64,000 nucleotides of DNA from Blautia parvula (lineage in GTDB: Bacteria; Bacillota; Clostridia; Lachnospirales; Lachnospiraceae). Within the stretch, counting starts at the first letter, position 1; every line of letters starts with the position of its first letter. Positions 1 to 64,000 of the stretch are shown here, in pieces. A model generated the notes under the pieces. It was not told the DNA's origin. It worked only from the letters and a program-made list of their open reading frames with translations, and searched no databases. The stretch covers positions 5,926,501 through 5,990,500 of the forward strand of contig NZ_CP084061.1 of the NCBI RefSeq assembly GCF_020215665.1, written 5' to 3'. The position numbers were made by a program, and so were the translations under genes.

Positions 1-1
1 A

Positions 2-226
2 TGTGCTATTTTTTACTATCCTGAAAAAATAATGAACAGTGGTTTTTCCTGGATACTAAAGCTGAATCCTTTATATTGTATAATCCAAAATTTTAGAGAT
101 GCCATTTTAGGACAGCAGATGAATATCCATTTGCTGGTTTATGCGGCTATTGTTAGCGTAATTGCATTAGTTATAGGAAATATAGCTTTTTATAAAAAGC
201 AGGATCAATTTATATTACATGTGTAG
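2..226 (+). CDS. ABC-2 type polysaccharide export permease, C-terminal end (5' truncated)
   Basis: The reading frame is open from base 2, so the gene starts before the window; only about 74 residues remain. The visible end has the profile of TagG/Wzm-type permeases: a short loop with an IFYYPE-like motif and LNPLYCIIQNFRDAILG, then one final transmembrane helix (VYAAIVSVIALVIGNIAFY) and a short cytosolic tail. The ATPase gene follows after 8 bases, as expected for a two-gene exporter that moves an undecaprenyl-linked glycopolymer across the membrane. An internal ATG at 32 exists but has no clear ribosome binding site, and the homology-like region begins before it. Confidence 0.8.
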   Translation, partial: CAIFYYPEKIMNSGFSWILKLNPLYCIIQNFRDAILGQQMNIHLLVYAAIVSVIALVIGNIAFYKKQDQFILHV

Positions 227-234
227 GTGAAAAA

Positions 235-975
235 ATGAAAAAAGAAATTTTAGTTGTTGATAATGTCAGTATGCAGTTTAATTTAAGTAAAGAAAAGGTG
301 GATCATTTAAAAGAGTATTTTATAAAGTTGATAAGAAGAGAGCTTAGAAAAGATAGCTTTTGGGCATTGCAAAATGTTAGCTTTAGTGTGTCTAAAGGAG
401 ATCGAATTGGTATATTAGGACTTAACGGAGCTGGAAAGAGTACTTTACTTAAAATTATTGCTGGTGTTTTTAAACCGACAGAAGGAACTGTAAAGGTTAA
501 GGGTAAGATCGTACCGTTATTAGAATTGGGAGCGGGATTTGAGCCTCAATATACGGGGAGAGAAAATATATATCTGTATGGTGCTGTGTTAGGATATAGC
601 AAAAAATTTATCGATCAAAAATATGAAGAGATTGTTGAATTTTCTGGACTTCAAAAGTTTATAGATGTGCCTTTAAAAAATTATTCATCAGGTATGAAGA
701 GTAAACTTGGATTTTCAATAGCAACTATTATGGATCCGGAAATTTTGATTTTAGACGAAGTACTTTCTGTTGGGGATGCAAAGTTTAGAAAAAAGAGTGA
801 AGGAAAAATAATGAGTATGATGGATGGAGAAACAGCAGTTTTATTTGTTTCACACTCATTAGATCAGGTTAAAAGGATATGTAATAAAGCGATGATTTTA
901 GAGCAAGGACATTTAGTTGCTATGGGAGATATTGAAGAAATTGCACAACAATATCAGGATATGATAGACAAATAG
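235..975 (+). CDS. ABC transporter ATPase, TagH/Wzt-type glycopolymer exporter
   Basis: A 246-residue ABC ATPase with Walker A GLNGAGKST (about residues 62-70), Q-loop region ELGAGFEPQYTGRENIYLYG, signature NYSSGMKSKL, Walker B ILILDEVLSVGD and the switch histidine in FVSHS. The FEPQYTGRENIY and SSGMKSKLGFSIA stretches are typical of the TagH/KpsT/Wzt subgroup that powers teichoic acid or O-polysaccharide export. It lacks the long C-terminal carbohydrate-binding extension of Wzt and the TagH tail, so substrate choice probably rests with the permease. AGGTGA lies just before the start. The partner permease ends 8 bases upstream and a polymerase gene starts 25 bases downstream. Confidence 0.9.
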   Translation: MKKEILVVDNVSMQFNLSKEKVDHLKEYFIKLIRRELRKDSFWALQNVSFSVSKGDRIGILGLNGAGKSTLLKIIAGVFKPTEGTVKVKGKIVPLLELGAGFEPQYTGRENIYLYGAVLGYSKKFIDQKYEEIVEFSGLQKFIDVPLKNYSSGMKSKLGFSIATIMDPEILILDEVLSVGDAKFRKKSEGKIMSMMDGETAVLFVSHSLDQVKRICNKAMILEQGHLVAMGDIEEIAQQYQDMIDK

Positions 976-1000
976 AAGAAGGTAATGAAGGAATAGAAAA

Positions 1001-2773
1001 ATGTTATACAGAATTGATGAAGCGTTGTTAGTTATTAAATTAGTAGATATTCAATGGGAAAGAATTTTTGTTCATTTTAATATAGAAATTGAATTTAAAG
1101 ATAATACAATTGATTGGAAAAGTCTGGAGTTTTATGCAGTAAATGGGATTGGTGCTGCAAAAGCTAGGTTAAAATTAAGTTTTATAAAAGAAAATCAGTA
1201 TTGTTTAAGCCTTAACATTACAAATAATGGTGAAAAGCGTTGTTTACCAATTGGGACCTACAGAATTTTGGCTTGCGTAGGAGATGAAGTATTAGCTGAA
1301 TGTGCAGCTGATTTTAATTATCCCATTAATATGGAAGAAAAATCAAGAAATTTTGAATATGCAAACGGACATAAGGTATATACGATTAAATTTTATATAG
1401 AAGATGATGAAGAAGAATTGCCTTTCAGAATGCATATCCTGCAGGCATCAGAAAGCAGAGAAGGATTTCCATCAAATAAAGAGTATCGTATATATCGTGG
1501 ACCATATAAATGTATCAAAAGATATTTTGGAAGTAGCAGGGTCTTTTTGCGCAATTTATATAAGTTTTTTTCAGTGATTAATAAAAGAAAAAGAACGAAA
1601 ACCATCCTATTTATGACTGAACAAAATGATTCAATTAAATCAAATTTAAAGGCAGTAGTTGAAAGAATGCAACAGCGCGGAATGGATAAAGAATATTGTA
1701 TATTGATTTCTGCTAGAGCAGCGGCTGCTGAACCACAGTCATATAGAAGCTGGATAAAATTAATTTACAAATTAGCTAAGAGTGGGATGATTTTTTTAGA
1801 TGATCATGCTCCAGTGTTAGATTGGTTGAAATTAGATAATGACGTAAAAGTAATTCAATTATGGCATGCGGGTGCTGGATTCAAATCTTCAGGATATAGT
1901 AGATGGGGACATAAAGGATGTCCAAGCCCACAGAGTTGTCACAGGCAGTATACTTATGGAATAGCAGGATCAAAAAGTATTGCGCCTTTTTTTTCTGAGG
2001 TTTGGGGAATTAATGATGAGCTTGTTTTACCTACAGGAATGCCTAGAATGGATCAATATTTGGACAATGATTATCGTAAGAAGGTAACGGAAGATTTGTA
2101 TAAGAGATACCCTATATGTAATGGAAAAAGAGTGGTATTATTTGCGCCGACATATAGAGGGAAAAATAAAAAAGAAGCATATTATCCGTATGAATTAATA
2201 GATTTTGAAAAGTTTTACGAGTTGTGTGGAAAAGAATATGTGGTATTATTTAAGATGCATCCGTGGGTTAGCGAGCCTGTTCCTATACCGGAAAAGTTTA
2301 GTGATAAATTTATTGATGTTAATTTATATCCGAATATTAATGATTTATTTTATATTACTGATATATTGATAACGGATTATTCATCTAATATATTTGAGTA
2401 TTCATTAATGAAAAAACCCATGTTGTTTTTTGCATACGACAAGATACAGTATTCTTTTTCAAGGGGATTTCATCGGCCTTATGAGGAGTCGGCACCTGGT
2501 AAAGTATGTTACAACTTTACAGAGCTTATGGAAGCATTTAGGACAAAAGATTTTGAATATGAAAAAGTAGAGGAATACGTTATACAGCATTTTGATTTTA
2601 TTGACAGTCATGCATCAGATAGAGTAATTGATTGGATCGTTTTAGGTAAAATGCCAGAAAAGATAGAACAAGAGATTAATATAGTAGAAAAACAGATAGA
2701 GAGAATGAAGGAGCTGGATTTTTTACAGCCATTGTTGGATAATGATTTGCAAGAAAGGAAAAATACGATATGA
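1001..2773 (+). CDS. CDP-glycerol/CDP-ribitol glycerophosphotransferase family (TagF/TarL-like)
   Basis: A 590-residue protein. The N-terminal 190 residues resemble the accessory domain of teichoic polymerases; the C-terminal half is the Glyphos_transf fold with LWHAGAGFKSSG near residue 287 (candidate catalytic histidine), TGMPRMDQY, LFAPTYRG near 380, KMHPW near 417 and LITDYSSNIFEYS near 458. Family members polymerise polyol-phosphate units from CDP-glycerol or CDP-ribitol onto a lipid-linked primer at the cytosolic membrane face. The neighbouring cytidylyltransferase favours a CDP-ribitol-like donor, but this is inference. AAGGA precedes the start by 8 bases. The stop overlaps the next start as ATGA, indicating translational coupling. 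Confidence 0.85.
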   Translation: MLYRIDEALLVIKLVDIQWERIFVHFNIEIEFKDNTIDWKSLEFYAVNGIGAAKARLKLSFIKENQYCLSLNITNNGEKRCLPIGTYRILACVGDEVLAECAADFNYPINMEEKSRNFEYANGHKVYTIKFYIEDDEEELPFRMHILQASESREGFPSNKEYRIYRGPYKCIKRYFGSSRVFLRNLYKFFSVINKRKRTKTILFMTEQNDSIKSNLKAVVERMQQRGMDKEYCILISARAAAAEPQSYRSWIKLIYKLAKSGMIFLDDHAPVLDWLKLDNDVKVIQLWHAGAGFKSSGYSRWGHKGCPSPQSCHRQYTYGIAGSKSIAPFFSEVWGINDELVLPTGMPRMDQYLDNDYRKKVTEDLYKRYPICNGKRVVLFAPTYRGKNKKEAYYPYELIDFEKFYELCGKEYVVLFKMHPWVSEPVPIPEKFSDKFIDVNLYPNINDLFYITDILITDYSSNIFEYSLMKKPMLFFAYDKIQYSFSRGFHRPYEESAPGKVCYNFTELMEAFRTKDFEYEKVEEYVIQHFDFIDSHASDRVIDWIVLGKMPEKIEQEINIVEKQIERMKELDFLQPLLDNDLQERKNTI

Positions 2774-3549
2774 ATATAGCTATTATTTTTGCTGGTGGTA
2801 GTGGAGTGAGAATGGGCGCTGGAATACCAAAGCAGTTTTTAGAGGTAAATGGAAAACCTATTATTATTCACACATTGCAGCTTTTCCAATATCACAAAAA
2901 GATAGATAAAATTTATATATCCGTTTTGGAAGATTACATTCCTTATATGGATGGACTTGTAAAAGAATATCATCTAACAAAAGTCGCAGGTATAATGCAT
3001 GGAGGAGAAACTGCACAGGACTCTATATATATATCGTTAAAAAAAGCCTCGCAAGAAAATCCAGAAGATTCAATTGTGCTTTTGCATGATGGTGTACGTC
3101 CATTTGTTGCTTATGATGTTATTTCTAATAATATTAAAAGTGTTAAAGAATATGGTAATGCTATAACGTGTACATCATGTTATGAGACCATTTTGTTAAG
3201 TAAATATGGAGAAAGGGTAGATAAAGTTCCTTATAGAAAGGAGACTTATGCTGCACAGGCACCTCAGAGTTTTTATCTAAAGGATATTTTATATGCTCAT
3301 GAACAAGTTAGAAATTCACCAAATGGATATGAAAATATGGTCGATGCTTGCACAATTATAAAGAGCCAGAATATGGAAGCGCATATGGTAATGGGGAATA
3401 GAGGAAATATTAAAGTGACAACGCCAGAAGATGTATATATGTTTCGGGCATTGCTTCAATATAAAGAAAATGAACAGGCTTTTGGTTTGGGCTTAACAGA
3501 TTATATTGATGCGCGTATGAAAAATATGGTAGAGAATGGAGAAGATTAG
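2770..3549 (+). CDS. IspD/TarI-family cytidylyltransferase (probably polyol-phosphate cytidylyltransferase)
   Basis: A 259-residue nucleotidyltransferase with AGGSGVRMG (residues 8-16), PKQFL, HDGVRPF (about residue 106) and the C-terminal NIKVTTPEDV motif. The fold makes CDP-methylerythritol (IspD) or CDP-ribitol (TarI) from CTP. Its place between a teichoic polymerase and an epimerase, and the lack of isoprenoid genes nearby, favour a TarI-like role, though the motifs alone cannot separate the two. The start overlaps the previous stop by 4 bases, with AAAGGA about 10 bases upstream. The gene is AT-rich like its neighbours. Confidence 0.8.
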   Translation: MNIAIIFAGGSGVRMGAGIPKQFLEVNGKPIIIHTLQLFQYHKKIDKIYISVLEDYIPYMDGLVKEYHLTKVAGIMHGGETAQDSIYISLKKASQENPEDSIVLLHDGVRPFVAYDVISNNIKSVKEYGNAITCTSCYETILLSKYGERVDKVPYRKETYAAQAPQSFYLKDILYAHEQVRNSPNGYENMVDACTIIKSQNMEAHMVMGNRGNIKVTTPEDVYMFRALLQYKENEQAFGLGLTDYIDARMKNMVENGED

Positions 3550-3553
3550 AAGT

Positions 3554-4627
3554 ATGTGTACAGAAAGTATTAAGAATCCAATATTGTATACAGATTTGTG
3601 TGATGCTGCAAGCAGTGATTTTTTTAATGAAATAGATGATGAAAATACAGTACTTGTCACTGGAGCAACAGGTATGATAGGTTCACAAATTGTAAAATCC
3701 ATAGTATTGTATAATAGTATTCATAATAAAAATATAAAAATTATTGCATTGGCAAGAAATAAAAAGAAGGCAGAGAATGTATTTAGAGGATTTCTGGAAA
3801 ATAGAAAAGTAGATTTATTTATCTGTGATATAAATGAAAAAATAAAAATTCCTGAGCATGTTGACTATATTATTCATGGGGCAAGTGCAACAAGTTCAAA
3901 ATATTTTGTTTCTAATCCTGTTGAAACGATTCTTACGGCGTTACGTGGAACAAAGAATATTCTGGAAATTGCAAGAGAAAAGAGCATAAAAAAAATGGTG
4001 TATTTGTCTTCCTTAGAAGTGTATGGTTCACCTGATGAAAAAGTAAATTATATTACTGAGAAAGATTATGGATATCTGGATCCAATGCAGGTTCGTAGTA
4101 GTTACTCTGAAGGAAAGAGAATGGCAGAGTGTCTATGTGCAGCTTATGCAAAAGAATATAATGTGCCTGTTTCAGTGGCAAGGCTATCACAAACTTTTGG
4201 GGCGGGTGTTTCATATGATGATGGCAGAGTGTTTGCAGAATTTGCGAGATGTGTAATAGAAAAGAGAGATATAGTTTTGCATACATCAGGAAGAACGATT
4301 AGAAGTTATTGTTATACAAAAGATGCAATAACAGCTATAATATGTTTACTGACAAGAGGTAAAACTGGGGAAGCCTATAATGTTACAAATATGGATACTG
4401 TTATTTCTATAAAAGAAATGGCTGAGTTGGTTTCTGAGCTTTCATCTGATAATGATGTTAAAGTCGTATACGATATACCAGAAAATGTTGCAGAGTTGGG
4501 TTATAATCCTGAAATGGTAATACGTTTGGATAATACAAAGCTGAAATTGTTAGGCTGGAAGCCTACTGTGAATTTAAAAGATATGTATACCAGACTAATA
4601 AAGAGTATGCAATTCGATAAAAAATAA
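3554..4627 (+). CDS. NAD-dependent epimerase/dehydratase (extended SDR) of the glycopolymer locus
   Basis: An extended short-chain dehydrogenase with the Rossmann motif GATGMIG about 37 residues from this start, LSSLEVYG in the catalytic serine region, and a YSEGK active-site Tyr-Lys. It is the size of nucleotide-sugar epimerases and dehydratases. Classical ribitol teichoic loci use the alcohol dehydrogenase TarJ beside TarI; here an SDR takes that position, reminiscent of the TarI-SDR fusions of Haemophilus capsule loci (Acs1/Bcs1), so reduction of ribulose-5-phosphate is possible but unproven. I chose the ATG at 3554, preceded by GGAGAAG; an upstream in-frame ATG at 3536 overlaps the cytidylyltransferase but lacks a clear ribosome binding site. 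Confidence 0.75.
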   Translation: MCTESIKNPILYTDLCDAASSDFFNEIDDENTVLVTGATGMIGSQIVKSIVLYNSIHNKNIKIIALARNKKKAENVFRGFLENRKVDLFICDINEKIKIPEHVDYIIHGASATSSKYFVSNPVETILTALRGTKNILEIAREKSIKKMVYLSSLEVYGSPDEKVNYITEKDYGYLDPMQVRSSYSEGKRMAECLCAAYAKEYNVPVSVARLSQTFGAGVSYDDGRVFAEFARCVIEKRDIVLHTSGRTIRSYCYTKDAITAIICLLTRGKTGEAYNVTNMDTVISIKEMAELVSELSSDNDVKVVYDIPENVAELGYNPEMVIRLDNTKLKLLGWKPTVNLKDMYTRLIKSMQFDKK

Positions 4628-4648
4628 ATATGGGTAAGGTAAATATAA

Positions 4649-5710
4649 ATGGAAAAGTGCGGTGAAGGATATCATTGGGGGTTGCTGAGTAAATATAGAA
4701 CTAAGCTGATGGGAATCGCCATTATATGGATTGTTCTGTATCACGGGAATGAAATTGGAATGATATTACCAAAGCCTTTAGAGATTATTAATTTTGTCTT
4801 AGAGAAAGGAAGAGGAGGCGTAGAAATATTTCTTTTTCTTTCAGGTTTAGGGCTTTACTATTCATATAATAAGAATCCTGATATGAAAAGGTTCTATAAA
4901 AGAAGAATGGTCAGAGTGATTTTTCCATATCTTTTAATTTCGCTTCCTTTTTGGATTGGACAAGATTTGTTTATCCATAGAAATTTTTCAGCATTTCTTA
5001 AAAATATAACATTAATATCTTTCTGGACTGAGGGATATACAAGACTATGGTATTTTGGGCTTCTGATACCTCTTTATTTAATATTTCCATTCTTATATAA
5101 GTGTATTTTTGATGGTAGTGGACAGGGAAAATCAGAGGTGACAAGAGTTTGGATAATGATAGGATTAGTTATAATATTTAATATTAGTATTAAACTGATC
5201 TTTCCTGATTATTATAGTAAAGTAGAAATAGCATTGACAAGGATACCTATATTTATTATTGGAGTTTTATGCGGCTATTTTGCTAAAGCCAATAAAAGAG
5301 TGACTTATGGGGAGATAACAGCACTTTTTATAGGATATAGTTATAGAATGTTTACATATGAGTATCATATTGGAGGGATGACAGTCAGATACTGGTATTG
5401 TACATTGACGCTAGTGATATGCCTTATATGTATTTTCTGCTTTGAATATTTCGAAAAAAATCATAAACGTCATGGGTCTAGAGACTTTAATATTCTCCAA
5501 ATAGCTGGAAAATATTCTTTGGAATTATATATTGTCCATATTTGGATTAGAACATTTTTTAGAAAATATAATTTTGATTATAATTTAAATGGGATACAGT
5601 TAAACAGATATGGATTGTTAAATTACTGTTTGATTATTATTATTAGTTGCATCGTAACGTTTATTTTTGTTCAAATACAAAGTATTATTAAAAGAAGATC
5701 AGTAAAATGA
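4649..5710 (+). CDS. Membrane acyltransferase, acyltransferase-3 (OafA/YrhL) family
   Basis: A 353-residue multi-pass membrane protein with around ten hydrophobic helices. The first carries the conserved family histidine (IWIVLYHG), followed by GGVEIFLFLSGLGLYYS and a positively charged loop, KRRMVRVIFPY, the usual arginine-containing acceptor motif. Members move an acyl group, usually acetyl, onto extracytoplasmic sugars. As the last gene of the glycopolymer operon it probably decorates that polymer or peptidoglycan. The ribosome binding site is weak (GGTAAGG). It is followed by a hairpin terminator shared with the convergent minus-strand genes. Confidence 0.8.
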   Translation: MEKCGEGYHWGLLSKYRTKLMGIAIIWIVLYHGNEIGMILPKPLEIINFVLEKGRGGVEIFLFLSGLGLYYSYNKNPDMKRFYKRRMVRVIFPYLLISLPFWIGQDLFIHRNFSAFLKNITLISFWTEGYTRLWYFGLLIPLYLIFPFLYKCIFDGSGQGKSEVTRVWIMIGLVIIFNISIKLIFPDYYSKVEIALTRIPIFIIGVLCGYFAKANKRVTYGEITALFIGYSYRMFTYEYHIGGMTVRYWYCTLTLVICLICIFCFEYFEKNHKRHGSRDFNILQIAGKYSLELYIVHIWIRTFFRKYNFDYNLNGIQLNRYGLLNYCLIIIISCIVTFIFVQIQSIIKRRSVK

Positions 5711-5759
5711 ATCCATGTTAGGAGCATTAAACTGATCTAAAAATTATATTATGAGTTAT

Positions 5760-5793
5760 AAAATTCAGGGTAGTGACGGCCCTGAATTTTATT
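5760..5793. terminator. Bidirectional intrinsic terminator between convergent genes
   Basis: An 11-bp perfect stem, AAAATTCAGGG at 5760-5770 with CCCTGAATTTT at 5780-5790, and a 9-nt loop. The flanks are A-rich on one side and T-rich on the other, so it can stop transcription in both directions, after the acyltransferase and after the minus-strand membrane gene. Confidence 0.8.
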
Positions 5794-6624
5794 TTATACA
5801 GGAGTTCTATAAATTACATATCCATCAGTTATACCTATATTTTCAAAAGAATTTTCCTGTAAAAAATCACAAATAGGTGAAGTATCATATAAAATGATGT
5901 AATTAGTTTTGGTTTTTTCTATTGCATTTATAAATTTATTTTTTTGGGAAATATCATTGTAATAAACCACTTCCATGATAGCATCTTGCACTTGATAGCT
6001 AGGAGTATTTTCGTCGAAAACAAAGTTTGGATTTCCTAATCTATAAAGGAGAGTATTCCGATCAATGGTAAGTAGTAAAGATGGATCATACTGTCTAATT
6101 AACATATGAATAGTTGTATCAGGTGCAACTATTTTAGGATTTTCGTCTTCGGAATCTCGGTGTATGATATTACATATTTCTAAAAGGCTGTCAGGAACCT
6201 TGAAAAGATTATCAGGCATGGATATATCTGTAAAGATGTTTTTCACAGGACTTCCTGTTAATATTATTAGTATCGTTAATACAAATGATAAGGCATACGT
6301 ACCAAATTTTGTTTTACTATAATCTATAATATTTACACAACAATATCCAAGCAGAATACTTACAGGAAGTAACCAGAAGAATCTATAATAAACTTCATCA
6401 GAACCAAGTTTGCTGAAAATATATTTAACAAAAATAGGATTATAAATAGTCAAAAACAGAAACGCGGTATAAATCAAAAATAGATTTGTACTGTGTTTTT
6501 TTCGACAGAAAAACCATAAAATACAGGCAGCAAAAAAACCGAAAAAACAGATATTGCCCCAGTAATTATTTAAACAGACCTTGACAAAACTAAGGCCGAG
6601 CTCATCTATATTTACATCACCCAT
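5794..6624 (-). CDS. Membrane protein, C-terminal half of a DUF6077-like protein
   Basis: A 276-residue protein with four transmembrane helices in its first 120 residues, then a soluble domain of about 150 residues with mixed alpha/beta character. YYRFFWLLPV in the third helix resembles the C-terminal half of large Lachnospiraceae membrane proteins called DUF6077. It lies in the same frame as the upstream gene (6661-7734), separated by a 36-base gap containing further in-frame stops and AAGGAG placed 8 bases before this ATG, so it can be translated on its own. It may be one half of a naturally split gene or a remnant. Function unknown; related proteins look like membrane glycosyltransferases or polymer ligases. 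Confidence 0.6.
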   Translation of the reverse strand: MGDVNIDELGLSFVKVCLNNYWGNICFFGFFAACILWFFCRKKHSTNLFLIYTAFLFLTIYNPIFVKYIFSKLGSDEVYYRFFWLLPVSILLGYCCVNIIDYSKTKFGTYALSFVLTILIILTGSPVKNIFTDISMPDNLFKVPDSLLEICNIIHRDSEDENPKIVAPDTTIHMLIRQYDPSLLLTIDRNTLLYRLGNPNFVFDENTPSYQVQDAIMEVVYYNDISQKNKFINAIEKTKTNYIILYDTSPICDFLQENSFENIGITDGYVIYRTPV

Positions 6625-6660
6625 GTTCTAAACTCCTTAATTTGTGTAATGATTAAAATG

Positions 6661-7734
6661 CTAAATCGAAAATGAAAGTATACCTTTCGTATAAAGCAGA
6701 TAAATAAATCCTGTCATCAAATTTGGAAGAGTATATAAGATATACCACCCAAGACTTCGGTATTGCTTTTTTATAAATATGACAGTTAGAAAACCTGCGC
6801 TGACTGCCAGTGGTACGATCAGCATGGAAGAAGAGCTGAAAGTTACACTGCTCAGTGTGATAAAGAAAAGCAGGAATTTATAAAACAAAGGACTTTTTCC
6901 TCTGTATATCTGCAGACAGCACAGGATAATTCCTGTAATGATCGTATTGGCAAGGACAGCCTTTCCTTCATAGGTTCTTAAAAGCAAAAAATTTGCAGAA
7001 GTATAAATTGTGTTGCTGTAAAGGTTGATAAGGAAAATCCAGAACACAAAAAGTGCTGATTTTTTGCGATTATTTTCGGTCAGTATCATACCTACCTGGT
7101 AGTAAAGAATATTAGTGACAAGGATTATTATCTGAGGCATTATGACTTTGGCCTGTTTTAGTGCGTGCAGATTGAAAAACTTGGATATGACCGCATTATA
7201 ATCAGGAAAACAGGAAAACAGGTAACGGACATTAAAGCGTGACAGTTCCGCTCCGGTATAAGGATTGAATAAACCGAGGCTGTTTTTATAAACGTCAGTT
7301 GCTGCTTTTCCAACATAATAACTGGCATCCGCACTGTTGTCCATATGAGTGAAAACAATCAGCATCTGAATCAGTATACTTGCAAATAATATAAGTAGCG
7401 TCCATGTGCTTTCTCGGAAAAATTTGGGAGAGCACATGATTGCGCTTTTCCAATCCCTGCGGCAGAAGTATATGGCCAGTAAAACAATAATGCAGGAGAA
7501 AGCCATCCAGATAACTGCTAAAAAAGTCAATGGAAGACGTAATAGTGTACAGGGAAGAGCAAAAAGTTCAAACAGGGCAAAGTTAATAAAAAATCCACAG
7601 GATAAAGAAAAGAAAATGGAGTTGTGTGTCTGTTTGAAAAAATGCACAAAAAGAGAACCAAAACATAAAAAGACTAATATTTGAAATAGAAAAATCAAAC
7701 CAATTATTATAATATTCAAGATACAGTACCTCAT
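6661..7734 (-). CDS. Multi-pass membrane protein, N-terminal half of a DUF6077-like protein
   Basis: A 357-residue protein with about nine hydrophobic helices. After helix four comes an extracytoplasmic segment (HMDNSADASYYVGKAATD, then NPYTGAELSRFNVRY) that resembles the acidic, tyrosine-rich loop of DUF6077 proteins and looks like the aspartate-containing first loop of GT-C glycosyltransferases. It ends right after a helix, without the C-terminal part usual for the family, which is instead encoded just downstream in the same frame. No good ribosome binding site precedes the ATG at 7734. The family assignment is from memory. Confidence 0.6.
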   Translation of the reverse strand: MRYCILNIIIIGLIFLFQILVFLCFGSLFVHFFKQTHNSIFFSLSCGFFINFALFELFALPCTLLRLPLTFLAVIWMAFSCIIVLLAIYFCRRDWKSAIMCSPKFFRESTWTLLILFASILIQMLIVFTHMDNSADASYYVGKAATDVYKNSLGLFNPYTGAELSRFNVRYLFSCFPDYNAVISKFFNLHALKQAKVIMPQIIILVTNILYYQVGMILTENNRKKSALFVFWIFLINLYSNTIYTSANFLLLRTYEGKAVLANTIITGIILCCLQIYRGKSPLFYKFLLFFITLSSVTFSSSSMLIVPLAVSAGFLTVIFIKKQYRSLGWYILYTLPNLMTGFIYLLYTKGILSFSI

Positions 7735-7788
7735 TAAAGTTTTGTTTTATTTTATCATAATAATTGATATTTGAAAACGGATAATATT

Positions 7789-7819
7789 AAAATACTTTTC
7801 AATCGCTTGTACCTGTCAA
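7789..7819 (-). promoter_or_regulatory. Probable promoter for the minus-strand membrane genes
   Basis: On the minus strand, TTGACA lies at 7814-7819 and TATTTT at 7789-7794, with a long 19-base spacer. The -35 sits inside the spacer of the plus-strand promoter, so the two divergent promoters overlap. Confidence 0.4.
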
Positions 7820-7835
7820 CCCCCAGTGGTATAAT
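7807..7835 (+). promoter_or_regulatory. Sigma-A type promoter with extended -10 for the giant surface protein
   Basis: TTGTAC at 7807-7812, a 17-base spacer and TATAAT at 7830-7835, preceded by TGG (extended -10). Transcription would start near 7842, leaving a leader of about 100 bases before the ATG at 7941. The leader contains AAGGGAGG, two ATGCAT blocks and the true ribosome binding site AAAGGAG. Confidence 0.7.
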
Positions 7836-7940
7836 TAATATTAATATTTAATAGTTATGTAAGAGGATTCTAAACGAAGGGAGGATAATAAAAATTATGC
7901 ATTAAATGCATTTTGAGGGGAGAGAAAGGAGAAAAGAAAG

Positions 7941-10900
7941 ATGAGGAAAAGATTTCAAAGAGTTATGGCCTGGATGTTGACCGTCCTGATGATATTGACT
8001 TACATACCAACGGATGTATGGGCCAGCGGTCAGAATGTACAGGAAAATGAAGTACAGCAGGAGGAGACAGATTTATCAGCATTAAGCAATGAGAGTAAGG
8101 AAAAATCCGATGAATCGGAGGATAGTGATCAGGAGAAGAGAAACGATGTGTTGTCAGAAGATGCAGAAGGGAATGCGGAAACTGGCAGCATAGATGATAA
8201 CCGTGTGACAACGCTGGAAAATGAACAGGTAACAGTGGAGTCTCTGGAGATCATATCCATGCCATACAGAACCAGTTATTACTGTGGATTCGAGGAGATT
8301 GAACCATATGTCTCTATATATGGTATTGAACTTCTGGCATCTTATAGTAATGGACATACAGAAACTATAACTGCTGATTATACAGAGAGTCCTCAGGACA
8401 GTTATGGAAACATACTGTATTTGGAGAAAGACAGCAGATGGCTGGAAACGCCGGGAGAATATGAGATAATACTGCATCTGGGCGATGCCGAGGTAAAAGT
8501 TCCCATAAAGACGCAGGACGTGTTTGAAACGGTACCTGTATTAGATGAAGAGGATACAGTACTGAAGTTTGAAAAAGATACTTCCGGAAACTGGTGTACA
8601 TGGGCAGTAATAAAGCCTTCGGAAACAGGTACATATGCATTGAAGCGGAATTTTGATAATACGCGTCTGGAAATGTATAAGTCTGATGGTACATATGTGG
8701 GAGAGTATTGGGGGGCAGTATCCAGGTGGAAATTAGAGGCCGGTGAATCCTATGTCTGTTTCTGCAGAGACTATGATTATTCTGAGGACAATTTTTACAA
8801 GGCTTCTTTACAAAAGACAGCTGGGGTTGAAAAGGTTGAGATTATCCATCAGCCATATAGTACCTCTTATGTTCAGGAGCTGGACCGCCAGTTTTATTTC
8901 TCGTCAGAAGGAATTGGATTGAGAGTCACATATGATAATGGTGATACCACGTTCCTGGGCTATGATGAGGATGGAAATTACATAGATGAGGACAAGTATG
9001 GAAATTATTATTGGCAGAACGAGTCAGATTGGGATGAAATCATCTCTAAGCCGGGAATTTATGATGTGTATGTAGGCGTTGATGAGGTGGAGGCGGATGA
9101 GCCTGTTAAAATCCAGGTACTGCCTCTTGAGAATATTCCTCAGATAACAGAAGCAAATTATTTTTCCATAGGTATGTCAAAGGAGAAAAGAGAGTGGAAA
9201 AAAGTAATTCCAAGCAAGAGTGGGCAATATAATATAAGCGTTTCAGAGTGGACCTATATCTATATATTGGATGAAAATTTTGAACAGATAGATGCTGACT
9301 ATGCTATGGATATGTCGGCACCTATGGATGCCGGTAAAACATATTATGTTTGTTTTCAAAGCGATAATTTAAGAGAATATGCCGGAATCGTACAATCAGT
9401 ACCACAGGTAACAGCACTTACCATGCTCCAGGAGCCAGTCAAGAAGAAATACATTAAAAATTTAGATTATAATTATTATCTGAATGACCTGGAATTGGAA
9501 CTGACCTATGAAGATGGAAGTACCTATACCATGTCATGGGATGAAATTGGAGAGAATGGAGACTGGAAAGACTCATACGGTAATTATCTCAGAGTAAAGA
9601 TTCTTAAGGATGGCAGTGAGGGTGAGTGGACAAGCGAAGCAGGTACCTATGAAATGGTATTGTCCGTTCAGGAACAAAGTGTAAGCCTGGAAATAGTGGT
9701 AGAAGAGATCAGCAGTGAAAATGTCCCTGTTTTGACAGATACTGATCAGGAGTTTTTCTATGAAGCGGCAGGAAATACTTATGTGCAATTTGTACCGGAA
9801 GAAGACGGCGTTTACGGACTGAGATTTCAGAACCCTGTGAACTGCCGTAAATATAATCAGGAAACGGGTGGTTACGAGTATTACGATGGCGAACAGATTA
9901 ATCTGGCATTAAGCGGGGGAACAGCCTGCTATCTGGAAATAAGCAAAATGTATGAGGAGGATGTAAGCTTTATCGCCAGCGTGGAAAGAATTCCTGATCT
10001 GGAAAGCGTTACTATTGTTTCTGAACCGGTAGAAACCTCATATATATTGGGATTGACGGACGGAGAAATAATTTTAGATGGAATGAAGCTGCAGCTTAAC
10101 TACAGGGACGGAGAAACTACATATATAAATTACAAAAAGGATGAGAATAATCAGGATAAATATGGAACACAGGTAATATATCAGGGATTAAAAGATGTCA
10201 ATGGTGAGGTGACAAAGCCGGGTATTTATAAAGCAGAAATACAGATAGGTACTATTGTAAAAGAGGTACAGATTACTATAAAATCTCTTTCTGAAATAGA
10301 TCCCATCAACCTGGAAGCGGGAAACACCATAGAAGGAAAAATGGGGATTGGATTTCAGTATTTCAGTTTTACTGCACCAGAAACGAAAGACTATTATATA
10401 AAAATGGATGAGGCAAGGTATGTGTTCTGGAAGGAGAAAGATGCCGGAGCATTGAATTCCATGTGGGCAGATAACGGTTTGCTGGAGTTTAAAGGCGGCA
10501 AAACTTATATATTGGCAGTTGAATTTCGGAAAGAGAGCAATTATAAAATAACGATTGGTAAAATTCCGGAAATCAAAGCTTTACAGTTAAAAAAACCTCC
10601 ATGTACTGAGTATTATTACGGTTTACAGAAAAGTCTGGAAGATTATGAACTCAGATATGAAGTGATTTATGAAAATGGTGAGAAAGAGATCCTTTCCAGA
10701 TATGATACAACGAAATATGGTATGAATCTATCTGAAGAAAGTCCATTTGATCAGTGGAATCTAAAAGATGAAAAGGGTAATCTCCCGGTGGGAGATTACC
10801 AGACGGTATACAGACTGGGGAAGGCCAGTATGAATGTGACAATTTCGATACTTTCCCTGGAGGGTCTTGACTACTTGAAAGAAGGGGAATATCTGTTCCT

Positions 10901-13900
10901 GAAAGGGGATCAGGTATTACGGTTTGTACCGAAAGAAACAGGAGACTACCGTCTGATGTTCCGGGAGGCCGGCAATATAACAGTATATGATTCGGAATAT
11001 GAATACTATTGCGGCGATTCTTACGGCAGTGATGTACTTATAGAATCAATGGATAAGGATAAGACGTATTATTTTGTGATACAATACAGCCACAATTCAG
11101 GCACTGACCAAGCGATAATGATTGAAAAAGAAAAGACAGTGGTCGGCTTTCAGGCAGATACCTCAAACATGCAGACTGTATATCGCCAGTATCTGGATAA
11201 TGTTAATTTTGATGAGCTTTATTTAAAAGCTATATATGATGATGGTACCAGGGAGAAGCTTTATGATTATAGTTCAGGTGTTTCCATAGATTTTCAGACT
11301 GTAGGGTTACCTTTGGAAAAAGTGGGTACTTACCCTGTGAAAATTTCTTATAAAGGAGCAGAAACTACATTTAATATTGAATGTGTTCCAGCGGATACAG
11401 GGGAATTGCCTCTGCTGGAGGAAGATGAAACCAATGTAATACCATTCTTAATGGATGAAGCCAGAAAGACTGTCCGATTTATTCCGTCTCAGACATCTCA
11501 ATATGTGTTTTCTGTAAAAAATGCATATCATGATGAGAGCATACAGATATGGGATGATTCCGGAGAATGTATTATAGAGAAAAATGATTGGCTCGATCAT
11601 GGTGTAGCGGTTGATCTGGTGGAGGGAAAAGAATATCTCATTAGTTTGACAGCGGACTATAAATGCAGTTTGGAATTAAAGGTTTCCAGTGTATCCGATA
11701 AGATTGTAAATATGCAATTTGATAAATCCTCCATAAAAGATTATTATTTGTATGATGACTGGGGACCAGGGAGCGATGAATATGCGATTGCGGTTGATGT
11801 TGAATATGAAAGCGGAGAAAAAGAAATACTGAAAAGCGGTCAAAAAGGAAAATACGGAGCGGCCATGACCATATCAGTCAGACAAAATGGCAGGGAAGAT
11901 AATAAAGTTACAGCTTCGTATCTTGACCACAGTATAAGCGGAACACTGAATCTGTGTACTATAGAAAACGCACCACTTGATATAGTCAAGTTGGGAAAAA
12001 ACACCTTAGATGTAAACCGCCAAGTGATCTATTACAAATTTACGCCTGAGGAAGACGGAATTTATAAATATTGCGTGAATTATGATATGATTTCACAGAC
12101 CTCCCGTTTTACGAGTGCGGATGGTACCATCCAGACAGAATTAAAAAAGGGAACCACATATTATCTGAGTCATTATATTGCTCCTGAAACCAAGCGTGTA
12201 GAAATTACTGTTGAGAAGGTAAAGGAAGTCAGCAAGATAGAAATTAAGAAAAAACCTGACAAGACAGTTTATGCGGCAGATTGGGATTATGATGTGGAAA
12301 ATAAGGGCCTGGTAATTCATGCTTCTTATTCGGACGGTACAGACAGAGATATAGCACTGGAGGACCTTGCCTTTGAAGGATTTTCAGTTGATTACCCGGA
12401 TATAGACGGTTTACTGTATAATACAGGACCTGGAGACTATAAAGGGGTAGTGAGCTGGAGAGACGTATCGGCATCTTTTGACATAAAAGTTTTGCCTTCA
12501 AAAGACATTTCACAGGAAGTTAAGGAAAATGAGATACAAACTTCTGAAGGCAGAGGACGTAAGCTGTATAAATTTATGCCTCAAAAGGATGGCGTCTATT
12601 GGTATGTTTCTGATGTATATACTGCCGTAAAAGATGAATCCGGACACGAAGCTGACATAGTTTATACACAGCAGATGGGATTTCAGAAGCTTATGCGGCT
12701 GGAAAAAGGAAAGTGGTATTTCTTTAATGTAGACTTCACGATGGCGAACCAAAAGTTTTACATCTTTCCACAGAAATCAGTTGCGGATATACAGGTGAAA
12801 AACAATACAGTTACAGTAATGGAAGGTTCCAGTTTATATAGCCTGGAAGAGGATGCAGTAATCATCTATGAAGATGGTTCAAAGGATACTTTAAATTATG
12901 GTGAGGTATTGGAAACTGGTGGTTCTCTTGAGTTGATTTCCCTGAAGGGAACGAGAGTTATAGGAAAACAGCCAATCGTGCTGAAGTTTTTAGATAAAAT
13001 GATAAACTGTACACTTAATGTGATTCCTGAAGAAGAATATGAAATGAAAGAATTTAAAATAGGGGAATCACAGAGCTTGGAACAGAGCTGGGTTTACTTC
13101 AAATTCAGGACATCTGATAAGCCTTATTACAGGTTTTTTACAGACTCAGAAGAAAGTGTGAGACTACAGTTTTATTCCAAAGGCTATATCAACACTAGTC
13201 ATTTGATGCCGGTTTATGCGAGCAAGGATGTACCTGCAATTGTTAAGCTGGAACCAAACACAACCTATCGATTGAGTGTCAATGGAAAGGCTGGTAATTC
13301 TTTAAACGCGGTCGGAGTATCAGGGCTTGAAAAAATTGAAGTACTCAATAAGGGACAGGAAGAATTATTCCAGGGCGAATATATCAACCAGGATACAATT
13401 GAGGCCTATTACTATGGTTCAAAGCTTAAAATAACAGATACAGATGGAAATTCCTGGACAGAAGTTTATAATCCTTATATGAATAGGAGTATAATTCAGG
13501 TAGGATTAGAACAGCAGGCCGGAATAGAAAAGTCAGGAAAATGTAAGACGTGGATTGATTACTGCGGTAAAAAAATCACACAAACACTTCCAATTACAGC
13601 TATTTCCAAGTCGAAAAATCTGATAGATTTGGGAGATGGGGCTAAAAGTCAATTTAAACGAAATGCATCAAGGTGGAAACAGGTATATAAAATAACTCCA
13701 AGTATGGATGGAGCCTACAAAATCAATATGAACACATTGGAGCCTGTCTGGAATGTGGAGATTAAGTTAGTAGATGAAGAAGGGCAGAAACTGATTGACA
13801 CCCAGAATAATATAGGAAAAGCGTTTGCTATGGAAGAATCACTGACAAAGGGAAAAAGTTATTATTTAATTATTACGTCATACCCATTGCTTACCGGTGA

Positions 13901-16652
13901 ACAGACAGCATCCGTGGAATTCCTTCCGAAAACAATTCTGGTACCGGTTAAAGAGGTTAAGTTAAATGCTGCTCAGCTGAATTTTGCAAAACTAAATGAA
14001 ACAAAACAGCTGACAGCATCTGTGACACCGGAAAATGCAACGAATAAAACCGTCATCTGGACAACAAGCAATGAAAAAGTTGCGCAGGTGTCCAACGGAA
14101 AAGTGACATCTAAGGGGCCCGGAACCTGCACAATTACAGCGAGTGCAGGAGGTATATCAGCAATCTGCAAAGTGAGTGTGAAATCTCCTGCAGAAAAAAT
14201 AACTTTAAACAAAACTTCTGCGACAGTTTATACTGGGAAAACGTATACTCTGGTACCTGATTTGACGCCGTCCAACAGTACAGATTCTGTAACATGGACT
14301 TCATCAAATACAAAAGTGGCAAAAGTATCATCTAAAGGCGTTGTGACCGGAGTAGCAAAGGGAACTGCCACAATCACTGCAAAGACAACCAGTGGAAAAA
14401 CGGCTGCCTGTAAAGTGACAGTGAAAATAGCAGCAACAAAGGTGACACTGTCCAAGACGTCAGTGACTGTGAACAAAGGAAAAACATATACACTGAAAGC
14501 CACTATGTCACCGTCAGGTGCAAATGACAGTCTGCAGTGGAGCAGTTCAAACAGTAAAGTGGCAAAAGTTTCCACTTCCGGTGTTGTGACCGGAGTTGCC
14601 AGAGGTTCAGCAACGATAACTGTAAAGACAGGAAGTGGAAAAACAGCTTCCTGTAAAGTGACAGTAAAAGTACCTTCCACAAAAGTGTCTTTAAGTAAAA
14701 CTTCGGTTTCTTTAAATAAGGGAAAAACATATACCCTGAAAGGCACTATGTCACCAAGTGACAGTACAGACAGTCTGAAATGGAGCAGTTCAAATACAAA
14801 AGTGGCGAAAGTATCCTCTTCGGGTGTGGTGACCGGAGTGGAAAAGGGAAGCGCTGTGATTACAGTGAAGACTATCAGCGGAAAAACAGCTACCTGCAAA
14901 GTGACAGTAAAAATTCCATCTACCAAAGTAACTATGAGTAAGACTTCCATTTCCGTTAATGTTGGAAAAACCTATACTTTAAAAGGAACCATGTCACCAA
15001 GCAATACAACGGATACTTTGAAGTGGAGCAGTTCTGATACTAAGATTGCAAAAGTATCTTCAACAGGTGTAGTCACAGCCGTGGCAAAAGGAAGTGCTAC
15101 GATCACGGTAAAGACCACCAGCGGAAAGACAGCTACCTGTAAAGTTACGGTAAAAGTACCGTCCACCAAAGTGACCATGAGCAAAACTTCCGTGTCGATC
15201 AATGTGGGAAAAACCTATACCCTGAAAGGGACTATGTCACCCAGTAATACAACGGATACTTTGAAGTGGAGCAGTTCCAATACCAAGATAGCCAAGGTAT
15301 CCTCAACAGGTGTAGTCACAGCCGTGGCAAAAGGAAGTGCTACGATCACGGTAAAGACCACCAGCGGAAAGACAGCTACTTGTAAAGTTACGGTAAAAGT
15401 ACCGTCCACTAAAGTGACCATGAGCAAGACTTCCGTGTCGATCAATGTGGGAAAAACCTATACCCTGAAAGGGACTATGTCACCCAGTAATACAACGGAT
15501 ACATTGAAATGGAGCAGTTCCAATACCAAGATAGCCAAGGTATCCTCAACAGGTGTAGTCACAGCTGTGGCAAAAGGAAGTGCTACGATCACGGTAAAGA
15601 CTACCAGCGGAAAGACAGCTACCTGTAAAGTTACGGTAAAAGTACCGTCCACTAAAGTGACCATGAGCAAAACTTCCGTGTCGATCAATGTGGGAAAAAC
15701 CTATACCCTGAAAGGGACTATGTCACCCAGTAATACAACGGATACATTGAAATGGAGCAGTTCCAATACCAAGATAGCCAAGGTATCCTCAACAGGTGTA
15801 GTTACAGCTGTGGTAAAAGGAAGTGCTACGATCACGGTAAAGACTACCAGCGGAAAGACAGCCACCTGTAAAGTTACGGTAAAAGTACCGTCCACTAAAG
15901 TAACCATGAGTAAGACTTCCATTTCAATCAATAAAGGAAAGACTTATACGTTAAAAGGAACCATGTCGCCCAGTAATACTACAGATACCCTGAAATGGAG
16001 CAGTTCTAATACAAAGGTAGCCAAAGTTTCCTCAACAGGCGTGGTAACTGCAGTGGAAAAGGGAACAGCGACTATTACAGTGAAGACTACCAGCGGAAAA
16101 ACCGCCACATGTAAAGTGACAGTGAAAATTCCATCCACAAAAGTAGCTCTCAGCAAAACATCAATCAGTGTTTATAAAGGAAAGACATATACACTGAAAG
16201 GAACTTTGACTCCGGGAAATTCTACGGATACCCTGAAATGGAGCAGTTCCAATACAAAAGTGGCAACTGTATCGGGCAGCGGAGTGGTAAAAGGTATCAG
16301 TGCAGGAACAGCTTCGATTACAGTGAAAACCAGCAGCGGAAAAACAGCAACCTGCAAAGTGACTGTAAAAGAAATAAAGGCTGCCTCTATTCAGTTTGAC
16401 AGTGGAGAGATGAATTTGACTTCCGGCCAATCGATAAAGGCTGGTATTACTGTTCTCCCGGCCAATACAACGGATAGTATTACCTGGAGCAGTTCCGATG
16501 ACAGTATAGTGCGTGTATCGTCGGATGGTGTTATAACCGCAGTAAAAGAGGGAGAAGCGAGTGTTGAAGCGAAAACTTCCAGTGGAAAGAAATGTAGTTG
16601 TAAAATTACAGTATCTGCTTCGACAGATAATACAGAAGAAACAGCACAATGA
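7941..16652 (+). CDS. Giant secreted repeat protein: Ig/PPC-like modules followed by eleven BIG2 domains
   Basis: A 2,903-residue protein with a signal peptide (MRKRF start, hydrophobic core, VWA-SG cleavage site near residue 29) and an acidic linker to about residue 95. Residues 97-2000 hold ten degenerate modules of about 190 residues (starts near 97, 296, 490, 686, 877, 1067, 1255, 1430, 1614, 1796). Each has an Ig-like half with a TSY...G...YxxG pattern and a PPC-like beta half with Y.F.P...G.Y and AGKTYY-like strands. Residues 2001-2894 are eleven BIG2 domains, nine of them exactly 81 residues. There is no LPXTG motif, S-layer homology domain or C-terminal helix, so the means of attachment is unclear. 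AAAGGAG lies 9 bases before the ATG. Probably an adhesin-like or matrix protein; ligand unknown. Confidence 0.85.
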   Translation: MRKRFQRVMAWMLTVLMILTYIPTDVWASGQNVQENEVQQEETDLSALSNESKEKSDESEDSDQEKRNDVLSEDAEGNAETGSIDDNRVTTLENEQVTVESLEIISMPYRTSYYCGFEEIEPYVSIYGIELLASYSNGHTETITADYTESPQDSYGNILYLEKDSRWLETPGEYEIILHLGDAEVKVPIKTQDVFETVPVLDEEDTVLKFEKDTSGNWCTWAVIKPSETGTYALKRNFDNTRLEMYKSDGTYVGEYWGAVSRWKLEAGESYVCFCRDYDYSEDNFYKASLQKTAGVEKVEIIHQPYSTSYVQELDRQFYFSSEGIGLRVTYDNGDTTFLGYDEDGNYIDEDKYGNYYWQNESDWDEIISKPGIYDVYVGVDEVEADEPVKIQVLPLENIPQITEANYFSIGMSKEKREWKKVIPSKSGQYNISVSEWTYIYILDENFEQIDADYAMDMSAPMDAGKTYYVCFQSDNLREYAGIVQSVPQVTALTMLQEPVKKKYIKNLDYNYYLNDLELELTYEDGSTYTMSWDEIGENGDWKDSYGNYLRVKILKDGSEGEWTSEAGTYEMVLSVQEQSVSLEIVVEEISSENVPVLTDTDQEFFYEAAGNTYVQFVPEEDGVYGLRFQNPVNCRKYNQETGGYEYYDGEQINLALSGGTACYLEISKMYEEDVSFIASVERIPDLESVTIVSEPVETSYILGLTDGEIILDGMKLQLNYRDGETTYINYKKDENNQDKYGTQVIYQGLKDVNGEVTKPGIYKAEIQIGTIVKEVQITIKSLSEIDPINLEAGNTIEGKMGIGFQYFSFTAPETKDYYIKMDEARYVFWKEKDAGALNSMWADNGLLEFKGGKTYILAVEFRKESNYKITIGKIPEIKALQLKKPPCTEYYYGLQKSLEDYELRYEVIYENGEKEILSRYDTTKYGMNLSEESPFDQWNLKDEKGNLPVGDYQTVYRLGKASMNVTISILSLEGLDYLKEGEYLFLKGDQVLRFVPKETGDYRLMFREAGNITVYDSEYEYYCGDSYGSDVLIESMDKDKTYYFVIQYSHNSGTDQAIMIEKEKTVVGFQADTSNMQTVYRQYLDNVNFDELYLKAIYDDGTREKLYDYSSGVSIDFQTVGLPLEKVGTYPVKISYKGAETTFNIECVPADTGELPLLEEDETNVIPFLMDEARKTVRFIPSQTSQYVFSVKNAYHDESIQIWDDSGECIIEKNDWLDHGVAVDLVEGKEYLISLTADYKCSLELKVSSVSDKIVNMQFDKSSIKDYYLYDDWGPGSDEYAIAVDVEYESGEKEILKSGQKGKYGAAMTISVRQNGREDNKVTASYLDHSISGTLNLCTIENAPLDIVKLGKNTLDVNRQVIYYKFTPEEDGIYKYCVNYDMISQTSRFTSADGTIQTELKKGTTYYLSHYIAPETKRVEITVEKVKEVSKIEIKKKPDKTVYAADWDYDVENKGLVIHASYSDGTDRDIALEDLAFEGFSVDYPDIDGLLYNTGPGDYKGVVSWRDVSASFDIKVLPSKDISQEVKENEIQTSEGRGRKLYKFMPQKDGVYWYVSDVYTAVKDESGHEADIVYTQQMGFQKLMRLEKGKWYFFNVDFTMANQKFYIFPQKSVADIQVKNNTVTVMEGSSLYSLEEDAVIIYEDGSKDTLNYGEVLETGGSLELISLKGTRVIGKQPIVLKFLDKMINCTLNVIPEEEYEMKEFKIGESQSLEQSWVYFKFRTSDKPYYRFFTDSEESVRLQFYSKGYINTSHLMPVYASKDVPAIVKLEPNTTYRLSVNGKAGNSLNAVGVSGLEKIEVLNKGQEELFQGEYINQDTIEAYYYGSKLKITDTDGNSWTEVYNPYMNRSIIQVGLEQQAGIEKSGKCKTWIDYCGKKITQTLPITAISKSKNLIDLGDGAKSQFKRNASRWKQVYKITPSMDGAYKINMNTLEPVWNVEIKLVDEEGQKLIDTQNNIGKAFAMEESLTKGKSYYLIITSYPLLTGEQTASVEFLPKTILVPVKEVKLNAAQLNFAKLNETKQLTASVTPENATNKTVIWTTSNEKVAQVSNGKVTSKGPGTCTITASAGGISAICKVSVKSPAEKITLNKTSATVYTGKTYTLVPDLTPSNSTDSVTWTSSNTKVAKVSSKGVVTGVAKGTATITAKTTSGKTAACKVTVKIAATKVTLSKTSVTVNKGKTYTLKATMSPSGANDSLQWSSSNSKVAKVSTSGVVTGVARGSATITVKTGSGKTASCKVTVKVPSTKVSLSKTSVSLNKGKTYTLKGTMSPSDSTDSLKWSSSNTKVAKVSSSGVVTGVEKGSAVITVKTISGKTATCKVTVKIPSTKVTMSKTSISVNVGKTYTLKGTMSPSNTTDTLKWSSSDTKIAKVSSTGVVTAVAKGSATITVKTTSGKTATCKVTVKVPSTKVTMSKTSVSINVGKTYTLKGTMSPSNTTDTLKWSSSNTKIAKVSSTGVVTAVAKGSATITVKTTSGKTATCKVTVKVPSTKVTMSKTSVSINVGKTYTLKGTMSPSNTTDTLKWSSSNTKIAKVSSTGVVTAVAKGSATITVKTTSGKTATCKVTVKVPSTKVTMSKTSVSINVGKTYTLKGTMSPSNTTDTLKWSSSNTKIAKVSSTGVVTAVVKGSATITVKTTSGKTATCKVTVKVPSTKVTMSKTSISINKGKTYTLKGTMSPSNTTDTLKWSSSNTKVAKVSSTGVVTAVEKGTATITVKTTSGKTATCKVTVKIPSTKVALSKTSISVYKGKTYTLKGTLTPGNSTDTLKWSSSNTKVATVSGSGVVKGISAGTASITVKTSSGKTATCKVTVKEIKAASIQFDSGEMNLTSGQSIKAGITVLPANTTDSITWSSSDDSIVRVSSDGVITAVKEGEASVEAKTSSGKKCSCKITVSASTDNTEETAQ
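14190..16376 (+). repeat. Nine tandem 243-bp units encoding BIG2 domains 2-10
   Basis: Units begin at 14190, 14433, 14676, 14919, 15162, 15405, 15648, 15891 and 16134, an exact 243-bp (81-codon) period with no indels. The four units from 14919 to 15890 are nearly identical in DNA, including synonymous positions; outer units are more diverged. This pattern indicates recent duplication or gene conversion in the middle of the array. A diverged eleventh domain (16377 onward) and a first domain (13941-14189) flank the array. Confidence 0.95.
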
Positions 16653-16669
16653 AATAGTTTAACGATTTG

Positions 16670-16714
16670 AGGAATCAGGCTGCAGAGAACTGTTCTGCAG
16701 CCTGATTCCTTTTC
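16670..16714 (+). terminator. Strong intrinsic terminator after the giant surface protein gene
   Basis: A perfect 17-bp stem (16670-16686 with 16694-16710), a 7-nt loop, then TTTTC. It closes the long transcript and separates it from the sulfatase-family gene. Confidence 0.85.
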
Positions 16715-16748
16715 GCAATAGTTGTCTAAAGATTCCTTAATAATTATA

Positions 16749-16777
16749 TTGCAATCACTTGGCAGAGTATGTTATCT
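16749..16777 (+). promoter_or_regulatory. Possible promoter for the LtaS/MdoB-like gene
   Basis: TTGCAA at 16749-16754, a 17-base spacer, then TTATCT at 16772-16777. TATAAA at 16780 is an alternative -10. Weak match to consensus. Confidence 0.35.
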
Positions 16778-16843
16778 TGTATAAAGAAGGTTTGGCAATG
16801 GTGAGCAGCCGAAAAAATATATATGTAAATGTTGGAGCGCAGT

Positions 16844-18754
16844 ATGGACACAAAAGATGAAGCAAAAGAAGAATTAAAACAGGATTCCCCGGAGAATGAA
16901 AAAATAAAGTTTACTGTACATAAGAAAATAATAAGGATCATAGTAATTGCAATAGGATTTCTGGCCGCTTTTATTTCCCTGCTGATAGCTACCAGTATAT
17001 CCTGGATGTTCAGGACATGGACAGGTCTTACGATGAATGAGCTGATGTTTCATATACAATCGCCTATACAGGGAACAGATCATGGCATCATTATCAGCTA
17101 CATATTATCATGTATTCTTGTATCTATAGGCATCACTATGCTGATAGGCATTATATATAAATTTGTGAAGAAAAAAAGGGGGCTGATACTTTTAGCATCT
17201 GCGGTTGTATCCGTCATAGCTGCCGGTACTTCTATAAATCACATGTGGAGCAGATTGGATATTAAGGCCTATGCCAGCAATAAAAATACATATTCCACAT
17301 TTATTGATGATAACTATATAGATCCAAAATCAGTCAATATTACTTTTCCGGAACAGAAGAGAAATTTAGTATATATCTATTTGGAATCTATGGAAAATAC
17401 TTATGCAGACGAAAACCATGGCGGCGCATTTGAGAAAAATGTTATTCCGGAACTGACGGAACTTTCAAATAAGAATGAGAATTTTTCCGGTGATCATAAA
17501 ACATTAAACGGCGGTATTTCCCTAAATGGCACGGGATGGACGGTTGCAGCCATGTTTGCGCAGAGTTCGGGACTTCCCCTTTTGATTCCTATTGAAGGTA
17601 ATTCCATGAATGAGCAGGATTCATTTCTGCCAGGTCTGACTACAATTGGAGATATTTTAAAGGATGCGGGATATACGCAGAGCCTGGTTTTGGGATCGGA
17701 TGCAAATTTTGGCGGCAGAAAGTTGTTTTATACACAGCATGGAATGTATGATATTTATGATTATTACTACAGCAAAGACAATGGTCAGATACCGGAGGAT
17801 TATCATGTTTTCTGGGGATACGAAGACAGTAAATTGTTTGATTTCGCAAAGCAGCACCTGTTGGAAGCCGGCGCTTCCGATGAACCTTTTAATATGACTA
17901 TTTTAACAGTAGATACCCACTTTGAAGATGGCTATTTGTGTGAAGATTGTCAGGATACTTTTGGGGATAATCAATATGCAAATGTTATGGCATGTTCCAG
18001 TAAACGTGTGACTGATTTTGTGAATTGGATACAGGAGCAGGATTTTTATGAAAATACAACAATAGTTATTTCCGGAGATCATCCCACTATGGACAGTGAC
18101 TTTTGTGAAGATGTGGATAATAGTTATGACAGAAAAGTCTACACTACCTACATAAATTCTGCTGCAGATACGAAGAATGATACTTACAGACAATATTCTA
18201 CTTTTGATAATTTCCCGACTACACTGGCAAGTCTGGGCGTGGAGATAGAGGGCAACCGATTAGGTCTGGGAACCAATCTATTTTCATCAGAGGCAACCTT
18301 GATGGAAAAATACGATAAAAACACAATAGACATTGAGCTGGACAAAAAGTCAAAATTAATGGAAAAGCTTACGAAAGATATTGTAGTACCGGAGCCGGAA
18401 GAAGAGCTGACGGCCGAAGCAGAAGAGGATTCATCTGAAGAGACGGAAATCATACCTGCAGAGATAGAAGTGACACCATACGATTTCAGAACCGGAAAAT
18501 ATGAAGTCATGGTGAAAAATCTGCCGGCAGACACAGATGTTCAGGCGCTGCGCTGCGCGGTATGGGCGGAAGAAGACCAAAGTGACTTAAAATGGTATGA
18601 AGCGGAATTACAGGCAGACGGTTCTTATATTACGAAAGTATGGGCAGCGGATTTTGCTTACAAGGTATCAGAGTATAATATTCATATCTATACATTAGAT
18701 ACAGAAGGGGAACCGCATCTGCTTGCAGAAGCAGCAGGAGAGATAACGAGATAA
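16844..18754 (+). CDS. Sulfatase-family phosphoglycerol transferase (LtaS/MdoB-like) with GBS_Bsp-like C-terminal domain
   Basis: About 636 residues. The N-terminal cytosolic stretch is charged; three or so membrane helices follow, then an extracytoplasmic sulfatase fold: LESMENTY holds a metal-binding glutamate, GTGWTVAAMFAQSSG the predicted threonine nucleophile, and LTVDTHF and ISGDHPTM the metal ligands. Family members transfer glycerol phosphate from phosphatidylglycerol to a polymer or glycan. After an acidic linker, the last 100 residues (VWAEEDQSDLKWYEAELQ, then YNIHIYTLD) resemble the GBS_Bsp-like repeat of surface adhesins, an unusual fusion. The ATG at 16844 has GGAG 6 bases upstream; an in-frame ATG at 16829 lacks a ribosome binding site. 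Confidence 0.85.
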   Translation: MDTKDEAKEELKQDSPENEKIKFTVHKKIIRIIVIAIGFLAAFISLLIATSISWMFRTWTGLTMNELMFHIQSPIQGTDHGIIISYILSCILVSIGITMLIGIIYKFVKKKRGLILLASAVVSVIAAGTSINHMWSRLDIKAYASNKNTYSTFIDDNYIDPKSVNITFPEQKRNLVYIYLESMENTYADENHGGAFEKNVIPELTELSNKNENFSGDHKTLNGGISLNGTGWTVAAMFAQSSGLPLLIPIEGNSMNEQDSFLPGLTTIGDILKDAGYTQSLVLGSDANFGGRKLFYTQHGMYDIYDYYYSKDNGQIPEDYHVFWGYEDSKLFDFAKQHLLEAGASDEPFNMTILTVDTHFEDGYLCEDCQDTFGDNQYANVMACSSKRVTDFVNWIQEQDFYENTTIVISGDHPTMDSDFCEDVDNSYDRKVYTTYINSAADTKNDTYRQYSTFDNFPTTLASLGVEIEGNRLGLGTNLFSSEATLMEKYDKNTIDIELDKKSKLMEKLTKDIVVPEPEEELTAEAEEDSSEETEIIPAEIEVTPYDFRTGKYEVMVKNLPADTDVQALRCAVWAEEDQSDLKWYEAELQADGSYITKVWAADFAYKVSEYNIHIYTLDTEGEPHLLAEAAGEITR

Positions 18755-18755
18755 T

Positions 18756-18795
18756 AAAATCCCAGGTGCAAACAGCCACCTGGGATAAATTTTAA
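18756..18795. terminator. Bidirectional terminator between the sulfatase gene and tRNA-Leu
   Basis: A 10-bp stem, ATCCCAGGTG at 18759-18768 with CACCTGGGAT at 18777-18786, flanked by A-rich and T-rich runs. It lies directly after the plus-strand stop codon and downstream of the minus-strand tRNA. Confidence 0.8.
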
Positions 18796-18813
18796 TATTT
18801 AAATAAAAAAGGA

Positions 18814-18897
18814 TGCAGGAGATGGGACTTGAACCCACACGATATTGCTACCACAGGCACCTGAAGCCTGCGCGTCTGCCAATTCCGCCACTCCTGC
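18814..18897 (-). tRNA. tRNA-Leu (anticodon CAG), copy 1
   Basis: On the minus strand the 84-base sequence folds into a class II tRNA: acceptor arm GCAGGAG/CTCCTGC with discriminator A, D-arm, anticodon stem AGGC/GCCT around loop TTCAGGT (anticodon CAG at 18861-18863), a long variable arm and T-arm with TTCAAGT. CCA is not encoded (TCC follows). It is identical to copy 2, 231 bases away. Confidence 0.95.
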
Positions 18898-18936
18898 ATC
18901 TTCTATTCAGTTGGTGTTCTCTCGAACACAAGTGAT

Positions 18937-18965
18937 ATAATACACGATTCAAACAAGAAAGTCAA
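18937..18965 (-). promoter_or_regulatory. Promoter of tRNA-Leu copy 1
   Basis: On the minus strand: TTGACT at 18960-18965, a 17-base spacer, TATTAT at 18937-18942. The leader between it and the tRNA can form the hairpin GTGTTC/GAACAC (18914-18929). Confidence 0.75.
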
Positions 18966-18982
18966 TACCTTTTTTAAGAAAA

Positions 18983-19018
18983 AATAAAAAATCTGCCGGC
19001 AACCGCAGTCACCGCCAG
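18983..19018 (-). terminator. Probable terminator of tRNA-Leu copy 2
   Basis: On the minus strand an imperfect 7-8 bp stem (CTGGCGG with CCGGCAG, one mismatch) is followed by TTTTTT. It lies between the two tRNA copies. Confidence 0.45.
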
Positions 19019-19044
19019 AAAGTATTGTCAAAAACAAAAAAGGA

Positions 19045-19128
19045 TGCAGGAGATGGGACTTGAACCCACACGATATTGCTACCACAGGCACCTGAAGCCT
19101 GCGCGTCTGCCAATTCCGCCACTCCTGC
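19045..19128 (-). tRNA. tRNA-Leu (anticodon CAG), copy 2
   Basis: Same 84-base sequence and fold as copy 1, with the anticodon at 19092-19094. The upstream DNA is also related to that of copy 1, so the duplicated unit included the promoter. Confidence 0.95.
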
Positions 19129-19167
19129 ATCTTCTATTAAGTTCGTGCTCTCTCAAGCACAAGACAT

Positions 19168-19196
19168 ATATTACACGATTTTACAGGAAATGTCAA
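19168..19196 (-). promoter_or_regulatory. Promoter of tRNA-Leu copy 2
   Basis: On the minus strand: TTGACA at 19191-19196, a 17-base spacer, TAATAT at 19168-19173. A leader hairpin GTGCT/AGCAC lies at 19145-19160. Confidence 0.8.
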
Positions 19197-19461
19197 CACT
19201 AATTTTCAAAGTTTTTAAAAAAATTAACGCAATTCTATTTCCCGACATATTCCGAAGGTTTTTCCGCGTTTTCCGGCCTTGTTCTTTCCTTATAAAATGA
19301 CAAAAACACCCCAGAATAAAATCAGTATATATTCCCATCATAATAAGGAAATGCCAAATACATAAACCGCATTTCTGCTCCGAAATTCCTGTTTATTATT
19401 ATCCGGTTTTCGGGCTGTCGAATTTTTTAAAATACAACCGCGAAAAAACAAGAAAAAAAGG
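19197..19461. other. AT-rich intergenic stretch with no recognised gene
   Basis: I see no open frame with a ribosome binding site, no RNA gene and no clear hairpin between the tRNA promoter and the carA promoter. A-tracts near its 3' end could act as an UP element for carA. Confidence 0.5.
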
Positions 19462-19490
19462 TTGAAAAACACCAGATGTTGTGATACACT
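19462..19490 (+). promoter_or_regulatory. Probable carAB promoter
   Basis: TTGAAA at 19462-19467, a 17-base spacer, TACACT at 19485-19490. Downstream is a direct repeat of ATTTGGGGAA (around 19499-19519) in the leader. No PyrR-type terminator/antiterminator structure was seen. Confidence 0.55.
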
Positions 19491-19558
19491 TTTTACAATT
19501 TGGGGAAAATTTGGGGAACCATTAACAGTACGCTATAGAAAGGAAGACAGGTGAAAGC

Positions 19559-20632
19559 ATGAAAGCATTTTTAATACTGGAAGACGGCACCGTCTTTACC
19601 GGGACCAGCATAGGGTCGAAGAAAGAAATTATCAGCGAAATCGTCTTTAATACCTCGATGACAGGTTATCTTGAAGTTCTTACAGATCCTTCTTACGCCG
19701 GACAGGCAGTCTGCATGACATATCCTTTGATTGGTAATTATGGCATTTGCCATGAGGACCAGGAATCTTTAAGACCGTGGCCGGATGGCTACATTGTCAG
19801 GGAATTATCCCGTATTCCAAGCAACTTCCGCTGTGAAGACACCATACAGAATTTTCTGAAGAGATATGATATCCCCGGGATCGCAGGGATTGATACAAGG
19901 GCCCTTACCAAGATCTTGAGGGAAAAAGGAACCATGAACGGCATGATCACTACCAATGCAGACTATAAACTGGAGGAGGTTCTTCCAAAATTAAAAGCTT
20001 ATACCACCGGCAGGGTCGTGGAGCGTGTGACATGTGAGGAGAAGAAAGTGCTGAAGGGCAGCGGACCTAAGGTGGCTCTTATGGACTTTGGGGCAAAAGA
20101 TAATATTGCCCGTTCCCTGAACAAGCGCGGATGCCAGGTTACCATATATCCGGCATTTACAAAAGCAGAGGAGATTCTGGGAGATGATCCTGACGGCATT
20201 ATGCTCTCCAACGGTCCTGGTGATCCGAAAGAGTGTACGTCTATAATAGAAGAAATCAAAAAGCTTTATGATTCCCAGGTACCGGTTTTCGCGATCTGTC
20301 TCGGACATCAGCTCATGGCACTTGCAACGGGCGCGGATACCAGGAAGATGAAATACGGCCACAGAGGCGGAAATCACCCCGTAAAGGACCTGGAAACCGG
20401 AAGGGTATATATTTCATCACAGAACCATGGATATATGGTAGATACGGACACTCTGGACCCTCAGGTGGCTGTACCGGCATTTGAAAATGTCAATGACAAA
20501 ACAAACGAGGGTTTAAAATATATAGGAAAGAATATTTTTACCGTACAGTTCCATCCGGAGGCTTGTCCGGGACCACAGGATTCCGGATACCTGTTTGACA
20601 GATTTATGAAAATGATGGAGGTGAGCGAATAA
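19559..20632 (+). CDS. carA: Carbamoyl-phosphate synthase small subunit (glutaminase)
   Basis: A 357-residue class I glutamine amidotransferase. The N-terminal CPSase small-chain domain begins MKAFLILEDGTVFTG; the C-terminal GATase domain has the nucleophile motif AICLGHQLMA (Cys near residue 247) and the FHPEACPGP histidine-glutamate pair. It releases ammonia from glutamine for CarB, feeding carbamoyl phosphate to pyrimidine and arginine synthesis. The length is normal. AGGTGA precedes the ATG closely. The stop overlaps the carB start by one base (TAATG), the usual coupling for the two subunits. Confidence 0.97.
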   Translation: MKAFLILEDGTVFTGTSIGSKKEIISEIVFNTSMTGYLEVLTDPSYAGQAVCMTYPLIGNYGICHEDQESLRPWPDGYIVRELSRIPSNFRCEDTIQNFLKRYDIPGIAGIDTRALTKILREKGTMNGMITTNADYKLEEVLPKLKAYTTGRVVERVTCEEKKVLKGSGPKVALMDFGAKDNIARSLNKRGCQVTIYPAFTKAEEILGDDPDGIMLSNGPGDPKECTSIIEEIKKLYDSQVPVFAICLGHQLMALATGADTRKMKYGHRGGNHPVKDLETGRVYISSQNHGYMVDTDTLDPQVAVPAFENVNDKTNEGLKYIGKNIFTVQFHPEACPGPQDSGYLFDRFMKMMEVSE

Positions 20633-23600
20633 TGCCGAAGATTCAGGATATTAAAAAAGTGCTTGTGATCGGTTCAGGCCCGATCATCATCGGTCAGGCA
20701 GCAGAGTTTGACTATGCGGGAACGCAGGCCTGCCGCTCCCTGAAGGAAGAGGGAATTGAGGTCGTTCTCCTGAACTCCAATCCCGCTACCATTATGACAG
20801 ATAAGGATATCGCGGATAAGGTATATATTGAGCCTCTGACCGTGGAAGTGGTAGAGCAGCTTATCATCAAGGAAAAACCGGACAGCGTACTGCCCACTCT
20901 GGGTGGACAGGCCGGACTGAATCTGGCTATGGAGCTGGAAGAGAGAGGCTTTTTAAAAGAACAGAATGTGCGTCTGATCGGTACCACCTCTGAGACGATC
21001 AAGAAGGCGGAGGACCGTCAGGAATTTAAGGATACCATGGAGAAGATCGGTGAGCCGGTGGCAGCTTCCCTGGTTGTAAAAACCGTGAAGGATGGTATTG
21101 ATTTTACAAATAAGATCGGCTACCCGGTCGTTCTGCGCCCTGCCTATACTCTGGGCGGCAGCGGCGGCGGTATTGCCTATGATGAGGCGCAGCTTGTGGA
21201 AATCCTGGAAAACGGCCTTCGTCTCTCCCGTGTGGGTGAGGTGCTGGTGGAGCGCTGTATCGCAGGATGGAAAGAGATTGAGTATGAGGTTATGCGCGAT
21301 GGTGCGGGCAACTGCATTACCGTATGTAATATGGAAAATATTGACCCGGTCGGCGTGCATACAGGTGACAGTATCGTTGTGGCACCTTCCCAGACGCTGG
21401 GCGACAAGGAATACCAGATGCTGCGTACCTCTGCTTTAAATATCATCACAGAGCTGGGAATCACCGGCGGCTGTAACGTGCAGTACGCTCTGAATCCTGA
21501 CAGCTTTGAATACTGCGTCATTGAGGTAAATCCCCGTGTATCACGTTCCTCTGCACTGGCTTCCAAGGCTACCGGATATCCCATTGCCAAGGTTGCGGCC
21601 AAGATCGCCCTGGGCTATACACTGGATGAGATCCCGAACGCCATCACAGGCAAGACTTATGCCAGCTTTGAGCCTATGCTGGACTACTGTGTTGTGAAGA
21701 TCCCGCGTCTGCCCTTTGATAAATTCATCAGCGCAAAGAGAACCCTGACGACACAGATGAAGGCAACCGGTGAGGTTATGAGTATCTGCAATAACTTTGA
21801 GGGTGCTCTTATGAAGGCCATTCGGTCTCTGGAACAGCATGTGGACAGCCTTATGTCTTATGACTTTACCGGGCTTACCGAGGAGGAACTGACAGAAGAG
21901 CTGAAGATCGTGGACGATATGAGAATCTGGAGGATCGCTGAGGCTGTCCGCAGAGGGATTTCCTATGAAACGATCCATGCAGTCACGAAGATTGATCTGT
22001 GGTTCATTGACAAGCTGGCAATCCTTGTGGAGATGGAACAGGCGCTGGCTTCAAAGGAACTTACGGAAGAATTGCTCCGTGAGGCAAAGCGGATTGAATT
22101 CCCGGACAATGTGATCGCGCGCCTGACCGGTAAAAGGGAAGAGGACATCAGAGAGCTGCGCCGGGAGTGGGGCATCACTGCCGCTTATAAAATGGTAGAT
22201 ACCTGCGCGGCTGAGTTTGCAGCTGCCACACCGTATTATTATTCTGTTTACGGTGGGGAAAATGAGGCGGATGGGAAGTCCGATAAGAAAAAAGTTCTCG
22301 TTCTGGGTTCCGGTCCTATCCGTATCGGCCAGGGAATTGAGTTTGACTTCTGTTCCGTGCACTGTACCTGGGCATTCAAAAAAGAGGGCTATGAGACGAT
22401 CATTATCAACAACAATCCGGAGACTGTAAGTACGGACTTTGACATTGCAGATAAGCTGTATTTTGAACCGCTGACTCCGGAGGATGTGGAGAATGTGGTA
22501 AATATAGAAAAACCGGACGGCGCTGTCGTGCAGTTTGGCGGACAGACGGCTATCAAGCTCACAGAAGCCCTGATGAAGATGGGTGTGAAAATTCTGGGAA
22601 CATCTGCGGAGGATGTGGATGCTGCGGAGGACCGGGAACTTTTCGATAAGATTCTGGAGGAATGTCATATTCCGAGACCTCAGGGGCATACAGTATATAC
22701 GGCAGACGAGGCGATCCGTGTGGCAAATACACTGGGATATCCTGTGCTTGTCCGTCCTTCCTATGTGCTTGGCGGACAGGGCATGCAGATTGCCATAAAC
22801 GATGAGGACGTGGACCAGTATATCGGCATCATCAACAGAATTGCCCAGGAACATCCGATCCTGGTAGATAAATATCTGCAGGGCAAGGAGATCGAGGTGG
22901 ATGCCATCTGTGACGGTGAGGACATTCTGATCCCCGGTATTATGGAACATATTGAGCGTGCGGGTATTCACTCCGGCGACAGTATTTCCGTATATCCCGC
23001 GCGTACCATCAGCGATACAGCAAAGAAAACCATTGAAGAGTATACCAGGAGACTGGCAAAATCCCTGCATGTTATCGGTATGATCAATATACAGTTTATC
23101 GTGTGCGGCGAGGATGTGTATGTGATCGAGGTAAATCCCCGTTCCAGCCGTACGGTACCGTATATCAGCAAGGTGACTGGCATTCCTATCGTACCGTTGG
23201 CAGCCAAGATGATCCTGGGATATAAGTTAAGAGAACTGGGATATGAGCCGGGCCTGCAGCCTGAGGCAAAGCATATTGCCATCAAGATGCCGGTGTTCTC
23301 CTTTGAAAAAATCCGTGGGGCTGACATCAGCCTGGGACCGGAGATGAAATCCACAGGTGAGTGCCTGGGCATTGCAGAGTCTTTCAATGAGGCACTCTAC
23401 AAGGCATTTTTAGGGGCAGGCATCAATCTGCCGAAGTACAAAAATATGATCATTACCGTGAGGGATGAGGATAAGCAGGATATCGTACCGATCGCCCGGC
23501 GTTTTGAGGCACTGGGATACCGCATTTATGCAACCAGAAGCACTGCCAGAGTCTTGAATGAGAACGGTGTGAAGGCTGTCCGCACAAATAAGATTGAGCA

Positions 23601-23829
23601 GGCATCCCCTAATCTGATGGACCTGATTCTCGGACATAAGATCGATCTGGTGATCGATACACCGTCTCAGGGCGTGGAAAAGGCAAAGGATGGGTTTATT
23701 ATCCGCCGGAATGCCATTGAGACAGGTGTCAATGTGCTGACTGCCTTAGATACGGCTGAGGCGCTTGTGACCAGTCTGGAGAATACAGATATCCAGAAGC
23801 TGGAGCTGATCGATATCGCAGCAATATAA
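20632..23829 (+). CDS. carB: Carbamoyl-phosphate synthase large subunit
   Basis: A 1,065-residue protein with the duplicated ATP-grasp layout: the first half (GSGPIIIGQAAEFDYAG, then RPAYTLGGSGGG) makes carboxyphosphate, the second (GSGPIRIGQGIEFDFC, then RPSYVLGGQGMQ) phosphorylates carbamate. The C-terminal MGS-like allosteric domain has the usual ATRSTARVLNENG segment. Full length with no disruption. It is translationally coupled to carA. G+C is clearly higher than in the first 8 kb of the window. Confidence 0.98.
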   Translation: MPKIQDIKKVLVIGSGPIIIGQAAEFDYAGTQACRSLKEEGIEVVLLNSNPATIMTDKDIADKVYIEPLTVEVVEQLIIKEKPDSVLPTLGGQAGLNLAMELEERGFLKEQNVRLIGTTSETIKKAEDRQEFKDTMEKIGEPVAASLVVKTVKDGIDFTNKIGYPVVLRPAYTLGGSGGGIAYDEAQLVEILENGLRLSRVGEVLVERCIAGWKEIEYEVMRDGAGNCITVCNMENIDPVGVHTGDSIVVAPSQTLGDKEYQMLRTSALNIITELGITGGCNVQYALNPDSFEYCVIEVNPRVSRSSALASKATGYPIAKVAAKIALGYTLDEIPNAITGKTYASFEPMLDYCVVKIPRLPFDKFISAKRTLTTQMKATGEVMSICNNFEGALMKAIRSLEQHVDSLMSYDFTGLTEEELTEELKIVDDMRIWRIAEAVRRGISYETIHAVTKIDLWFIDKLAILVEMEQALASKELTEELLREAKRIEFPDNVIARLTGKREEDIRELRREWGITAAYKMVDTCAAEFAAATPYYYSVYGGENEADGKSDKKKVLVLGSGPIRIGQGIEFDFCSVHCTWAFKKEGYETIIINNNPETVSTDFDIADKLYFEPLTPEDVENVVNIEKPDGAVVQFGGQTAIKLTEALMKMGVKILGTSAEDVDAAEDRELFDKILEECHIPRPQGHTVYTADEAIRVANTLGYPVLVRPSYVLGGQGMQIAINDEDVDQYIGIINRIAQEHPILVDKYLQGKEIEVDAICDGEDILIPGIMEHIERAGIHSGDSISVYPARTISDTAKKTIEEYTRRLAKSLHVIGMINIQFIVCGEDVYVIEVNPRSSRTVPYISKVTGIPIVPLAAKMILGYKLRELGYEPGLQPEAKHIAIKMPVFSFEKIRGADISLGPEMKSTGECLGIAESFNEALYKAFLGAGINLPKYKNMIITVRDEDKQDIVPIARRFEALGYRIYATRSTARVLNENGVKAVRTNKIEQASPNLMDLILGHKIDLVIDTPSQGVEKAKDGFIIRRNAIETGVNVLTALDTAEALVTSLENTDIQKLELIDIAAI

Positions 23830-23850
23830 TACTGTGACATAATGAGAGAC

Positions 23851-23890
23851 AACCGCCGTATGAAATTTTGCGGCGGTTTCTTGAGTATTT
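23851..23890 (+). terminator. Probable terminator after carB
   Basis: AACCGCCG at 23851-23858 pairs with CGGCGGTT at 23871-23878 (8 bp, 12-nt loop), followed by a T-rich run interrupted by CTTGAG. Confidence 0.6.
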
Positions 23891-23939
23891 TGTCAGGTCT
23901 GCGCATGACTGTGCAGTTTCTTACATAAGGGAGGGTGTA

Positions 23940-24812
23940 ATGGATTTTATTGAATTACTGAAGGTTATTTTTCTTGGAATTGTGGAGGGCATCACGGAAT
24001 GGCTTCCCATCAGCAGCACAGGCCACCTGATACTGGTGGAGGAATTTGTAAAGCTGGATGTGAGTAAACAATTCTGGGAAATGTTCATGGTGGTGATCCA
24101 GCTTGGCGCCATCATGGCAGTGGTGGTGCTGTATTTTAAAGATCTCTGGCCATTCCACAACAGAAGACCAAAACATCATAATGTGACAAAGATAGAGAAA
24201 GCAGCCGGTTTTATCTGCCGTTTTGTCCAGATTGATAAAATGATCATGTGGTTTAAGATTGTTGTGTCCTGTCTGCCCGCTATCATCGTGGCGCTTCCTT
24301 TTAATGATTTTATTGAGGAGAAGTTCAATAATTATTTTGTGGTGGCTGTCATGCTGATCGTGTATGGTGTGCTGTTTATTCTCATTGAGGACTACAACAA
24401 GAAAAGAGAGCCGGCGGTAAACTCCATTGCTGAGATATCCTGGAAGATGGCCCTTCTCATCGGTGTATTCCAGCTTCTGGCCGTGATCCCGGGGACTTCC
24501 CGTTCGGGAGCTACCATTATTGGCGGAATCCTACTGGGGGCTTCCAGAACCGTGGCGGCGGAGTATACATTTTTCCTGGCAATACCCACCATGTTTGGCG
24601 CAAGTCTCTTGAAGCTGGTCAAATTCGGCCTGCATTTTACCGGGGCGGAGCTCATGATACTGGTTGTGGGAATGGTGGTTTCCTTTGTGGTTTCCATTCT
24701 GGCTATTAAATTTCTTATGGGATATATCAAGAAGCACGATTTCAAGGTGTTCGGCTGGTACCGGATCGTACTGGGCGTTATTGTGCTCCTCTATTTTACG
24801 ATTGCCGGTTAA
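23940..24812 (+). CDS. uppP: Undecaprenyl-diphosphatase
   Basis: A 290-residue BacA/UppP membrane phosphatase that recycles undecaprenyl pyrophosphate to the monophosphate carrier for peptidoglycan and teichoic polymers. Both family motifs are present: [17 protein letters not shown] near the N-terminus and [10 protein letters not shown] around residue 183, with about eight transmembrane helices. The ATG at 23940 is preceded by AAGGGAGGG; an upstream in-frame ATG at 23868 lies inside the carB terminator hairpin and is rejected as start. It is followed by a perfect palindromic terminator. Confidence 0.95.
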
Positions 24813-24833
24813 GGGGCAGTCTGAAGACGTGTT

Positions 24834-24863
24834 AAAAGGGCATTGCAGCTGCAATGCCCTTTT
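24834..24863. terminator. Bidirectional terminator, perfect 30-base palindrome
   Basis: A 30-base perfect inverted repeat with AAAAGGGCATTGC on the left, its complement on the right, and AGCT at the centre. The flanking A and T runs allow termination on both strands, after uppP and after the convergent oxidoreductase gene. Confidence 0.85.
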
Positions 24864-24864
24864 G

Positions 24865-24901
24865 TTGTCTGTAAAATAGGGGTAAGCTATTTTACAGACA
24901 A
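24865..24901. repeat. Second strong inverted repeat directly beside the terminator
   Basis: Perfect 15-bp arms at 24865-24879 and 24887-24901 with a 7-nt loop (GGGTAAG). It has no T-tract of its own in either direction. It may shield the 3' end of the oxidoreductase mRNA or be part of a composite terminator. Confidence 0.8.
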
Positions 24902-24923
24902 TAGAGAAATGGGAAACAATATG

Positions 24924-26903
24924 TCAGTAATCCCTGCCTATATTTCTGGCTGTCATATAGGCAGTAGATGTAGCTGCCGTGATATTCTGCGGGGTAACAC
25001 AGTCCCCCAGCATGTAAAATTCAGGTGCGCAGCAGGCAAGAGCTGTGGTCTCCTCCCTCAGCGGCTTCTGACCGGCGGCATAGACAACCTGGTCTGCCTC
25101 GTAAAAGCTGTCGCCCTCCGGTGTCCGGCAGGCAACCCCTTCGTCTGTGATCTGTACAGCCTGGGTGTGAAAGAAAATCTTAAGGCCGCGCTTTTTGATT
25201 TCTGTATGCAGCCCGAGCATGTGGAGAAAATTGCCTCCGTCGCTCATGTGGTCTGTCATCTCCAGGATCGTGACCTGTTTTCCATAGCGTATGAGATGCA
25301 GTCCAAGTTCAATTCCTACCAGGCCGGCTCCCAAAATGACCACTTTGGGACCCAGCTTGTCTGCCAGAGGATAAGCCTCCTGGGCAGACAACACGTTGTT
25401 ACTGTCTATACCTGGTACCTGCGGCCGGGCTGCTTTTGCACCCAGGGCTGCGATGATGACGTCTGCGTTTAAGTCCTCCGCATATTCTGGCGTCACTTTC
25501 GTCTGCAGGCGAAGTTCTATATTTTTATCTTCCTCAACACATTTCGCCTGCTGGTTTAAATAGTAATCCAGGTTTTTCTTAAAGGCGACGTTTTCTTCAC
25601 AGCGAAGTACACCGCCCAGCCGCTCATTTTTTTCACAGAGAATGACTTTATGTCCCATTTTGGAACAGGTAAGGGCTGCCTGCATGCCGCCCACGCCTCC
25701 GCCCACTACCAGAACTTTTTTCTTTACCTGCGCACAGACAGGCGCATGGCGCAGTTCCAGTTCACGGCCGGATTCCGGGTTGATGGCACAGTAGGGTTCC
25801 CCGTTGGTCAGTTCGCTGGAAAAGCAGGAGAGACAGCGCATGCATTTTCTTGCCTTGTCCTCATGCCCGGTACGGATTTTATTGGGGAAATCCGGGTCCG
25901 CCAGCAATTCTCTGCCCAGTTCCACAATATCGGCTTTTCCCGAAGCAAGGATGTCTTCCATAAGCTCAGGGTCTGAGAGCGCGCCGATGGTGGCTACCGG
26001 AGTGTTTACGTGTTTTTTGATCTCTGCGGCCAGATGCACATTGCATCCATCCTCCAGAAACATACTGGGATGGGTGACAGCGAAGACTTCCTCCACCTCA
26101 TGATTGCCGGCGGAGACATGGATCAGATTCGCATGTCCGTCAAGCTGTCTGGCAATGGCAATGCCGTTTTCTATGTCATAGCCTCCATCATAGCATTCAG
26201 AGCCGCTTATGCGGACTTCCACGGGGAAACCGGCCCCGCAGGCTTTGTGAATACCGTCTACGATGGAGAGCAGCAGTCTGCTTCTGTTTTCAATGTCCGG
26301 TCCGCCCCATTTGTCCGTTCTGGTGTTGGTGATGGGGGACAGGAACTGGTGCAGCATCCATCCGTGTCCGGCATGTACCAGAACCATGCCGAAGCCGCAT
26401 TTCTTTGCGAGAAGAGCAGCGTCTATGTATTTTTGGATGGTGCGTTCAATGATTTCCTCTGTCATAGGGCGGATCTTTCTGCCCGCACATTCACACTCCA
26501 CCGGGCCGTAGGCTATGCCTTTGGCCTCCGCACCGAAAAAGGACAGGTCACGGTTGGCGAACATGCCGGTATGCTGCAGTTCCAAAGTGGCTACGGCGCC
26601 GTACTGGCTGATGCCGTAGGCAATCCTGGAGATGCCCCGGTCTATATTGGGAGTGTCGAGAGCAATGTGTGTTGCCCCGCCTCGTCCAAGCTCCCCGTCT
26701 ACAATTCCCTCGAAGGTGGCAACGCTGGCAGCGCCTCCCATAGCTTTTCTGCCATAGTAGGCTGCAGCGCCGTCGTTTAAATAGCCATCGCCATTCAGAT
26801 TCTGGTAACCGGTCGGGGAGGCGAAGATTCGGTTACGGAAAAGAACGTTGCCGAGCTGAATGGGGGCAAACAGATGAGGGTATTTAAAATCTGATTTTTT
26901 CAT
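24924..26903 (-). CDS. FAD/FMN/[4Fe-4S] NADH:flavin oxidoreductase, 2,4-dienoyl-CoA reductase-like
   Basis: A 659-residue protein with the layout of 2-enoate and 2,4-dienoyl-CoA reductases and BaiCD/BaiH-type enzymes: an N-terminal Old Yellow Enzyme barrel (FAPIQLGNVLFRNRIFASP, then HAGHGWMLHQFLSP with active-site His residues), a cysteine cluster CMRCLSC plus a later Cys for a 4Fe-4S cluster (about residues 345-370), and a C-terminal FAD/NAD domain (VVGGGVGGMQAA). Such enzymes reduce activated C=C bonds of unsaturated acids. The substrate is unknown. On the minus strand AAAGGAG precedes the ATG. It is divergent from a PucR-type regulator, a likely control partner. Confidence 0.88.
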   Translation of the reverse strand: MKKSDFKYPHLFAPIQLGNVLFRNRIFASPTGYQNLNGDGYLNDGAAAYYGRKAMGGAASVATFEGIVDGELGRGGATHIALDTPNIDRGISRIAYGISQYGAVATLELQHTGMFANRDLSFFGAEAKGIAYGPVECECAGRKIRPMTEEIIERTIQKYIDAALLAKKCGFGMVLVHAGHGWMLHQFLSPITNTRTDKWGGPDIENRSRLLLSIVDGIHKACGAGFPVEVRISGSECYDGGYDIENGIAIARQLDGHANLIHVSAGNHEVEEVFAVTHPSMFLEDGCNVHLAAEIKKHVNTPVATIGALSDPELMEDILASGKADIVELGRELLADPDFPNKIRTGHEDKARKCMRCLSCFSSELTNGEPYCAINPESGRELELRHAPVCAQVKKKVLVVGGGVGGMQAALTCSKMGHKVILCEKNERLGGVLRCEENVAFKKNLDYYLNQQAKCVEEDKNIELRLQTKVTPEYAEDLNADVIIAALGAKAARPQVPGIDSNNVLSAQEAYPLADKLGPKVVILGAGLVGIELGLHLIRYGKQVTILEMTDHMSDGGNFLHMLGLHTEIKKRGLKIFFHTQAVQITDEGVACRTPEGDSFYEADQVVYAAGQKPLREETTALACCAPEFYMLGDCVTPQNITAATSTAYMTARNIGRDY

Positions 26904-26921
26904 TAAGGATATACTCCTTTC

Positions 26922-26962
26922 ACATGGCTCCCGCCAGCGCGAAGCCTGGGAGGCTGGCAGGA
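26922..26962 (-). promoter_or_regulatory. Hairpin in the 5' leader of the oxidoreductase gene
   Basis: On the minus strand GCCAGC and GCTGGC form an outer stem extended by flanking CC/GG pairs. An alternative inner pairing, GCC..GGC around the CTCCCAG stretch, is nested within it. The structure sits between the promoter and the ribosome binding site, so it could affect translation. Confidence 0.4.
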
Positions 26963-26985
26963 GAGAGTTAGGATGCTCTGTCTTA

Positions 26986-27014
26986 ATAGTATCCCGGAAT
27001 CCGTAAAGTGTAAA
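26986..27014 (-). promoter_or_regulatory. Promoter of the oxidoreductase gene
   Basis: On the minus strand: TTTACA at 27009-27014, a 17-base spacer, TACTAT at 26986-26991. It lies back to back with the regulator's promoter. Confidence 0.6.
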
Positions 27015-27027
27015 TCCATGAATCTGA

Positions 27028-27055
27028 TTGCTTTTTTTGTCGGATGGTGTACAAT
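27028..27055 (+). promoter_or_regulatory. Promoter of the PucR-like regulator gene
   Basis: TTGCTT at 27028-27033, a 16-base spacer and TACAAT at 27050-27055, about 34 bases before the ATG. It is separated from the divergent promoter by fewer than 20 bases, so one bound regulator could affect both. Confidence 0.5.
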
Positions 27056-27088
27056 GTGTATGATGGGTTGAAAAAAGGAGAAGTATAT

Positions 27089-28630
27089 ATGAGACTGAAC
27101 AGTATTATGATATATTACCAGTTGTCCAAACGGTTTAAAATAAATCATGCACAATATTCACAACAATATTCTGTGGGACGCCCTGTCTTTTATGAGCCTT
27201 CTGTCTATACGGAGGGGAGGGCTGTCATTGTGGACGCGGAGAATGCTCTACATTGTGTCAGGCATTTGACAGGCTGCGTCCTTCTCTTGGCAGGTTATCC
27301 TAACGGGAGCTTTGACTGTGGGGGGAACGACGCAGTCTTTCTGGATGCAGGGATATCGGAGCGGACTTTGTTCAATGCGCTGACAGAGATATTTGATACC
27401 TTTGATACCTGGGACGAAAAGCTCAGCAGGATAGTAGGCGGAAATGTGGGATATCAGGAGATCCTGGACAGCTGCCGGAGTGTGCTTCCGGAACCGGCTG
27501 CACTTATGGACGGGGATTTTAAATATATCGCATACACAAGCGATGAGGGTATGCGCCGCAAATTCGTGGATGATATGAACCAGCTTCCCCTGGATGATGT
27601 CAATGATCTGACCAGCATGCCGGGGTTCAAGGAACTGGAGGAGAGAAAAGAGGCTTTTGTCTATACGGCAGGCGAAGTGGTGATCTATAAAAATATATAT
27701 CATGAGGGTGCTTATGTGGGCCGCCTGTCCCTTCTGATCGAGGAGGGCCAGAGTGAGGAAAAGACAGAATATGAGAAGGCGGTTTTTAACCACCTTGCCG
27801 GTTATGTGGAACAGCTCTATGACCAGTGCGGAGGGTTTGAGCTTGGGTCTCCGCGACTGGCTGACCTGCATCACATGATGAAAAAATGTCTGGAGACAGA
27901 CGGGGCGGACGAGGGCGAGCTTCTGCGCCTTTTGTGGGCTAACAAAAATCTGCCGGGAGACGTTTACTATATGCTCACCATCCGTGAGAATATCCTTCAA
28001 AGAGGAAAGGCATATAATATGAGGTATCTCTGTTCACAGATGGAACGGATGTGGCCCGGGGCATACTGTGTGACGCATAACGGGGACATTGCCATGCTGT
28101 TTAACCGGAATATGTTTTCAAAATCCACGGATCTGGAATTTCACAAGGAAATGGTGTATTTTCTCAGGGAGAGTGTGCTGGCAGCCGGCTGCAGCCGGGA
28201 GTTCACGGATATTTCCTGCATGCGCAGCGCTTACCGGCAGGCAGAGTTTGCCATGGAGATGGGCCTTAGAAAAAATTTTACCTATTGTTATCACAAATTT
28301 GATGATTATGCCCTGGATTTTCTGTTAAAATACGGTGTGGGAAATTTTCTACCGGAACAGCTCTGCAGCAGGGAGCTGCTGTCCTTGTACCGGTATGACA
28401 GGGAAAATGAAACTTCCTATTATAAAACACTTTTAACTTATGCGCGTCTGCAGTATAATGCAGTGGCATCCGCCAAGGCGCTGTACATACACAGAAGCTC
28501 CTTTATAAACAGGATGGAGCGGATACGGGAACTGATACATCTGAACCTGGAGGATCCGGAGGAGAGGCTGTATCTGCTGTTATCCTTCCGGATCATGGAG
28601 GAATACGGTTCCAAAAGCGGGGAAAAATGA
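27089..28630 (+). CDS. PucR/CdaR-type transcriptional regulator
   Basis: A 513-residue protein. The N-terminal region (GRAVIVDAENAL, then GCVLLLAGYPNG) and a central GGDEF-like or GAF-like stretch lead to a C-terminal PucR helix-turn-helix: YKTLLTYARLQYNAVASAK followed by LYIHRSSFINRMERIREL, the characteristic one-per-chain HTH_30 domain. PucR proteins regulate purine, amino acid or sugar-acid use, often of divergent or adjacent operons. Here the candidates are the oxidoreductase and the ThrE pair. The ATG at 27089 has AAGGAG 8 bases upstream; an earlier in-frame ATG at 27044 overlaps the promoter and is rejected. Confidence 0.85.
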   Translation: MRLNSIMIYYQLSKRFKINHAQYSQQYSVGRPVFYEPSVYTEGRAVIVDAENALHCVRHLTGCVLLLAGYPNGSFDCGGNDAVFLDAGISERTLFNALTEIFDTFDTWDEKLSRIVGGNVGYQEILDSCRSVLPEPAALMDGDFKYIAYTSDEGMRRKFVDDMNQLPLDDVNDLTSMPGFKELEERKEAFVYTAGEVVIYKNIYHEGAYVGRLSLLIEEGQSEEKTEYEKAVFNHLAGYVEQLYDQCGGFELGSPRLADLHHMMKKCLETDGADEGELLRLLWANKNLPGDVYYMLTIRENILQRGKAYNMRYLCSQMERMWPGAYCVTHNGDIAMLFNRNMFSKSTDLEFHKEMVYFLRESVLAAGCSREFTDISCMRSAYRQAEFAMEMGLRKNFTYCYHKFDDYALDFLLKYGVGNFLPEQLCSRELLSLYRYDRENETSYYKTLLTYARLQYNAVASAKALYIHRSSFINRMERIRELIHLNLEDPEERLYLLLSFRIMEEYGSKSGEK

Positions 28631-28661
28631 GAAGAAGAGGAAATAGAGATGGAGTGCATTT

Positions 28662-29447
28662 ATGGAGAGCAGAGATAAACAGATCCTGGATTTGGCTATG
28701 GAGGCCGGCAAGACCCTGCTGGATGCCGGGGCGGAAATCTTCCGGGCGGAGGAGACCATACAGAGAATCGCCAAAGCCTATGGAATAGAAAAATGCAGTG
28801 CCTTTGTGATGAGCACCGGGATATTTCTGACTGCGGAGAGCAAAGGGGAGGACATTTATGCCCAGGTCAGGCATATTCCCATCAATTCTGCCAGACTTAA
28901 CCGGGTGGCAGCCGTGAACCAGCTCTCCAGGGAAATCGTGGAGGGCAGATATACCGTGGAGGAGGCCTGGGAGCGTCTGGAAGCCATTAAGCAGATGCCG
29001 GGTAAAAAGAATATTACAAGGATTCTGGCATCAGGCGTAGGCTCTGCCAGCTTCTGCTATGTGCTGGGCGGCGGCATCTGGGATGCAGCGGCAGCCTTTT
29101 TGTCAGGTTTTTTACTGTACGTGCTTCTGGTTGCGCTGGAAAAAAGAGAGAAGAAGACATCAAAAATCGTACTGAACTTACTGGGAGGATTCTGGGCTTC
29201 CTTTCTGGCTGTGGTCTTTTACCGTCTGGGAATCGGAGAAAATTACGGGAGCATCCTTGTGGGTTCCATCATGCCCCTGGTACCGGGTGTCTCTTTTGTG
29301 AACTCCATCCGGGATTTTGCGGACGGTGATTATATCGGAGGCGGTGTCCGGATGCTGGATACCCTGCTGGTGGCTCTGGGCATTGCTCTTGGGGTGGGCC
29401 TTATGTACATGCTCTATTACAAAGTGACAGGAGGGGTACTTTTATGA
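28662..29447 (+). CDS. Threonine/serine exporter subunit, ThrE N-terminal (DUF1212) domain protein
   Basis: A 261-residue protein: a soluble N-terminal domain with the conserved LLDAGAEIFRAEETI motif and FVMSTGIFLT, then five hydrophobic helices including PLVPGVSFVNSIRDFADGDY. This is the N-terminal half of ThrE-type exporters, which are split into two subunits in Firmicutes. Export of small amino acids such as threonine or serine is the family function. GGAG lies 8 bases before the ATG. The stop overlaps the next start (ATGA at 29444-29447). Confidence 0.88.
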   Translation: MESRDKQILDLAMEAGKTLLDAGAEIFRAEETIQRIAKAYGIEKCSAFVMSTGIFLTAESKGEDIYAQVRHIPINSARLNRVAAVNQLSREIVEGRYTVEEAWERLEAIKQMPGKKNITRILASGVGSASFCYVLGGGIWDAAAAFLSGFLLYVLLVALEKREKKTSKIVLNLLGGFWASFLAVVFYRLGIGENYGSILVGSIMPLVPGVSFVNSIRDFADGDYIGGGVRMLDTLLVALGIALGVGLMYMLYYKVTGGVLL

Positions 29448-29920
29448 TCATGATACAAGGTGCTGCGCAGTTCGTGGCTGCGTTTTTGGGTACTGTGGCT
29501 TTTTCCGTGCTGTTTTCCGTCCCGAAGGAACATTATCCCCTGTGCGGGACCATAGGCGGATTGGGATGGCTGATCTGCTGGATCTGCACCAATCCCTTCC
29601 ATATGAGTGCCGTGACGGGAAGCTTTATCGCCACAGTCTTTATTGTGACAGCTTCACGCATCGGAAGCACTGTGAGAAAATGCCCGGTCACACTGTTTCT
29701 CATTGCCGGCATATTTCCACTTGTACCGGGAATCGGCATCTACAGAACGGTCTACTATACATTGATGCAGGAGAGTGCCCAGAGCCTGTACTACGGGAGA
29801 CAGACCATCGGAATCGCTTTGGCCATGGTGCTTGGAATCGTGTTTGTATTTGAGATACCTCAGAAAACCATCAACCGGGTCAACCGGATATTCAAGGGAA
29901 AAAACAGGAGGAAAAACTGA
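29444..29920 (+). CDS. Threonine/serine exporter subunit, ThrE C-terminal (DUF3815/ThrE_2) protein
   Basis: A 158-residue membrane protein with four to five helices and the family motif FPLVPGIGIYRTVYYTLM, the C-terminal counterpart of the preceding gene. GGAGGGG lies 7 bases before the ATG. The pair probably forms a heteromeric exporter. It is the last gene of the PucR-ThrE unit; an intrinsic terminator follows at 30064-30094. Confidence 0.87.
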   Translation: MIMIQGAAQFVAAFLGTVAFSVLFSVPKEHYPLCGTIGGLGWLICWICTNPFHMSAVTGSFIATVFIVTASRIGSTVRKCPVTLFLIAGIFPLVPGIGIYRTVYYTLMQESAQSLYYGRQTIGIALAMVLGIVFVFEIPQKTINRVNRIFKGKNRRKN

Positions 29921-30003
29921 TTATTTCCAGTTTCATTTAAAATTTCTTTAGAGTTTTTCGTTTTATTTTAGAAAATCGTCATAGTTTCATCACATTTTTT
30001 CCC

Positions 30004-30089
30004 TATAATAGGTCTTGGATAGTTGATAAACCACTCACTATCTCCCCCCTCAAGTTGAAAAGGCCCGATACGCGAGTATCGGGTTTTTT
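30004..30089 (+). ncRNA. Candidate small RNA with C-rich loop ending in an intrinsic terminator
   Basis: TATAAT at 30004-30009 (weak or absent -35) would start a transcript near 30016. The predicted RNA of about 75 nt has a stem CTTGGATAGT with ACTATC and CAAG on the far side, a bulged CTCCCCCCTC run, and the terminator at 30064-30089. The C-rich single-stranded run complements Shine-Dalgarno sequences, as in RsaE/RoxS-type small RNAs. It could equally be just the 3' end of the ThrE transcript. Confidence 0.3.
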
Positions 30090-30094
30090 CTTTT
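30064..30094 (+). terminator. Intrinsic terminator (ThrE operon or small RNA)
   Basis: CCCGATAC at 30064-30071, tetraloop GCGA, GTATCGGG at 30076-30083, then TTTTTTC: a textbook terminator. Confidence 0.9.
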
Positions 30095-30100
30095 CCACGG

Positions 30101-30128
30101 TTGCTTTTTTTCGGCGCCCTGTTATAAT
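30101..30128 (+). promoter_or_regulatory. Promoter of the carbamate kinase gene
   Basis: TTGCTT at 30101-30106, a 16-base spacer, TATAAT at 30123-30128, shortly after the terminator and 37 bases before the ATG. Confidence 0.65.
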
Positions 30129-30165
30129 AATATCATCACACCAGTTTGAAAAGGGGTACTTTAAT

Positions 30166-31095
30166 ATGACAAAAAAAAGAGTAGTAGTGGCATTGGGACA
30201 CAGAGCATTAGGTACCACATTGCCAGAACAGAAAAATGCAACGAAAAGAACAGCAAAAATAATCGCCGATCTGGTGGAAGCTGGAGCAGAGGTGATCATC
30301 ACCCACAGCAACGCTCCCCAGGTGGGGATGATCCATACAGCAATGAACGAATTCGGAAAGGTACATCCTGACTACACCGCAGTGCCCATGTCTGTCTGCG
30401 CGGCAATGAGCCAGGGCTACATCGGCTATGACGTACAGAACGCCATCCGTGCAGAGCTTTTAAGACGCGGCATCTACAAACCGGTGAGCACAGTCCTCAC
30501 CCAGGTCACAGTAGACCCCTACGATGACGCCTTCCACGAACCGGTAAAAGTGATCGGAAGGACCCTGACCGAAGAGGAAGCGGAAGCGGAGGAGAAAAAA
30601 GGAAACTACGTGACAAAGACCAGCAGCGGCTACCGCAGAATCGTAGCAGCACCGAAGCCTCAGGACATTGTGGAAATTGATGCCATCCGGGCCCTGGCGG
30701 ATGCGGGCCAGATCGTCATTGCCTGCGGCGGCGGCGGAATCCCCGTTCTGGAACAGGGTGAAGAGCTTCACGGAGCCAGTGCGGTCATCGAAAAAGACCT
30801 GATCAGCGGCAAGCTTGCAGAGATGCTGGACGCAGATGAGCTCCTCATCCTCACAAGCGTAGAGAAAGTGTCCTTAAACTACAAATCCGACACCGAGCAG
30901 TACCTGGACCACATCACCACCGCCCAGGCCAGACAATACATGTCAGAGGACCAGTTCGAGCCCTCCACCATGCTCCCCAAAATAGAAGCTTCCGTAAACT
31001 TCGTCGAAAAGAAAAAAGGCCGCCGTGCAGTCATCACCTCCATAGAAAAAGCCAAGCCCGCCTACCTGGGCAAAACCGGCACCATCATAGAGTAA
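30166..31095 (+). CDS. arcC: Carbamate kinase
   Basis: A 309-residue amino acid kinase fold protein. THSNAPQVG, the long insertion typical of carbamate kinases (EPVKVIGRTLTEEEAEAEEK), ACGGGGIPVL and the C-terminal MLPKIEASVNFVE segment all fit the family, which makes ATP from carbamoyl phosphate and ADP. The first glycine-rich motif reads VALGHRALG where many homologues have GGNA. No arginine deiminase or ornithine carbamoyltransferase gene lies nearby. Third codon positions are unusually C-rich compared with neighbours. AAGGGG precedes the ATG at 30166; an upstream in-frame ATG at 30055 would run through the terminator hairpin. Confidence 0.9.
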   Translation: MTKKRVVVALGHRALGTTLPEQKNATKRTAKIIADLVEAGAEVIITHSNAPQVGMIHTAMNEFGKVHPDYTAVPMSVCAAMSQGYIGYDVQNAIRAELLRRGIYKPVSTVLTQVTVDPYDDAFHEPVKVIGRTLTEEEAEAEEKKGNYVTKTSSGYRRIVAAPKPQDIVEIDAIRALADAGQIVIACGGGGIPVLEQGEELHGASAVIEKDLISGKLAEMLDADELLILTSVEKVSLNYKSDTEQYLDHITTAQARQYMSEDQFEPSTMLPKIEASVNFVEKKKGRRAVITSIEKAKPAYLGKTGTIIE

Positions 31096-31096
31096 G

Positions 31097-31232
31097 CGTA
31101 ACTATTCAGCCAGCTGAATCGTTACGGGTATTCGCCCATTAAAAATCGCTTCGCGATGGGGCGAATACCTGCCGCCACTACTCTTTTGCACGGTCAGCGC
31201 AGTAAATGCGCAGACCTGACTGAACAGTTACG
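31097..31232. repeat. Palindromic intergenic element, copy 1
   Basis: A 136-bp element bounded by inverted ends CGTAACTATTCAG (31097-31109) and CTGAACAGTTACG (31220-31232), 12 of 13 matching. Inside are a terminal hairpin (TTCAGC/GCTGAA), a long hairpin GGTATTCGCCC/GGGCGAATACC enclosing ATCGC/GCGAT, and a third hairpin with CGCA/TGCG. No coding potential. It looks like a MITE or REP-type repeat. A diverged copy lies 410 bases downstream. Confidence 0.75.
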
Positions 31233-31506
31233 AATAAGCAACGATGTGGTGAACCAAATACCAAAGCTATGACCGAGTCCTCATAATACCCATACTATAA
31301 TACAAAAGAACTAAAGCCCAATCCCTGAACCGCCCCTCCCCTCATCCCGTCCCCCAGCCACAAGACTTTACTTCCCCCACCCACCCATTTTCCACAAAAC
31401 CCTTGCCTCCACAACAACCCCTATGTTATTCTATATTCCAAAGGGCACCCCGTACACCTCACCATTCCCGGCAGCAGCATACCTGCTTCCGGCTTCCATG
31501 AAAAGG
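31233..31506. other. Gene-free, strongly C-rich spacer between the two repeat copies
   Basis: No supported open frame or RNA gene. Bases about 31320-31430 are very poor in G on the plus strand and consist largely of C and A/T (runs such as CCCCTCCCCTC). TATAAT occurs at about 31295 without a convincing -35. I see no terminator for arcC other than hairpins in the repeat. Confidence 0.5.
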
Positions 31507-31643
31507 GCAGACGATTCATCTGTCTGAATCATTACGGATATCAGCCCGTCTAAAATCGCTTTGCGATGGGGCAAATACCTGCTGCGGCTGCTCTTATATA
31601 CAATCAGCGCAGTAAATTACGCAGATTTGATTGAACAATTATG
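31507..31643. repeat. Palindromic intergenic element, copy 2 (diverged)
   Basis: It aligns with copy 1 over its whole length at an offset of about 410 bases (shared CTGAATC, TTACGG, AAAATCGCTT, GCGATGGGGC, AATACCTGC, TCAGCGCAGTAAAT, TGAACA). Its inverted ends have decayed. It stops exactly before the AAAGGGG ribosome binding site of murE, so this insertion shaped the murE leader. Confidence 0.7.
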
Positions 31644-31661
31644 AAAGGGGACAGATTGAGA

Positions 31662-33122
31662 ATGAGACTGACTGAACTTTTACAAAACCTTGAATATATA
31701 TGTGTACAGGGAAGCCTGGACACAGAAGTGAGGAGTGTAGTCTTTGATTCCAGAAAAGCGGATAAAGACTCTCTTTTTATTTGTATCAAAGGCGCCGTGT
31801 CCGACGGACACAAATACGCGGAGGACGTTGCTGCAAAGGGCGCCTCTGTTCTGGTCGTACAGGACCATGTGGCTGTACCGGAGCACGTGACTGTGATAAA
31901 AGTGCCGGACAGCCGGTATGCCATGGCCTGCATCTCTGCGGCATGGTTCGGGCACCCGGCCGAGAAGCTTAAAGTCATCGGCATCACAGGAACAAAGGGA
32001 AAGACCACAACCACCTACCTTGTAAAATCCATTCTGGAAAATGCAGGCCACAAAGTGGGTCTGATCGGCACGATTGAAGCCATTATCGGTGACAAAGTCA
32101 TCCCGGCAGCCAATACGACTCCGGAATCCTATGTGGTACAGCAATATTTTGCAGAGATGGTGGAGGCCGGATGCGACAGCGTGGTCATGGAAGTTTCCTC
32201 CCAGGGCCTGATGCTCCACAGAACCGCGGGCTTTCTGTTTGACCTGGGAATCTTCACCAATATTGAACCGGACCACATCGGCCCGAATGAGCACAAAGAC
32301 TTTGAAGATTATATGCACTGCAAGGGCATGCTGTTCAAACAGTGCAGAGTCGGCATTGTGAATGCGGATGATGAACATCTGGAAAAGGTACTGGAGGGCC
32401 ATACCTGCAGTCTGGAAACCTTTGGATTCAGTGAGAAGGCTGACCTGCGGGCAAAAGACCTGCACCTGGTCACAGGAAAGGGCACGCTGGGCATTGCCTA
32501 TCAGGCAGAAGGACTCATGAATTTTCCGGTGGAGATTGACCTTCCCGGCAAATTCAGCGTGTACAATTCCCTGACGGCCATTGCCATCTGCCGTCATTTC
32601 GGAGTCAGTGTGGAAAATATCCAGAAAGCCCTGAAAGCGGCTAAGGTAAAGGGAAGGATTGAGATGGTCAAAGTCTCCGATGACTTTACCCTTATGATTG
32701 ATTATGCCCATAATGCTATGAGTCTGGAGAGCCTGCTGACCACCCTGCGGGAGTATGAGCCTGCGCGCCTCGTATGTCTGTTCGGATGCGGCGGAAACCG
32801 TTCCAAGCTCCGTCGTTATGAAATGGGGGAAGTATCCGGCCGTCTGGCTGACCTGACCATCATAACCTCAGATAACCCAAGGGATGAGGAGCCGCAGGCC
32901 ATTATAGATGACATTAAGATCGGGATCAGCAAAACAGCGGGCCATTATGTGGAGATCGCAGACAGAAAAGAAGCCATTGCCTATGCGATCCGTCACGGAC
33001 AGCCGGGTGATATCATTGTGCTTGCAGGCAAAGGCCATGAGGATTACCAGGAAATCAAAGGAAAGAAATATCCCATGGATGAGAGGGATTTGATCAGGGA
33101 TATTCTGGCAGAGCAGGCCTGA
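31662..33122 (+). CDS. murE: UDP-N-acetylmuramoyl-tripeptide synthetase, meso-DAP type
   Basis: A 486-residue Mur ligase: N-terminal DSRKADKDSLFICIKG, P-loop GTKGKTTT (about residue 110), central domain with EVSSQGL and TNIEPDHIG, and C-terminal SDNPRDEEP. The DNPR motif marks enzymes that add meso-diaminopimelate, not lysine. It acts in the cytosol on UDP-MurNAc-L-Ala-D-Glu. I chose the ATG at 31662 (MRLTELL), with AAAGGGG 11 bases upstream; an in-frame ATG at 31641 lies in the repeat. priA follows after 29 bases. Confidence 0.95.
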   Translation: MRLTELLQNLEYICVQGSLDTEVRSVVFDSRKADKDSLFICIKGAVSDGHKYAEDVAAKGASVLVVQDHVAVPEHVTVIKVPDSRYAMACISAAWFGHPAEKLKVIGITGTKGKTTTTYLVKSILENAGHKVGLIGTIEAIIGDKVIPAANTTPESYVVQQYFAEMVEAGCDSVVMEVSSQGLMLHRTAGFLFDLGIFTNIEPDHIGPNEHKDFEDYMHCKGMLFKQCRVGIVNADDEHLEKVLEGHTCSLETFGFSEKADLRAKDLHLVTGKGTLGIAYQAEGLMNFPVEIDLPGKFSVYNSLTAIAICRHFGVSVENIQKALKAAKVKGRIEMVKVSDDFTLMIDYAHNAMSLESLLTTLREYEPARLVCLFGCGGNRSKLRRYEMGEVSGRLADLTIITSDNPRDEEPQAIIDDIKIGISKTAGHYVEIADRKEAIAYAIRHGQPGDIIVLAGKGHEDYQEIKGKKYPMDERDLIRDILAEQA

Positions 33123-33151
33123 AGGGGCCGGCCGGAATACGGAGTGGATAT

Positions 33152-35377
33152 ATGAGCAGATTATATGCAGATATCATAGTGGATATCTCCCAGGAAAAGC
33201 TGGATCGGACGTTTCAGTATGAGATTCCGGAACATCTGCAGGACGACATTCAGATAGGAACCAAGGTAAGAGTCCCTTTCGGAAACGGCGGCAGGGAGAT
33301 TACCGGCTATGTCATAGACATAACCGGACAGCCCAAGGTGGAGGCTTCCAGGATGAAACAGATCCTGGGGCCTGAGAGCCAGGGGATTCCCATTGAATCC
33401 CGGCTCATATCCCTGGCATCATGGATCGCCAAAAACTATGGCTCCACCATGAACCAGGCCCTTAAAACGGTGCTTCCGGTTAAGGAGAAAAAGAAAAAAC
33501 AGGAGAAGAAATTTCTGGTACTGAAGGCTTCCCCCGGGGAGGCACGACTGTTTTTGGAGGCGTGTGAAAAAAAGCATTTTAAAGCAAAAGCACGTCTCAT
33601 GACAGGTCTTCTCGAACAGTCTCCTATGCCCTATGAACAGGCGGTGAGTGTGTGGAAGGCCTCCCCTTCTGTGATCCGCGGCCTGGAAGAAAAGGGCATG
33701 ATTTCCGTGGAGAGTGAGCGGATCTGGAGAAATCCGGTGCATACAGAACAGCAGGATATCATCAAAAAAGAGTTGAACGCCTGCCAGAGAGAAGCGGTGG
33801 ATCAGATTCTGGATGAGTGGAAATCAGAGACACCGCGTCCCACACTGCTCTACGGTGTCACAGGCAGCGGCAAGACGGAAGTCTATATGGAACTGATCGA
33901 GGAGGTCCTTGCAAAAGGACAGCAGGTCATTGTCCTTATCCCGGAGATTGCCCTTACCTATCAGACGGTGGAACGTTTCAGCCGTAGATTCGGTTCGGGT
34001 GTCTCTTTTATGCATTCCCGCCTGTCAGCCGGAGAGCGTTTTGACCAGTTTGAGCTGGCCAGAAAGGGGGAGATTTCTGTTGTGGTGGGGCCGCGCTCGG
34101 CCCTGTTTACCCCATTTCCGAACCTGGGGCTGATTGTCATTGACGAAGAGCATGAGTCTTCCTATAAAAGTGAGAAGACACCCTGCTACCATGCCAGGGA
34201 AGTGGCAGTCCAAAGAGGACAGGTGGAAAATGCCAGGATCGTCATGGGTTCCGCCACCCCTTCTCTGGAGAGCTATGAGAAAGGTATGAACGGTTCCTAC
34301 CAGCTTCTGACCCTGGACAGCAGGTATGAAAACCGGGCGCTGCCAAAAGTGTACACTGTGGATCTGAAGGAGGAGCTGAAGGCAGGGAACCGTTCCATCT
34401 TCAGCACACTTCTCCAGGAAAAGATCAGGGAGAGGCTGGAGAAAAAGGAACAGGTGATCCTGTTTTTGAACCGCAGGGGATACAACGGTTTTGTAAGCTG
34501 CCGTTCCTGCGGGCACGTGATGAAATGCCCTCACTGTGATGTCTCACTGACTTCCCACAGAAACGGAAAATTGATCTGCCATTACTGCGGCTACACCATC
34601 CCGGATGTGCAGAAATGTCCCTCCTGCGGTTCTCCTTTTATCGGAGGCTTCAAGGCGGGGACTCAGCAAATCGAGGAGATGGTACACCGTCTGTTCCCAC
34701 AGGCCCGGGTGCTCAGAATGGATGCGGATACCACGAGAAAGAAGGACGACCATGAGAAGATACTGGCCGCTTTTGCCAGAAAAGAGGCAGATGTGCTGGT
34801 GGGTACCCAGATGATCATAAAGGGCCACGATTTTCCGGATGTGACTCTTGTGGGGGTTCTTGCAGCGGATCTTTCCCTAAATGGGGAGGACTTCCGGGCA
34901 GGAGAGAGAACTTTCCAGATCCTGACCCAGGCTGTGGGCCGTGCGGGAAGAGGAAGAAAGCCCGGAGAAGCAGTGATACAGACATACCAGCCGGAGCACT
35001 ACAGTATCCGGGCGTCAGCCGGACAGGACTATCCCGGATTTTACAGAGAGGAGATCTCCTACCGGATGCTCATGGGCTATCCCCCCGCAAGAGCCATGGC
35101 GGCTGTGCGGGGCGCCTGCGCAGATGAAAATCTTTTGTATCAGGGGCTTTCTTATTGTAAAAAATATATAGAGAAGATATATCCCGGAGAGGATCTGATC
35201 CTCATCGGACCGGCGCCTGAGAGCGTGTCAAAGGTCCAGGATATGTATAAGATGGTGCTCTATATGAGACACCGAAACCGCAGGACTCTGGTACAGATCA
35301 AGGACTGTCTGGAACGGTATATTGCGGTAAATAAGGGATTTGACAAAATGTTTATCCAGTTTGATTTTAATATATGA
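33152..35377 (+). CDS. priA: Primosomal replication restart helicase PriA
   Basis: A 741-residue superfamily 2 helicase: N-terminal 3'-DNA-binding domain (YADIIVDISQEKLDRTFQY), Walker A GVTGSGKTEVY (about residue 235), DEEHE box near 331, a zinc-binding insertion with paired CxxC motifs (CRSCGHVMKCPHC, CHYCG, CPSCG) around 452-495, and motifs V-VI with QAVGRAGRGRKPG. It reloads the replisome at stalled forks. Length and motifs are normal. It starts the run priA-def-fmt-rsmB common in Firmicutes. Confidence 0.97.
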   Translation: MSRLYADIIVDISQEKLDRTFQYEIPEHLQDDIQIGTKVRVPFGNGGREITGYVIDITGQPKVEASRMKQILGPESQGIPIESRLISLASWIAKNYGSTMNQALKTVLPVKEKKKKQEKKFLVLKASPGEARLFLEACEKKHFKAKARLMTGLLEQSPMPYEQAVSVWKASPSVIRGLEEKGMISVESERIWRNPVHTEQQDIIKKELNACQREAVDQILDEWKSETPRPTLLYGVTGSGKTEVYMELIEEVLAKGQQVIVLIPEIALTYQTVERFSRRFGSGVSFMHSRLSAGERFDQFELARKGEISVVVGPRSALFTPFPNLGLIVIDEEHESSYKSEKTPCYHAREVAVQRGQVENARIVMGSATPSLESYEKGMNGSYQLLTLDSRYENRALPKVYTVDLKEELKAGNRSIFSTLLQEKIRERLEKKEQVILFLNRRGYNGFVSCRSCGHVMKCPHCDVSLTSHRNGKLICHYCGYTIPDVQKCPSCGSPFIGGFKAGTQQIEEMVHRLFPQARVLRMDADTTRKKDDHEKILAAFARKEADVLVGTQMIIKGHDFPDVTLVGVLAADLSLNGEDFRAGERTFQILTQAVGRAGRGRKPGEAVIQTYQPEHYSIRASAGQDYPGFYREEISYRMLMGYPPARAMAAVRGACADENLLYQGLSYCKKYIEKIYPGEDLILIGPAPESVSKVQDMYKMVLYMRHRNRRTLVQIKDCLERYIAVNKGFDKMFIQFDFNI

Positions 35378-35408
35378 TCAGTCAGAATGAAAAGGAGAAA
35401 AAAGAGAT

Positions 35409-35888
35409 ATGGCACTGAGAAATATCAGAACACAGGGAGACAGTATACTGACAAAGAAATGCAGAAAAGTGGAGGCTATGACACCAAAGCTGAAAGAACT
35501 CATTGAAGATATGTTTGAGACTATGTATGACGCCTATGGAGTGGGCCTGGCAGCTCCCCAGGTGGGCGTGCTGAAACAGATCGTGGTGATCGACACCACA
35601 GGGGAGGACCCTCACGTGCTGATCAATCCCGAGATTATTGAGACATCCGGCACCCAGACCGGGGACGAGGGCTGTCTGAGCCTTCCGGGAATGTCAGGTA
35701 CTGTGACTCGCCCCAATTACGTGAAGGTGAGAGCGCTCAATGAGGATATGGAAGAATATGAACTGGAGGGAACGGAGCTGCTGGCAAGGGCCATCTGCCA
35801 TGAGACAGACCATCTCCAGGGAAAAATGTATACAGAACTGGTGGAGGGCGAGCTTCGCAGGAACAGCTATGAGGAGGATGAAGAATGA
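35409..35888 (+). CDS. def: Peptide deformylase
   Basis: A 159-residue type I deformylase with the three family motifs: GVGLAAPQVG, EGCLSLPG and HETDHLQG, which supply the Cys and two His metal ligands and the catalytic Glu (here aspartate follows in HETDH, where HEFDH is usual; the Glu is kept). It removes the formyl group from nascent N-termini. AAAGGAG lies upstream and the stop overlaps fmt by 4 bases (ATGA), pairing the two enzymes of the formyl cycle. Confidence 0.96.
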   Translation: MALRNIRTQGDSILTKKCRKVEAMTPKLKELIEDMFETMYDAYGVGLAAPQVGVLKQIVVIDTTGEDPHVLINPEIIETSGTQTGDEGCLSLPGMSGTVTRPNYVKVRALNEDMEEYELEGTELLARAICHETDHLQGKMYTELVEGELRRNSYEEDEE

Positions 35889-36820
35889 GAGTAGTCTTTA
35901 TGGGTACCCCGGATTTTGCCGTGGGTACGCTGGAAACCTTGATTGCAGCCGGTCATGAGGTAGCAGCCGTGGTAACACAGCCGGATAAGCCCAAGGGCAG
36001 AGGAAAAAGCCTGATGCCCACTCCGGTGAAGGAGGTAGCCCTTGCCCATCAGATTCCTGTATTTCAGCCGAAAAAGGTACGGGACCCGGAGTTTGTGGAA
36101 ACCCTCAGGACGATCGCACCGGATGTGATCGTGGTGGCTGCTTTCGGGCAGATCATCTCAAAGGAAATTCTGGATATGCCCAGATATGGCTGCATCAATG
36201 TGCATGCCTCTCTTTTACCCGCTTACCGGGGGGCAGCGCCTATTCAGTGGGCTGTCATCAATGGGGACAAAGAATCAGGCGTCACGATCATGCGTATGAG
36301 TGAAGGCCTGGACACCGGTGATATGATAGATAAAGTGGTAGTCCCTCTGGAGGAAAAGGAGACCGGCGGCAGTCTGTTTGACAAGTTAAGCAAAGCAGGT
36401 GCCGCACTCTGTACAGAGGTGCTGGTAAAACTGGAAAATGGCACTGCCGTCTTTGAAAAGCAGCCGGAACAAAGTACCACGGCTTATGCTTCCATGATTG
36501 ACAAGAAGATGGGAAAGATCAACTGGGAGCGCCCGGCAAAAGAGATTGAGCAGCTCATCCGCGGATTGAATCCATGGCCCAGCGCATACACATCCGTGAA
36601 CGGTAAAAACCTGAAGCTGTGGACCGCTTCTGTAGTCCACGAGGCAGGCAATGGCGTTCCGGGAGAAATTCTGGAGGCCGGGAAAGAGGGGCTGCTGGTA
36701 AAAACAGGAGATGGGCTTCTGCTCATTCAGGAGCTGCAGCTGGAAGGAAAGAAAAGAATGGATACCGCAGCTTTTCTGCGGGGATATACAGTAGATAAAG
36801 GATGTATCCTTGGGGAGTAA
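35885..36820 (+). CDS. fmt: Methionyl-tRNA formyltransferase
   Basis: A 311-residue protein with an N-terminal Rossmann formyltransferase domain (VVFMGTPDFAVGTL, and the formyl-folate/catalytic segment INVHASLLPAYRGAAPIQWA) and a C-terminal OB-like tRNA-binding domain (LIRGLNPWPSAYT). It formylates initiator Met-tRNA. The start overlaps def. A zinc protease gene that often lies next to fmt in related genomes is absent; rsmB follows after 12 bases. Confidence 0.97.
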   Translation: MRVVFMGTPDFAVGTLETLIAAGHEVAAVVTQPDKPKGRGKSLMPTPVKEVALAHQIPVFQPKKVRDPEFVETLRTIAPDVIVVAAFGQIISKEILDMPRYGCINVHASLLPAYRGAAPIQWAVINGDKESGVTIMRMSEGLDTGDMIDKVVVPLEEKETGGSLFDKLSKAGAALCTEVLVKLENGTAVFEKQPEQSTTAYASMIDKKMGKINWERPAKEIEQLIRGLNPWPSAYTSVNGKNLKLWTASVVHEAGNGVPGEILEAGKEGLLVKTGDGLLLIQELQLEGKKRMDTAAFLRGYTVDKGCILGE

Positions 36821-36832
36821 AGAGGAAAACAA

Positions 36833-38185
36833 ATGACAGGCAGAGTGAATATAAGGGAGTTAATCTTAGGAATACTATTAGAAATAAACAAAGAGGGGCA
36901 GTACAGTCACATTGCCATACGCGGCACGCTGGATAAATACCAGTATCTGGAGAAGACAGAACGGGCATTCATCACCAGAGTATGTGAGGGAACCCAGGAG
37001 AACCAGATACGGATTGATTATATCATCAATTACTTCTCAAAAGTGAAGGTGGAGAAGATGAAACCTCTGATCCGGGAGCTTCTGCGAAGCAGTGTATACC
37101 AGCTTATTTATATGGACAACGTTCCGGACAGCGCGGTATGCAACGAGGCGGTTAAGCTGGCAAGAAAAAAGGGATTTTACAATCTGACAGGATTTGTGAA
37201 CGGGGTTCTCAGGGGAATTGCCAGAGATTACAAAAAAATCCCCTTTCCGGGCAGGGAGAATAAGGTGGAGTACCTTTCCGTGACCTACTCCATGCCTGTG
37301 TGGCTGGTCGTTCGTTTTATGGACCAGTTCGGGTTTGAGAATACGGAGAAAATGCTTCAGGCCTCCATGGAAGAACGCCCAGTGACCGTCCGTATAAAAG
37401 AATATCTCACGGACCGGGAGCAGGTGATACAGAGCCTTAAAAAAGAGGGCGTGAAGGTGGAGAAAGCGCCCTATGCAGACAATGCCTATTATTTGAGCGG
37501 TTATGATTATCTGCCTGCGCTGACTGCCTTCCGCATGGGAAATATCCAGGTGCAGGATGTAAGCTCCATGCTGGCCGGTGAGGCAGCCAATCCGCAGAAA
37601 GGCAGCTTTGTCATTGACCTTTGTGCAGCTCCTGGAGGAAAGTCCCTCTGCGTGGCAGATAAAATGCGGGGAACCGGTATGGTGGATTCCAGGGATGTAA
37701 GTGAGAAGAAAGCGGACCTGATCCGTGAAAACGTGGAGCGTATGGGCATGGCTAACATCAGTGTCTCAGTACACGACGCTACCGTGTTTGACCATGAGTC
37801 TGTGGAAAAAGCTGACCTTGTCCTGGCAGATGTTCCGTGTTCAGGTCTGGGTGTTATGGGAAAAAAGACGGACATCAAGTACAAGATCACGCCGGGAAAG
37901 CAGGAGGAGCTTGTGGAGCTTCAGCGGAAGATTCTGGAACAGGCAGCCTGCTATGTAAAACCCGGCGGTATACTTCTGTACAGCACCTGCACAGTATGCA
38001 GGGAGGAGAATCTGGAAAATGTGCTCTGGTTTACCAGGGAGTACCCGTATAAACTGGAGAGTATCGATGATTTTCTCTGCGAGGAATTGAGAAGCGAAAC
38101 TACAAAACAAGGATATTTACAGCTTCTGCCGGGAGTCCATAAGTGTGACGGATTCTTTTTGGCAAGGCTTAGAAGGATAGAATAG
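36833..38185 (+). CDS. rsmB: 16S rRNA (cytosine-967-C5)-methyltransferase
   Basis: A 450-residue protein: N-terminal NusB-like RNA-binding domain (residues 1-130), then a SAM-dependent methyltransferase fold with DLCAAPGGKSL (motif I), the acidic motif IV DVPCSGLGVMGKK with one catalytic Cys and motif VI YSTCTV with the second. It modifies 16S rRNA in the small subunit. A purine-rich stretch (AAAGAGG) precedes the ATG. rlmN follows one base after the stop. Confidence 0.95.
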   Translation: MTGRVNIRELILGILLEINKEGQYSHIAIRGTLDKYQYLEKTERAFITRVCEGTQENQIRIDYIINYFSKVKVEKMKPLIRELLRSSVYQLIYMDNVPDSAVCNEAVKLARKKGFYNLTGFVNGVLRGIARDYKKIPFPGRENKVEYLSVTYSMPVWLVVRFMDQFGFENTEKMLQASMEERPVTVRIKEYLTDREQVIQSLKKEGVKVEKAPYADNAYYLSGYDYLPALTAFRMGNIQVQDVSSMLAGEAANPQKGSFVIDLCAAPGGKSLCVADKMRGTGMVDSRDVSEKKADLIRENVERMGMANISVSVHDATVFDHESVEKADLVLADVPCSGLGVMGKKTDIKYKITPGKQEELVELQRKILEQAACYVKPGGILLYSTCTVCREENLENVLWFTREYPYKLESIDDFLCEELRSETTKQGYLQLLPGVHKCDGFFLARLRRIE

Positions 38186-38186
38186 A

Positions 38187-39233
38187 ATGGAACCAACAGA
38201 TATAAAGTCTCAGTCCCTGGAAGAATTGAAAAAGACTGTGGAAGCTCTGGGAGAAAAACCATTCCGGGCAAAACAGCTCTATGAGTGGATGCATGTAAAA
38301 CTGGCCAAGAGCTTTGAGGAGATGACAAACCTTTCCATGACGTTCCGCGGGAAATTAAAGGAGTCCTGTATTCTCACCACGCTTACGGCTCTGGATGTGC
38401 AGACATCTAAGATAGACGGCACACAGAAATACCTTTTTGCCCTCCATGACGGCAATGTGGTGGAAAGTGTGCTCATGCGGTATAAGCATGGGAACAGTGT
38501 ATGTATCTCCTCACAGGTGGGGTGTAAGATGGGCTGCAGATTCTGTGCCTCCACCATAGGCGGATGGACCAGGAACCTGACGCCTGCAGAGATGCTGGAG
38601 CAGGTATACCGGATTCAGGAAACCAGCGGCGAGCGGGTATCCAATGTGGTGGTCATGGGTACCGGTGAACCTCTTGACAATTATGATACCCTGCTTCGCT
38701 TTATACATATGATAAGCGATGAAAACGGTCTTCATATCAGTCAGAGAAACATTACAGTCTCCACCTGCGGGCTCGTACCCAAGATGGAGGCGCTGGCAGA
38801 TGAAAAGCTGCAGATCACACTGGCTTTATCGCTCCACGCGTCCAGCCAGGAGAAGCGGGAAGCTCTTATGCCCATCGCTAAAAAATATACCATCACACAG
38901 GTGCTGAACGCCTGCAGGAATTACTATGAAAAGACCGGGCGGCGCATCACATTTGAATACGCTTTGGTGGGCGGCGAGAACGATTCCCAGGAGGATGCAA
39001 GGCGCCTGGCACAGCTGCTCAAAGGCCTGAACTGTCATGTGAATCTCATACCTGTGAACCCCATAAAAGAGCGCAGTTACGTCCGTTCTGATAAAAAAGT
39101 TATCGGGAATTTTCAAAATAAACTTGAAAAATACCAAATTAATGTTACTATTAGAAGAGAAATGGGCCGGGATATCGATGGGGCCTGTGGACAATTAAGA
39201 AAAAGTTATATCGATAAGAAAGAGGATTCGTAG
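38187..39233 (+). CDS. rlmN: Dual-specificity 23S rRNA/tRNA adenosine C2-methyltransferase
   Basis: A 348-residue radical SAM enzyme with CKMGCRFCAS, the CxxxCxxC cluster ligand motif, plus MGTGEPLDNYD and the C-terminal RREMGRDIDGACGQL region with the catalytic cysteine. It methylates A2503 of 23S rRNA and A37 of tRNAs. The ribosome binding site AAGGAT lies inside the end of rsmB, so translation is coupled. Confidence 0.96.
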   Translation: MEPTDIKSQSLEELKKTVEALGEKPFRAKQLYEWMHVKLAKSFEEMTNLSMTFRGKLKESCILTTLTALDVQTSKIDGTQKYLFALHDGNVVESVLMRYKHGNSVCISSQVGCKMGCRFCASTIGGWTRNLTPAEMLEQVYRIQETSGERVSNVVVMGTGEPLDNYDTLLRFIHMISDENGLHISQRNITVSTCGLVPKMEALADEKLQITLALSLHASSQEKREALMPIAKKYTITQVLNACRNYYEKTGRRITFEYALVGGENDSQEDARRLAQLLKGLNCHVNLIPVNPIKERSYVRSDKKVIGNFQNKLEKYQINVTIRREMGRDIDGACGQLRKSYIDKKEDS

Positions 39234-39234
39234 G

Positions 39235-39981
39235 ATGAAGTCATATTCTATCACGGATGTGGGACAGAAGCGGACAGTGAATCAGGATTTCGTATTCACG
39301 TCTGAGACCCCTGTGGGCAATCTGCCAAACCTCTTCGTAGTTGCGGACGGCATGGGCGGACACAAGGCAGGAGATTTCGCTTCCAGTTATGCGGTAGAGG
39401 TTCTGCTCTCTACCATCCGGGAAGATGAGAACAGCAATCCGGTGAAGATCATACGGGCTGCTATTGAGAATGCCAACACCCAGCTTCTTAGAGAAGCATC
39501 GGACAATGAGACTATGAGCGGTATGGGTACCACCATGGTGCTGGTGACCATTGTAGGACATTATGCATATGTGGCCAACGTGGGAGACAGCAGGCTGTAT
39601 CTGGTTGATGAAAATAAGATATCGCAGATTACCAAAGACCATTCCCTTGTGGAGGAGATGGTCCGCATGGGAGAGATATCCAGGGATGATGCAAGAAATC
39701 ACCCGGATAAAAATATTATTACCAGGGCACTTGGAGCAGGAAGAGATGTGGATGTGGATTTCTTTGACATTCGTCTTACTCCGGGTGATATTTTGCTGCT
39801 GTGCTCAGACGGCCTTTCCAATATGGTGCCGGACGAGGATATCAGGCAGGTGATACGGACCAGCGAAACGCTGGAGGAGACTGGCCGCAGGCTTGTTTCC
39901 ATGGCAAACGACAACGGAGGCAGAGATAATATAGCAGTAGTTCTGGTAGAACCAGAAACAAAAGAGGTGGAAGTATGTTAA
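39235..39981 (+). CDS. prpC: PP2C-family serine/threonine phosphatase
   Basis: A 248-residue PPM phosphatase with the metal-binding motifs DGMGGH, GMGTT, CSDGLSN and GGRDNI. It reverses phosphorylation by the adjacent PASTA kinase and acts in the cytosol. The start follows the rlmN stop by one base. Its 3' end overlaps the kinase start by 7 bases, keeping enzyme and antagonist in a fixed ratio. Confidence 0.95.
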   Translation: MKSYSITDVGQKRTVNQDFVFTSETPVGNLPNLFVVADGMGGHKAGDFASSYAVEVLLSTIREDENSNPVKIIRAAIENANTQLLREASDNETMSGMGTTMVLVTIVGHYAYVANVGDSRLYLVDENKISQITKDHSLVEEMVRMGEISRDDARNHPDKNIITRALGAGRDVDVDFFDIRLTPGDILLLCSDGLSNMVPDEDIRQVIRTSETLEETGRRLVSMANDNGGRDNIAVVLVEPETKEVEVC

Positions 39982-42095
39982 ATGTGGGAGTTATCGTAGG
40001 AGAGCGGTATGAGATTGCCGGCAGAGTAGGCTCCGGCGGTATGGCCGATGTCTACAAGGCAAAGGATCATAAATTAAACCGTTTTGTGGCCATGAAAGTT
40101 CTGAAGCCGGAGTTCAGCGCTGACACGAACTTCATTAAAAAGTTTCAGAGGGAGGCGCAGGCCGCTGCAGGTCTCGCCCATCCCAATATTGTAAATGTAT
40201 TTGACGTAGGAGAGGACCAGGGAATTAACTACATTGTTATGGAACTGGTGGAAGGCATTACATTAAAAGAATACATCTCCAAAAAAGGAAAACTGACTGT
40301 AAAAGAGGCAACCAGCATCGCTATTCAGGTGGCAATGGGACTGGAAGCTGCTCACAACAGAAATATCGTGCACCGGGATATCAAGCCCCAGAACATCATT
40401 ATTTCTACAGACGGCAAGGTAAAGGTCACAGACTTTGGTATTGCCAGGGCAGCGTCCTCCAATACCATCAGCACCAACGCCATGGGTTCTGTACATTACA
40501 GTTCACCGGAGCAGGTGCGCGGCGGCTACAGTGATTACAAGAGTGACATCTATTCCCTGGGCATCACCATGTATGAGATGGTGACAGGCAAGGTTCCCTT
40601 TGACGGGGATACCACAGTGGCAATCGCCATCAAACATCTGCAGGATGAGATGCTTCCTCCGTCTGAGTTTGTGCCGGAGCTTCCCCACAGCCTGGAGGAG
40701 ATCATTCTGAAATGTACACAGAAAAGCCCGGACAGACGTTACAGCACCCTTGCGGAGCTGATCAACGACCTGAAGCATTCCCTGATCGATCCCAACGGAA
40801 GCTTTGTCAATCTGGCACCTCTGAGCAATCACGCACAGACTGTGGTCATTTCACCGGATGAGATGAAAGAGATCAAGAATGCGGCCTATGCGCCGTCCGG
40901 TTCCAATTCCAGCCGCTACAATGACGAGGATGAGGATGATGACGACGACTACGGTTATGATGACGACGATGATGACGATGATGAGGATGATGATAACGGC
41001 AAAGGAATCAGCACAAAGCTGGAGAAGGCCATGACCATCGGCGGACTGATCGTGGGAGCTATTATCATCTGTATTCTGGTTTACTTCATTGTGTTCGCAT
41101 CGGGCGGGCTGAAGTTTAACAATAAAGATAAAGACAATGATAAAAAAGTTGAAAATACAGGCGGCACAGATAAAGAAAGCACCGAAAAAGTGGAGGTTCC
41201 TGACCTGACCGGCAGCACCCCGGATGAGGCGCGGACAGCCCTCAATAACCTGAAGCTTGGTTACAAAAAAGGCGGCGAGGAGCCGTCCGATACTGTGGAA
41301 GCAGGTAAGATCGTCCGCCAGGAGACAGAGGCTGGATCAAAAGTGGATCCTCATACAGAAATCGTATGCTATATCAGCACAGGAACCCAGGAGGTGGAAA
41401 TCCCTGACCTGGAAAATGAGACCCAGACCTCCGCAGAGGCAACGTTAAAGGAACTGGGACTGCTGACACAGATCAGCAAGGCAAACAGCAGTTCTGTGAG
41501 CATTGGAAATGTCATATCCACAGATCCCGCTGCAGGAACATCTGTAAAGACAGGCACCACAGTCACCCTGACCATCAGTACCGGTGAAGGGGATACGGCT
41601 GCAAGGGTACCGGATGTGCGCGGATGGGCAGAGGAAGATGCTAAAAGTGCAATCTCAGAGGCAGGTCTCGTGCCTGTAGTACAGACCGGTTCTGACCAGA
41701 CTGTGGACGTAGGTGAAGTATATGACCAGAGTATTGCTGCGGGAACAAGAGTGGACTCAGGTACAACAGTCACCATATATGTGAGAAGCCAAGATGCCGC
41801 CGGTGAAACACCTGCAGATGAAGGTGGAACCTGGAAAGCAGAAGGCCAGGCGCTTGGACAGCCGGCAAGCTACCAAGGCGGTAAAGTCAAAATAGAGCTG
41901 GTCCAGACAGATGACCAGGGGAATACCTACTCTGACCAGTCCATGGAAGTGGAAAATCCGGAGTTCCCGCTGTCTATCAGCGACCTGACGGGACGTCCGG
42001 GAATCGCAACCGGCACGGTAGGCCTCTATGAGTGGATTGGTGACAGCTATCAGATCATCGACCAGTACGATGTAACATTCCAGAAGGTAGATTAA
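39975..42095 (+). CDS. prkC: PASTA-domain serine/threonine protein kinase
   Basis: A 706-residue membrane kinase. The kinase domain (residues about 10-275) has GSGGMADVYKA, AMKVLK, HRDIKPQN and DFGIAR. A cytosolic juxtamembrane segment near residues 315-340 is almost pure aspartate/glutamate. One helix (IGGLIVGAIIICILVYFIVF) leads to three extracellular PASTA domains (each with a PDL/PDV start) of about 67 residues, then an unusual C-terminal domain of about 100 residues that is not PASTA. PrkC/Stk1 kinases sense muropeptides or lipid II and control division and spore germination. It is coupled to prpC upstream and rsgA downstream (TAATG overlap). Confidence 0.96.
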   Translation: MLNVGVIVGERYEIAGRVGSGGMADVYKAKDHKLNRFVAMKVLKPEFSADTNFIKKFQREAQAAAGLAHPNIVNVFDVGEDQGINYIVMELVEGITLKEYISKKGKLTVKEATSIAIQVAMGLEAAHNRNIVHRDIKPQNIIISTDGKVKVTDFGIARAASSNTISTNAMGSVHYSSPEQVRGGYSDYKSDIYSLGITMYEMVTGKVPFDGDTTVAIAIKHLQDEMLPPSEFVPELPHSLEEIILKCTQKSPDRRYSTLAELINDLKHSLIDPNGSFVNLAPLSNHAQTVVISPDEMKEIKNAAYAPSGSNSSRYNDEDEDDDDDYGYDDDDDDDDEDDDNGKGISTKLEKAMTIGGLIVGAIIICILVYFIVFASGGLKFNNKDKDNDKKVENTGGTDKESTEKVEVPDLTGSTPDEARTALNNLKLGYKKGGEEPSDTVEAGKIVRQETEAGSKVDPHTEIVCYISTGTQEVEIPDLENETQTSAEATLKELGLLTQISKANSSSVSIGNVISTDPAAGTSVKTGTTVTLTISTGEGDTAARVPDVRGWAEEDAKSAISEAGLVPVVQTGSDQTVDVGEVYDQSIAAGTRVDSGTTVTIYVRSQDAAGETPADEGGTWKAEGQALGQPASYQGGKVKIELVQTDDQGNTYSDQSMEVENPEFPLSISDLTGRPGIATGTVGLYEWIGDSYQIIDQYDVTFQKVD

Positions 42096-42973
42096 TGCAG
42101 GGAAAGATTATTAAAGGAATTTCCGGATTCTACTACGTAAAAGTAGCAGAATCCGGAATTTATGAATGTAAGGCAAAAGGAATATTCCGAAAAGAAAAAA
42201 TAAAACCCCTTGTGGGTGACAATGTGGAGATTGAGGTCCTGAATGAAGAGGAAAAGCTGGGAAATGTGGTGGATATCCTTCCCAGAAAGAATGAGTTGAT
42301 CCGCCCGGCAGTTGCCAATGTGGATCAGGCGCTGGTGATATTTGCCGCCAGGGAGCCGAAACCCAATTTCTCTTTGCTGGACCGCTTTTTGGTTATTATG
42401 GAACGTCAGGAGATTCCCGTGGTCATCTGTTTTAACAAGCAGGACCTGGCTGACGCTGAGGAAGCAGGCAGGATGCAGGAAATCTATACTTCCTGTGGTT
42501 ATCAGGTTCTGCTCACAAGTGCCGCCCAGGGGGAAGGCACGGAGGCGCTCAGAAATATCCTGAGAGGAAAGACCACGACCGTGGCGGGTCCTTCCGGAGT
42601 GGGGAAATCCTCTCTCACCAATCTTCTGCAGCAGGAAGTGGTGATGGAGACAGGAGAGATCAGTAAAAAGCTGGGAAGAGGACGCCATACTACAAGACAT
42701 TCCCAGATCATTGAGGTGGAGCCTGACACGTACCTTCTGGATACGCCGGGATTTACTTCTTTTTATGTGGAAGATATGGATAAGGAAGAGCTGCGCCATT
42801 ATTTCCGGGAATTTATAAAATACGAGGGAACCTGCCGGTTCCAGGGCTGCACCCATACCCATGAACCCGGATGCAGCGTAAAAGCAGCACTTGAGGCGGG
42901 AGAAATCCCGAAAGAACGATATGAAAGTTATCTGGAGCTTTACCGGGAGCTTGCAGACAAGAGGAGGTATTGA
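42095..42973 (+). CDS. rsgA: Ribosome small subunit-dependent GTPase A
   Basis: A 292-residue circularly permuted GTPase: N-terminal OB-fold (GKIIKGISGFYYVK), G4 motif FNKQDL ahead of the P-loop GPSGVGKSSL, G3 in DTPGF, and a C-terminal zinc finger (CRFQGCTHTHEPGC). It checks late 30S maturation. The position after prkC is conserved in Firmicutes, and RsgA is a known PrkC target in Bacillus. rpe follows after one base. Confidence 0.96.
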   Translation: MQGKIIKGISGFYYVKVAESGIYECKAKGIFRKEKIKPLVGDNVEIEVLNEEEKLGNVVDILPRKNELIRPAVANVDQALVIFAAREPKPNFSLLDRFLVIMERQEIPVVICFNKQDLADAEEAGRMQEIYTSCGYQVLLTSAAQGEGTEALRNILRGKTTTVAGPSGVGKSSLTNLLQQEVVMETGEISKKLGRGRHTTRHSQIIEVEPDTYLLDTPGFTSFYVEDMDKEELRHYFREFIKYEGTCRFQGCTHTHEPGCSVKAALEAGEIPKERYESYLELYRELADKRRY

Positions 42974-42974
42974 G

Positions 42975-43646
42975 ATGAGATATGAACTATCACCGTCCAT
43001 TCTGGCAGCGGATTTTGCGTGTCTGGGGGAACAGATAAGCAGGGTGGAGCAGGCCGGGGTAAAATGGCTGCACATTGATGTGATGGACGGCAGCTTTGTG
43101 CCCAGTATTTCCCTGGGAATGCCTGTCATCACATCCATCAGAAAAAAGAGCAGTATGTTCTTTGATGTCCATCTGATGGTGCAGGACCCGGAGCGTTATA
43201 TTGAGGACTTCAAAAAGGCAGGTGCAGATATGCTCACTGTACATGCCGAGGCATGTACTCATCTGGACAGGACGCTTAACTGTATCCGGGAGGCTGGTAT
43301 GAAGGCAGGTGTTGCCCTGAATCCTGCAACACCCCTTGTGATGGTGGAGCAGGTGCTGGAGCTGGTGGACATGGTCCTTCTTATGACTGTGAATCCTGGG
43401 TTTGGCGGACAGAAATACATTCCCTACTCCGGTGACAAGATCAGAAGACTGAGGAGAATGCTGGATGAGAGAGGTCTGGATACGGATATTGAAGTGGACG
43501 GAGGCATTTCCGCCAACACCATTGACCGGGTCCTGGAGGCAGGCGCCAATATTCTGGTAGCCGGCTCAGCCGTGTTCGGCGGGGATATTGAGGCAAATAT
43601 CAAGGTTCTGACCAATCATATAGAAGAATTCAGGAACAGGCAGTAA
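42975..43646 (+). CDS. rpe: Ribulose-phosphate 3-epimerase
   Basis: A 223-residue TIM-barrel enzyme with LSPSILAADF, HIDVMDGSFVPSIS, DVHLMV, MTVNPGFGGQKYIP and EVDGGIS. It interconverts ribulose-5-P and xylulose-5-P. The ATG at 42975 has AGGAGG 8 bases upstream; the frame extends upstream into rsgA (ATG at 42891), but that start lacks support. Confidence 0.96.
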   Translation: MRYELSPSILAADFACLGEQISRVEQAGVKWLHIDVMDGSFVPSISLGMPVITSIRKKSSMFFDVHLMVQDPERYIEDFKKAGADMLTVHAEACTHLDRTLNCIREAGMKAGVALNPATPLVMVEQVLELVDMVLLMTVNPGFGGQKYIPYSGDKIRRLRRMLDERGLDTDIEVDGGISANTIDRVLEAGANILVAGSAVFGGDIEANIKVLTNHIEEFRNRQ

Positions 43647-43676
43647 TAAACACGTTCTGAGAGAGGGACAGGAAAT

Positions 43677-44327
43677 ATGGACACAATACTTTTGTGCGGC
43701 GGGCATATGGATGATGCGTTTGTACTCGGCTGCATAGAGAACATCGGCCCGGACTGCATCATCGGCATTGACAGAGGGCTGGAATTCTGTTACAGGAACC
43801 GGATCGTTCCCCAGTATATCCTGGGCGATTTTGACAGTATCAGTCCGGAGGTGATCAACTGGTACAGAAGCCGGAAGGAAATCCCCATCCGGGAATACAA
43901 ACCGGAGAAGGATGCCACAGATACCCGTATGGGAATGGAACTGGCAATGGAGCTTGGCAGTGATCGGATTTTCCTGTTTGGAGCTACCGGCGGCCGCCTG
44001 GACCATTATATGGGGAATCTGCAGTCTCTGATCGTTCCGGCAAAGGAAGAAAAAGAAGCCTGGATCCTGGATGAGCAGAATGCCATCACCGTGCTTTTCG
44101 GCAGCAGAATGATCAAAAAAGAGTGTGCTTTCGGCAAATATATCTCTTTTTTTTCCATGGGAGATGAAGTGCGCGGAATCACTCTTTCCGGGTTTAAATA
44201 CCCCCTGAAAGAGTATGATATGACAAATTTCGACGGAATCGGTGTGAGCAATGAGCTGGCCGAAGATACAGCATTAGTGGAATTTCGACAGGGATTTCTG
44301 CTGATGGTCATGTCAAAAGACAGGTAG
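43677..44327 (+). CDS. thiN: Thiamine diphosphokinase
   Basis: A 216-residue protein with the family motifs GIDRGLEF, GDFDSI and the DATDTRMGMELA stretch, then GATGGRLDHYMGNL. It converts thiamine to thiamine diphosphate. The order rsgA-rpe-thiN is conserved in Firmicutes. A terminator follows. Confidence 0.93.
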   Translation: MDTILLCGGHMDDAFVLGCIENIGPDCIIGIDRGLEFCYRNRIVPQYILGDFDSISPEVINWYRSRKEIPIREYKPEKDATDTRMGMELAMELGSDRIFLFGATGGRLDHYMGNLQSLIVPAKEEKEAWILDEQNAITVLFGSRMIKKECAFGKYISFFSMGDEVRGITLSGFKYPLKEYDMTNFDGIGVSNELAEDTALVEFRQGFLLMVMSKDR

Positions 44328-44372
44328 AAAGAACGAAAAAAGTCGATATTTTTTTAATAGATGTCGAATAAC

Positions 44373-44404
44373 AAGGCGGGTCAAAGGCTTGATTCGCCTT
44401 TTTA
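44373..44404 (+). terminator. Terminator after thiN
   Basis: AAGGCG at 44373-44378 pairs with CGCCTT at 44395-44400, with an inner TCAA/TTGA pairing, followed by TTT (five T in all). The next promoter overlaps it. Confidence 0.75.
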
Positions 44405-44417
44405 GGTGTGTTAGAAT
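44389..44417 (+). promoter_or_regulatory. Promoter of ychF, overlapping the thiN terminator
   Basis: TTGATT at 44389-44394, a 17-base spacer and TAGAAT at 44412-44417. The -35 and spacer are built from the terminator's 3' arm. Confidence 0.6.
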
Positions 44418-44458
44418 GAGGTCATGTGAAGGAATACAGAAGAAAAGAGGACATAAAA

Positions 44459-45556
44459 ATGAAGTTAGGAATTGTCGGTTTACCGAATGTAGGGAAGAGT
44501 ACCCTTTTTAACTCTCTGACAAAAGCTGGGGCGGAATCAGCAAACTATCCGTTCTGTACTATAGATCCCAATGTGGGCATTGTGGCTGTGCCGGACGAGC
44601 GATTGAAACTCTTAGGGGATTTTTATCATTCCAAAAAAGTGACGCCGGCGGTGATTGAATTTGTGGATATCGCAGGACTTGTGAAGGGGGCTTCCAAAGG
44701 TGAGGGCCTTGGAAACCAGTTCCTTGCCAATATCCGGGAGGTGGATGCCATTGTACACGTTGTAAGATGCTTTGAAGATGAAAATGTAGTACATGTTGAC
44801 GGAAGTATTGACCCGCTGCGCGACATTGAAACCATTAATCTGGAACTGATATTCTCGGATCTGGAGATCTTGGAGAGAAGGACTGCTAAAACAACAAAGT
44901 CTGCCCGTATGGATAAAGAGGCAGCAAAAGAGCTGGAACTCTTAAAGAGACTGAAAGCTCACCTGGAGGACGGAAAACCGGCCTCCACATTTGAACCCGA
45001 TAACGAGGATGAGGAAGGGTTTATGAAAGAGTATAACCTCCTCACCGGAAAACCGGTTATCTATGCGGCCAATGTATCCGAAGATGACCTGGCAGACGAT
45101 GCGGTCTCCAATCCTCATGTACAAAAGGTAAGGGAATATGCAGAAGAAACAGGAAGTGAAGTATTCGCCCTGTGCGCTCAGATAGAGCAGGAAATCGCGG
45201 AGCTGGATGATGATGAGAAGAAGGAATTCCTGGAGGATCTGGGAATAGAGAAGTCAGGGTTGGAGAAACTGATAGTAGCCAGCTACAGGCTGCTTGGACT
45301 TCTTAGCTTCCTCACATCCGGTGAAGATGAGACGAGAGCATGGACCATAAAAGTAGGAACAAAAGCGCCGCAGGCGGCAGGAAAAATACACACGGATTTC
45401 GAACGAGGCTTTATCAAAGCTGAGGTTGTGAATTACAGGGATCTGCTTGACTGTGGTTCCTATGCGGGAGCCAGGGAAAAAGGACTGGTCCGCATGGAAG
45501 GAAAAGACTACGTTGTGCAGGACGGCGATGTGATTTTATTCCGCTTTAACGTTTAA
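44459..45556 (+). CDS. ychF: Redox-regulated ribosome-binding ATPase YchF/OLA1
   Basis: A 365-residue Obg-family protein: P-loop GLPNVGKSTLF, switch region YPFCTIDPNVG, DIAGLVKGASKGEGLGNQFL and the C-terminal TGS domain (TIKVGTKAPQAAGKIHTDFE). YchF prefers ATP. The ATG at 44459 gives the standard MKLGIVGLPN start; an in-frame ATG at 44426 is further from any good ribosome binding site. Confidence 0.96.
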   Translation: MKLGIVGLPNVGKSTLFNSLTKAGAESANYPFCTIDPNVGIVAVPDERLKLLGDFYHSKKVTPAVIEFVDIAGLVKGASKGEGLGNQFLANIREVDAIVHVVRCFEDENVVHVDGSIDPLRDIETINLELIFSDLEILERRTAKTTKSARMDKEAAKELELLKRLKAHLEDGKPASTFEPDNEDEEGFMKEYNLLTGKPVIYAANVSEDDLADDAVSNPHVQKVREYAEETGSEVFALCAQIEQEIAELDDDEKKEFLEDLGIEKSGLEKLIVASYRLLGLLSFLTSGEDETRAWTIKVGTKAPQAAGKIHTDFERGFIKAEVVNYRDLLDCGSYAGAREKGLVRMEGKDYVVQDGDVILFRFNV

Positions 45557-45571
45557 AGGAGGCTTACTTAT

Positions 45572-46438
45572 ATGGATATGTCCATTCGCTTTCCGCACCT
45601 GGGGATCACGCTTCCCCATGTGGGAAAAACAATAACGGTCTTTGGCTTTGATATTGCCTATTACGGAATGGTTATCGCGCTGGCTATGATCGTTGGGATC
45701 TCCATTGCCATGAAAGAGGCGAAGCGCACAGGACAAAATCCGGACACTTATCTGGATATGCTAATGATTACCATGGTAACTTCTGTAATAGGGGCGAGAG
45801 CTTATTATGTCATCTTTAGCTGGGAAGACTATAAAGACGACCTGTTACAGATTTTCAATACCAGAAACGGCGGACTGGCAATTTACGGGGGGATCATAGT
45901 CGGTGCTGTTACGGTCTACGTCTTTGGCAGATTAAAGAAGATGAACTTTCCTCAGGTGGCGGACACGGTATGTATGGGGCTTGTTGCCGGCCAGATCATC
46001 GGACGGTGGGGCAACTTTTTCAACAGGGAGGCTTTCGGAGGTTACACGGACAGCTTTCTTGCCATGCAGCTGCCGGTCTCCGCGGTGCGGAAGGGTGAGA
46101 TCACATCTGCTATGTGGGACCATCTGGTAACGATAGGCGGTGTGGAATACATCCAGGTCCATCCCACATTCCTCTATGAGGGAGTGTGGAACCTGGGAGT
46201 CCTGCTGTTCCTGTTCTGGTTCCGGAAAAAGAAAAAATTCCAGGGAGAACTGTTTTTATGCTACCTGGCAGGTTACGGAGCCGGAAGGCTTTGGATAGAA
46301 GGACTTCGTACGGATCAGCTTTTGATTCCGGGGATAGGAATTCCGGTATCACAGGTGTTATCCGCCGTTCTCGTGGTATGTTCCCTTATGCTTATCGTAC
46401 ACAACAGGAGGAAGAGGCAAAAAGAACAAGGAGTGTAG
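45572..46438 (+). CDS. lgt: Prolipoprotein diacylglyceryl transferase
   Basis: A 288-residue membrane enzyme with seven helices and the Lgt signature GRWGNFFNREAFGG. It attaches diacylglycerol to lipobox cysteines at the membrane. AAAGGAGG precedes the ATG. The C-terminus is short and basic. Confidence 0.96.
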   Translation: MDMSIRFPHLGITLPHVGKTITVFGFDIAYYGMVIALAMIVGISIAMKEAKRTGQNPDTYLDMLMITMVTSVIGARAYYVIFSWEDYKDDLLQIFNTRNGGLAIYGGIIVGAVTVYVFGRLKKMNFPQVADTVCMGLVAGQIIGRWGNFFNREAFGGYTDSFLAMQLPVSAVRKGEITSAMWDHLVTIGGVEYIQVHPTFLYEGVWNLGVLLFLFWFRKKKKFQGELFLCYLAGYGAGRLWIEGLRTDQLLIPGIGIPVSQVLSAVLVVCSLMLIVHNRRKRQKEQGV

Positions 46439-46440
46439 CG

Positions 46441-46611
46441 ATGAGAGATAAAGAGTTAGAAATACGAATAGAAGACGCACGGCAGAGACTGGACAGAGCA
46501 ATCACAGAAAAACGAGGCATGCAGACCATTATGGGACTCAGCCTGGTATTGGACCGTTTGATAGAAGAACATATTTGTATAGACCAGAAAAACGCAGAAC
46601 TTGTGGGTTGA
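46441..46611 (+). CDS. Small Spo0E-like protein
   Basis: A 56-residue protein beginning 2 bases after the lgt stop, with GGAG 8 bases upstream. The sequence fits the Spo0E aspartyl-phosphatase pattern: two predicted helices, IEDARQRLDRAITEKRG then MGLSLVLDRLIEEH, where the family signature SQELD appears as SLVLD. Spo0E-like proteins dephosphorylate Spo0A~P and delay sporulation. The signature is partly degenerate, so function is uncertain. A terminator follows. Confidence 0.65.
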   Translation: MRDKELEIRIEDARQRLDRAITEKRGMQTIMGLSLVLDRLIEEHICIDQKNAELVG

Positions 46612-46657
46612 TCCCACCACCTCTGCCATATATTGGAAACTCTTGAAAAGAATCGGC

Positions 46658-46693
46658 AAAATGGCGTAAAATCCTTGATTTTACGCCATTTTT
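46658..46693 (+). terminator. Intrinsic terminator upstream of the dcw cluster
   Basis: A perfect 15-bp stem, AAAATGGCGTAAAAT at 46658-46672 with its complement at 46678-46692, a 5-nt loop and a T run. It insulates the division cluster from the lgt transcript. Confidence 0.85.
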
Positions 46694-46730
46694 CGATTCT
46701 TTTAATATTTCTAAAGAATATATGTTCCCC

Positions 46731-46759
46731 TTGCTTTTTTCCCGGTTGTGTTATAGAAT
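46731..46759 (+). promoter_or_regulatory. Promoter of the dcw cluster (Pmra)
   Basis: TTGCTT at 46731-46736, a 17-base spacer, TAGAAT at 46754-46759. The MraZ-type boxes lie just downstream of the expected start. Confidence 0.6.
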
Positions 46760-46766
46760 GGGCATG

Positions 46767-46815
46767 TAAGTGGTAGAAAGTGGTGAAAAGTGGTGGCAAA
46801 TGGGGAGCTAGTGGC
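46767..46815 (+). promoter_or_regulatory. MraZ operator: tandem GTGG boxes with 10-base period
   Basis: AAGTGGT or close variants recur at exact 10-base steps: GTGGT at 46770, 46780 and 46790, then ATGGG at 46800 and GTGGC at 46811. MraZ proteins are known to bind tandem TGGG/GTGK-type repeats upstream of their own gene, so this is very probably the autoregulatory operator. Confidence 0.8.
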
Positions 46816-46886
46816 AGAAGCGCCCGTTGTCCCATGGAGGGTGCGAAGGGGAGACTCGCATCTTCACGAAAGAAGGTGACATTCAT

Positions 46887-47318
46887 ATGTTCATGGGAGA
46901 GTATAGTCATACGATCGACGCAAAAGGAAGGCTGATCATTCCGGCTAAGTTCCGCGATGAATTAGGCGAGGATTTTGTGCTGACAAAAGGTCTGGACGGT
47001 TGTCTGTCTATCTACCCAAACAATGAATGGAAGGATTTCGAAGAAAAGCTGAAAGCTTTACCGCTTAATGATAAAAATGCAAGGGCCTTCGTACGTTTTT
47101 TTGTTTCCAGTGCAACACAGTGTGAACTGGACAAGCAGGGGAGAATTCTCGTACCGGTAACGCTGCGGGAGTTTGCTGGTCTGTCGAAGGACGTAGTGCT
47201 CACAGGAAACCTCACCAGGATTGAAATCTGGAGCAAAGAAAAATGGATGGAGAACAGCAATTGTGAAGATATGGATGCCATCGCAGAAGGGATGCAGGCA
47301 ATGGGTATCTTAATATAA
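46887..47318 (+). CDS. mraZ: Transcriptional regulator MraZ
   Basis: A 143-residue protein with two SpoVT/AbrB-like halves: [22 protein letters not shown] and [18 protein letters not shown]. MraZ binds DNA as a ring-shaped oligomer and controls the dcw cluster. The ATG at 46887 is preceded by AAGGTG; an in-frame ATG at 46827 would add residues unlike the family. Tandem GTGG boxes upstream fit autoregulation. Confidence 0.95.
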
Positions 47319-47340
47319 TTGCAGGAAGGTCGAGGAAACT

Positions 47341-48285
47341 ATGGAATTTAAACACAAATCCGTATTGTTAGAAGAGACGATCCGGAATCTGAAGGTAAAA
47401 CCGGATGGGATTTATGTTGACGGAACGTTAGGAGGCGGCGGCCACGCCTATGAGGTGTGCCGGCAATTATCTGCCAAGGGGAGCTTGATAGGTATAGATC
47501 AAGACGAAGCTGCAATCGAGGCTGCGGGTGAACGGTTACAGGAATTTGGAGACAGAGTTACGATTATCCGCAGCAACTATTGCAACATGAAAAAAGAACT
47601 GCAGAAAATAGGGATTTCGTCTGTGGACGGGATCGTGCTGGATTTGGGTGTTTCGTCCTACCAGCTCGACAACGCTGAGCGTGGGTTTACCTACAGGGAG
47701 GACGTGCCCTTAGATATGCGTATGGACCGAAGAGGAAGCCGTACCGCAAGAGATATTGTAAATACTTATACTGAAAACGAACTGTATCGTGTACTCCGGG
47801 ACTATGGGGAAGAAAAATTCGCTAAGAAGATCGCCAGAAATATCTGTACGGCCAGGAGTGAGAAGCCTATAGAGACCACCGGAGAACTGATTGAACTTAT
47901 AAAACAGTCCATTCCCATGAAAATGAGAGCAGTGGGTGGACATCCTGCGAAAAAAACATTTCAGGCAATTCGTATCGAGCTGAATCAGGAGTTGGAAGTC
48001 TTGAGAAATTCCCTGGATGATATGATTGAACTATTAAATGACGGCGGACGTATCTGCATTATCACGTTCCATTCTTTAGAAGACCGCATTGTGAAGACTA
48101 TATTCAGAAGGAATGAGAACCCATGCACATGTCCGCCGGATTTTCCGGTCTGTGTTTGTGGAAAGACGTCGATGGGGAGAGTCATAACCAGGAAACCAAT
48201 ACTTCCGGATGAGGAGGAGATTGCTGTAAATAAGCGTTCCAAGAGCGCAAAGCTGCGTGTCTTTGAACGGACCAGAAATGAATAG
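47341..48285 (+). CDS. rsmH: 16S rRNA (cytosine-1402-N4)-methyltransferase
   Basis: A 314-residue SAM methyltransferase with [19 protein letters not shown] (SAM loop), [19 protein letters not shown] and the C-terminal [12 protein letters not shown]. Its position after mraZ is nearly universal. Confidence 0.97.
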
Positions 48286-48314
48286 GCGGAGAAATCTGAA
48301 TCGGGGTTGATTTC

Positions 48315-48797
48315 ATGAAAAAAGTATCCGGGAGTGAGGGATATGACAGCAGAAAAGTAAATAGAGGCACCGGGTATTATGTGGATGGGAACACGGTCCG
48401 CCGTGTTGAGGAAGTACCCCAGCGTAAAAAAAAGCAGGTAAGTACAGCCGCACAGAAGAACAGAGCCAGAAACATGCAGATGAGCAAAGGGTATGTTATG
48501 TTTTTGGCAGTGATGTGTGTGGCTGTCTTGTTTGCATGCGTACATTTTCTGAAACTGAAATCCGAACTGACAGAGCAGAAGAGCCAGCTTACCGCAGAAG
48601 AACTCAAATACAGCCAGTTAAAGGCTGAAAACGACGCGTACTACAGTGAGACCATTTCCAGTGTGGACCTGGATGCCATCAGAAAAAAAGCCATTGAAGA
48701 GCTGGGAATGAAATTTCCCACGGAGGATCAGATCAAGTATTATACACCGGGCGGCAGCAGCTATGTGAGACAGTATCAGGATGTGCCCGAAAAGTGA
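48315..48797 (+). CDS. ftsL: FtsL-like cell division protein
   Basis: A 160-residue single-pass protein: a basic cytosolic N-terminus of about 55 residues, one helix (VMFLAVMCVAVLFACVHFL) and an extracellular coiled coil (LKSELTEQKSQLTAEELK) of about 70 residues. Size, topology and position between rsmH and the transpeptidase identify it as FtsL; sequence identity in this family is always low. It would join DivIB and DivIC at the septum. Confidence 0.85.
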   Translation: MKKVSGSEGYDSRKVNRGTGYYVDGNTVRRVEEVPQRKKKQVSTAAQKNRARNMQMSKGYVMFLAVMCVAVLFACVHFLKLKSELTEQKSQLTAEELKYSQLKAENDAYYSETISSVDLDAIRKKAIEELGMKFPTEDQIKYYTPGGSSYVRQYQDVPEK

Positions 48798-48825
48798 CGG
48801 TACATAGGACAAAGCAGGTGATAGA

Positions 48826-50946
48826 TTGAATAAACAGGAATCAAAGAAAAGAAAAATGACAGGCACCATGAAGAAAAAGCTGGCGGGATTGTTTGTGTTG
48901 ATTCTGCTGGCTTTCGTATTTCTGGTTATCGGGATTACCATTATCAATGCCAAGAGTGGTGACAAATACACCAAACAGGTGCTGGCCCAGTCCCAGCAGC
49001 AGTACGACAGCACCACCATCCCCTACAAACGGGGAGATATTCTGGACAGAAGCGGAAATATCCTGGCTACCAGCATAAAGGTCTACAATGTGATCCTGGA
49101 CTGCCAGGTGGTGAACTCCAATGAGAATTACAAAGAGCCCACAAAAAAAGCACTGTCCGAGTATCTGGGGATTGATGAGGATACGGTGGAAGATCTGCTC
49201 ACCAGCGCGGAGACAAAAGAGAGCCCTTACCAGATCTTAAAGAAGCAGATCTCCATGGATGAAAAGAAGAATTTTGAAAAGATGACAGAAATTCCGGCGG
49301 ATAAGAAGGAGGCAGAGGCACTCTCCGAGGAGGAAACAGTCCGCAGGAATAACACACAGGGCGTGTGGTTTGAGGAGGATTACAAGAGAACCTATCCCCT
49401 CAATGAGCTGGCCTGTGATGTGATAGGTTTTACTTATTCCGGGAACACCGCGGACTGGGGACTGGAGGGCTACTACAACAGCACCCTGAATGGCACAGAC
49501 GGCAGAAAGATCGGTTATTTCAACGATGACGCTTCCCTGGAACAGAACATCATTGACCCGGTCAACGGAAACAGTCTGGTCACTACCCTGGATGTGAATA
49601 TCCAGAGTGTGGTGGACAAATATATTGAGGCTTTTATGGAGAACCTGAAGGACGGCCCCAATACCGATTACCGCGGTGCCAAGAATATAGGTGTGATCGT
49701 GGCAAATCCCCAGAACGGGGAAATCCTGGCTATGGGCAGCAACGATCCCTATGACCTGAATGAACCAAGAGATCTCACCTCCCGGTATTCCGACAGTGAG
49801 CTCAAAGCCATGAATGATGAACAGACAAAAGAAGCCCTCTACAAAATGTGGAGGAATTACTGCATAACAGATGCCTACGAGCCGGGATCTGTGGTAAAGC
49901 CCATCACCGTGGCATCCGCTCTGGAGTCCGGCAGCATCACAGAGGAGGACACCTTTGTATGTGACGGCGGGGAACAGGTGGCAGACCGGTATATCAACTG
50001 CGCGGTCTATCCGGATTCCCATGGAACGGAGACCGTGGGGGAGGCCATCCAGAATTCCTGCAATGATGCCCTCATGGCCATCGGCCGGAAAATGGGGAAG
50101 GAGACTTTGCTTTCCTACCAGGATAAGTTTAATTTCGGGACAAGGACAGGGATTGACCTTCCGGGCGAGGGGACAGGAATCCTGTTCAGCCTGGACAACA
50201 TGTTTGACACAGAACTTGCAACCACCACCTTTGGACAGGGATTTACCTGTACCATGATCCAGGAGGTTGCGGCGATCAGTGCCTGCATCAACGGCGGCAC
50301 TTATTATCAGCCCCATCTGGTGAAAGAGATCAAGGACCAGGACAACAATACCATAAAGAGTATCAGCGGAAATGTCTTAAAGGAAGTGATTTCCCAGGAG
50401 GTCTCCGCGGATATCAGAAAATATATGGGAATGAGTGTGGAGAGCGGTACCAGCCAGACAGCAAAGATACCGGGTTACTCCATGGGAGGCAAGACCGGAA
50501 CTGCTGAGAAGGTGCCCAGGGGGAATCATAAATACCTGGTATCCTTTGTGGGATTTGCCCCTCTTGATAATCCTGAGGTTGTGATCTATGTTGTGGTGGA
50601 TGAGCCGAATGTGGAGGAACAGGCAAGCAGCACATATGCCCAGTATATTGCACAGGCGATCCTCTCAGAAATCTTTCCGTATCTGAACATATATCCGGAC
50701 CAGGAGACAGACCAGAAGCTTCAGCTCTGGGATGAATTCACGGGAACCACAAGGATGGATGAGAGCGTCAACGGGGAGGACGGCAACGGCCCCTCCGGTG
50801 TAGTCATTGACGGCACGGAGAATCCGGATATGCCGGAACCGCCCCAGGATGATTCGGAAGAAGAAGGGATTGACAGCAACAATGCGGAGAGCGACGGCAT
50901 TACCAATGAGGATGCCGGGTTCGACGAGGATGATATGGAAGAATAA
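48826..50946 (+). CDS. Class B penicillin-binding protein (FtsI/PBP2B-like)
   Basis: A 706-residue transpeptidase starting at TTG, with AGCAGGTG upstream. One N-terminal helix, a dimerisation/pedestal domain (KRGDILDRSGNILA), then the transpeptidase with SVVK (in YEPGSVVKP), SCN and KTG (GGKTGTAEK). The tail after residue 640 is acidic and disordered, with no PASTA domain. It crosslinks septal peptidoglycan with the SEDS partner FtsW. A hairpin terminator follows before the second PBP gene. Confidence 0.92.
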   Translation: MNKQESKKRKMTGTMKKKLAGLFVLILLAFVFLVIGITIINAKSGDKYTKQVLAQSQQQYDSTTIPYKRGDILDRSGNILATSIKVYNVILDCQVVNSNENYKEPTKKALSEYLGIDEDTVEDLLTSAETKESPYQILKKQISMDEKKNFEKMTEIPADKKEAEALSEEETVRRNNTQGVWFEEDYKRTYPLNELACDVIGFTYSGNTADWGLEGYYNSTLNGTDGRKIGYFNDDASLEQNIIDPVNGNSLVTTLDVNIQSVVDKYIEAFMENLKDGPNTDYRGAKNIGVIVANPQNGEILAMGSNDPYDLNEPRDLTSRYSDSELKAMNDEQTKEALYKMWRNYCITDAYEPGSVVKPITVASALESGSITEEDTFVCDGGEQVADRYINCAVYPDSHGTETVGEAIQNSCNDALMAIGRKMGKETLLSYQDKFNFGTRTGIDLPGEGTGILFSLDNMFDTELATTTFGQGFTCTMIQEVAAISACINGGTYYQPHLVKEIKDQDNNTIKSISGNVLKEVISQEVSADIRKYMGMSVESGTSQTAKIPGYSMGGKTGTAEKVPRGNHKYLVSFVGFAPLDNPEVVIYVVVDEPNVEEQASSTYAQYIAQAILSEIFPYLNIYPDQETDQKLQLWDEFTGTTRMDESVNGEDGNGPSGVVIDGTENPDMPEPPQDDSEEEGIDSNNAESDGITNEDAGFDEDDMEE

Positions 50947-50948
50947 GC

Positions 50949-50996
50949 GGGAATGCTGTACAGATGAGAAATCTGTGCAGCATTCCCTTCTTTTTT
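50949..50996 (+). terminator. Terminator or attenuator between the two PBP genes
   Basis: GGGAATGCTG at 50949-50958 pairs with CAGCATTCCC at 50978-50987; the stem continues with ACAGAT/ATCTGT after a one-base mismatch, the loop is 5 nt, then TTCTTTTTT. A strong terminator inside the cluster. Confidence 0.85.
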
Positions 50997-51046
50997 CCAC
51001 AGGGCTTTGCATATATTTATAAGGATAAGCTGCAGGGGAACCGGGA

Positions 51047-52771
51047 ATGAAGAAAAACAGAACATACCACAAGAAGAAAACCGTGATCGTATTTGCCGCC
51101 TGTGTGCTGATGCTTGCAGGGCTTATGGGCCGTATGGTCTATCTCATGGTGATAAAGTCTGACTACTATGCAAAGAAGGCGGAACAGCTCCACGAGAGAG
51201 AACGTGACATTAAGGCAGCCAGGGGCAGGATCATCGACGCAAAAGGGGAGATACTGGCCGACAACAAGGCAGTCTGTACCATATCTGTGATCCACAGCCA
51301 GGTAAAGGAACCGGATAAGATCATTGCCATGCTCCAAAAAGAGCTGGGGCTTTCCGAGGAGACTGCCAGAAAAAGAGTGGAGAAAGTTTCTTCCATTGAA
51401 AAGGTAAAGACCAATGTGGAGAAGGAGGTGGGAGACAGAATCCGGGAATACGGTCTTGCAGGGGTCAAGGTGGATGAGGATTTCAAGCGCTATTATCCAT
51501 GCAATGAACTGGCCTCCAAGGTACTTGGGTTTACCGGTGGAGACAACCAGGGTATCATCGGGCTGGAGGTGTGGTATGATGATATCTTAAAAGGCATAGA
51601 CGGCAAGATCCTCACTACCACGGACGCCAGGGGTGTGGAGATCGACGAGCTTGGGGAGAGTCGTGTGGAGCCGGTGGCGGGATATGACCTGCACATCAGT
51701 CTGGATAAAAACATTCAGATGTACGCTCAGCAGGCCGCGGAGAAGGTGATGGAGGAAAAGCAGGCGGATGCCGTCTCCATCCTGTTCATAAATCCCCAAA
51801 ACGGGGAGATTTACGCGGACGTGAACGTACCGGAATTCAATCTGAATGAACCCTTTACCCTGAACACAGACGCAGATACTTCCGGTATGACGGATAAGGA
51901 GAAACAGGATGCCTGCAACCGGATGTGGAGAAATCTGACCATCAACGATACTTATGAGCCCGGTTCCACATTTAAGATCATCACCATGGCGGCAGGGCTT
52001 TCCGAGGGAGTGGTCAGCATGAATGACACCTTCTCCTGTCCGGGATTTAAAATCGTGGAGGACCGTAGGATCCATTGTCATAAAAGGACAGGACATGGCG
52101 CGGAAAACTTTGTACAGGGAGCGATGAATTCCTGCAACCCGGTGTTTATCGAGGTGGGGCTGCGGCTTGGCGTGGACAATTACTATAAATATTTCAAGCA
52201 ATTCGGACTCCTCAAAAAAACCGGGATTGACTTACCCGGGGAGGCTGCAACCATCATGCATAAAAAATCAAACATCGGGCAGGTGGAGCTTGCAACTATT
52301 TCCTTCGGTCAGTCCTTCCAGATCACCCCCATCCAGCTCGCCACAACAGTAAGCTCCATCATCAACGGCGGCAGCCGGATCACGCCCCACTTTGGAGTGA
52401 AGGTGACAGATGAGGACGGAAATCTGGTGGAGACCCTTCAGTACCCTGTGGAGAAAGGGGTGGTGACAGAAGAGGTGTCCGGGGAAGTGCGCTACATCCT
52501 GGAAAAGGTAGTCTCTGAGGGGTCCGGCAAAAACGCGGCGATCGAGGGCAGGACCATAGGAGGCAAGACAGCCACGTCCCAGACACTGCCGAGAAGTGCC
52601 AACCGGTATATCTCCTCATTCCTGGGATTTACACCGGCTGAGACGCCACAGATACTGGGAATCTGCCTGATCCATGATCCTCAGGGGGTCTATTACGGAG
52701 GCACCATAGCAGCTCCTGTCATCCGGGATATCTATGAGAATATCCTCCCTTACATGGGGATTGAAGGTTGA
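51047..52771 (+). CDS. Class B penicillin-binding protein (SpoVD/FtsI-like)
   Basis: A 574-residue transpeptidase with one N-terminal helix, the pedestal motif AARGRIIDAKGEILA, and active-site motifs STFK (in YEPGSTFKI) and SCN. The third motif reads KTA (GGKTATSQT) where KTG is standard. No PASTA domain. Paralogue of the preceding gene; Firmicutes commonly pair a division PBP with a sporulation PBP here, so SpoVD is the likely counterpart, but which gene does which job is not certain. The gene follows a strong terminator and may rely on readthrough or its own promoter. Confidence 0.88.
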   Translation: MKKNRTYHKKKTVIVFAACVLMLAGLMGRMVYLMVIKSDYYAKKAEQLHERERDIKAARGRIIDAKGEILADNKAVCTISVIHSQVKEPDKIIAMLQKELGLSEETARKRVEKVSSIEKVKTNVEKEVGDRIREYGLAGVKVDEDFKRYYPCNELASKVLGFTGGDNQGIIGLEVWYDDILKGIDGKILTTTDARGVEIDELGESRVEPVAGYDLHISLDKNIQMYAQQAAEKVMEEKQADAVSILFINPQNGEIYADVNVPEFNLNEPFTLNTDADTSGMTDKEKQDACNRMWRNLTINDTYEPGSTFKIITMAAGLSEGVVSMNDTFSCPGFKIVEDRRIHCHKRTGHGAENFVQGAMNSCNPVFIEVGLRLGVDNYYKYFKQFGLLKKTGIDLPGEAATIMHKKSNIGQVELATISFGQSFQITPIQLATTVSSIINGGSRITPHFGVKVTDEDGNLVETLQYPVEKGVVTEEVSGEVRYILEKVVSEGSGKNAAIEGRTIGGKTATSQTLPRSANRYISSFLGFTPAETPQILGICLIHDPQGVYYGGTIAAPVIRDIYENILPYMGIEG

Positions 52772-52796
52772 TAATTGATTATAAAAGCTTTATACT
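52768..52796 (+). promoter_or_regulatory. Internal promoter ahead of mraY
   Basis: TTGATA at 52768-52773 (overlapping the PBP stop codon), a 17-base spacer, TATACT at 52791-52796. It is followed by a hairpin with 9-bp arms at 52827-52835 and 52847-52855 in the mraY leader. Confidence 0.5.
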
Positions 52797-52891
52797 ATAA
52801 CCAGTATTGCCGACACAGGCATATGGCGGCAGCCCTGTCTTTTGCCGGGCTGCCGGGCATGATACAAAAATACATAAAAATGAGGTGTGTT

Positions 52892-53851
52892 ATGACAGAG
52901 TATAAGATGGTGCTGCCTGTACTGGCAGCATTCATAGTCAGTGTGGTTCTGGGACCTATTATCATTCCCTATTTACGAAAGCTGAAAATGGGACAGACTG
53001 AGCGGGAAAACGGTGTGCAGTCTCATCTGAAAAAAGCGGGGACGCCTACCATGGGAGGGATTATTTTTCTGCTCTCCACAGTGGTCACATCCCTGTTTTA
53101 TGTGAAGGATTACCCTAAAATCATCCCTGTACTGTTTTTGACGCTGGGATTCGGACTGATCGGCTTTTGGGATGACTATTTGAAAGTAGTCCTTAGGCGG
53201 TCGGACGGGCTTCTGGCCTGGCAGAAGATGCTGTGCCAGCTTGTGGTGACGGGGATCTTTGCCTTTTATCTGATGAAATTCACGGATGTATCCATGACGA
53301 TCAAGGTGCCTTTTGCGGCAGGCTATGAGATAAATCCGGGATTTCTTACGGTTCCGCTTTTGTTTTTTGTGGTCATCGGTACAGTGAACGGTGTGAATTT
53401 TACGGACGGTCTGGATGGACTGGCCTCCTCGGTCACAATCATGGTTGCCACCTTCTTTTCCGTGGTTGCCATTGGCACAAAGAGCGGCATTGAACCCATC
53501 ACCTGTGCGGTAGTGGGTGCGCTCATGGGATTTCTGCTGTTCAATGTCTATCCCGCCAAGATTTTTATGGGAGATACCGGTTCCCTGGCACTGGGCGGAT
53601 TTGTGGCGGGCACGGCGTATATGCTGCAGATGCCCTTATTCCTGCTGATCGTGGGACTGATCTATGTGGTGGAAGTGCTCTCTGTCATGATGCAGGTGAC
53701 GTACTTCAAGATATCCCACGGCAAAAGAATTTTCAAGATGGCGCCTATCCACCATCACTTTGAATTGTGCGGCTGGTCCGAGACAAGGGTCGTTGCCGTA
53801 TTCTCCATTATTACAGCCATCCTGTGCCTGATCGCACTGCTGGCATTATAA
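52892..53851 (+). CDS. mraY: Phospho-N-acetylmuramoyl-pentapeptide-transferase
   Basis: A 319-residue membrane enzyme with ten helices. The catalytic motifs are WDDYLKV, NFTDGLDGLASS and APIHHHFE. It makes lipid I from UDP-MurNAc-pentapeptide and undecaprenyl phosphate. I chose ATG 52892 (MTEYKM) with GAGGTG upstream; the frame is open to 52775, but the leader residues do not resemble the family. Confidence 0.95.
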   Translation: MTEYKMVLPVLAAFIVSVVLGPIIIPYLRKLKMGQTERENGVQSHLKKAGTPTMGGIIFLLSTVVTSLFYVKDYPKIIPVLFLTLGFGLIGFWDDYLKVVLRRSDGLLAWQKMLCQLVVTGIFAFYLMKFTDVSMTIKVPFAAGYEINPGFLTVPLLFFVVIGTVNGVNFTDGLDGLASSVTIMVATFFSVVAIGTKSGIEPITCAVVGALMGFLLFNVYPAKIFMGDTGSLALGGFVAGTAYMLQMPLFLLIVGLIYVVEVLSVMMQVTYFKISHGKRIFKMAPIHHHFELCGWSETRVVAVFSIITAILCLIALLAL

Positions 53852-53867
53852 GAAAGGAAAAAGAGAA

Positions 53868-55238
53868 ATGGACAGAACAGAGTTAAAAGGAAAACGTGTG
53901 CTTGTATTTGGTTCGGGAATCAGCGGCATCGGCGCGGTGCGCCTGCTGGAGGCAGTACAGGCTGATGTGATATTATATGACGGAAATGAAAAGCTGGACA
54001 AAGAGGAGATTAAAAAACGCCTGCCGGAACATTCATTGTGTGATATTGTTCTGGGAGATATGCCCCAAGACCTGCCGTCAACCCTTGACCTGGCAGTGAT
54101 GAGTCCGGGGGTGCCTCTTGACATTCCACCTGTGGAGGCCCTTAAGCGCGCGGGCATTCCGGTATGGGGCGAGGTGGAGCTGGCTTACCGCATGGGAGCG
54201 GGCACGGTTCTTGCCATAACAGGCACCAACGGAAAGACCACGACCACGGCACTTCTGGGAGAGATCATGCGGGCGTATGCCAAATCCGTCTTTGTGGTAG
54301 GCAACATCGGAAATGCCTATACAGGCGCAGCTCTCTCCATGACAGAAGAGAGTTATACCGTAGCGGAGATCAGCAGCTTTCAGCTTGAGACCACCATATC
54401 ATTTCGCCCCAAGGTATCTGCTGTCCTGAACATTACAGAGGACCATTTAAACCGCCATCACACCATGCAGGAGTATATCCGGGTGAAGGAGATGATCGCG
54501 GGAAACCAGACAAAAGAGGATTTCTGTGTTCTCAACTATGAGGATGAGGAGCTTCGCCGGTTTGCAGAGGTATGTCCGGCTAAGACTCTCTTCTTCTCAA
54601 GCTTACATAAGCTGGATCATGGAATCTTCCTGGACGGCGGGCAGATCATCCTGCGCACCGGGACGGAGGAGATTTTGGTGGCAGAGACCAGTGGGCTTAA
54701 GCTGCTGGGACGCCATAACCATGAAAATGTCATGGCGGCTGTTGCTATGGCTTACTGTGCAGGTGTTCCCATGGAAACCATCCGGCAGGTGATACAAAGC
54801 TTTACAGCAGTGCCCCACAGGATTGAGTTTGTGGATGAGATTGACGGTGTGGCCTATTATAATGATTCCAAGGGAACCAACCCGGATGCGGCCATCAAGG
54901 GTATTCAGGCCATGAACCGGCCTACCCTGCTGATCGGCGGCGGTTACGACAAGGAGTCCTCCTATGAGGAGTGGATCCGGGCATTTGACGGCAAGGTGCG
55001 GTACCTGGTCCTCATTGGGCAGACAAAAGAGAAGATTGAAAAAGCTGCCCACAGCTGCGGCTTTATGAGTACCATTCTGGCGGAGGATCTGGAGGAAGCC
55101 GTTAAAATCTGTGCGGAGAAGGCAAATCCCGGAGACGCGGTCCTTCTCTCGCCGGCCTGCGCAAGCTGGGGCCAGTTTGACAACTATGAGCAGAGGGGCG
55201 ATAAGTTCAAAGAATACGTGAGAAATCGTAAGGAATAA
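53868..55238 (+). CDS. murD: UDP-N-acetylmuramoylalanine--D-glutamate ligase
   Basis: A 456-residue Mur ligase with the P-loop GTNGKTTT, an N-terminal Rossmann fold (VLVFGSGISGIG), NITEDHLNRH and the C-terminal NDSKGTNPDA motif. It adds D-glutamate to UDP-MurNAc-L-alanine. AAGGAAA lies upstream. Confidence 0.97.
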   Translation: MDRTELKGKRVLVFGSGISGIGAVRLLEAVQADVILYDGNEKLDKEEIKKRLPEHSLCDIVLGDMPQDLPSTLDLAVMSPGVPLDIPPVEALKRAGIPVWGEVELAYRMGAGTVLAITGTNGKTTTTALLGEIMRAYAKSVFVVGNIGNAYTGAALSMTEESYTVAEISSFQLETTISFRPKVSAVLNITEDHLNRHHTMQEYIRVKEMIAGNQTKEDFCVLNYEDEELRRFAEVCPAKTLFFSSLHKLDHGIFLDGGQIILRTGTEEILVAETSGLKLLGRHNHENVMAAVAMAYCAGVPMETIRQVIQSFTAVPHRIEFVDEIDGVAYYNDSKGTNPDAAIKGIQAMNRPTLLIGGGYDKESSYEEWIRAFDGKVRYLVLIGQTKEKIEKAAHSCGFMSTILAEDLEEAVKICAEKANPGDAVLLSPACASWGQFDNYEQRGDKFKEYVRNRKE

Positions 55239-55266
55239 TATAAACCGTCAGACAATATAATGCAGT

Positions 55267-56442
55267 ATGAGCAAAAAGGAAAGGGAAATGCGTGTGGAGA
55301 AGAGATACCTGAAAAAGCATCCCGTGGCGGGTGCGGCAGCAAGTGCTGCGGATGATAAGGTAAACGGGCAGAAAAGACGCATGGATGGAACGCTTTTGAT
55401 TCTCGTACTGCTGCTGGTGGTCTGCGGTCTGATTTTTCTATATAGCACGAGTGCATATAATGGCAGGGTGAAGTTTCATGACCCTGCCTATTATTTTAAA
55501 AAGCAGCTTTTTGCAACCTCCCTGGGAATGATGGGCATGTATCTGGTATCCTGTATGGACTATCATATCCTTACCAGGATGGCGCCATTTCTCTATGTGG
55601 TATCCATGGGTCTGTCCCTGGCAGTGCTTCTGTTCGGAGATGAATATAACGGCTCCAAACGCTGGCTGTCTATTGGACCTTTGTCGTTCCAGCCCTCGGA
55701 GTTTGCCAAGGTGGCAGTCATCCTGCTGCTCACCTATGTGATAACAAATTCCGAAAAGCGGCAGGACAGTCTTCTGCATATGGCGGGAACCATGGCCCTG
55801 CTCCTCCCTATAGTGGGGCTTGTGGGGACCAACAACTTAAGCACTGCCATAATCATTCTGGGCATTGGCGTAATTCTGATTTTTGTATCCAATCCCAAAT
55901 ACCTTCCGTTTGTGGGAATCGGAGGGGTGGGGGTGCTTTTTATCGGCATTTTCCTGAGTATGGCCAGCTACCGCCTGGAGCGTATCGCCATCTGGAGAAA
56001 CCCCGAAAAATATGAAAAGGGTTTTCAGACCATCCAGGGTCTGTACGCCATTGGAAGCGGCGGCATTTTCGGAAAGGGTCTGGGGAGCAGCCTGCAGAAG
56101 CTGGGATTTGTCCCTGAGGCGCAGAATGACATGATATTTTCCATTATCTGTGAAGAGACAGGTCTTATCGGTGCCTGCCTGCTGATCCTGGTCTTCGCCC
56201 TGCTGATCTGGAGGCTCATGGTGATCGCCACACATGCCAGAGATCTGTGCGGTGCCCTGATCGCTGCGGGGATCATGGGGCATATGGCAATCCAGGTGAT
56301 CCTCAACATAGCGGTTGTAACTAACACCATACCTAACACGGGAATTACCCTTCCCTTTGTCAGCTACGGCGGAACCTCTGTACTGTTTCTGATGGGAGAG
56401 ATGGGTCTGGCGCTGTCTGTGAGCCGGACGCGTTCGCCCTGA
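55267..56442 (+). CDS. ftsW: SEDS-family peptidoglycan glycosyltransferase FtsW/SpoVE
   Basis: A 391-residue membrane protein with a basic cytosolic start and ten helices. The SEDS signature is present: GSKRWLSIGPLSFQPSEFAK, GLGSSLQKLGFVPEAQND, and near the C-terminus PNTGITLPFVSYGGTS. It polymerises lipid II with a class B PBP. The start is uncertain: ATG 55267 has little ribosome binding site; the in-frame ATG at 55288 has AAGGAAAGG just upstream. No murG lies beside it. Confidence 0.93.
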   Translation: MSKKEREMRVEKRYLKKHPVAGAAASAADDKVNGQKRRMDGTLLILVLLLVVCGLIFLYSTSAYNGRVKFHDPAYYFKKQLFATSLGMMGMYLVSCMDYHILTRMAPFLYVVSMGLSLAVLLFGDEYNGSKRWLSIGPLSFQPSEFAKVAVILLLTYVITNSEKRQDSLLHMAGTMALLLPIVGLVGTNNLSTAIIILGIGVILIFVSNPKYLPFVGIGGVGVLFIGIFLSMASYRLERIAIWRNPEKYEKGFQTIQGLYAIGSGGIFGKGLGSSLQKLGFVPEAQNDMIFSIICEETGLIGACLLILVFALLIWRLMVIATHARDLCGALIAAGIMGHMAIQVILNIAVVTNTIPNTGITLPFVSYGGTSVLFLMGEMGLALSVSRTRSP

Positions 56443-56503
56443 ACCTTTTTCGCCTCTCTGCATACAATAGTGTATAGCCAGGAGGCGGGAGGAAAGGTAA
56501 GAC

Positions 56504-57751
56504 TTGAATGAAATTAGGATAGAAGGCGGAAATCCGCTCACAGGCGAAGTAAGGATACAAGGTTCTAAAAATGCGGCGCTGCCAATGATGGCTGCCGCTC
56601 TTTTGCATAAAGGGAAAAGTGTACTGCATCACTGCCCGAAGATCGCAGATGTCTTTGTTATGGAAGAAATCCTGCGGGAACTGGGCATGCAGATCCGGCA
56701 TGAGGGAGATACCCTGACGCTGGACCCTGCCCATGTGGAGAAAACAGAGATTGACTGCTGCGAGGGCCAGAAAATGCGTTCCTCTGTCATTCTGTTGGGA
56801 AGTCTGCTGGGCAGATTCAAAAACGCGTCCGTGCCTCATCCGGGAGGCTGTGTCATAGGGGAACGCCCCATTGACCTGCATTTGTACGCTCTGGAGCGGC
56901 TGGGTGCCGTATTCGAGGAGAAAGAGGGTGTCCTCACTGCCAGGACAGATGGGCTTGTGGGCAGCACCATTCATTTTCCAAAGGTAAGTGTGGGAGCTAC
57001 CCAGAACGCAGTGCTGGCCTCTGTGCTTGCAAGAGGAACCACACACCTGGAGGGATGTGCCAGGGAACCGGAAGTGGTATGGCTGTGCCGTTTTTTAAAT
57101 GCCTGCGGTGCCAGGATCGAGGGAACAGGCAGTGATACCCTGACCATTACAGGAGTGGAGGAACTGCATGGGACAGAGTTCACTGTGCCTGCGGACAGGA
57201 TCGTGGCAGGTACTTATGTGTGCGCCTGCGCGGCTACCAGAGGAGAGATTATCCTGGACGGCGCGCCGTTGGAGGAAATGGAAGCCCTCATGAGAGTGTA
57301 CGAGAAAATGGGTGGACAATATGAAGCAATCGGTGGTAAACTGTCTTTGTGCAGCAAATGGGTGCAGGTTCCGTTAAGAAGGCAGTGTACGGAGGTATAT
57401 CCGGGATTTCCCACGGATCTGCAGTCGCCGCTCATGGCGGTGCTGTGTACCATACCGGGAGAAAGCTGCCTGGTGGAAACGATTTTTGAGGACAGATTTA
57501 AGACAGCATCACAGCTTCTGCGCATGGGAGCCTATGTCCGGGTGGACGGCAGAAAAGCTGTTATCCGCGGCGGGACGCTTCGGGGCGCGGCTGTGGAGGC
57601 ACAGGAACTGAGAGGCGGAGCAGCCCTTGTCATTGCAGGGCTGGCGGCGCAGGGGGAGACCCGTGTGAGAAACAGGCAGTACATTGAGCGGGGATATGAG
57701 GATATCTGCCGTGATCTGTCACAGCTCGGCGCCGTAATTGAGAGAGATTAA
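56504..57751 (+). CDS. murA: UDP-N-acetylglucosamine 1-carboxyvinyltransferase
   Basis: A 415-residue EPSP-synthase-fold enzyme starting at TTG with GGGAGG and AAAGGT upstream. It has the N-terminal GSKNAALPMMAAALL and the catalytic cysteine in HPGGCVIGERPIDLH, which marks a fosfomycin-sensitive type. It transfers enolpyruvate to UDP-GlcNAc, the first committed step of peptidoglycan synthesis. Position between ftsW and divIB fits related genomes. Confidence 0.95.
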   Translation: MNEIRIEGGNPLTGEVRIQGSKNAALPMMAAALLHKGKSVLHHCPKIADVFVMEEILRELGMQIRHEGDTLTLDPAHVEKTEIDCCEGQKMRSSVILLGSLLGRFKNASVPHPGGCVIGERPIDLHLYALERLGAVFEEKEGVLTARTDGLVGSTIHFPKVSVGATQNAVLASVLARGTTHLEGCAREPEVVWLCRFLNACGARIEGTGSDTLTITGVEELHGTEFTVPADRIVAGTYVCACAATRGEIILDGAPLEEMEALMRVYEKMGGQYEAIGGKLSLCSKWVQVPLRRQCTEVYPGFPTDLQSPLMAVLCTIPGESCLVETIFEDRFKTASQLLRMGAYVRVDGRKAVIRGGTLRGAAVEAQELRGGAALVIAGLAAQGETRVRNRQYIERGYEDICRDLSQLGAVIERD

Positions 57752-57763
57752 AGGGGAACATGT

Positions 57764-58744
57764 ATGGACAGGAAAAAACACAGGATATTCTGGGGCTGCC
57801 TGGCAGCGGCCGTGTTAATAGCCATTGCGGTATTCTTTACCTGCTTTCAGATTACCAGTGTTAAAGTAGAAGGAAATCAGAATTATACGGAAGATGAAAT
57901 CAAAAAAATGGTGCTGTCAGGCCCGCTTTCGGGCAATTCAGTGCTGGTGCGGTTTCTCAATCCTGATGAAAGAACAAAAGATGAGGAATTTATCAATAAA
58001 GTCTGGCTGGAGAGGACAGGCCGTCACAGTCTTGTGATCCATGTCAGGGAAAAAGAACTGATCGGCTATGTGAAATTTCTGGACGGCAACTTATACTTTG
58101 ACAGAAACGGTATCGTGCAGGTGAGTACCACAGAGGAACTGGAGAATATACCGAATGTGGAGGGCCTTACGCTTGACAAGGTAGGGGTAGGCGAGAAAAT
58201 TCCCGGGCTTGAAAAAGGCAGTCTGAGCCTGATCTTAAGCGTCACCAAGATGATGGAGAAGGGGGACAGGAAGCCGGACAGGCTGGTACTGGATGAAAAA
58301 GGACAGCTTGTGCTCTATTACGGCAAGGTGGAAGCCCGCATGGGCTCTGACAAAAATATGGACGAAAAAATGAGCAGACTTATGGGAATCATACCTCAGC
58401 TTGAGGGAATGGAAGGTGTCCTTCATCTGGAAAATGTGGACGAGACTTCAAAAAACGTGGTCTTTGACAAGGTTCTGAGTGAGGCGGAGCAAAAGGCGCT
58501 GGAGGACAAGGAGAACAAAAGCGGCCATGGCACAGATGAATCGGATACCGGTGATGAGGATTCTGACGGTTCCGATGATGAGTCCGGCTATGAGGATTCG
58601 GATGAGGGCAGTTATGAGGAGTATGACACCGGATATGAGGACTCAGGAGACGGGGATATGGATTATAACGAGGAAGATTCCGGCTACGGGGACGGTTCCG
58701 GGTATGAAGACTATGGTTCAGATGATGGTTCCGGGGAAGAATGA
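57764..58744 (+). CDS. divIB: Cell division protein DivIB/FtsQ with acidic C-terminal tail
   Basis: A 326-residue protein: short basic cytosolic start, one helix (IFWGCLAAAVLIAIAVFFTC), a POTRA domain (ITSVKVEGNQNYTEDEIKK) and the beta domain to about residue 250. The last 75 residues are nearly all Asp, Glu, Gly, Ser and Tyr and lie outside the cell by topology. It joins FtsL and DivIC to regulate septal synthesis. GGGGAAC lies before the ATG. Confidence 0.88.
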   Translation: MDRKKHRIFWGCLAAAVLIAIAVFFTCFQITSVKVEGNQNYTEDEIKKMVLSGPLSGNSVLVRFLNPDERTKDEEFINKVWLERTGRHSLVIHVREKELIGYVKFLDGNLYFDRNGIVQVSTTEELENIPNVEGLTLDKVGVGEKIPGLEKGSLSLILSVTKMMEKGDRKPDRLVLDEKGQLVLYYGKVEARMGSDKNMDEKMSRLMGIIPQLEGMEGVLHLENVDETSKNVVFDKVLSEAEQKALEDKENKSGHGTDESDTGDEDSDGSDDESGYEDSDEGSYEEYDTGYEDSGDGDMDYNEEDSGYGDGSGYEDYGSDDGSGEE

Positions 58745-58829
58745 CAGAGGAATTTTGTTTTTTATGGGACACAAATCGGGAAATTTTGATAATTTTTTTA
58801 AATTTTTTGTGAAAAAATAAATTTACCAG

Positions 58830-58858
58830 TTGATTAATTTTCCAAAAGACTATATTAT
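58830..58858 (+). promoter_or_regulatory. Promoter of ftsZ
   Basis: TTGATT at 58830-58835, a 17-base spacer and TATTAT at 58853-58858. It would give a leader of about 235 bases. Confidence 0.65.
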
Positions 58859-58877
58859 ATATCTATATGCATCATAA

Positions 58878-58929
58878 AGGTACTTAGAATTAAAGTACCT
58901 GGGTTTTCGGGTATTTATCATAAATACCC
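58878..58929 (+). promoter_or_regulatory. Two consecutive hairpins at the 5' end of the ftsZ leader
   Basis: AGGTACTT (58878-58885) pairs with AAGTACCT (58893-58900), 7-nt loop. GGGTATTTA (58909-58917) pairs with TAAATACCC (58921-58929), 3-nt loop. No T-tract follows, so these look like stability or regulatory elements, not a terminator. Confidence 0.65.
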
Positions 58930-59099
58930 ATGAGAACATGAAAAGAAACAGAGACAGATAAACCTGATTACAGAAAATCATACACGTCAGTGTATCCGAA
59001 TGCGGATAAGATGCAGATATCTGTGTTCATGAAGAAGCAGCGAAGTGGATACAACAACCCGCTTTACAACATACGAGGGAAGCTAAAGGAGGAAGTACT

Positions 59100-60299
59100 T
59101 TGTTAGAGATAATGACAAACGAAGCTGAATCATCTGCAAAAATTATAGTGATTGGTGTAGGTGGAGCTGGTAATAACGCAGTCAACAGAATGGTGGAAGA
59201 GGCTATCGGCGGAGTGGAATTCGTCGGAGTCAATACAGATAAACAGGCCCTGACCTTATGCAAGGCACCGACTGTAGTGCAGATCGGTGAGAAGCTGACA
59301 AAAGGTCTTGGTGCAGGCGCTAAGCCGGAGATCGGCGAGAAAGCGGCTGAGGAGAGCATCGAAGAGATCAAACAGGTACTGCAGGGCGCAGATATGGTAT
59401 TCGTTACCTGCGGTATGGGTGGCGGAACCGGAACAGGTGCCGCACCGATCGTGGCAGGCCTGGCAAAAGAAATGGGTATCCTGACCGTCGGCGTTGTCAC
59501 AAAACCTTTCCGTTTTGAAGCTAAGACCCGTATGACAAACGCACTGACAGGTATTGAAAAATTAAAAGAGAATGTGGACACACTGATCGTTATCCCAAAT
59601 GACCGTCTGCTGGAGATCGTAGACCGCCGGACAACCATGCCGGAAGCGCTCAGAAAAGCAGATGAGGTTCTGCAGCAGGCCGTACAGGGCATCACTGACC
59701 TGATCAACCTGCCGGCACTGATCAACCTCGACTTTGCGGATGTTCAGACCGTCATGATCGACAAGGGTATTGCACATATCGGTATCGGTGAAGGAAAAGG
59801 CGACGACAAGGCTATGGAAGCTGTACAGCAGGCCGTATCCAGTCCGCTTCTGGAGACCACTATCGAGGGCGCTTCCCATGTTATCATCAATGTATCCGGA
59901 GATATCTCTCTTATGGATGCCAACGATGCAGCCAGCTATGTACAGGATCTTACCGGAGAAGATACCAATATTATCTTCGGTGCCCTGTATGATGATAAAG
60001 AAGCTGATTATGTCAGAATCACTGTGATCGCTACAGGACTTGATGATGAGACAGCAAGGAAACCAAGCGTGAGCAGAGATAAGAAAGCAGCGAGACAGGA
60101 AGAACCGGTACAGCAGCAGACACCGGTACAGCCGCAGCAGCAGGCACCGGCGTACAGCCAGCCTCAGCAGCAGCCGGCATTCAAGATGCCGTCCTTCCAG
60201 CCGCAGCAGGGCTTCGGAAGTACACAGCAGGGTACATTCACAAGCAATGTGCCGAAAAAGGATATCCAGATTCCGGATTTCCTGAAAAACAGAAGATAA
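59100..60299 (+). CDS. ftsZ: Cell division protein FtsZ
   Basis: A 399-residue tubulin homologue starting at TTG with AAAGGAGG 7 bases upstream. GTP-binding motifs are [23 protein letters not shown] and the T7 loop NLDFADV. After residue 325 comes a linker rich in glutamine, proline and alanine, then the C-terminal peptide IPDFLKNRR that binds FtsA, SepF and others. No ftsA gene is present in the cluster, as often in clostridia, where SepF probably tethers the ring. Confidence 0.98.
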
Positions 60300-60324
60300 G
60301 CGTTAAAATTACACAGGATAAAAG

Positions 60325-60356
60325 GGCAGTCCGGGAATTATTGCGGACTGCCTTTC
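60325..60356 (+). terminator. Intrinsic terminator after ftsZ
   Basis: GGCAGTCCG at 60325-60333 pairs with CGGACTGCC at 60344-60352, followed by TTTC. The T-run is short, so termination may be partial. Confidence 0.7.
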
Positions 60357-60370
60357 GTGTATCAAAAGAG

Positions 60371-60459
60371 CTGTATTTCTGCATCGGGAGAGCAGATACA
60401 GGGTACTGTTCACCGCAGATGGTGCTTTCGGGCATGGCGTGGACCGTAACGATACAGTA
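60371..60459 (+). promoter_or_regulatory. Structured leader upstream of moaC
   Basis: Three pairings precede the start: CTGTAT-TT-CTGC (60371-60382) with GCAGATACAG (60392-60401); CACC/GGTG (60411-60414, 60421-60424); and TACTGT (60404-60409) with ACAGTA (60454-60459), which closes a domain directly against the GAGGAG ribosome binding site. Known moaC-type genes can be under Moco riboswitch control, but I could not match the consensus. Confidence 0.35.
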
Positions 60460-60472
60460 GAGGAGAACAGTT

Positions 60473-60955
60473 ATGGATAATAATGGACTGACCCATTTTG
60501 ACGGGGAAGGAAATGCGATCATGGTGGATGTGTCCGGCAAGGATGTGACAAGCCGTACAGCCACAGCAAAGGGCAGCATTCATGTAAACCGTGAAGTCAT
60601 GGACGCGGTGGTGAACCACACAGCAAAAAAAGGTGACGTGCTGGGTGTGGCCCGTGTGGCCGGCATCATGGCAGTGAAACAGACGTCATCCCTGATTCCC
60701 ATGTGCCACACACTGCTGATCAGCAAATGCAGTGTGGACTTTGAGACAGACCAGGAAAACCTGACCATTACAGCCATCTGCACAGCAAAAGTGGAAGGAA
60801 GGACCGGTGTGGAGATGGAAGCTCTCACAGGAGCCAGTGTGGCGCTTCTCACCATCTATGATATGTGCAAGGCCATTGACAAAGGCATGGTCCTGTCTGG
60901 GATTCATCTGGTGGAGAAAAAGGGCGGCAAAAGCGGGGATTTTTATTTCAAATGA
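60473..60955 (+). CDS. moaC: Cyclic pyranopterin monophosphate synthase MoaC
   Basis: A 160-residue protein with [29 protein letters not shown] (active-site Cys-His) and [19 protein letters not shown]. It acts after MoaA in molybdopterin formation. GAGGAG lies upstream. A mog/moaB gene follows, but no moaA is in view. Confidence 0.95.
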
Positions 60956-61012
60956 CAAATATTCCATATAAACATGCTTTTTATTGCAATCAAAAGGATT
61001 GGGGGAATTTTT

Positions 61013-61504
61013 ATGAGAAGAGCAGCAGTGATAACATCGAGTGACAGCGGATATGCAGGAGAGAGAGAGGATATGAGTGCGCCTGTCATCTGTGAGATTC
61101 TGGAGAAAGCCGGCTATCAGATTACATACAAGATACTGCTCCCTGATGAGAGGGGCATGCTGAGCCGTGAGATGGCAAGGCTGGCAGATGAGAACATCGC
61201 AGATCTGATCCTCACCACAGGCGGAACGGGCTTCTCGCCCAGAGACTGCATGCCGGAGGCTACCATGGACATCTGTGAAAGACAGGTACCGGGTATTCCT
61301 GAGGCTATGCGGGCATACAGCATGCAGATCACGAAACGGGCCATGCTGAGCCGTCAGGCAGCAGGCATCAGAAAACAGGCACTGATCATCAATCTTCCGG
61401 GGAGCCCGAAGGCGGTGAGAGAATGCCTGGAGTATATTCTGCCGGAACTAGAACACGGCCTGGATATCCTGCAGGGAACCGCACACAATTGCGCCAGAAC
61501 GTGA
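61013..61504 (+). CDS. Molybdopterin adenylyltransferase family (MogA/MoaB)
   Basis: A 163-residue MoCF-fold protein with TSSDSGYAGEREDMS, LTTGGTGFSPRD and NLPGSPKAVRECLEYILP. It adenylates molybdopterin before metal insertion. I took ATG 61013, with GGGGGAA upstream; an earlier in-frame ATG at 60974 would add 13 residues unlike the family. Confidence 0.92.
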   Translation: MRRAAVITSSDSGYAGEREDMSAPVICEILEKAGYQITYKILLPDERGMLSREMARLADENIADLILTTGGTGFSPRDCMPEATMDICERQVPGIPEAMRAYSMQITKRAMLSRQAAGIRKQALIINLPGSPKAVRECLEYILPELEHGLDILQGTAHNCART

Positions 61505-61569
61505 CCATAGAGGACAGGCATCTGCAAGACGGGCAGAACAAAACGGTATAATAAGCTTGAAAATAGACA

Positions 61570-61615
61570 GGGATGTGATACGGAGACCAGGATCAGCCGT
61601 AGAACGTCCCTTTTT
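61570..61615 (+). terminator. Terminator after the molybdenum cofactor genes
   Basis: GGGATGT (61570-61576) pairs with ACGTCCC (61604-61610) with one G-U, with inner TACGG/CCGTA, then TTTTT. Confidence 0.8.
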
Positions 61616-61639
61616 AAATTTAAAATTATTTCATACGTG

Positions 61640-61667
61640 CACCCAAATACCCTTCGGATTCGTCTAA
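61640..61667 (+). promoter_or_regulatory. Candidate ECF-type promoter for the sigma/anti-sigma operon
   Basis: CACCCAAAT (from 61640) is followed 16 bases after CACCC by CGTCTAA (61661-61667). A CGTC-type -10 is typical of ECF sigma factors, which usually control their own operon. Downstream is the perfect palindrome TGAACCGGTTCA (61684-61695), which also resembles an ECF -35 (TGAACC) or an operator. Confidence 0.45.
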
Positions 61668-61767
61668 TGTATGTAAAAGACAATGAACCGGTTCAAAATA
61701 TACAGCCAGTGTACCACTCCCCAAAAGGGAAATGCTTAGGCAGGACGCTGACAGAGAGGAGAACAGC

Positions 61768-62262
61768 ATGTGGCTTGTAAAAAAGGCCCAGAGAGGGGAC
61801 GCCGATGCTTTTGTGGAGCTGATTGAGCAGAACAAACAGGCAATGTACAAAGTAGCCAGAAGCTATCTGAGCTGTGAGGCAGATATTGCCGACGCCATGT
61901 CAGAGGCAGTGCTTTCTGCCTATGAGCATTTGGCAGAGCTTAAGTCCGCCGCGTATTTCAAAACCTGGCTTACCAGAATCCTGATCAACTGCTGCAAAGA
62001 CATCCTGCGGCAGCAGGGCAGATGCACCGTAGTGGAACAGGTGCCTGAAGAAGGAGCGGTGGAAGAGATGCAGAGCAACAGTGGATTCACAGATCTGATA
62101 CAGGAGCTTCCGAAGGATTTCCGGATGATTTTTGTCCTGTACTATGGGGAGGGTTTCTGTACCAGAGAGATAGCAGAACTTCTCGACATCAGTGAAAATA
62201 CAGTAAAAAGCCGTCTGAGAAGAGGACGGATGAAGTTAAGTGATATCTTACAGCATCAATAA
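61768..62262 (+). CDS. ECF RNA polymerase sigma factor
   Basis: A 164-residue protein with only regions 2 and 4. Region 2 (DADAFVELIEQNKQAMYKVA, then AYFKTWLTRILINCC) and region 4 (VLYYGEGFCTREIAELL, then ISENTVKSRLRRGR) are clear. The ATG at 61768 has GAGGAG 5-6 bases upstream; the in-frame ATG at 61732 lacks one. An anti-sigma gene follows after 12 bases. Probable signal: envelope stress, inferred only from family habits. Confidence 0.92.
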   Translation: MWLVKKAQRGDADAFVELIEQNKQAMYKVARSYLSCEADIADAMSEAVLSAYEHLAELKSAAYFKTWLTRILINCCKDILRQQGRCTVVEQVPEEGAVEEMQSNSGFTDLIQELPKDFRMIFVLYYGEGFCTREIAELLDISENTVKSRLRRGRMKLSDILQHQ

Positions 62263-62274
62263 AGGAGGCACACT

Positions 62275-63426
62275 ATGAATTATACAGAAAATGAAATGAA
62301 ACAGATCCTGGAACAGGAAGTAGAGATACCGAAAAAAGTGGATGAACGCCTGCAGGACACTTACAGCCGGATCCGCAGCCAGAACAAGACAAGAACCAAC
62401 TATGCCAAAAAGTCCTGGCGCATGATCACGGCAGCAGCGGCAGCCGTAGTCCTCACCCTCACCGTAACCGGCGGCACAGCAGCGGCAGCTTACCTTTCCG
62501 AGCACACGGATTTCTTCCAGGGCATGTTCGGAAACACCACAAAATCTTCCCAGGAACACACCCAGATCCTTGCGGACCCGGATAAAGAGGACGGCATGAT
62601 GGCTGACCTCCCAGGCAAAGAATACGTTCCGGTAGATGAGGAAAAAGCTGACGCCCTCATAGGCGGCAATATAACCGAGGTGAACATCACCAAAGAGATT
62701 GGTGATCACACCCTTACCATAGAGAACATTGTCACAGACGGCAACGGCATGCTCATGTCTATGACCCTGGAAAGACAGGGAGGAGTCACTGCACTGTACG
62801 CGGATGACGAGACAAACCGCACAAAAGGTGCCTATTTCTCCCAGGAATCCAACTTCTCCTTCTGTTTTGAAGATCAGGAAGGAAACCCTGCCGGTGAATT
62901 CATGTATGTAGACACAGAAAAGAGCACACCTGATAAATACTATATTTATGATTACATGATATGGGGCAGTGCAGAAAACACCTCAAACCAGCCCAGACTG
63001 CACATTTACACCTATCCCGTTACCTTCGGCGAGCTTCAGGAGATGAACGAGACAGACCCGGAAAAGAGAAATCAGATAGAAGTGACAGAAGATTACGTGG
63101 ACCTTCCCCAGTGCGAAACCGTCTCCATGCAGTCCCTGTCCCGGGATGATACCTGGATATGTTCCTATTCCCCCATCTCCATGAACATCAACATGTCCGC
63201 TCAGGCCCCCGAAGAAGAGGCCCAGGACCCGTACTGCATCAAATACATTGAACTCAAATACAAAGACGGCACCAGCTACGTCATCTACGATCAGGACGAA
63301 CTCGACAACACAGGCTACATCTGCGGCGTAGACACCGAATTCCGCCTGACCTACAACCGCATCGTAAACCCGGAAGACATCACCCAGATCCTCATCAACG
63401 ACAACGTTTACGATGTAAACGAATAA
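62275..63426 (+). CDS. DUF4179-type anti-sigma factor
   Basis: A 383-residue single-pass protein. The cytosolic N-terminal 60 residues (EVEIPKKVDERLQDTYSRIR) should bind the sigma factor; the helix MITAAAAAVVLTLTVTGG leads to an extracellular beta-rich domain that begins YLSEHTDFFQGMFG, as in DUF4179 proteins. AAAGGAGG precedes the ATG. Third codon positions are strongly C-biased, far more than in the sigma gene just before it, which suggests a different history or local composition effect. Confidence 0.85.
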   Translation: MNYTENEMKQILEQEVEIPKKVDERLQDTYSRIRSQNKTRTNYAKKSWRMITAAAAAVVLTLTVTGGTAAAAYLSEHTDFFQGMFGNTTKSSQEHTQILADPDKEDGMMADLPGKEYVPVDEEKADALIGGNITEVNITKEIGDHTLTIENIVTDGNGMLMSMTLERQGGVTALYADDETNRTKGAYFSQESNFSFCFEDQEGNPAGEFMYVDTEKSTPDKYYIYDYMIWGSAENTSNQPRLHIYTYPVTFGELQEMNETDPEKRNQIEVTEDYVDLPQCETVSMQSLSRDDTWICSYSPISMNINMSAQAPEEEAQDPYCIKYIELKYKDGTSYVIYDQDELDNTGYICGVDTEFRLTYNRIVNPEDITQILINDNVYDVNE

Positions 63427-63464
63427 CCAACAACAATTCAAACTAACCAACAGTTTTATTAAAA

Positions 63465-63498
63465 ATGAGCTGTCCCCTATTTCCGGGAGACAGCTCAT
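63465..63498. terminator. Hairpin after the sigma/anti-sigma operon
   Basis: ATGAGCTGTC at 63465-63474 pairs with GACAGCTCAT at 63489-63498, flanked by A-rich sequence upstream. There is no clean T-tract on the plus strand; on the minus strand it is followed by TTTTTAATAAAA, so it may also terminate leftward transcription. Confidence 0.6.
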
Positions 63499-63596
63499 CT
63501 TAAATTATATAACCTTCCGCCTGCAATATCATTAACAATGCTCTGTGGGTGTAAATTTCAACAGAATAATAAGAAAAATAACCGCTGCCACTGTCA

Positions 63597-63797
63597 GGGG
63601 AAAGAAAGGGCCGGAGGCCGGGATGCCTCTTTCGTCAGGCGAGGTTAAGCGGAGTGAGTCGAAGATCCACCTGCCCCAGACACTTGGTGAGGAAGTCATT
63701 GCTGACGAACCTAGTGACTGGGAGCAGGTTAGCTGAGACGCACGGAGCCTCGAGCAGGACGAAAGAGGCATCCCGGCCTCCGGCCCTTTCTTTCCCC
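63597..63797. ncRNA. Candidate large structured RNA: 201-nt element closed by a 40-bp perfect stem
   Basis: Arms at 63597-63636 and 63758-63797 are perfect reverse complements. The 121 bases between them fold into a further nested stack on the plus strand: CGAGG/CCTCG (63640-63644, 63748-63752), CCTGC+CCCAG with CTGGG-A-GCAGG (63670-63679, 63718-63728), CACTTGGT/ACCTAGTG with one mismatch (63681-63688, 63709-63716), and GTCA/TGAC around loop TTGC (63695-63706). Purine-rich internal loops (GAGTGAGTCGAAGA, GAGGAA) between helices are typical of structured RNAs. No open frame fits. Strand is unproven; the loop composition suggests plus. Size and complexity recall raiA-motif or HEARO-type RNAs, but I cannot assign a family. 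Confidence 0.65.
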
Positions 63798-63811
63798 GTC
63801 CGCTAAGCCAC

Positions 63812-64000
63812 CTATTTCCCCAGCCGTTCTCTGACTACTTCCATCGGCATCTCCCGCCCCGTCCATATCCGAAAGGCCTCCGCCCCCTGATACAACAACA
63901 TGGCATACCCATTAAACCCCTTACATCCCATCTCCTTCGCCATCCGCAGCAGCTTTGTCTCCCATGGATTATAAACAATATCCCCCACAGCCAGCCCCTC
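63812..64000 (-). CDS. aroE: Shikimate dehydrogenase, C-terminal 62 residues (cut by the window end)
   Basis: On the minus strand the frame is open from the window edge to a TAG at 63812-63814. The translated end contains DIVYNPWETKLLRMA, GYAMLLYQGAEAF and a final helix, matching the C-terminal part of AroE (the YxPxxT and GxxMLxxQ motifs that bind NADP and shikimate). AroE reduces 3-dehydroshikimate in aromatic amino acid synthesis. The structured RNA element lies directly downstream, 14 bases after the stop. Confidence 0.9.
   Translation of the reverse strand, partial: EGLAVGDIVYNPWETKLLRMAKEMGCKGFNGYAMLLYQGAEAFRIWTGREMPMEVVRERLGK

Follow-up and report, generated by a model that had tools for sequence, protein, structure and literature searches.

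A long hairpin between a DUF4179 gene and aroE

The window, by which we mean the whole stretch of 64,000 nucleotides that was analysed, contains a perfect inverted repeat of 40 bp, the arms of which (63597-63636 and 63758-63797) are 100% complementary and enclose 121 nt. The gene upstream of this hairpin carries a DUF4179 domain, found in proteins that we take to be anti-sigma-like, and adjoins an ECF-type sigma factor; the minus-strand fragment downstream, which encodes a shikimate dehydrogenase C-terminal domain, is aroE and is convergent to the upstream gene. Mechanical open reading frames of 45-79 aa cross the hairpin. An earlier note, made from the sequence alone, had described a mismatch-free 40-bp repeat around 121 bases, nested helices in the inner bases and a position between an anti-sigma gene and the 3' end of aroE, and these three descriptions hold, further nested helices being present within the inner 121 nt in the predicted folds of both strands. 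The predicted structure is one long hairpin on either strand, with a minimum free energy of -144.7 kcal/mol. Shuffled sequences average -74.4 (sd 4.9), none of 200 being as good, which gives a z of -14.4; the opposite strand has a z of -12.7.

The element comprises the following parts, all given for the + strand, its core having been aligned across 17 copies and across 47 diverse cores. The left terminal tag CA, which reads TCA in the window copy, lies directly outside the stem at 63595-63596. It is followed by the left arm (63597-63636) of the outer stem; this arm is variable, differing from the arms of other copies, each of which pairs with its own partner. Next comes the conserved, covarying core (63637-63757). 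Within the core, a GATCC strand (63664-63668), invariant in the 17-row alignment and less so in the 47-row alignment, faces a TTAGC strand (63729-63733) that is likewise invariant in the 17-row alignment, and a GARGA strand (63689-63693) faces a GAYGAA strand (63704-63709), both conserved in the two alignments. The right arm (63758-63797), identified by the inverted-repeat search, is followed by the right terminal tag GTCC (63798-63801), the first three letters of which were required by the boundary rule described below.

Shortly after the DUF4179 gene, and separate from the element, lies a terminator-like inverted repeat (63458-63505) with 20-nt arms, 85% complementary, and an 8-nt loop. Elsewhere in the window, two 84-nt tRNA genes with equal scores are present on the minus strand (18814-18897 and 19045-19128), their starts 231 bp apart, possibly reflecting a duplicated tRNA. 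A search of both strands of the whole window against Rfam 15 gave two matches at gathering score, both to tRNA, and at five loci with other copies of the element all 20 matches at E<=5 fell below the gathering score. The best match on the hairpin itself was MIR1437 (85 bits, cutoff 168). Membership of an Rfam family is thus rejected for the window and these five loci, and the suggestion that the hairpin belongs to raiA, to a HEARO-like class or to another known class is not borne out in Rfam 15.

A dispersed Lachnospiraceae element with constant ends

The window hairpin belongs to a dispersed element, as one of its copies, and is not a single RNA gene. BLAST located the inner region at 17 places in its own genome, the window copy included, while the outer arms had no BLAST match elsewhere in that genome with the exception of one 55-base stretch. 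A covariance model built from these 17 cores was searched in 20 congeners, including the own genome (G000), and identified 27 places in G000, 33 in G008 and 14 in G009; the other 17 congeners gave no match. The earlier note had proposed that many copies would indicate a mobile element and one copy a housekeeping RNA, and the 27 places in the own genome put the element on the multicopy side. The 75 model matches include one that is antisense to a G000 copy, leaving 74 places. In 71 of these the arm run is no shorter than 12 bp; eight of the 71 fail a boundary rule under which the stem must be preceded by C or T and then A, and followed by GTC, so that exact boundaries are available for 63 elements (24 in G000, 28 in G008 and 11 in G009).

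The usual layout is CA, arm, a core of about 110 nt, complementary arm and GTCC. Among the 63 rule-passing elements, which are 174-221 nt long, the left tag is CA in 62 (30 CCA, 19 ACA, 12 TCA and 1 GCA) and TA in one, and the right tag is GTCC in 62 and GTCT in one. When folded, their outer stems comprise 2572 Watson-Crick and 28 G-U pairs, with 73 left-arm bases unpaired. Reading the arms along the diagonal without folding gives 2476 Watson-Crick, 23 G-T, 4 A-C and 19 other juxtapositions, a tally in which copies related by descent are each counted. The excess of G-T over A-C (23 vs 4) points to additional selection for pairing of the + strand or to a repair bias.

For searches of the family, the order and the phylum, a broader covariance model was built from the 47-core alignment, which combines 28 of the 71 congener elements with 19 of 28 pattern matches from named metagenome-assembled genomes (MAGs), and 8-10 candidates were scored per genome. 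This model was positive in 29 of 397 sampled Lachnospiraceae genomes, own genome included. Two genomes matched in the order draw (295 genomes, family members among them), both of them Lachnospiraceae, and the own genome was the sole match in the phylum draw (299 genomes, again with family members among them); the order and phylum draws thus gave no positive beyond Lachnospiraceae, under filters that lose weak matches. The core pattern occurs in 27 stretches of named genomes, in Lachnospiraceae or Clostridia MAGs, and arm run and layout are kept in 22 of the 28 pattern matches from named MAGs, five of the six misses lying at contig ends. In each of eight copies in INTA.CYC.029 the arms measure exactly 33 bp, and their sequences all differ. 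Five contigs of this assembly (SAAH01; L122, L123, L129, L134 and L136) stop inside the element core, as expected of an assembly-breaking repeat. In 25 further copies from distant Lachnospiraceae, three lack an arm run and many arms are short or interrupted. Both copies at L181 (G340:C82) have the apical core swapped for a longer stem followed by a T run, a terminator-like arrangement. No viral contig contained an exact match to the core pattern and one core had no BLAST match in plasmids and phages, and a phage or plasmid origin was rejected on these grounds. The hairpin family was not recognised in the openly licensed literature, judged from titles and the beginnings of abstracts; the family is real and apparently undescribed in that literature.

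Elements lying less than 1.5 kb apart are arranged head-to-head with GTCC outward in 12 of 12 pairs, some of which are orthologous, leaving eight distinct loci. This tally was scripted on the congener matches and on family genomes with at least two matches per contig, the rest being read by eye, and a thirteenth pair, in L138, is likewise head-to-head. The orientation of the element relative to adjoining genes is mixed: on crude ORF calls, the right neighbour gene is on the + strand in 33 and on the - strand in 38 of the 71 elements, and an assignment as a UTR element was rejected on this basis. Nineteen of the 71 elements overlap no ORF of at least 80 aa, 46 overlap mechanical ORFs of 80-199 aa and six touch an ORF of at least 200 aa; each of the latter ORFs runs into one element end and none contains a whole element. 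An upstream promoter belonging to the element was also rejected, since strong sites upstream of the 63 elements (4/63) are at the expectation from shuffles (3.6). Promoter-like sites that lie in the right flank and point outward number 8/63, compared with 1.0 expected from shuffles, and these excess sites are perhaps promoters of downstream genes.

Several features of the flanks were observed alongside the element. In G000, G008 and G009 both flanks contain little G on the element + strand, irrespective of the chromosome strand; the mean skew over the nearest 100 bp is about -0.4 to -0.5 and fades over several hundred bases. The effect is weak in 21 elements of other MAGs (-0.08 and -0.14). 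Drifted tandem duplications are found beside hairpins in the flanks of L038, L051, L095 and L040, and the right flank of L095 repeats part of the right arm with the GTC tag. Seven copies in G175 have flanks in common, part of which is a second, long and imperfect hairpin module, present beside the element at about 7670-8030 of L214 and at other G175 loci and apparently doubled in L215 and L217. A larger mobile unit was considered for these copies, and a by-eye reading of the ORFs at two of their loci revealed no obvious transposase.

Covariation in the core and paired change in the arms

The earlier note had asked for compensatory changes in the inner helices, and these are abundant: across the 47 diverse cores, 31 of the 32 consensus core pairs have double changes. 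The covariation score of the core is 0.739, compared with 0.244 for shuffled alignments, and sliding the partners yields no more than 0.168; 90.1% of core cells pair as against 25-48% when the partners are slid. Four of five covariation measures lie above all 500 shuffles; the fifth, the count of further core pair types, does not, with 132 of the 500 shuffles as high. The core thus contains covarying base pairs beyond shuffled controls, as expected of a structured RNA; such covariation would also arise from folded DNA or from template switching. The core helices vary and the facing strands GATCC/TTAGC and GARGA/GAYGAA are kept, a third subfamily departing somewhat from the latter motif. The central pair of GARGA/GAYGAA (columns 71/86) covaries, being AU in 29, GC in 12, CG in 3 and unpaired in 3 of the 47 cores, and the predicted geometry is one in which two tandem G.A pairs could form around this covarying pair. 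In the core helix at columns 48-53, 278 of 282 cells are Watson-Crick and one is G-T, unusually few G-U pairs for an RNA, which counts against an RNA reading.

To compare copies at common positions, orthologous elements were identified by their flanks. Twenty-two comparisons, in which some loci were in common, were reduced to 17, one per element; 16 have matching flanks on both sides, and in one, that of G000:2295172 and G008:1878465, the right flank alone matches. Flank identity of the orthologous pairs is 82-95%. Of the outer pairs in these 17 comparisons, 575 are unchanged, 93 have changed to a compensated Watson-Crick pair, 12 have changed to G-U, 4 are broken, 4 fall in other classes and 12 are gapped. 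Arm substitutions amount to 15.5% per site, whereas core substitutions amount to 5.6%, and the changed core pairs comprise 19 compensated, 14 changed to G-U and 13 broken. Because the compared copies sit at common positions, the slow core suggests selection acting in place, and conversion between copies could also produce it.

Transversions make up 39 of the 93 compensated arm pairs, and a single G-U step therefore cannot be their route. The arm rate and the transversions are not easily obtained, judging from these comparisons, by selection through G-U intermediates, and copying from arm to arm would give both; double changes in place that include transversions, together with an arm rate near that of the flanks, are what template switching predicts. 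Multi-base clusters of the kind left by template switching were not seen in the arms (18 adjacent changed pairs compared with 17.4 expected); single-base corrections would leave no clusters. At the window locus itself, G009 has lost the core and retains a 16-bp outer stem that is perfectly paired and differs from the window copy at three positions, all compensated and all transitions; the matching region of G008 is 70% similar and contains no element. Compensated changes also occur in G175, in copies whose arms are about 65 bp long and whose flanks are about 87-95% alike, and two of the four readable arms hold one uncorrected change each.

Explanations for the element and comparison with known systems

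The element as directly observed is multicopy, with constant ends, a conserved, covarying core, in-place change on both sides of the arms and close neighbours placed head-to-head. On balance we favour, as the probable explanation, a dispersed structured element that probably acts as RNA, with a core under selection and arms whose perfect pairing is maintained by template switching as the DNA replicates. The core would then be the working part, a nucleic-acid fold bound by some factor, with RNA of the + sense more likely than DNA, and the long stem would serve to present and insulate it. The note had singled out the long outer stem; the stem is real, but it is the variable part of the element, and the core is the conserved part. 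Replication is envisaged to stall on the hairpin and to switch template within it, copying arm from arm; this intra-hairpin template switching would be the main reason why the arms stay perfect, and would let the arm sequence drift almost freely while its pairing is restored. The excess of G-T on the + strand noted above is expected if RNA pairing of that strand is also selected. Weighing against the favoured explanation are the absence of promoter enrichment upstream, the scarcity of G-U in the core helix at columns 48-53, the unclustered arm changes, the core pairs that went to G-U or broke, the mixed orientation relative to genes, and the copies in which arms are missing, short or interrupted. 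A further suggestion, which we regard as speculative and improbable, is that the element represents a novel type of dispersed RNA system, in which the locus-specific, diversifying, perfect double-stranded arm of each copy would be an addressable guide or substrate, the common core providing the handle for one trans-acting machine.

Folded single-stranded DNA offers a possible, if less likely, alternative to an RNA with template-switched arms. The element would be a mobile element like REP/RAYT or IS200/IS605, a trans-acting transposase using the folded hairpin and its CA/GTCC feet as its substrate. The constant feet, the head-to-head arrangement of all 12 close pairs, the dispersed copies with patchy presence (29/397 genomes) and the near absence of G-T from the core helix at columns 48-53 are all compatible with such mobility. 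However, the Y1 transposase family PF01797 has no match in G008 and G009 and a single partial match with a stop in G000, and it exceeds its cutoff in 7 of the 17 congeners that lack the element (8 of 20 overall). Reverse transcriptases match in 17 of 20 congeners regardless of whether the element is present, and were accordingly rejected as not discriminating. Moreover, 17 elements are common to congeners by position and many copies are therefore long resident. No clean empty sites were recovered in a search of G008 and G009 with joined flanks, which covered six of the eight loci prepared: the left flank mostly failed to align, three of the sites read contained truncated remnants of the hairpin or else a right-hand end, and others had no recognisable element. 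The proposal in the note of a mobile-element end is supported in part, in that the multiple copies and constant terminal tags give the element a mobile character; no mobilising protein was found.

Selection alone, in which a transcript needs long perfect double-stranded RNA (for example as an RNase III substrate) and ordinary compensatory mutation maintains it with no arm copying, would explain why G-T exceeds A-C in the arms and why the core changes more slowly than the arms. We nevertheless consider it rather unlikely, given that the arms change at a rate within the range of the flanks though both sides of each pair must change, that so many double changes are transversions, that G-U accounts for only 28 of 2600 outer pairs and that the coreless stem in G009 stayed paired. 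The position of the window copy between convergent genes would suit an ordinary terminator between genes or a stabiliser of mRNA 3' ends, but convergent neighbours are a minority (10/71 elements, on crude ORF calls), termination needs neither a conserved core nor constant tags and a terminator-like repeat is already present at 63458-63505, making this reading very improbable. That each insertion builds new arms from its target site, the arms being copies of host sequence, would account for arms that differ among copies but is barely credible and was rejected: it is contradicted by orthologous loci, where the arms are homologous and have changed in concert, and by related copies in G175, where they are nearly identical.

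Compensatory changes are commonly read as strong evidence for selection on RNA structure, and the element carries the warning that covariation in a long stem may arise in the absence of RNA function. With a slow core and fast, paired arms in dozens of copies and their orthologues, it provides a natural test bed in bacteria for distinguishing selection from template-switch copying and, should the core prove to function as RNA, represents a Lachnospiraceae family absent from Rfam 15. The large bacterial structured RNAs, among which we count raiA, HEARO, GOLLD and ROOL, are similarly long, non-coding and covarying; unlike them, the element has no Rfam match at gathering score, is multicopy and forms one long hairpin. 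MITEs and mosaic repeats of the BOX/CIR type are small, non-coding, dispersed and able to fold, as is the element, but its inverted repeat is copy-specific, no terminal inverted repeat is common to the copies, no target-site duplication was seen and no clean empty site was present among the loci examined.

The closest resemblance in layout and dimer habit is to REPs. We take dRS3 to be 5'-CGTC..CCA-3', and the tag polarity here, 5'-CCA..GTCC-3', seems reversed relative to it. GTAG/CGTC REPs are defined by a stem of 5-13 bp and a loop of 2-20 nt, and CGTC REPs, with stems of 8-9 bp and loops of 4-5 nt, have CCA tails, predominantly head-to-head dimers and no known dedicated transposase, and are listed for five phyla that do not include Firmicutes (PMC3733652). 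Like CGTC REPs as described there (PMC3733652), the element is a palindrome in many copies, carries short unpaired tags where the stem ends and contains the letters CCA and (C)GTC, and head-to-head dimers with tags outward, predominant among GTAG/CGTC REPs in that account, are likewise found here. In contrast to the CGTC REPs of that account, stems here are mostly about 25-65 bp and enclose a covarying core of about 110 nt. The RAYT/Y1 transposase associated with GTAG REPs has no match in the carriers G008 and G009. Because its stem and loop sizes, within elements of 174-221 nt, fall outside the REP definition, the element is not classed as a REP, although it behaves as a dispersed palindrome would.

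For the maintenance of the arms, the nearest precedents are other hairpins. Template switching has been published as a maintainer of hairpins in rRNA (PMC8794818), and is suggested for the long perfect inverted repeats of Nematomorpha mitochondrial palindromes (PMC6649704). The arms described here have in common with both near-perfect pairing, paired changes between relatives and a replication-based copying model; the Nematomorpha palindromes are coding and the other case concerns rRNA stems, whereas the present hairpins form a dispersed family with a conserved loop domain.
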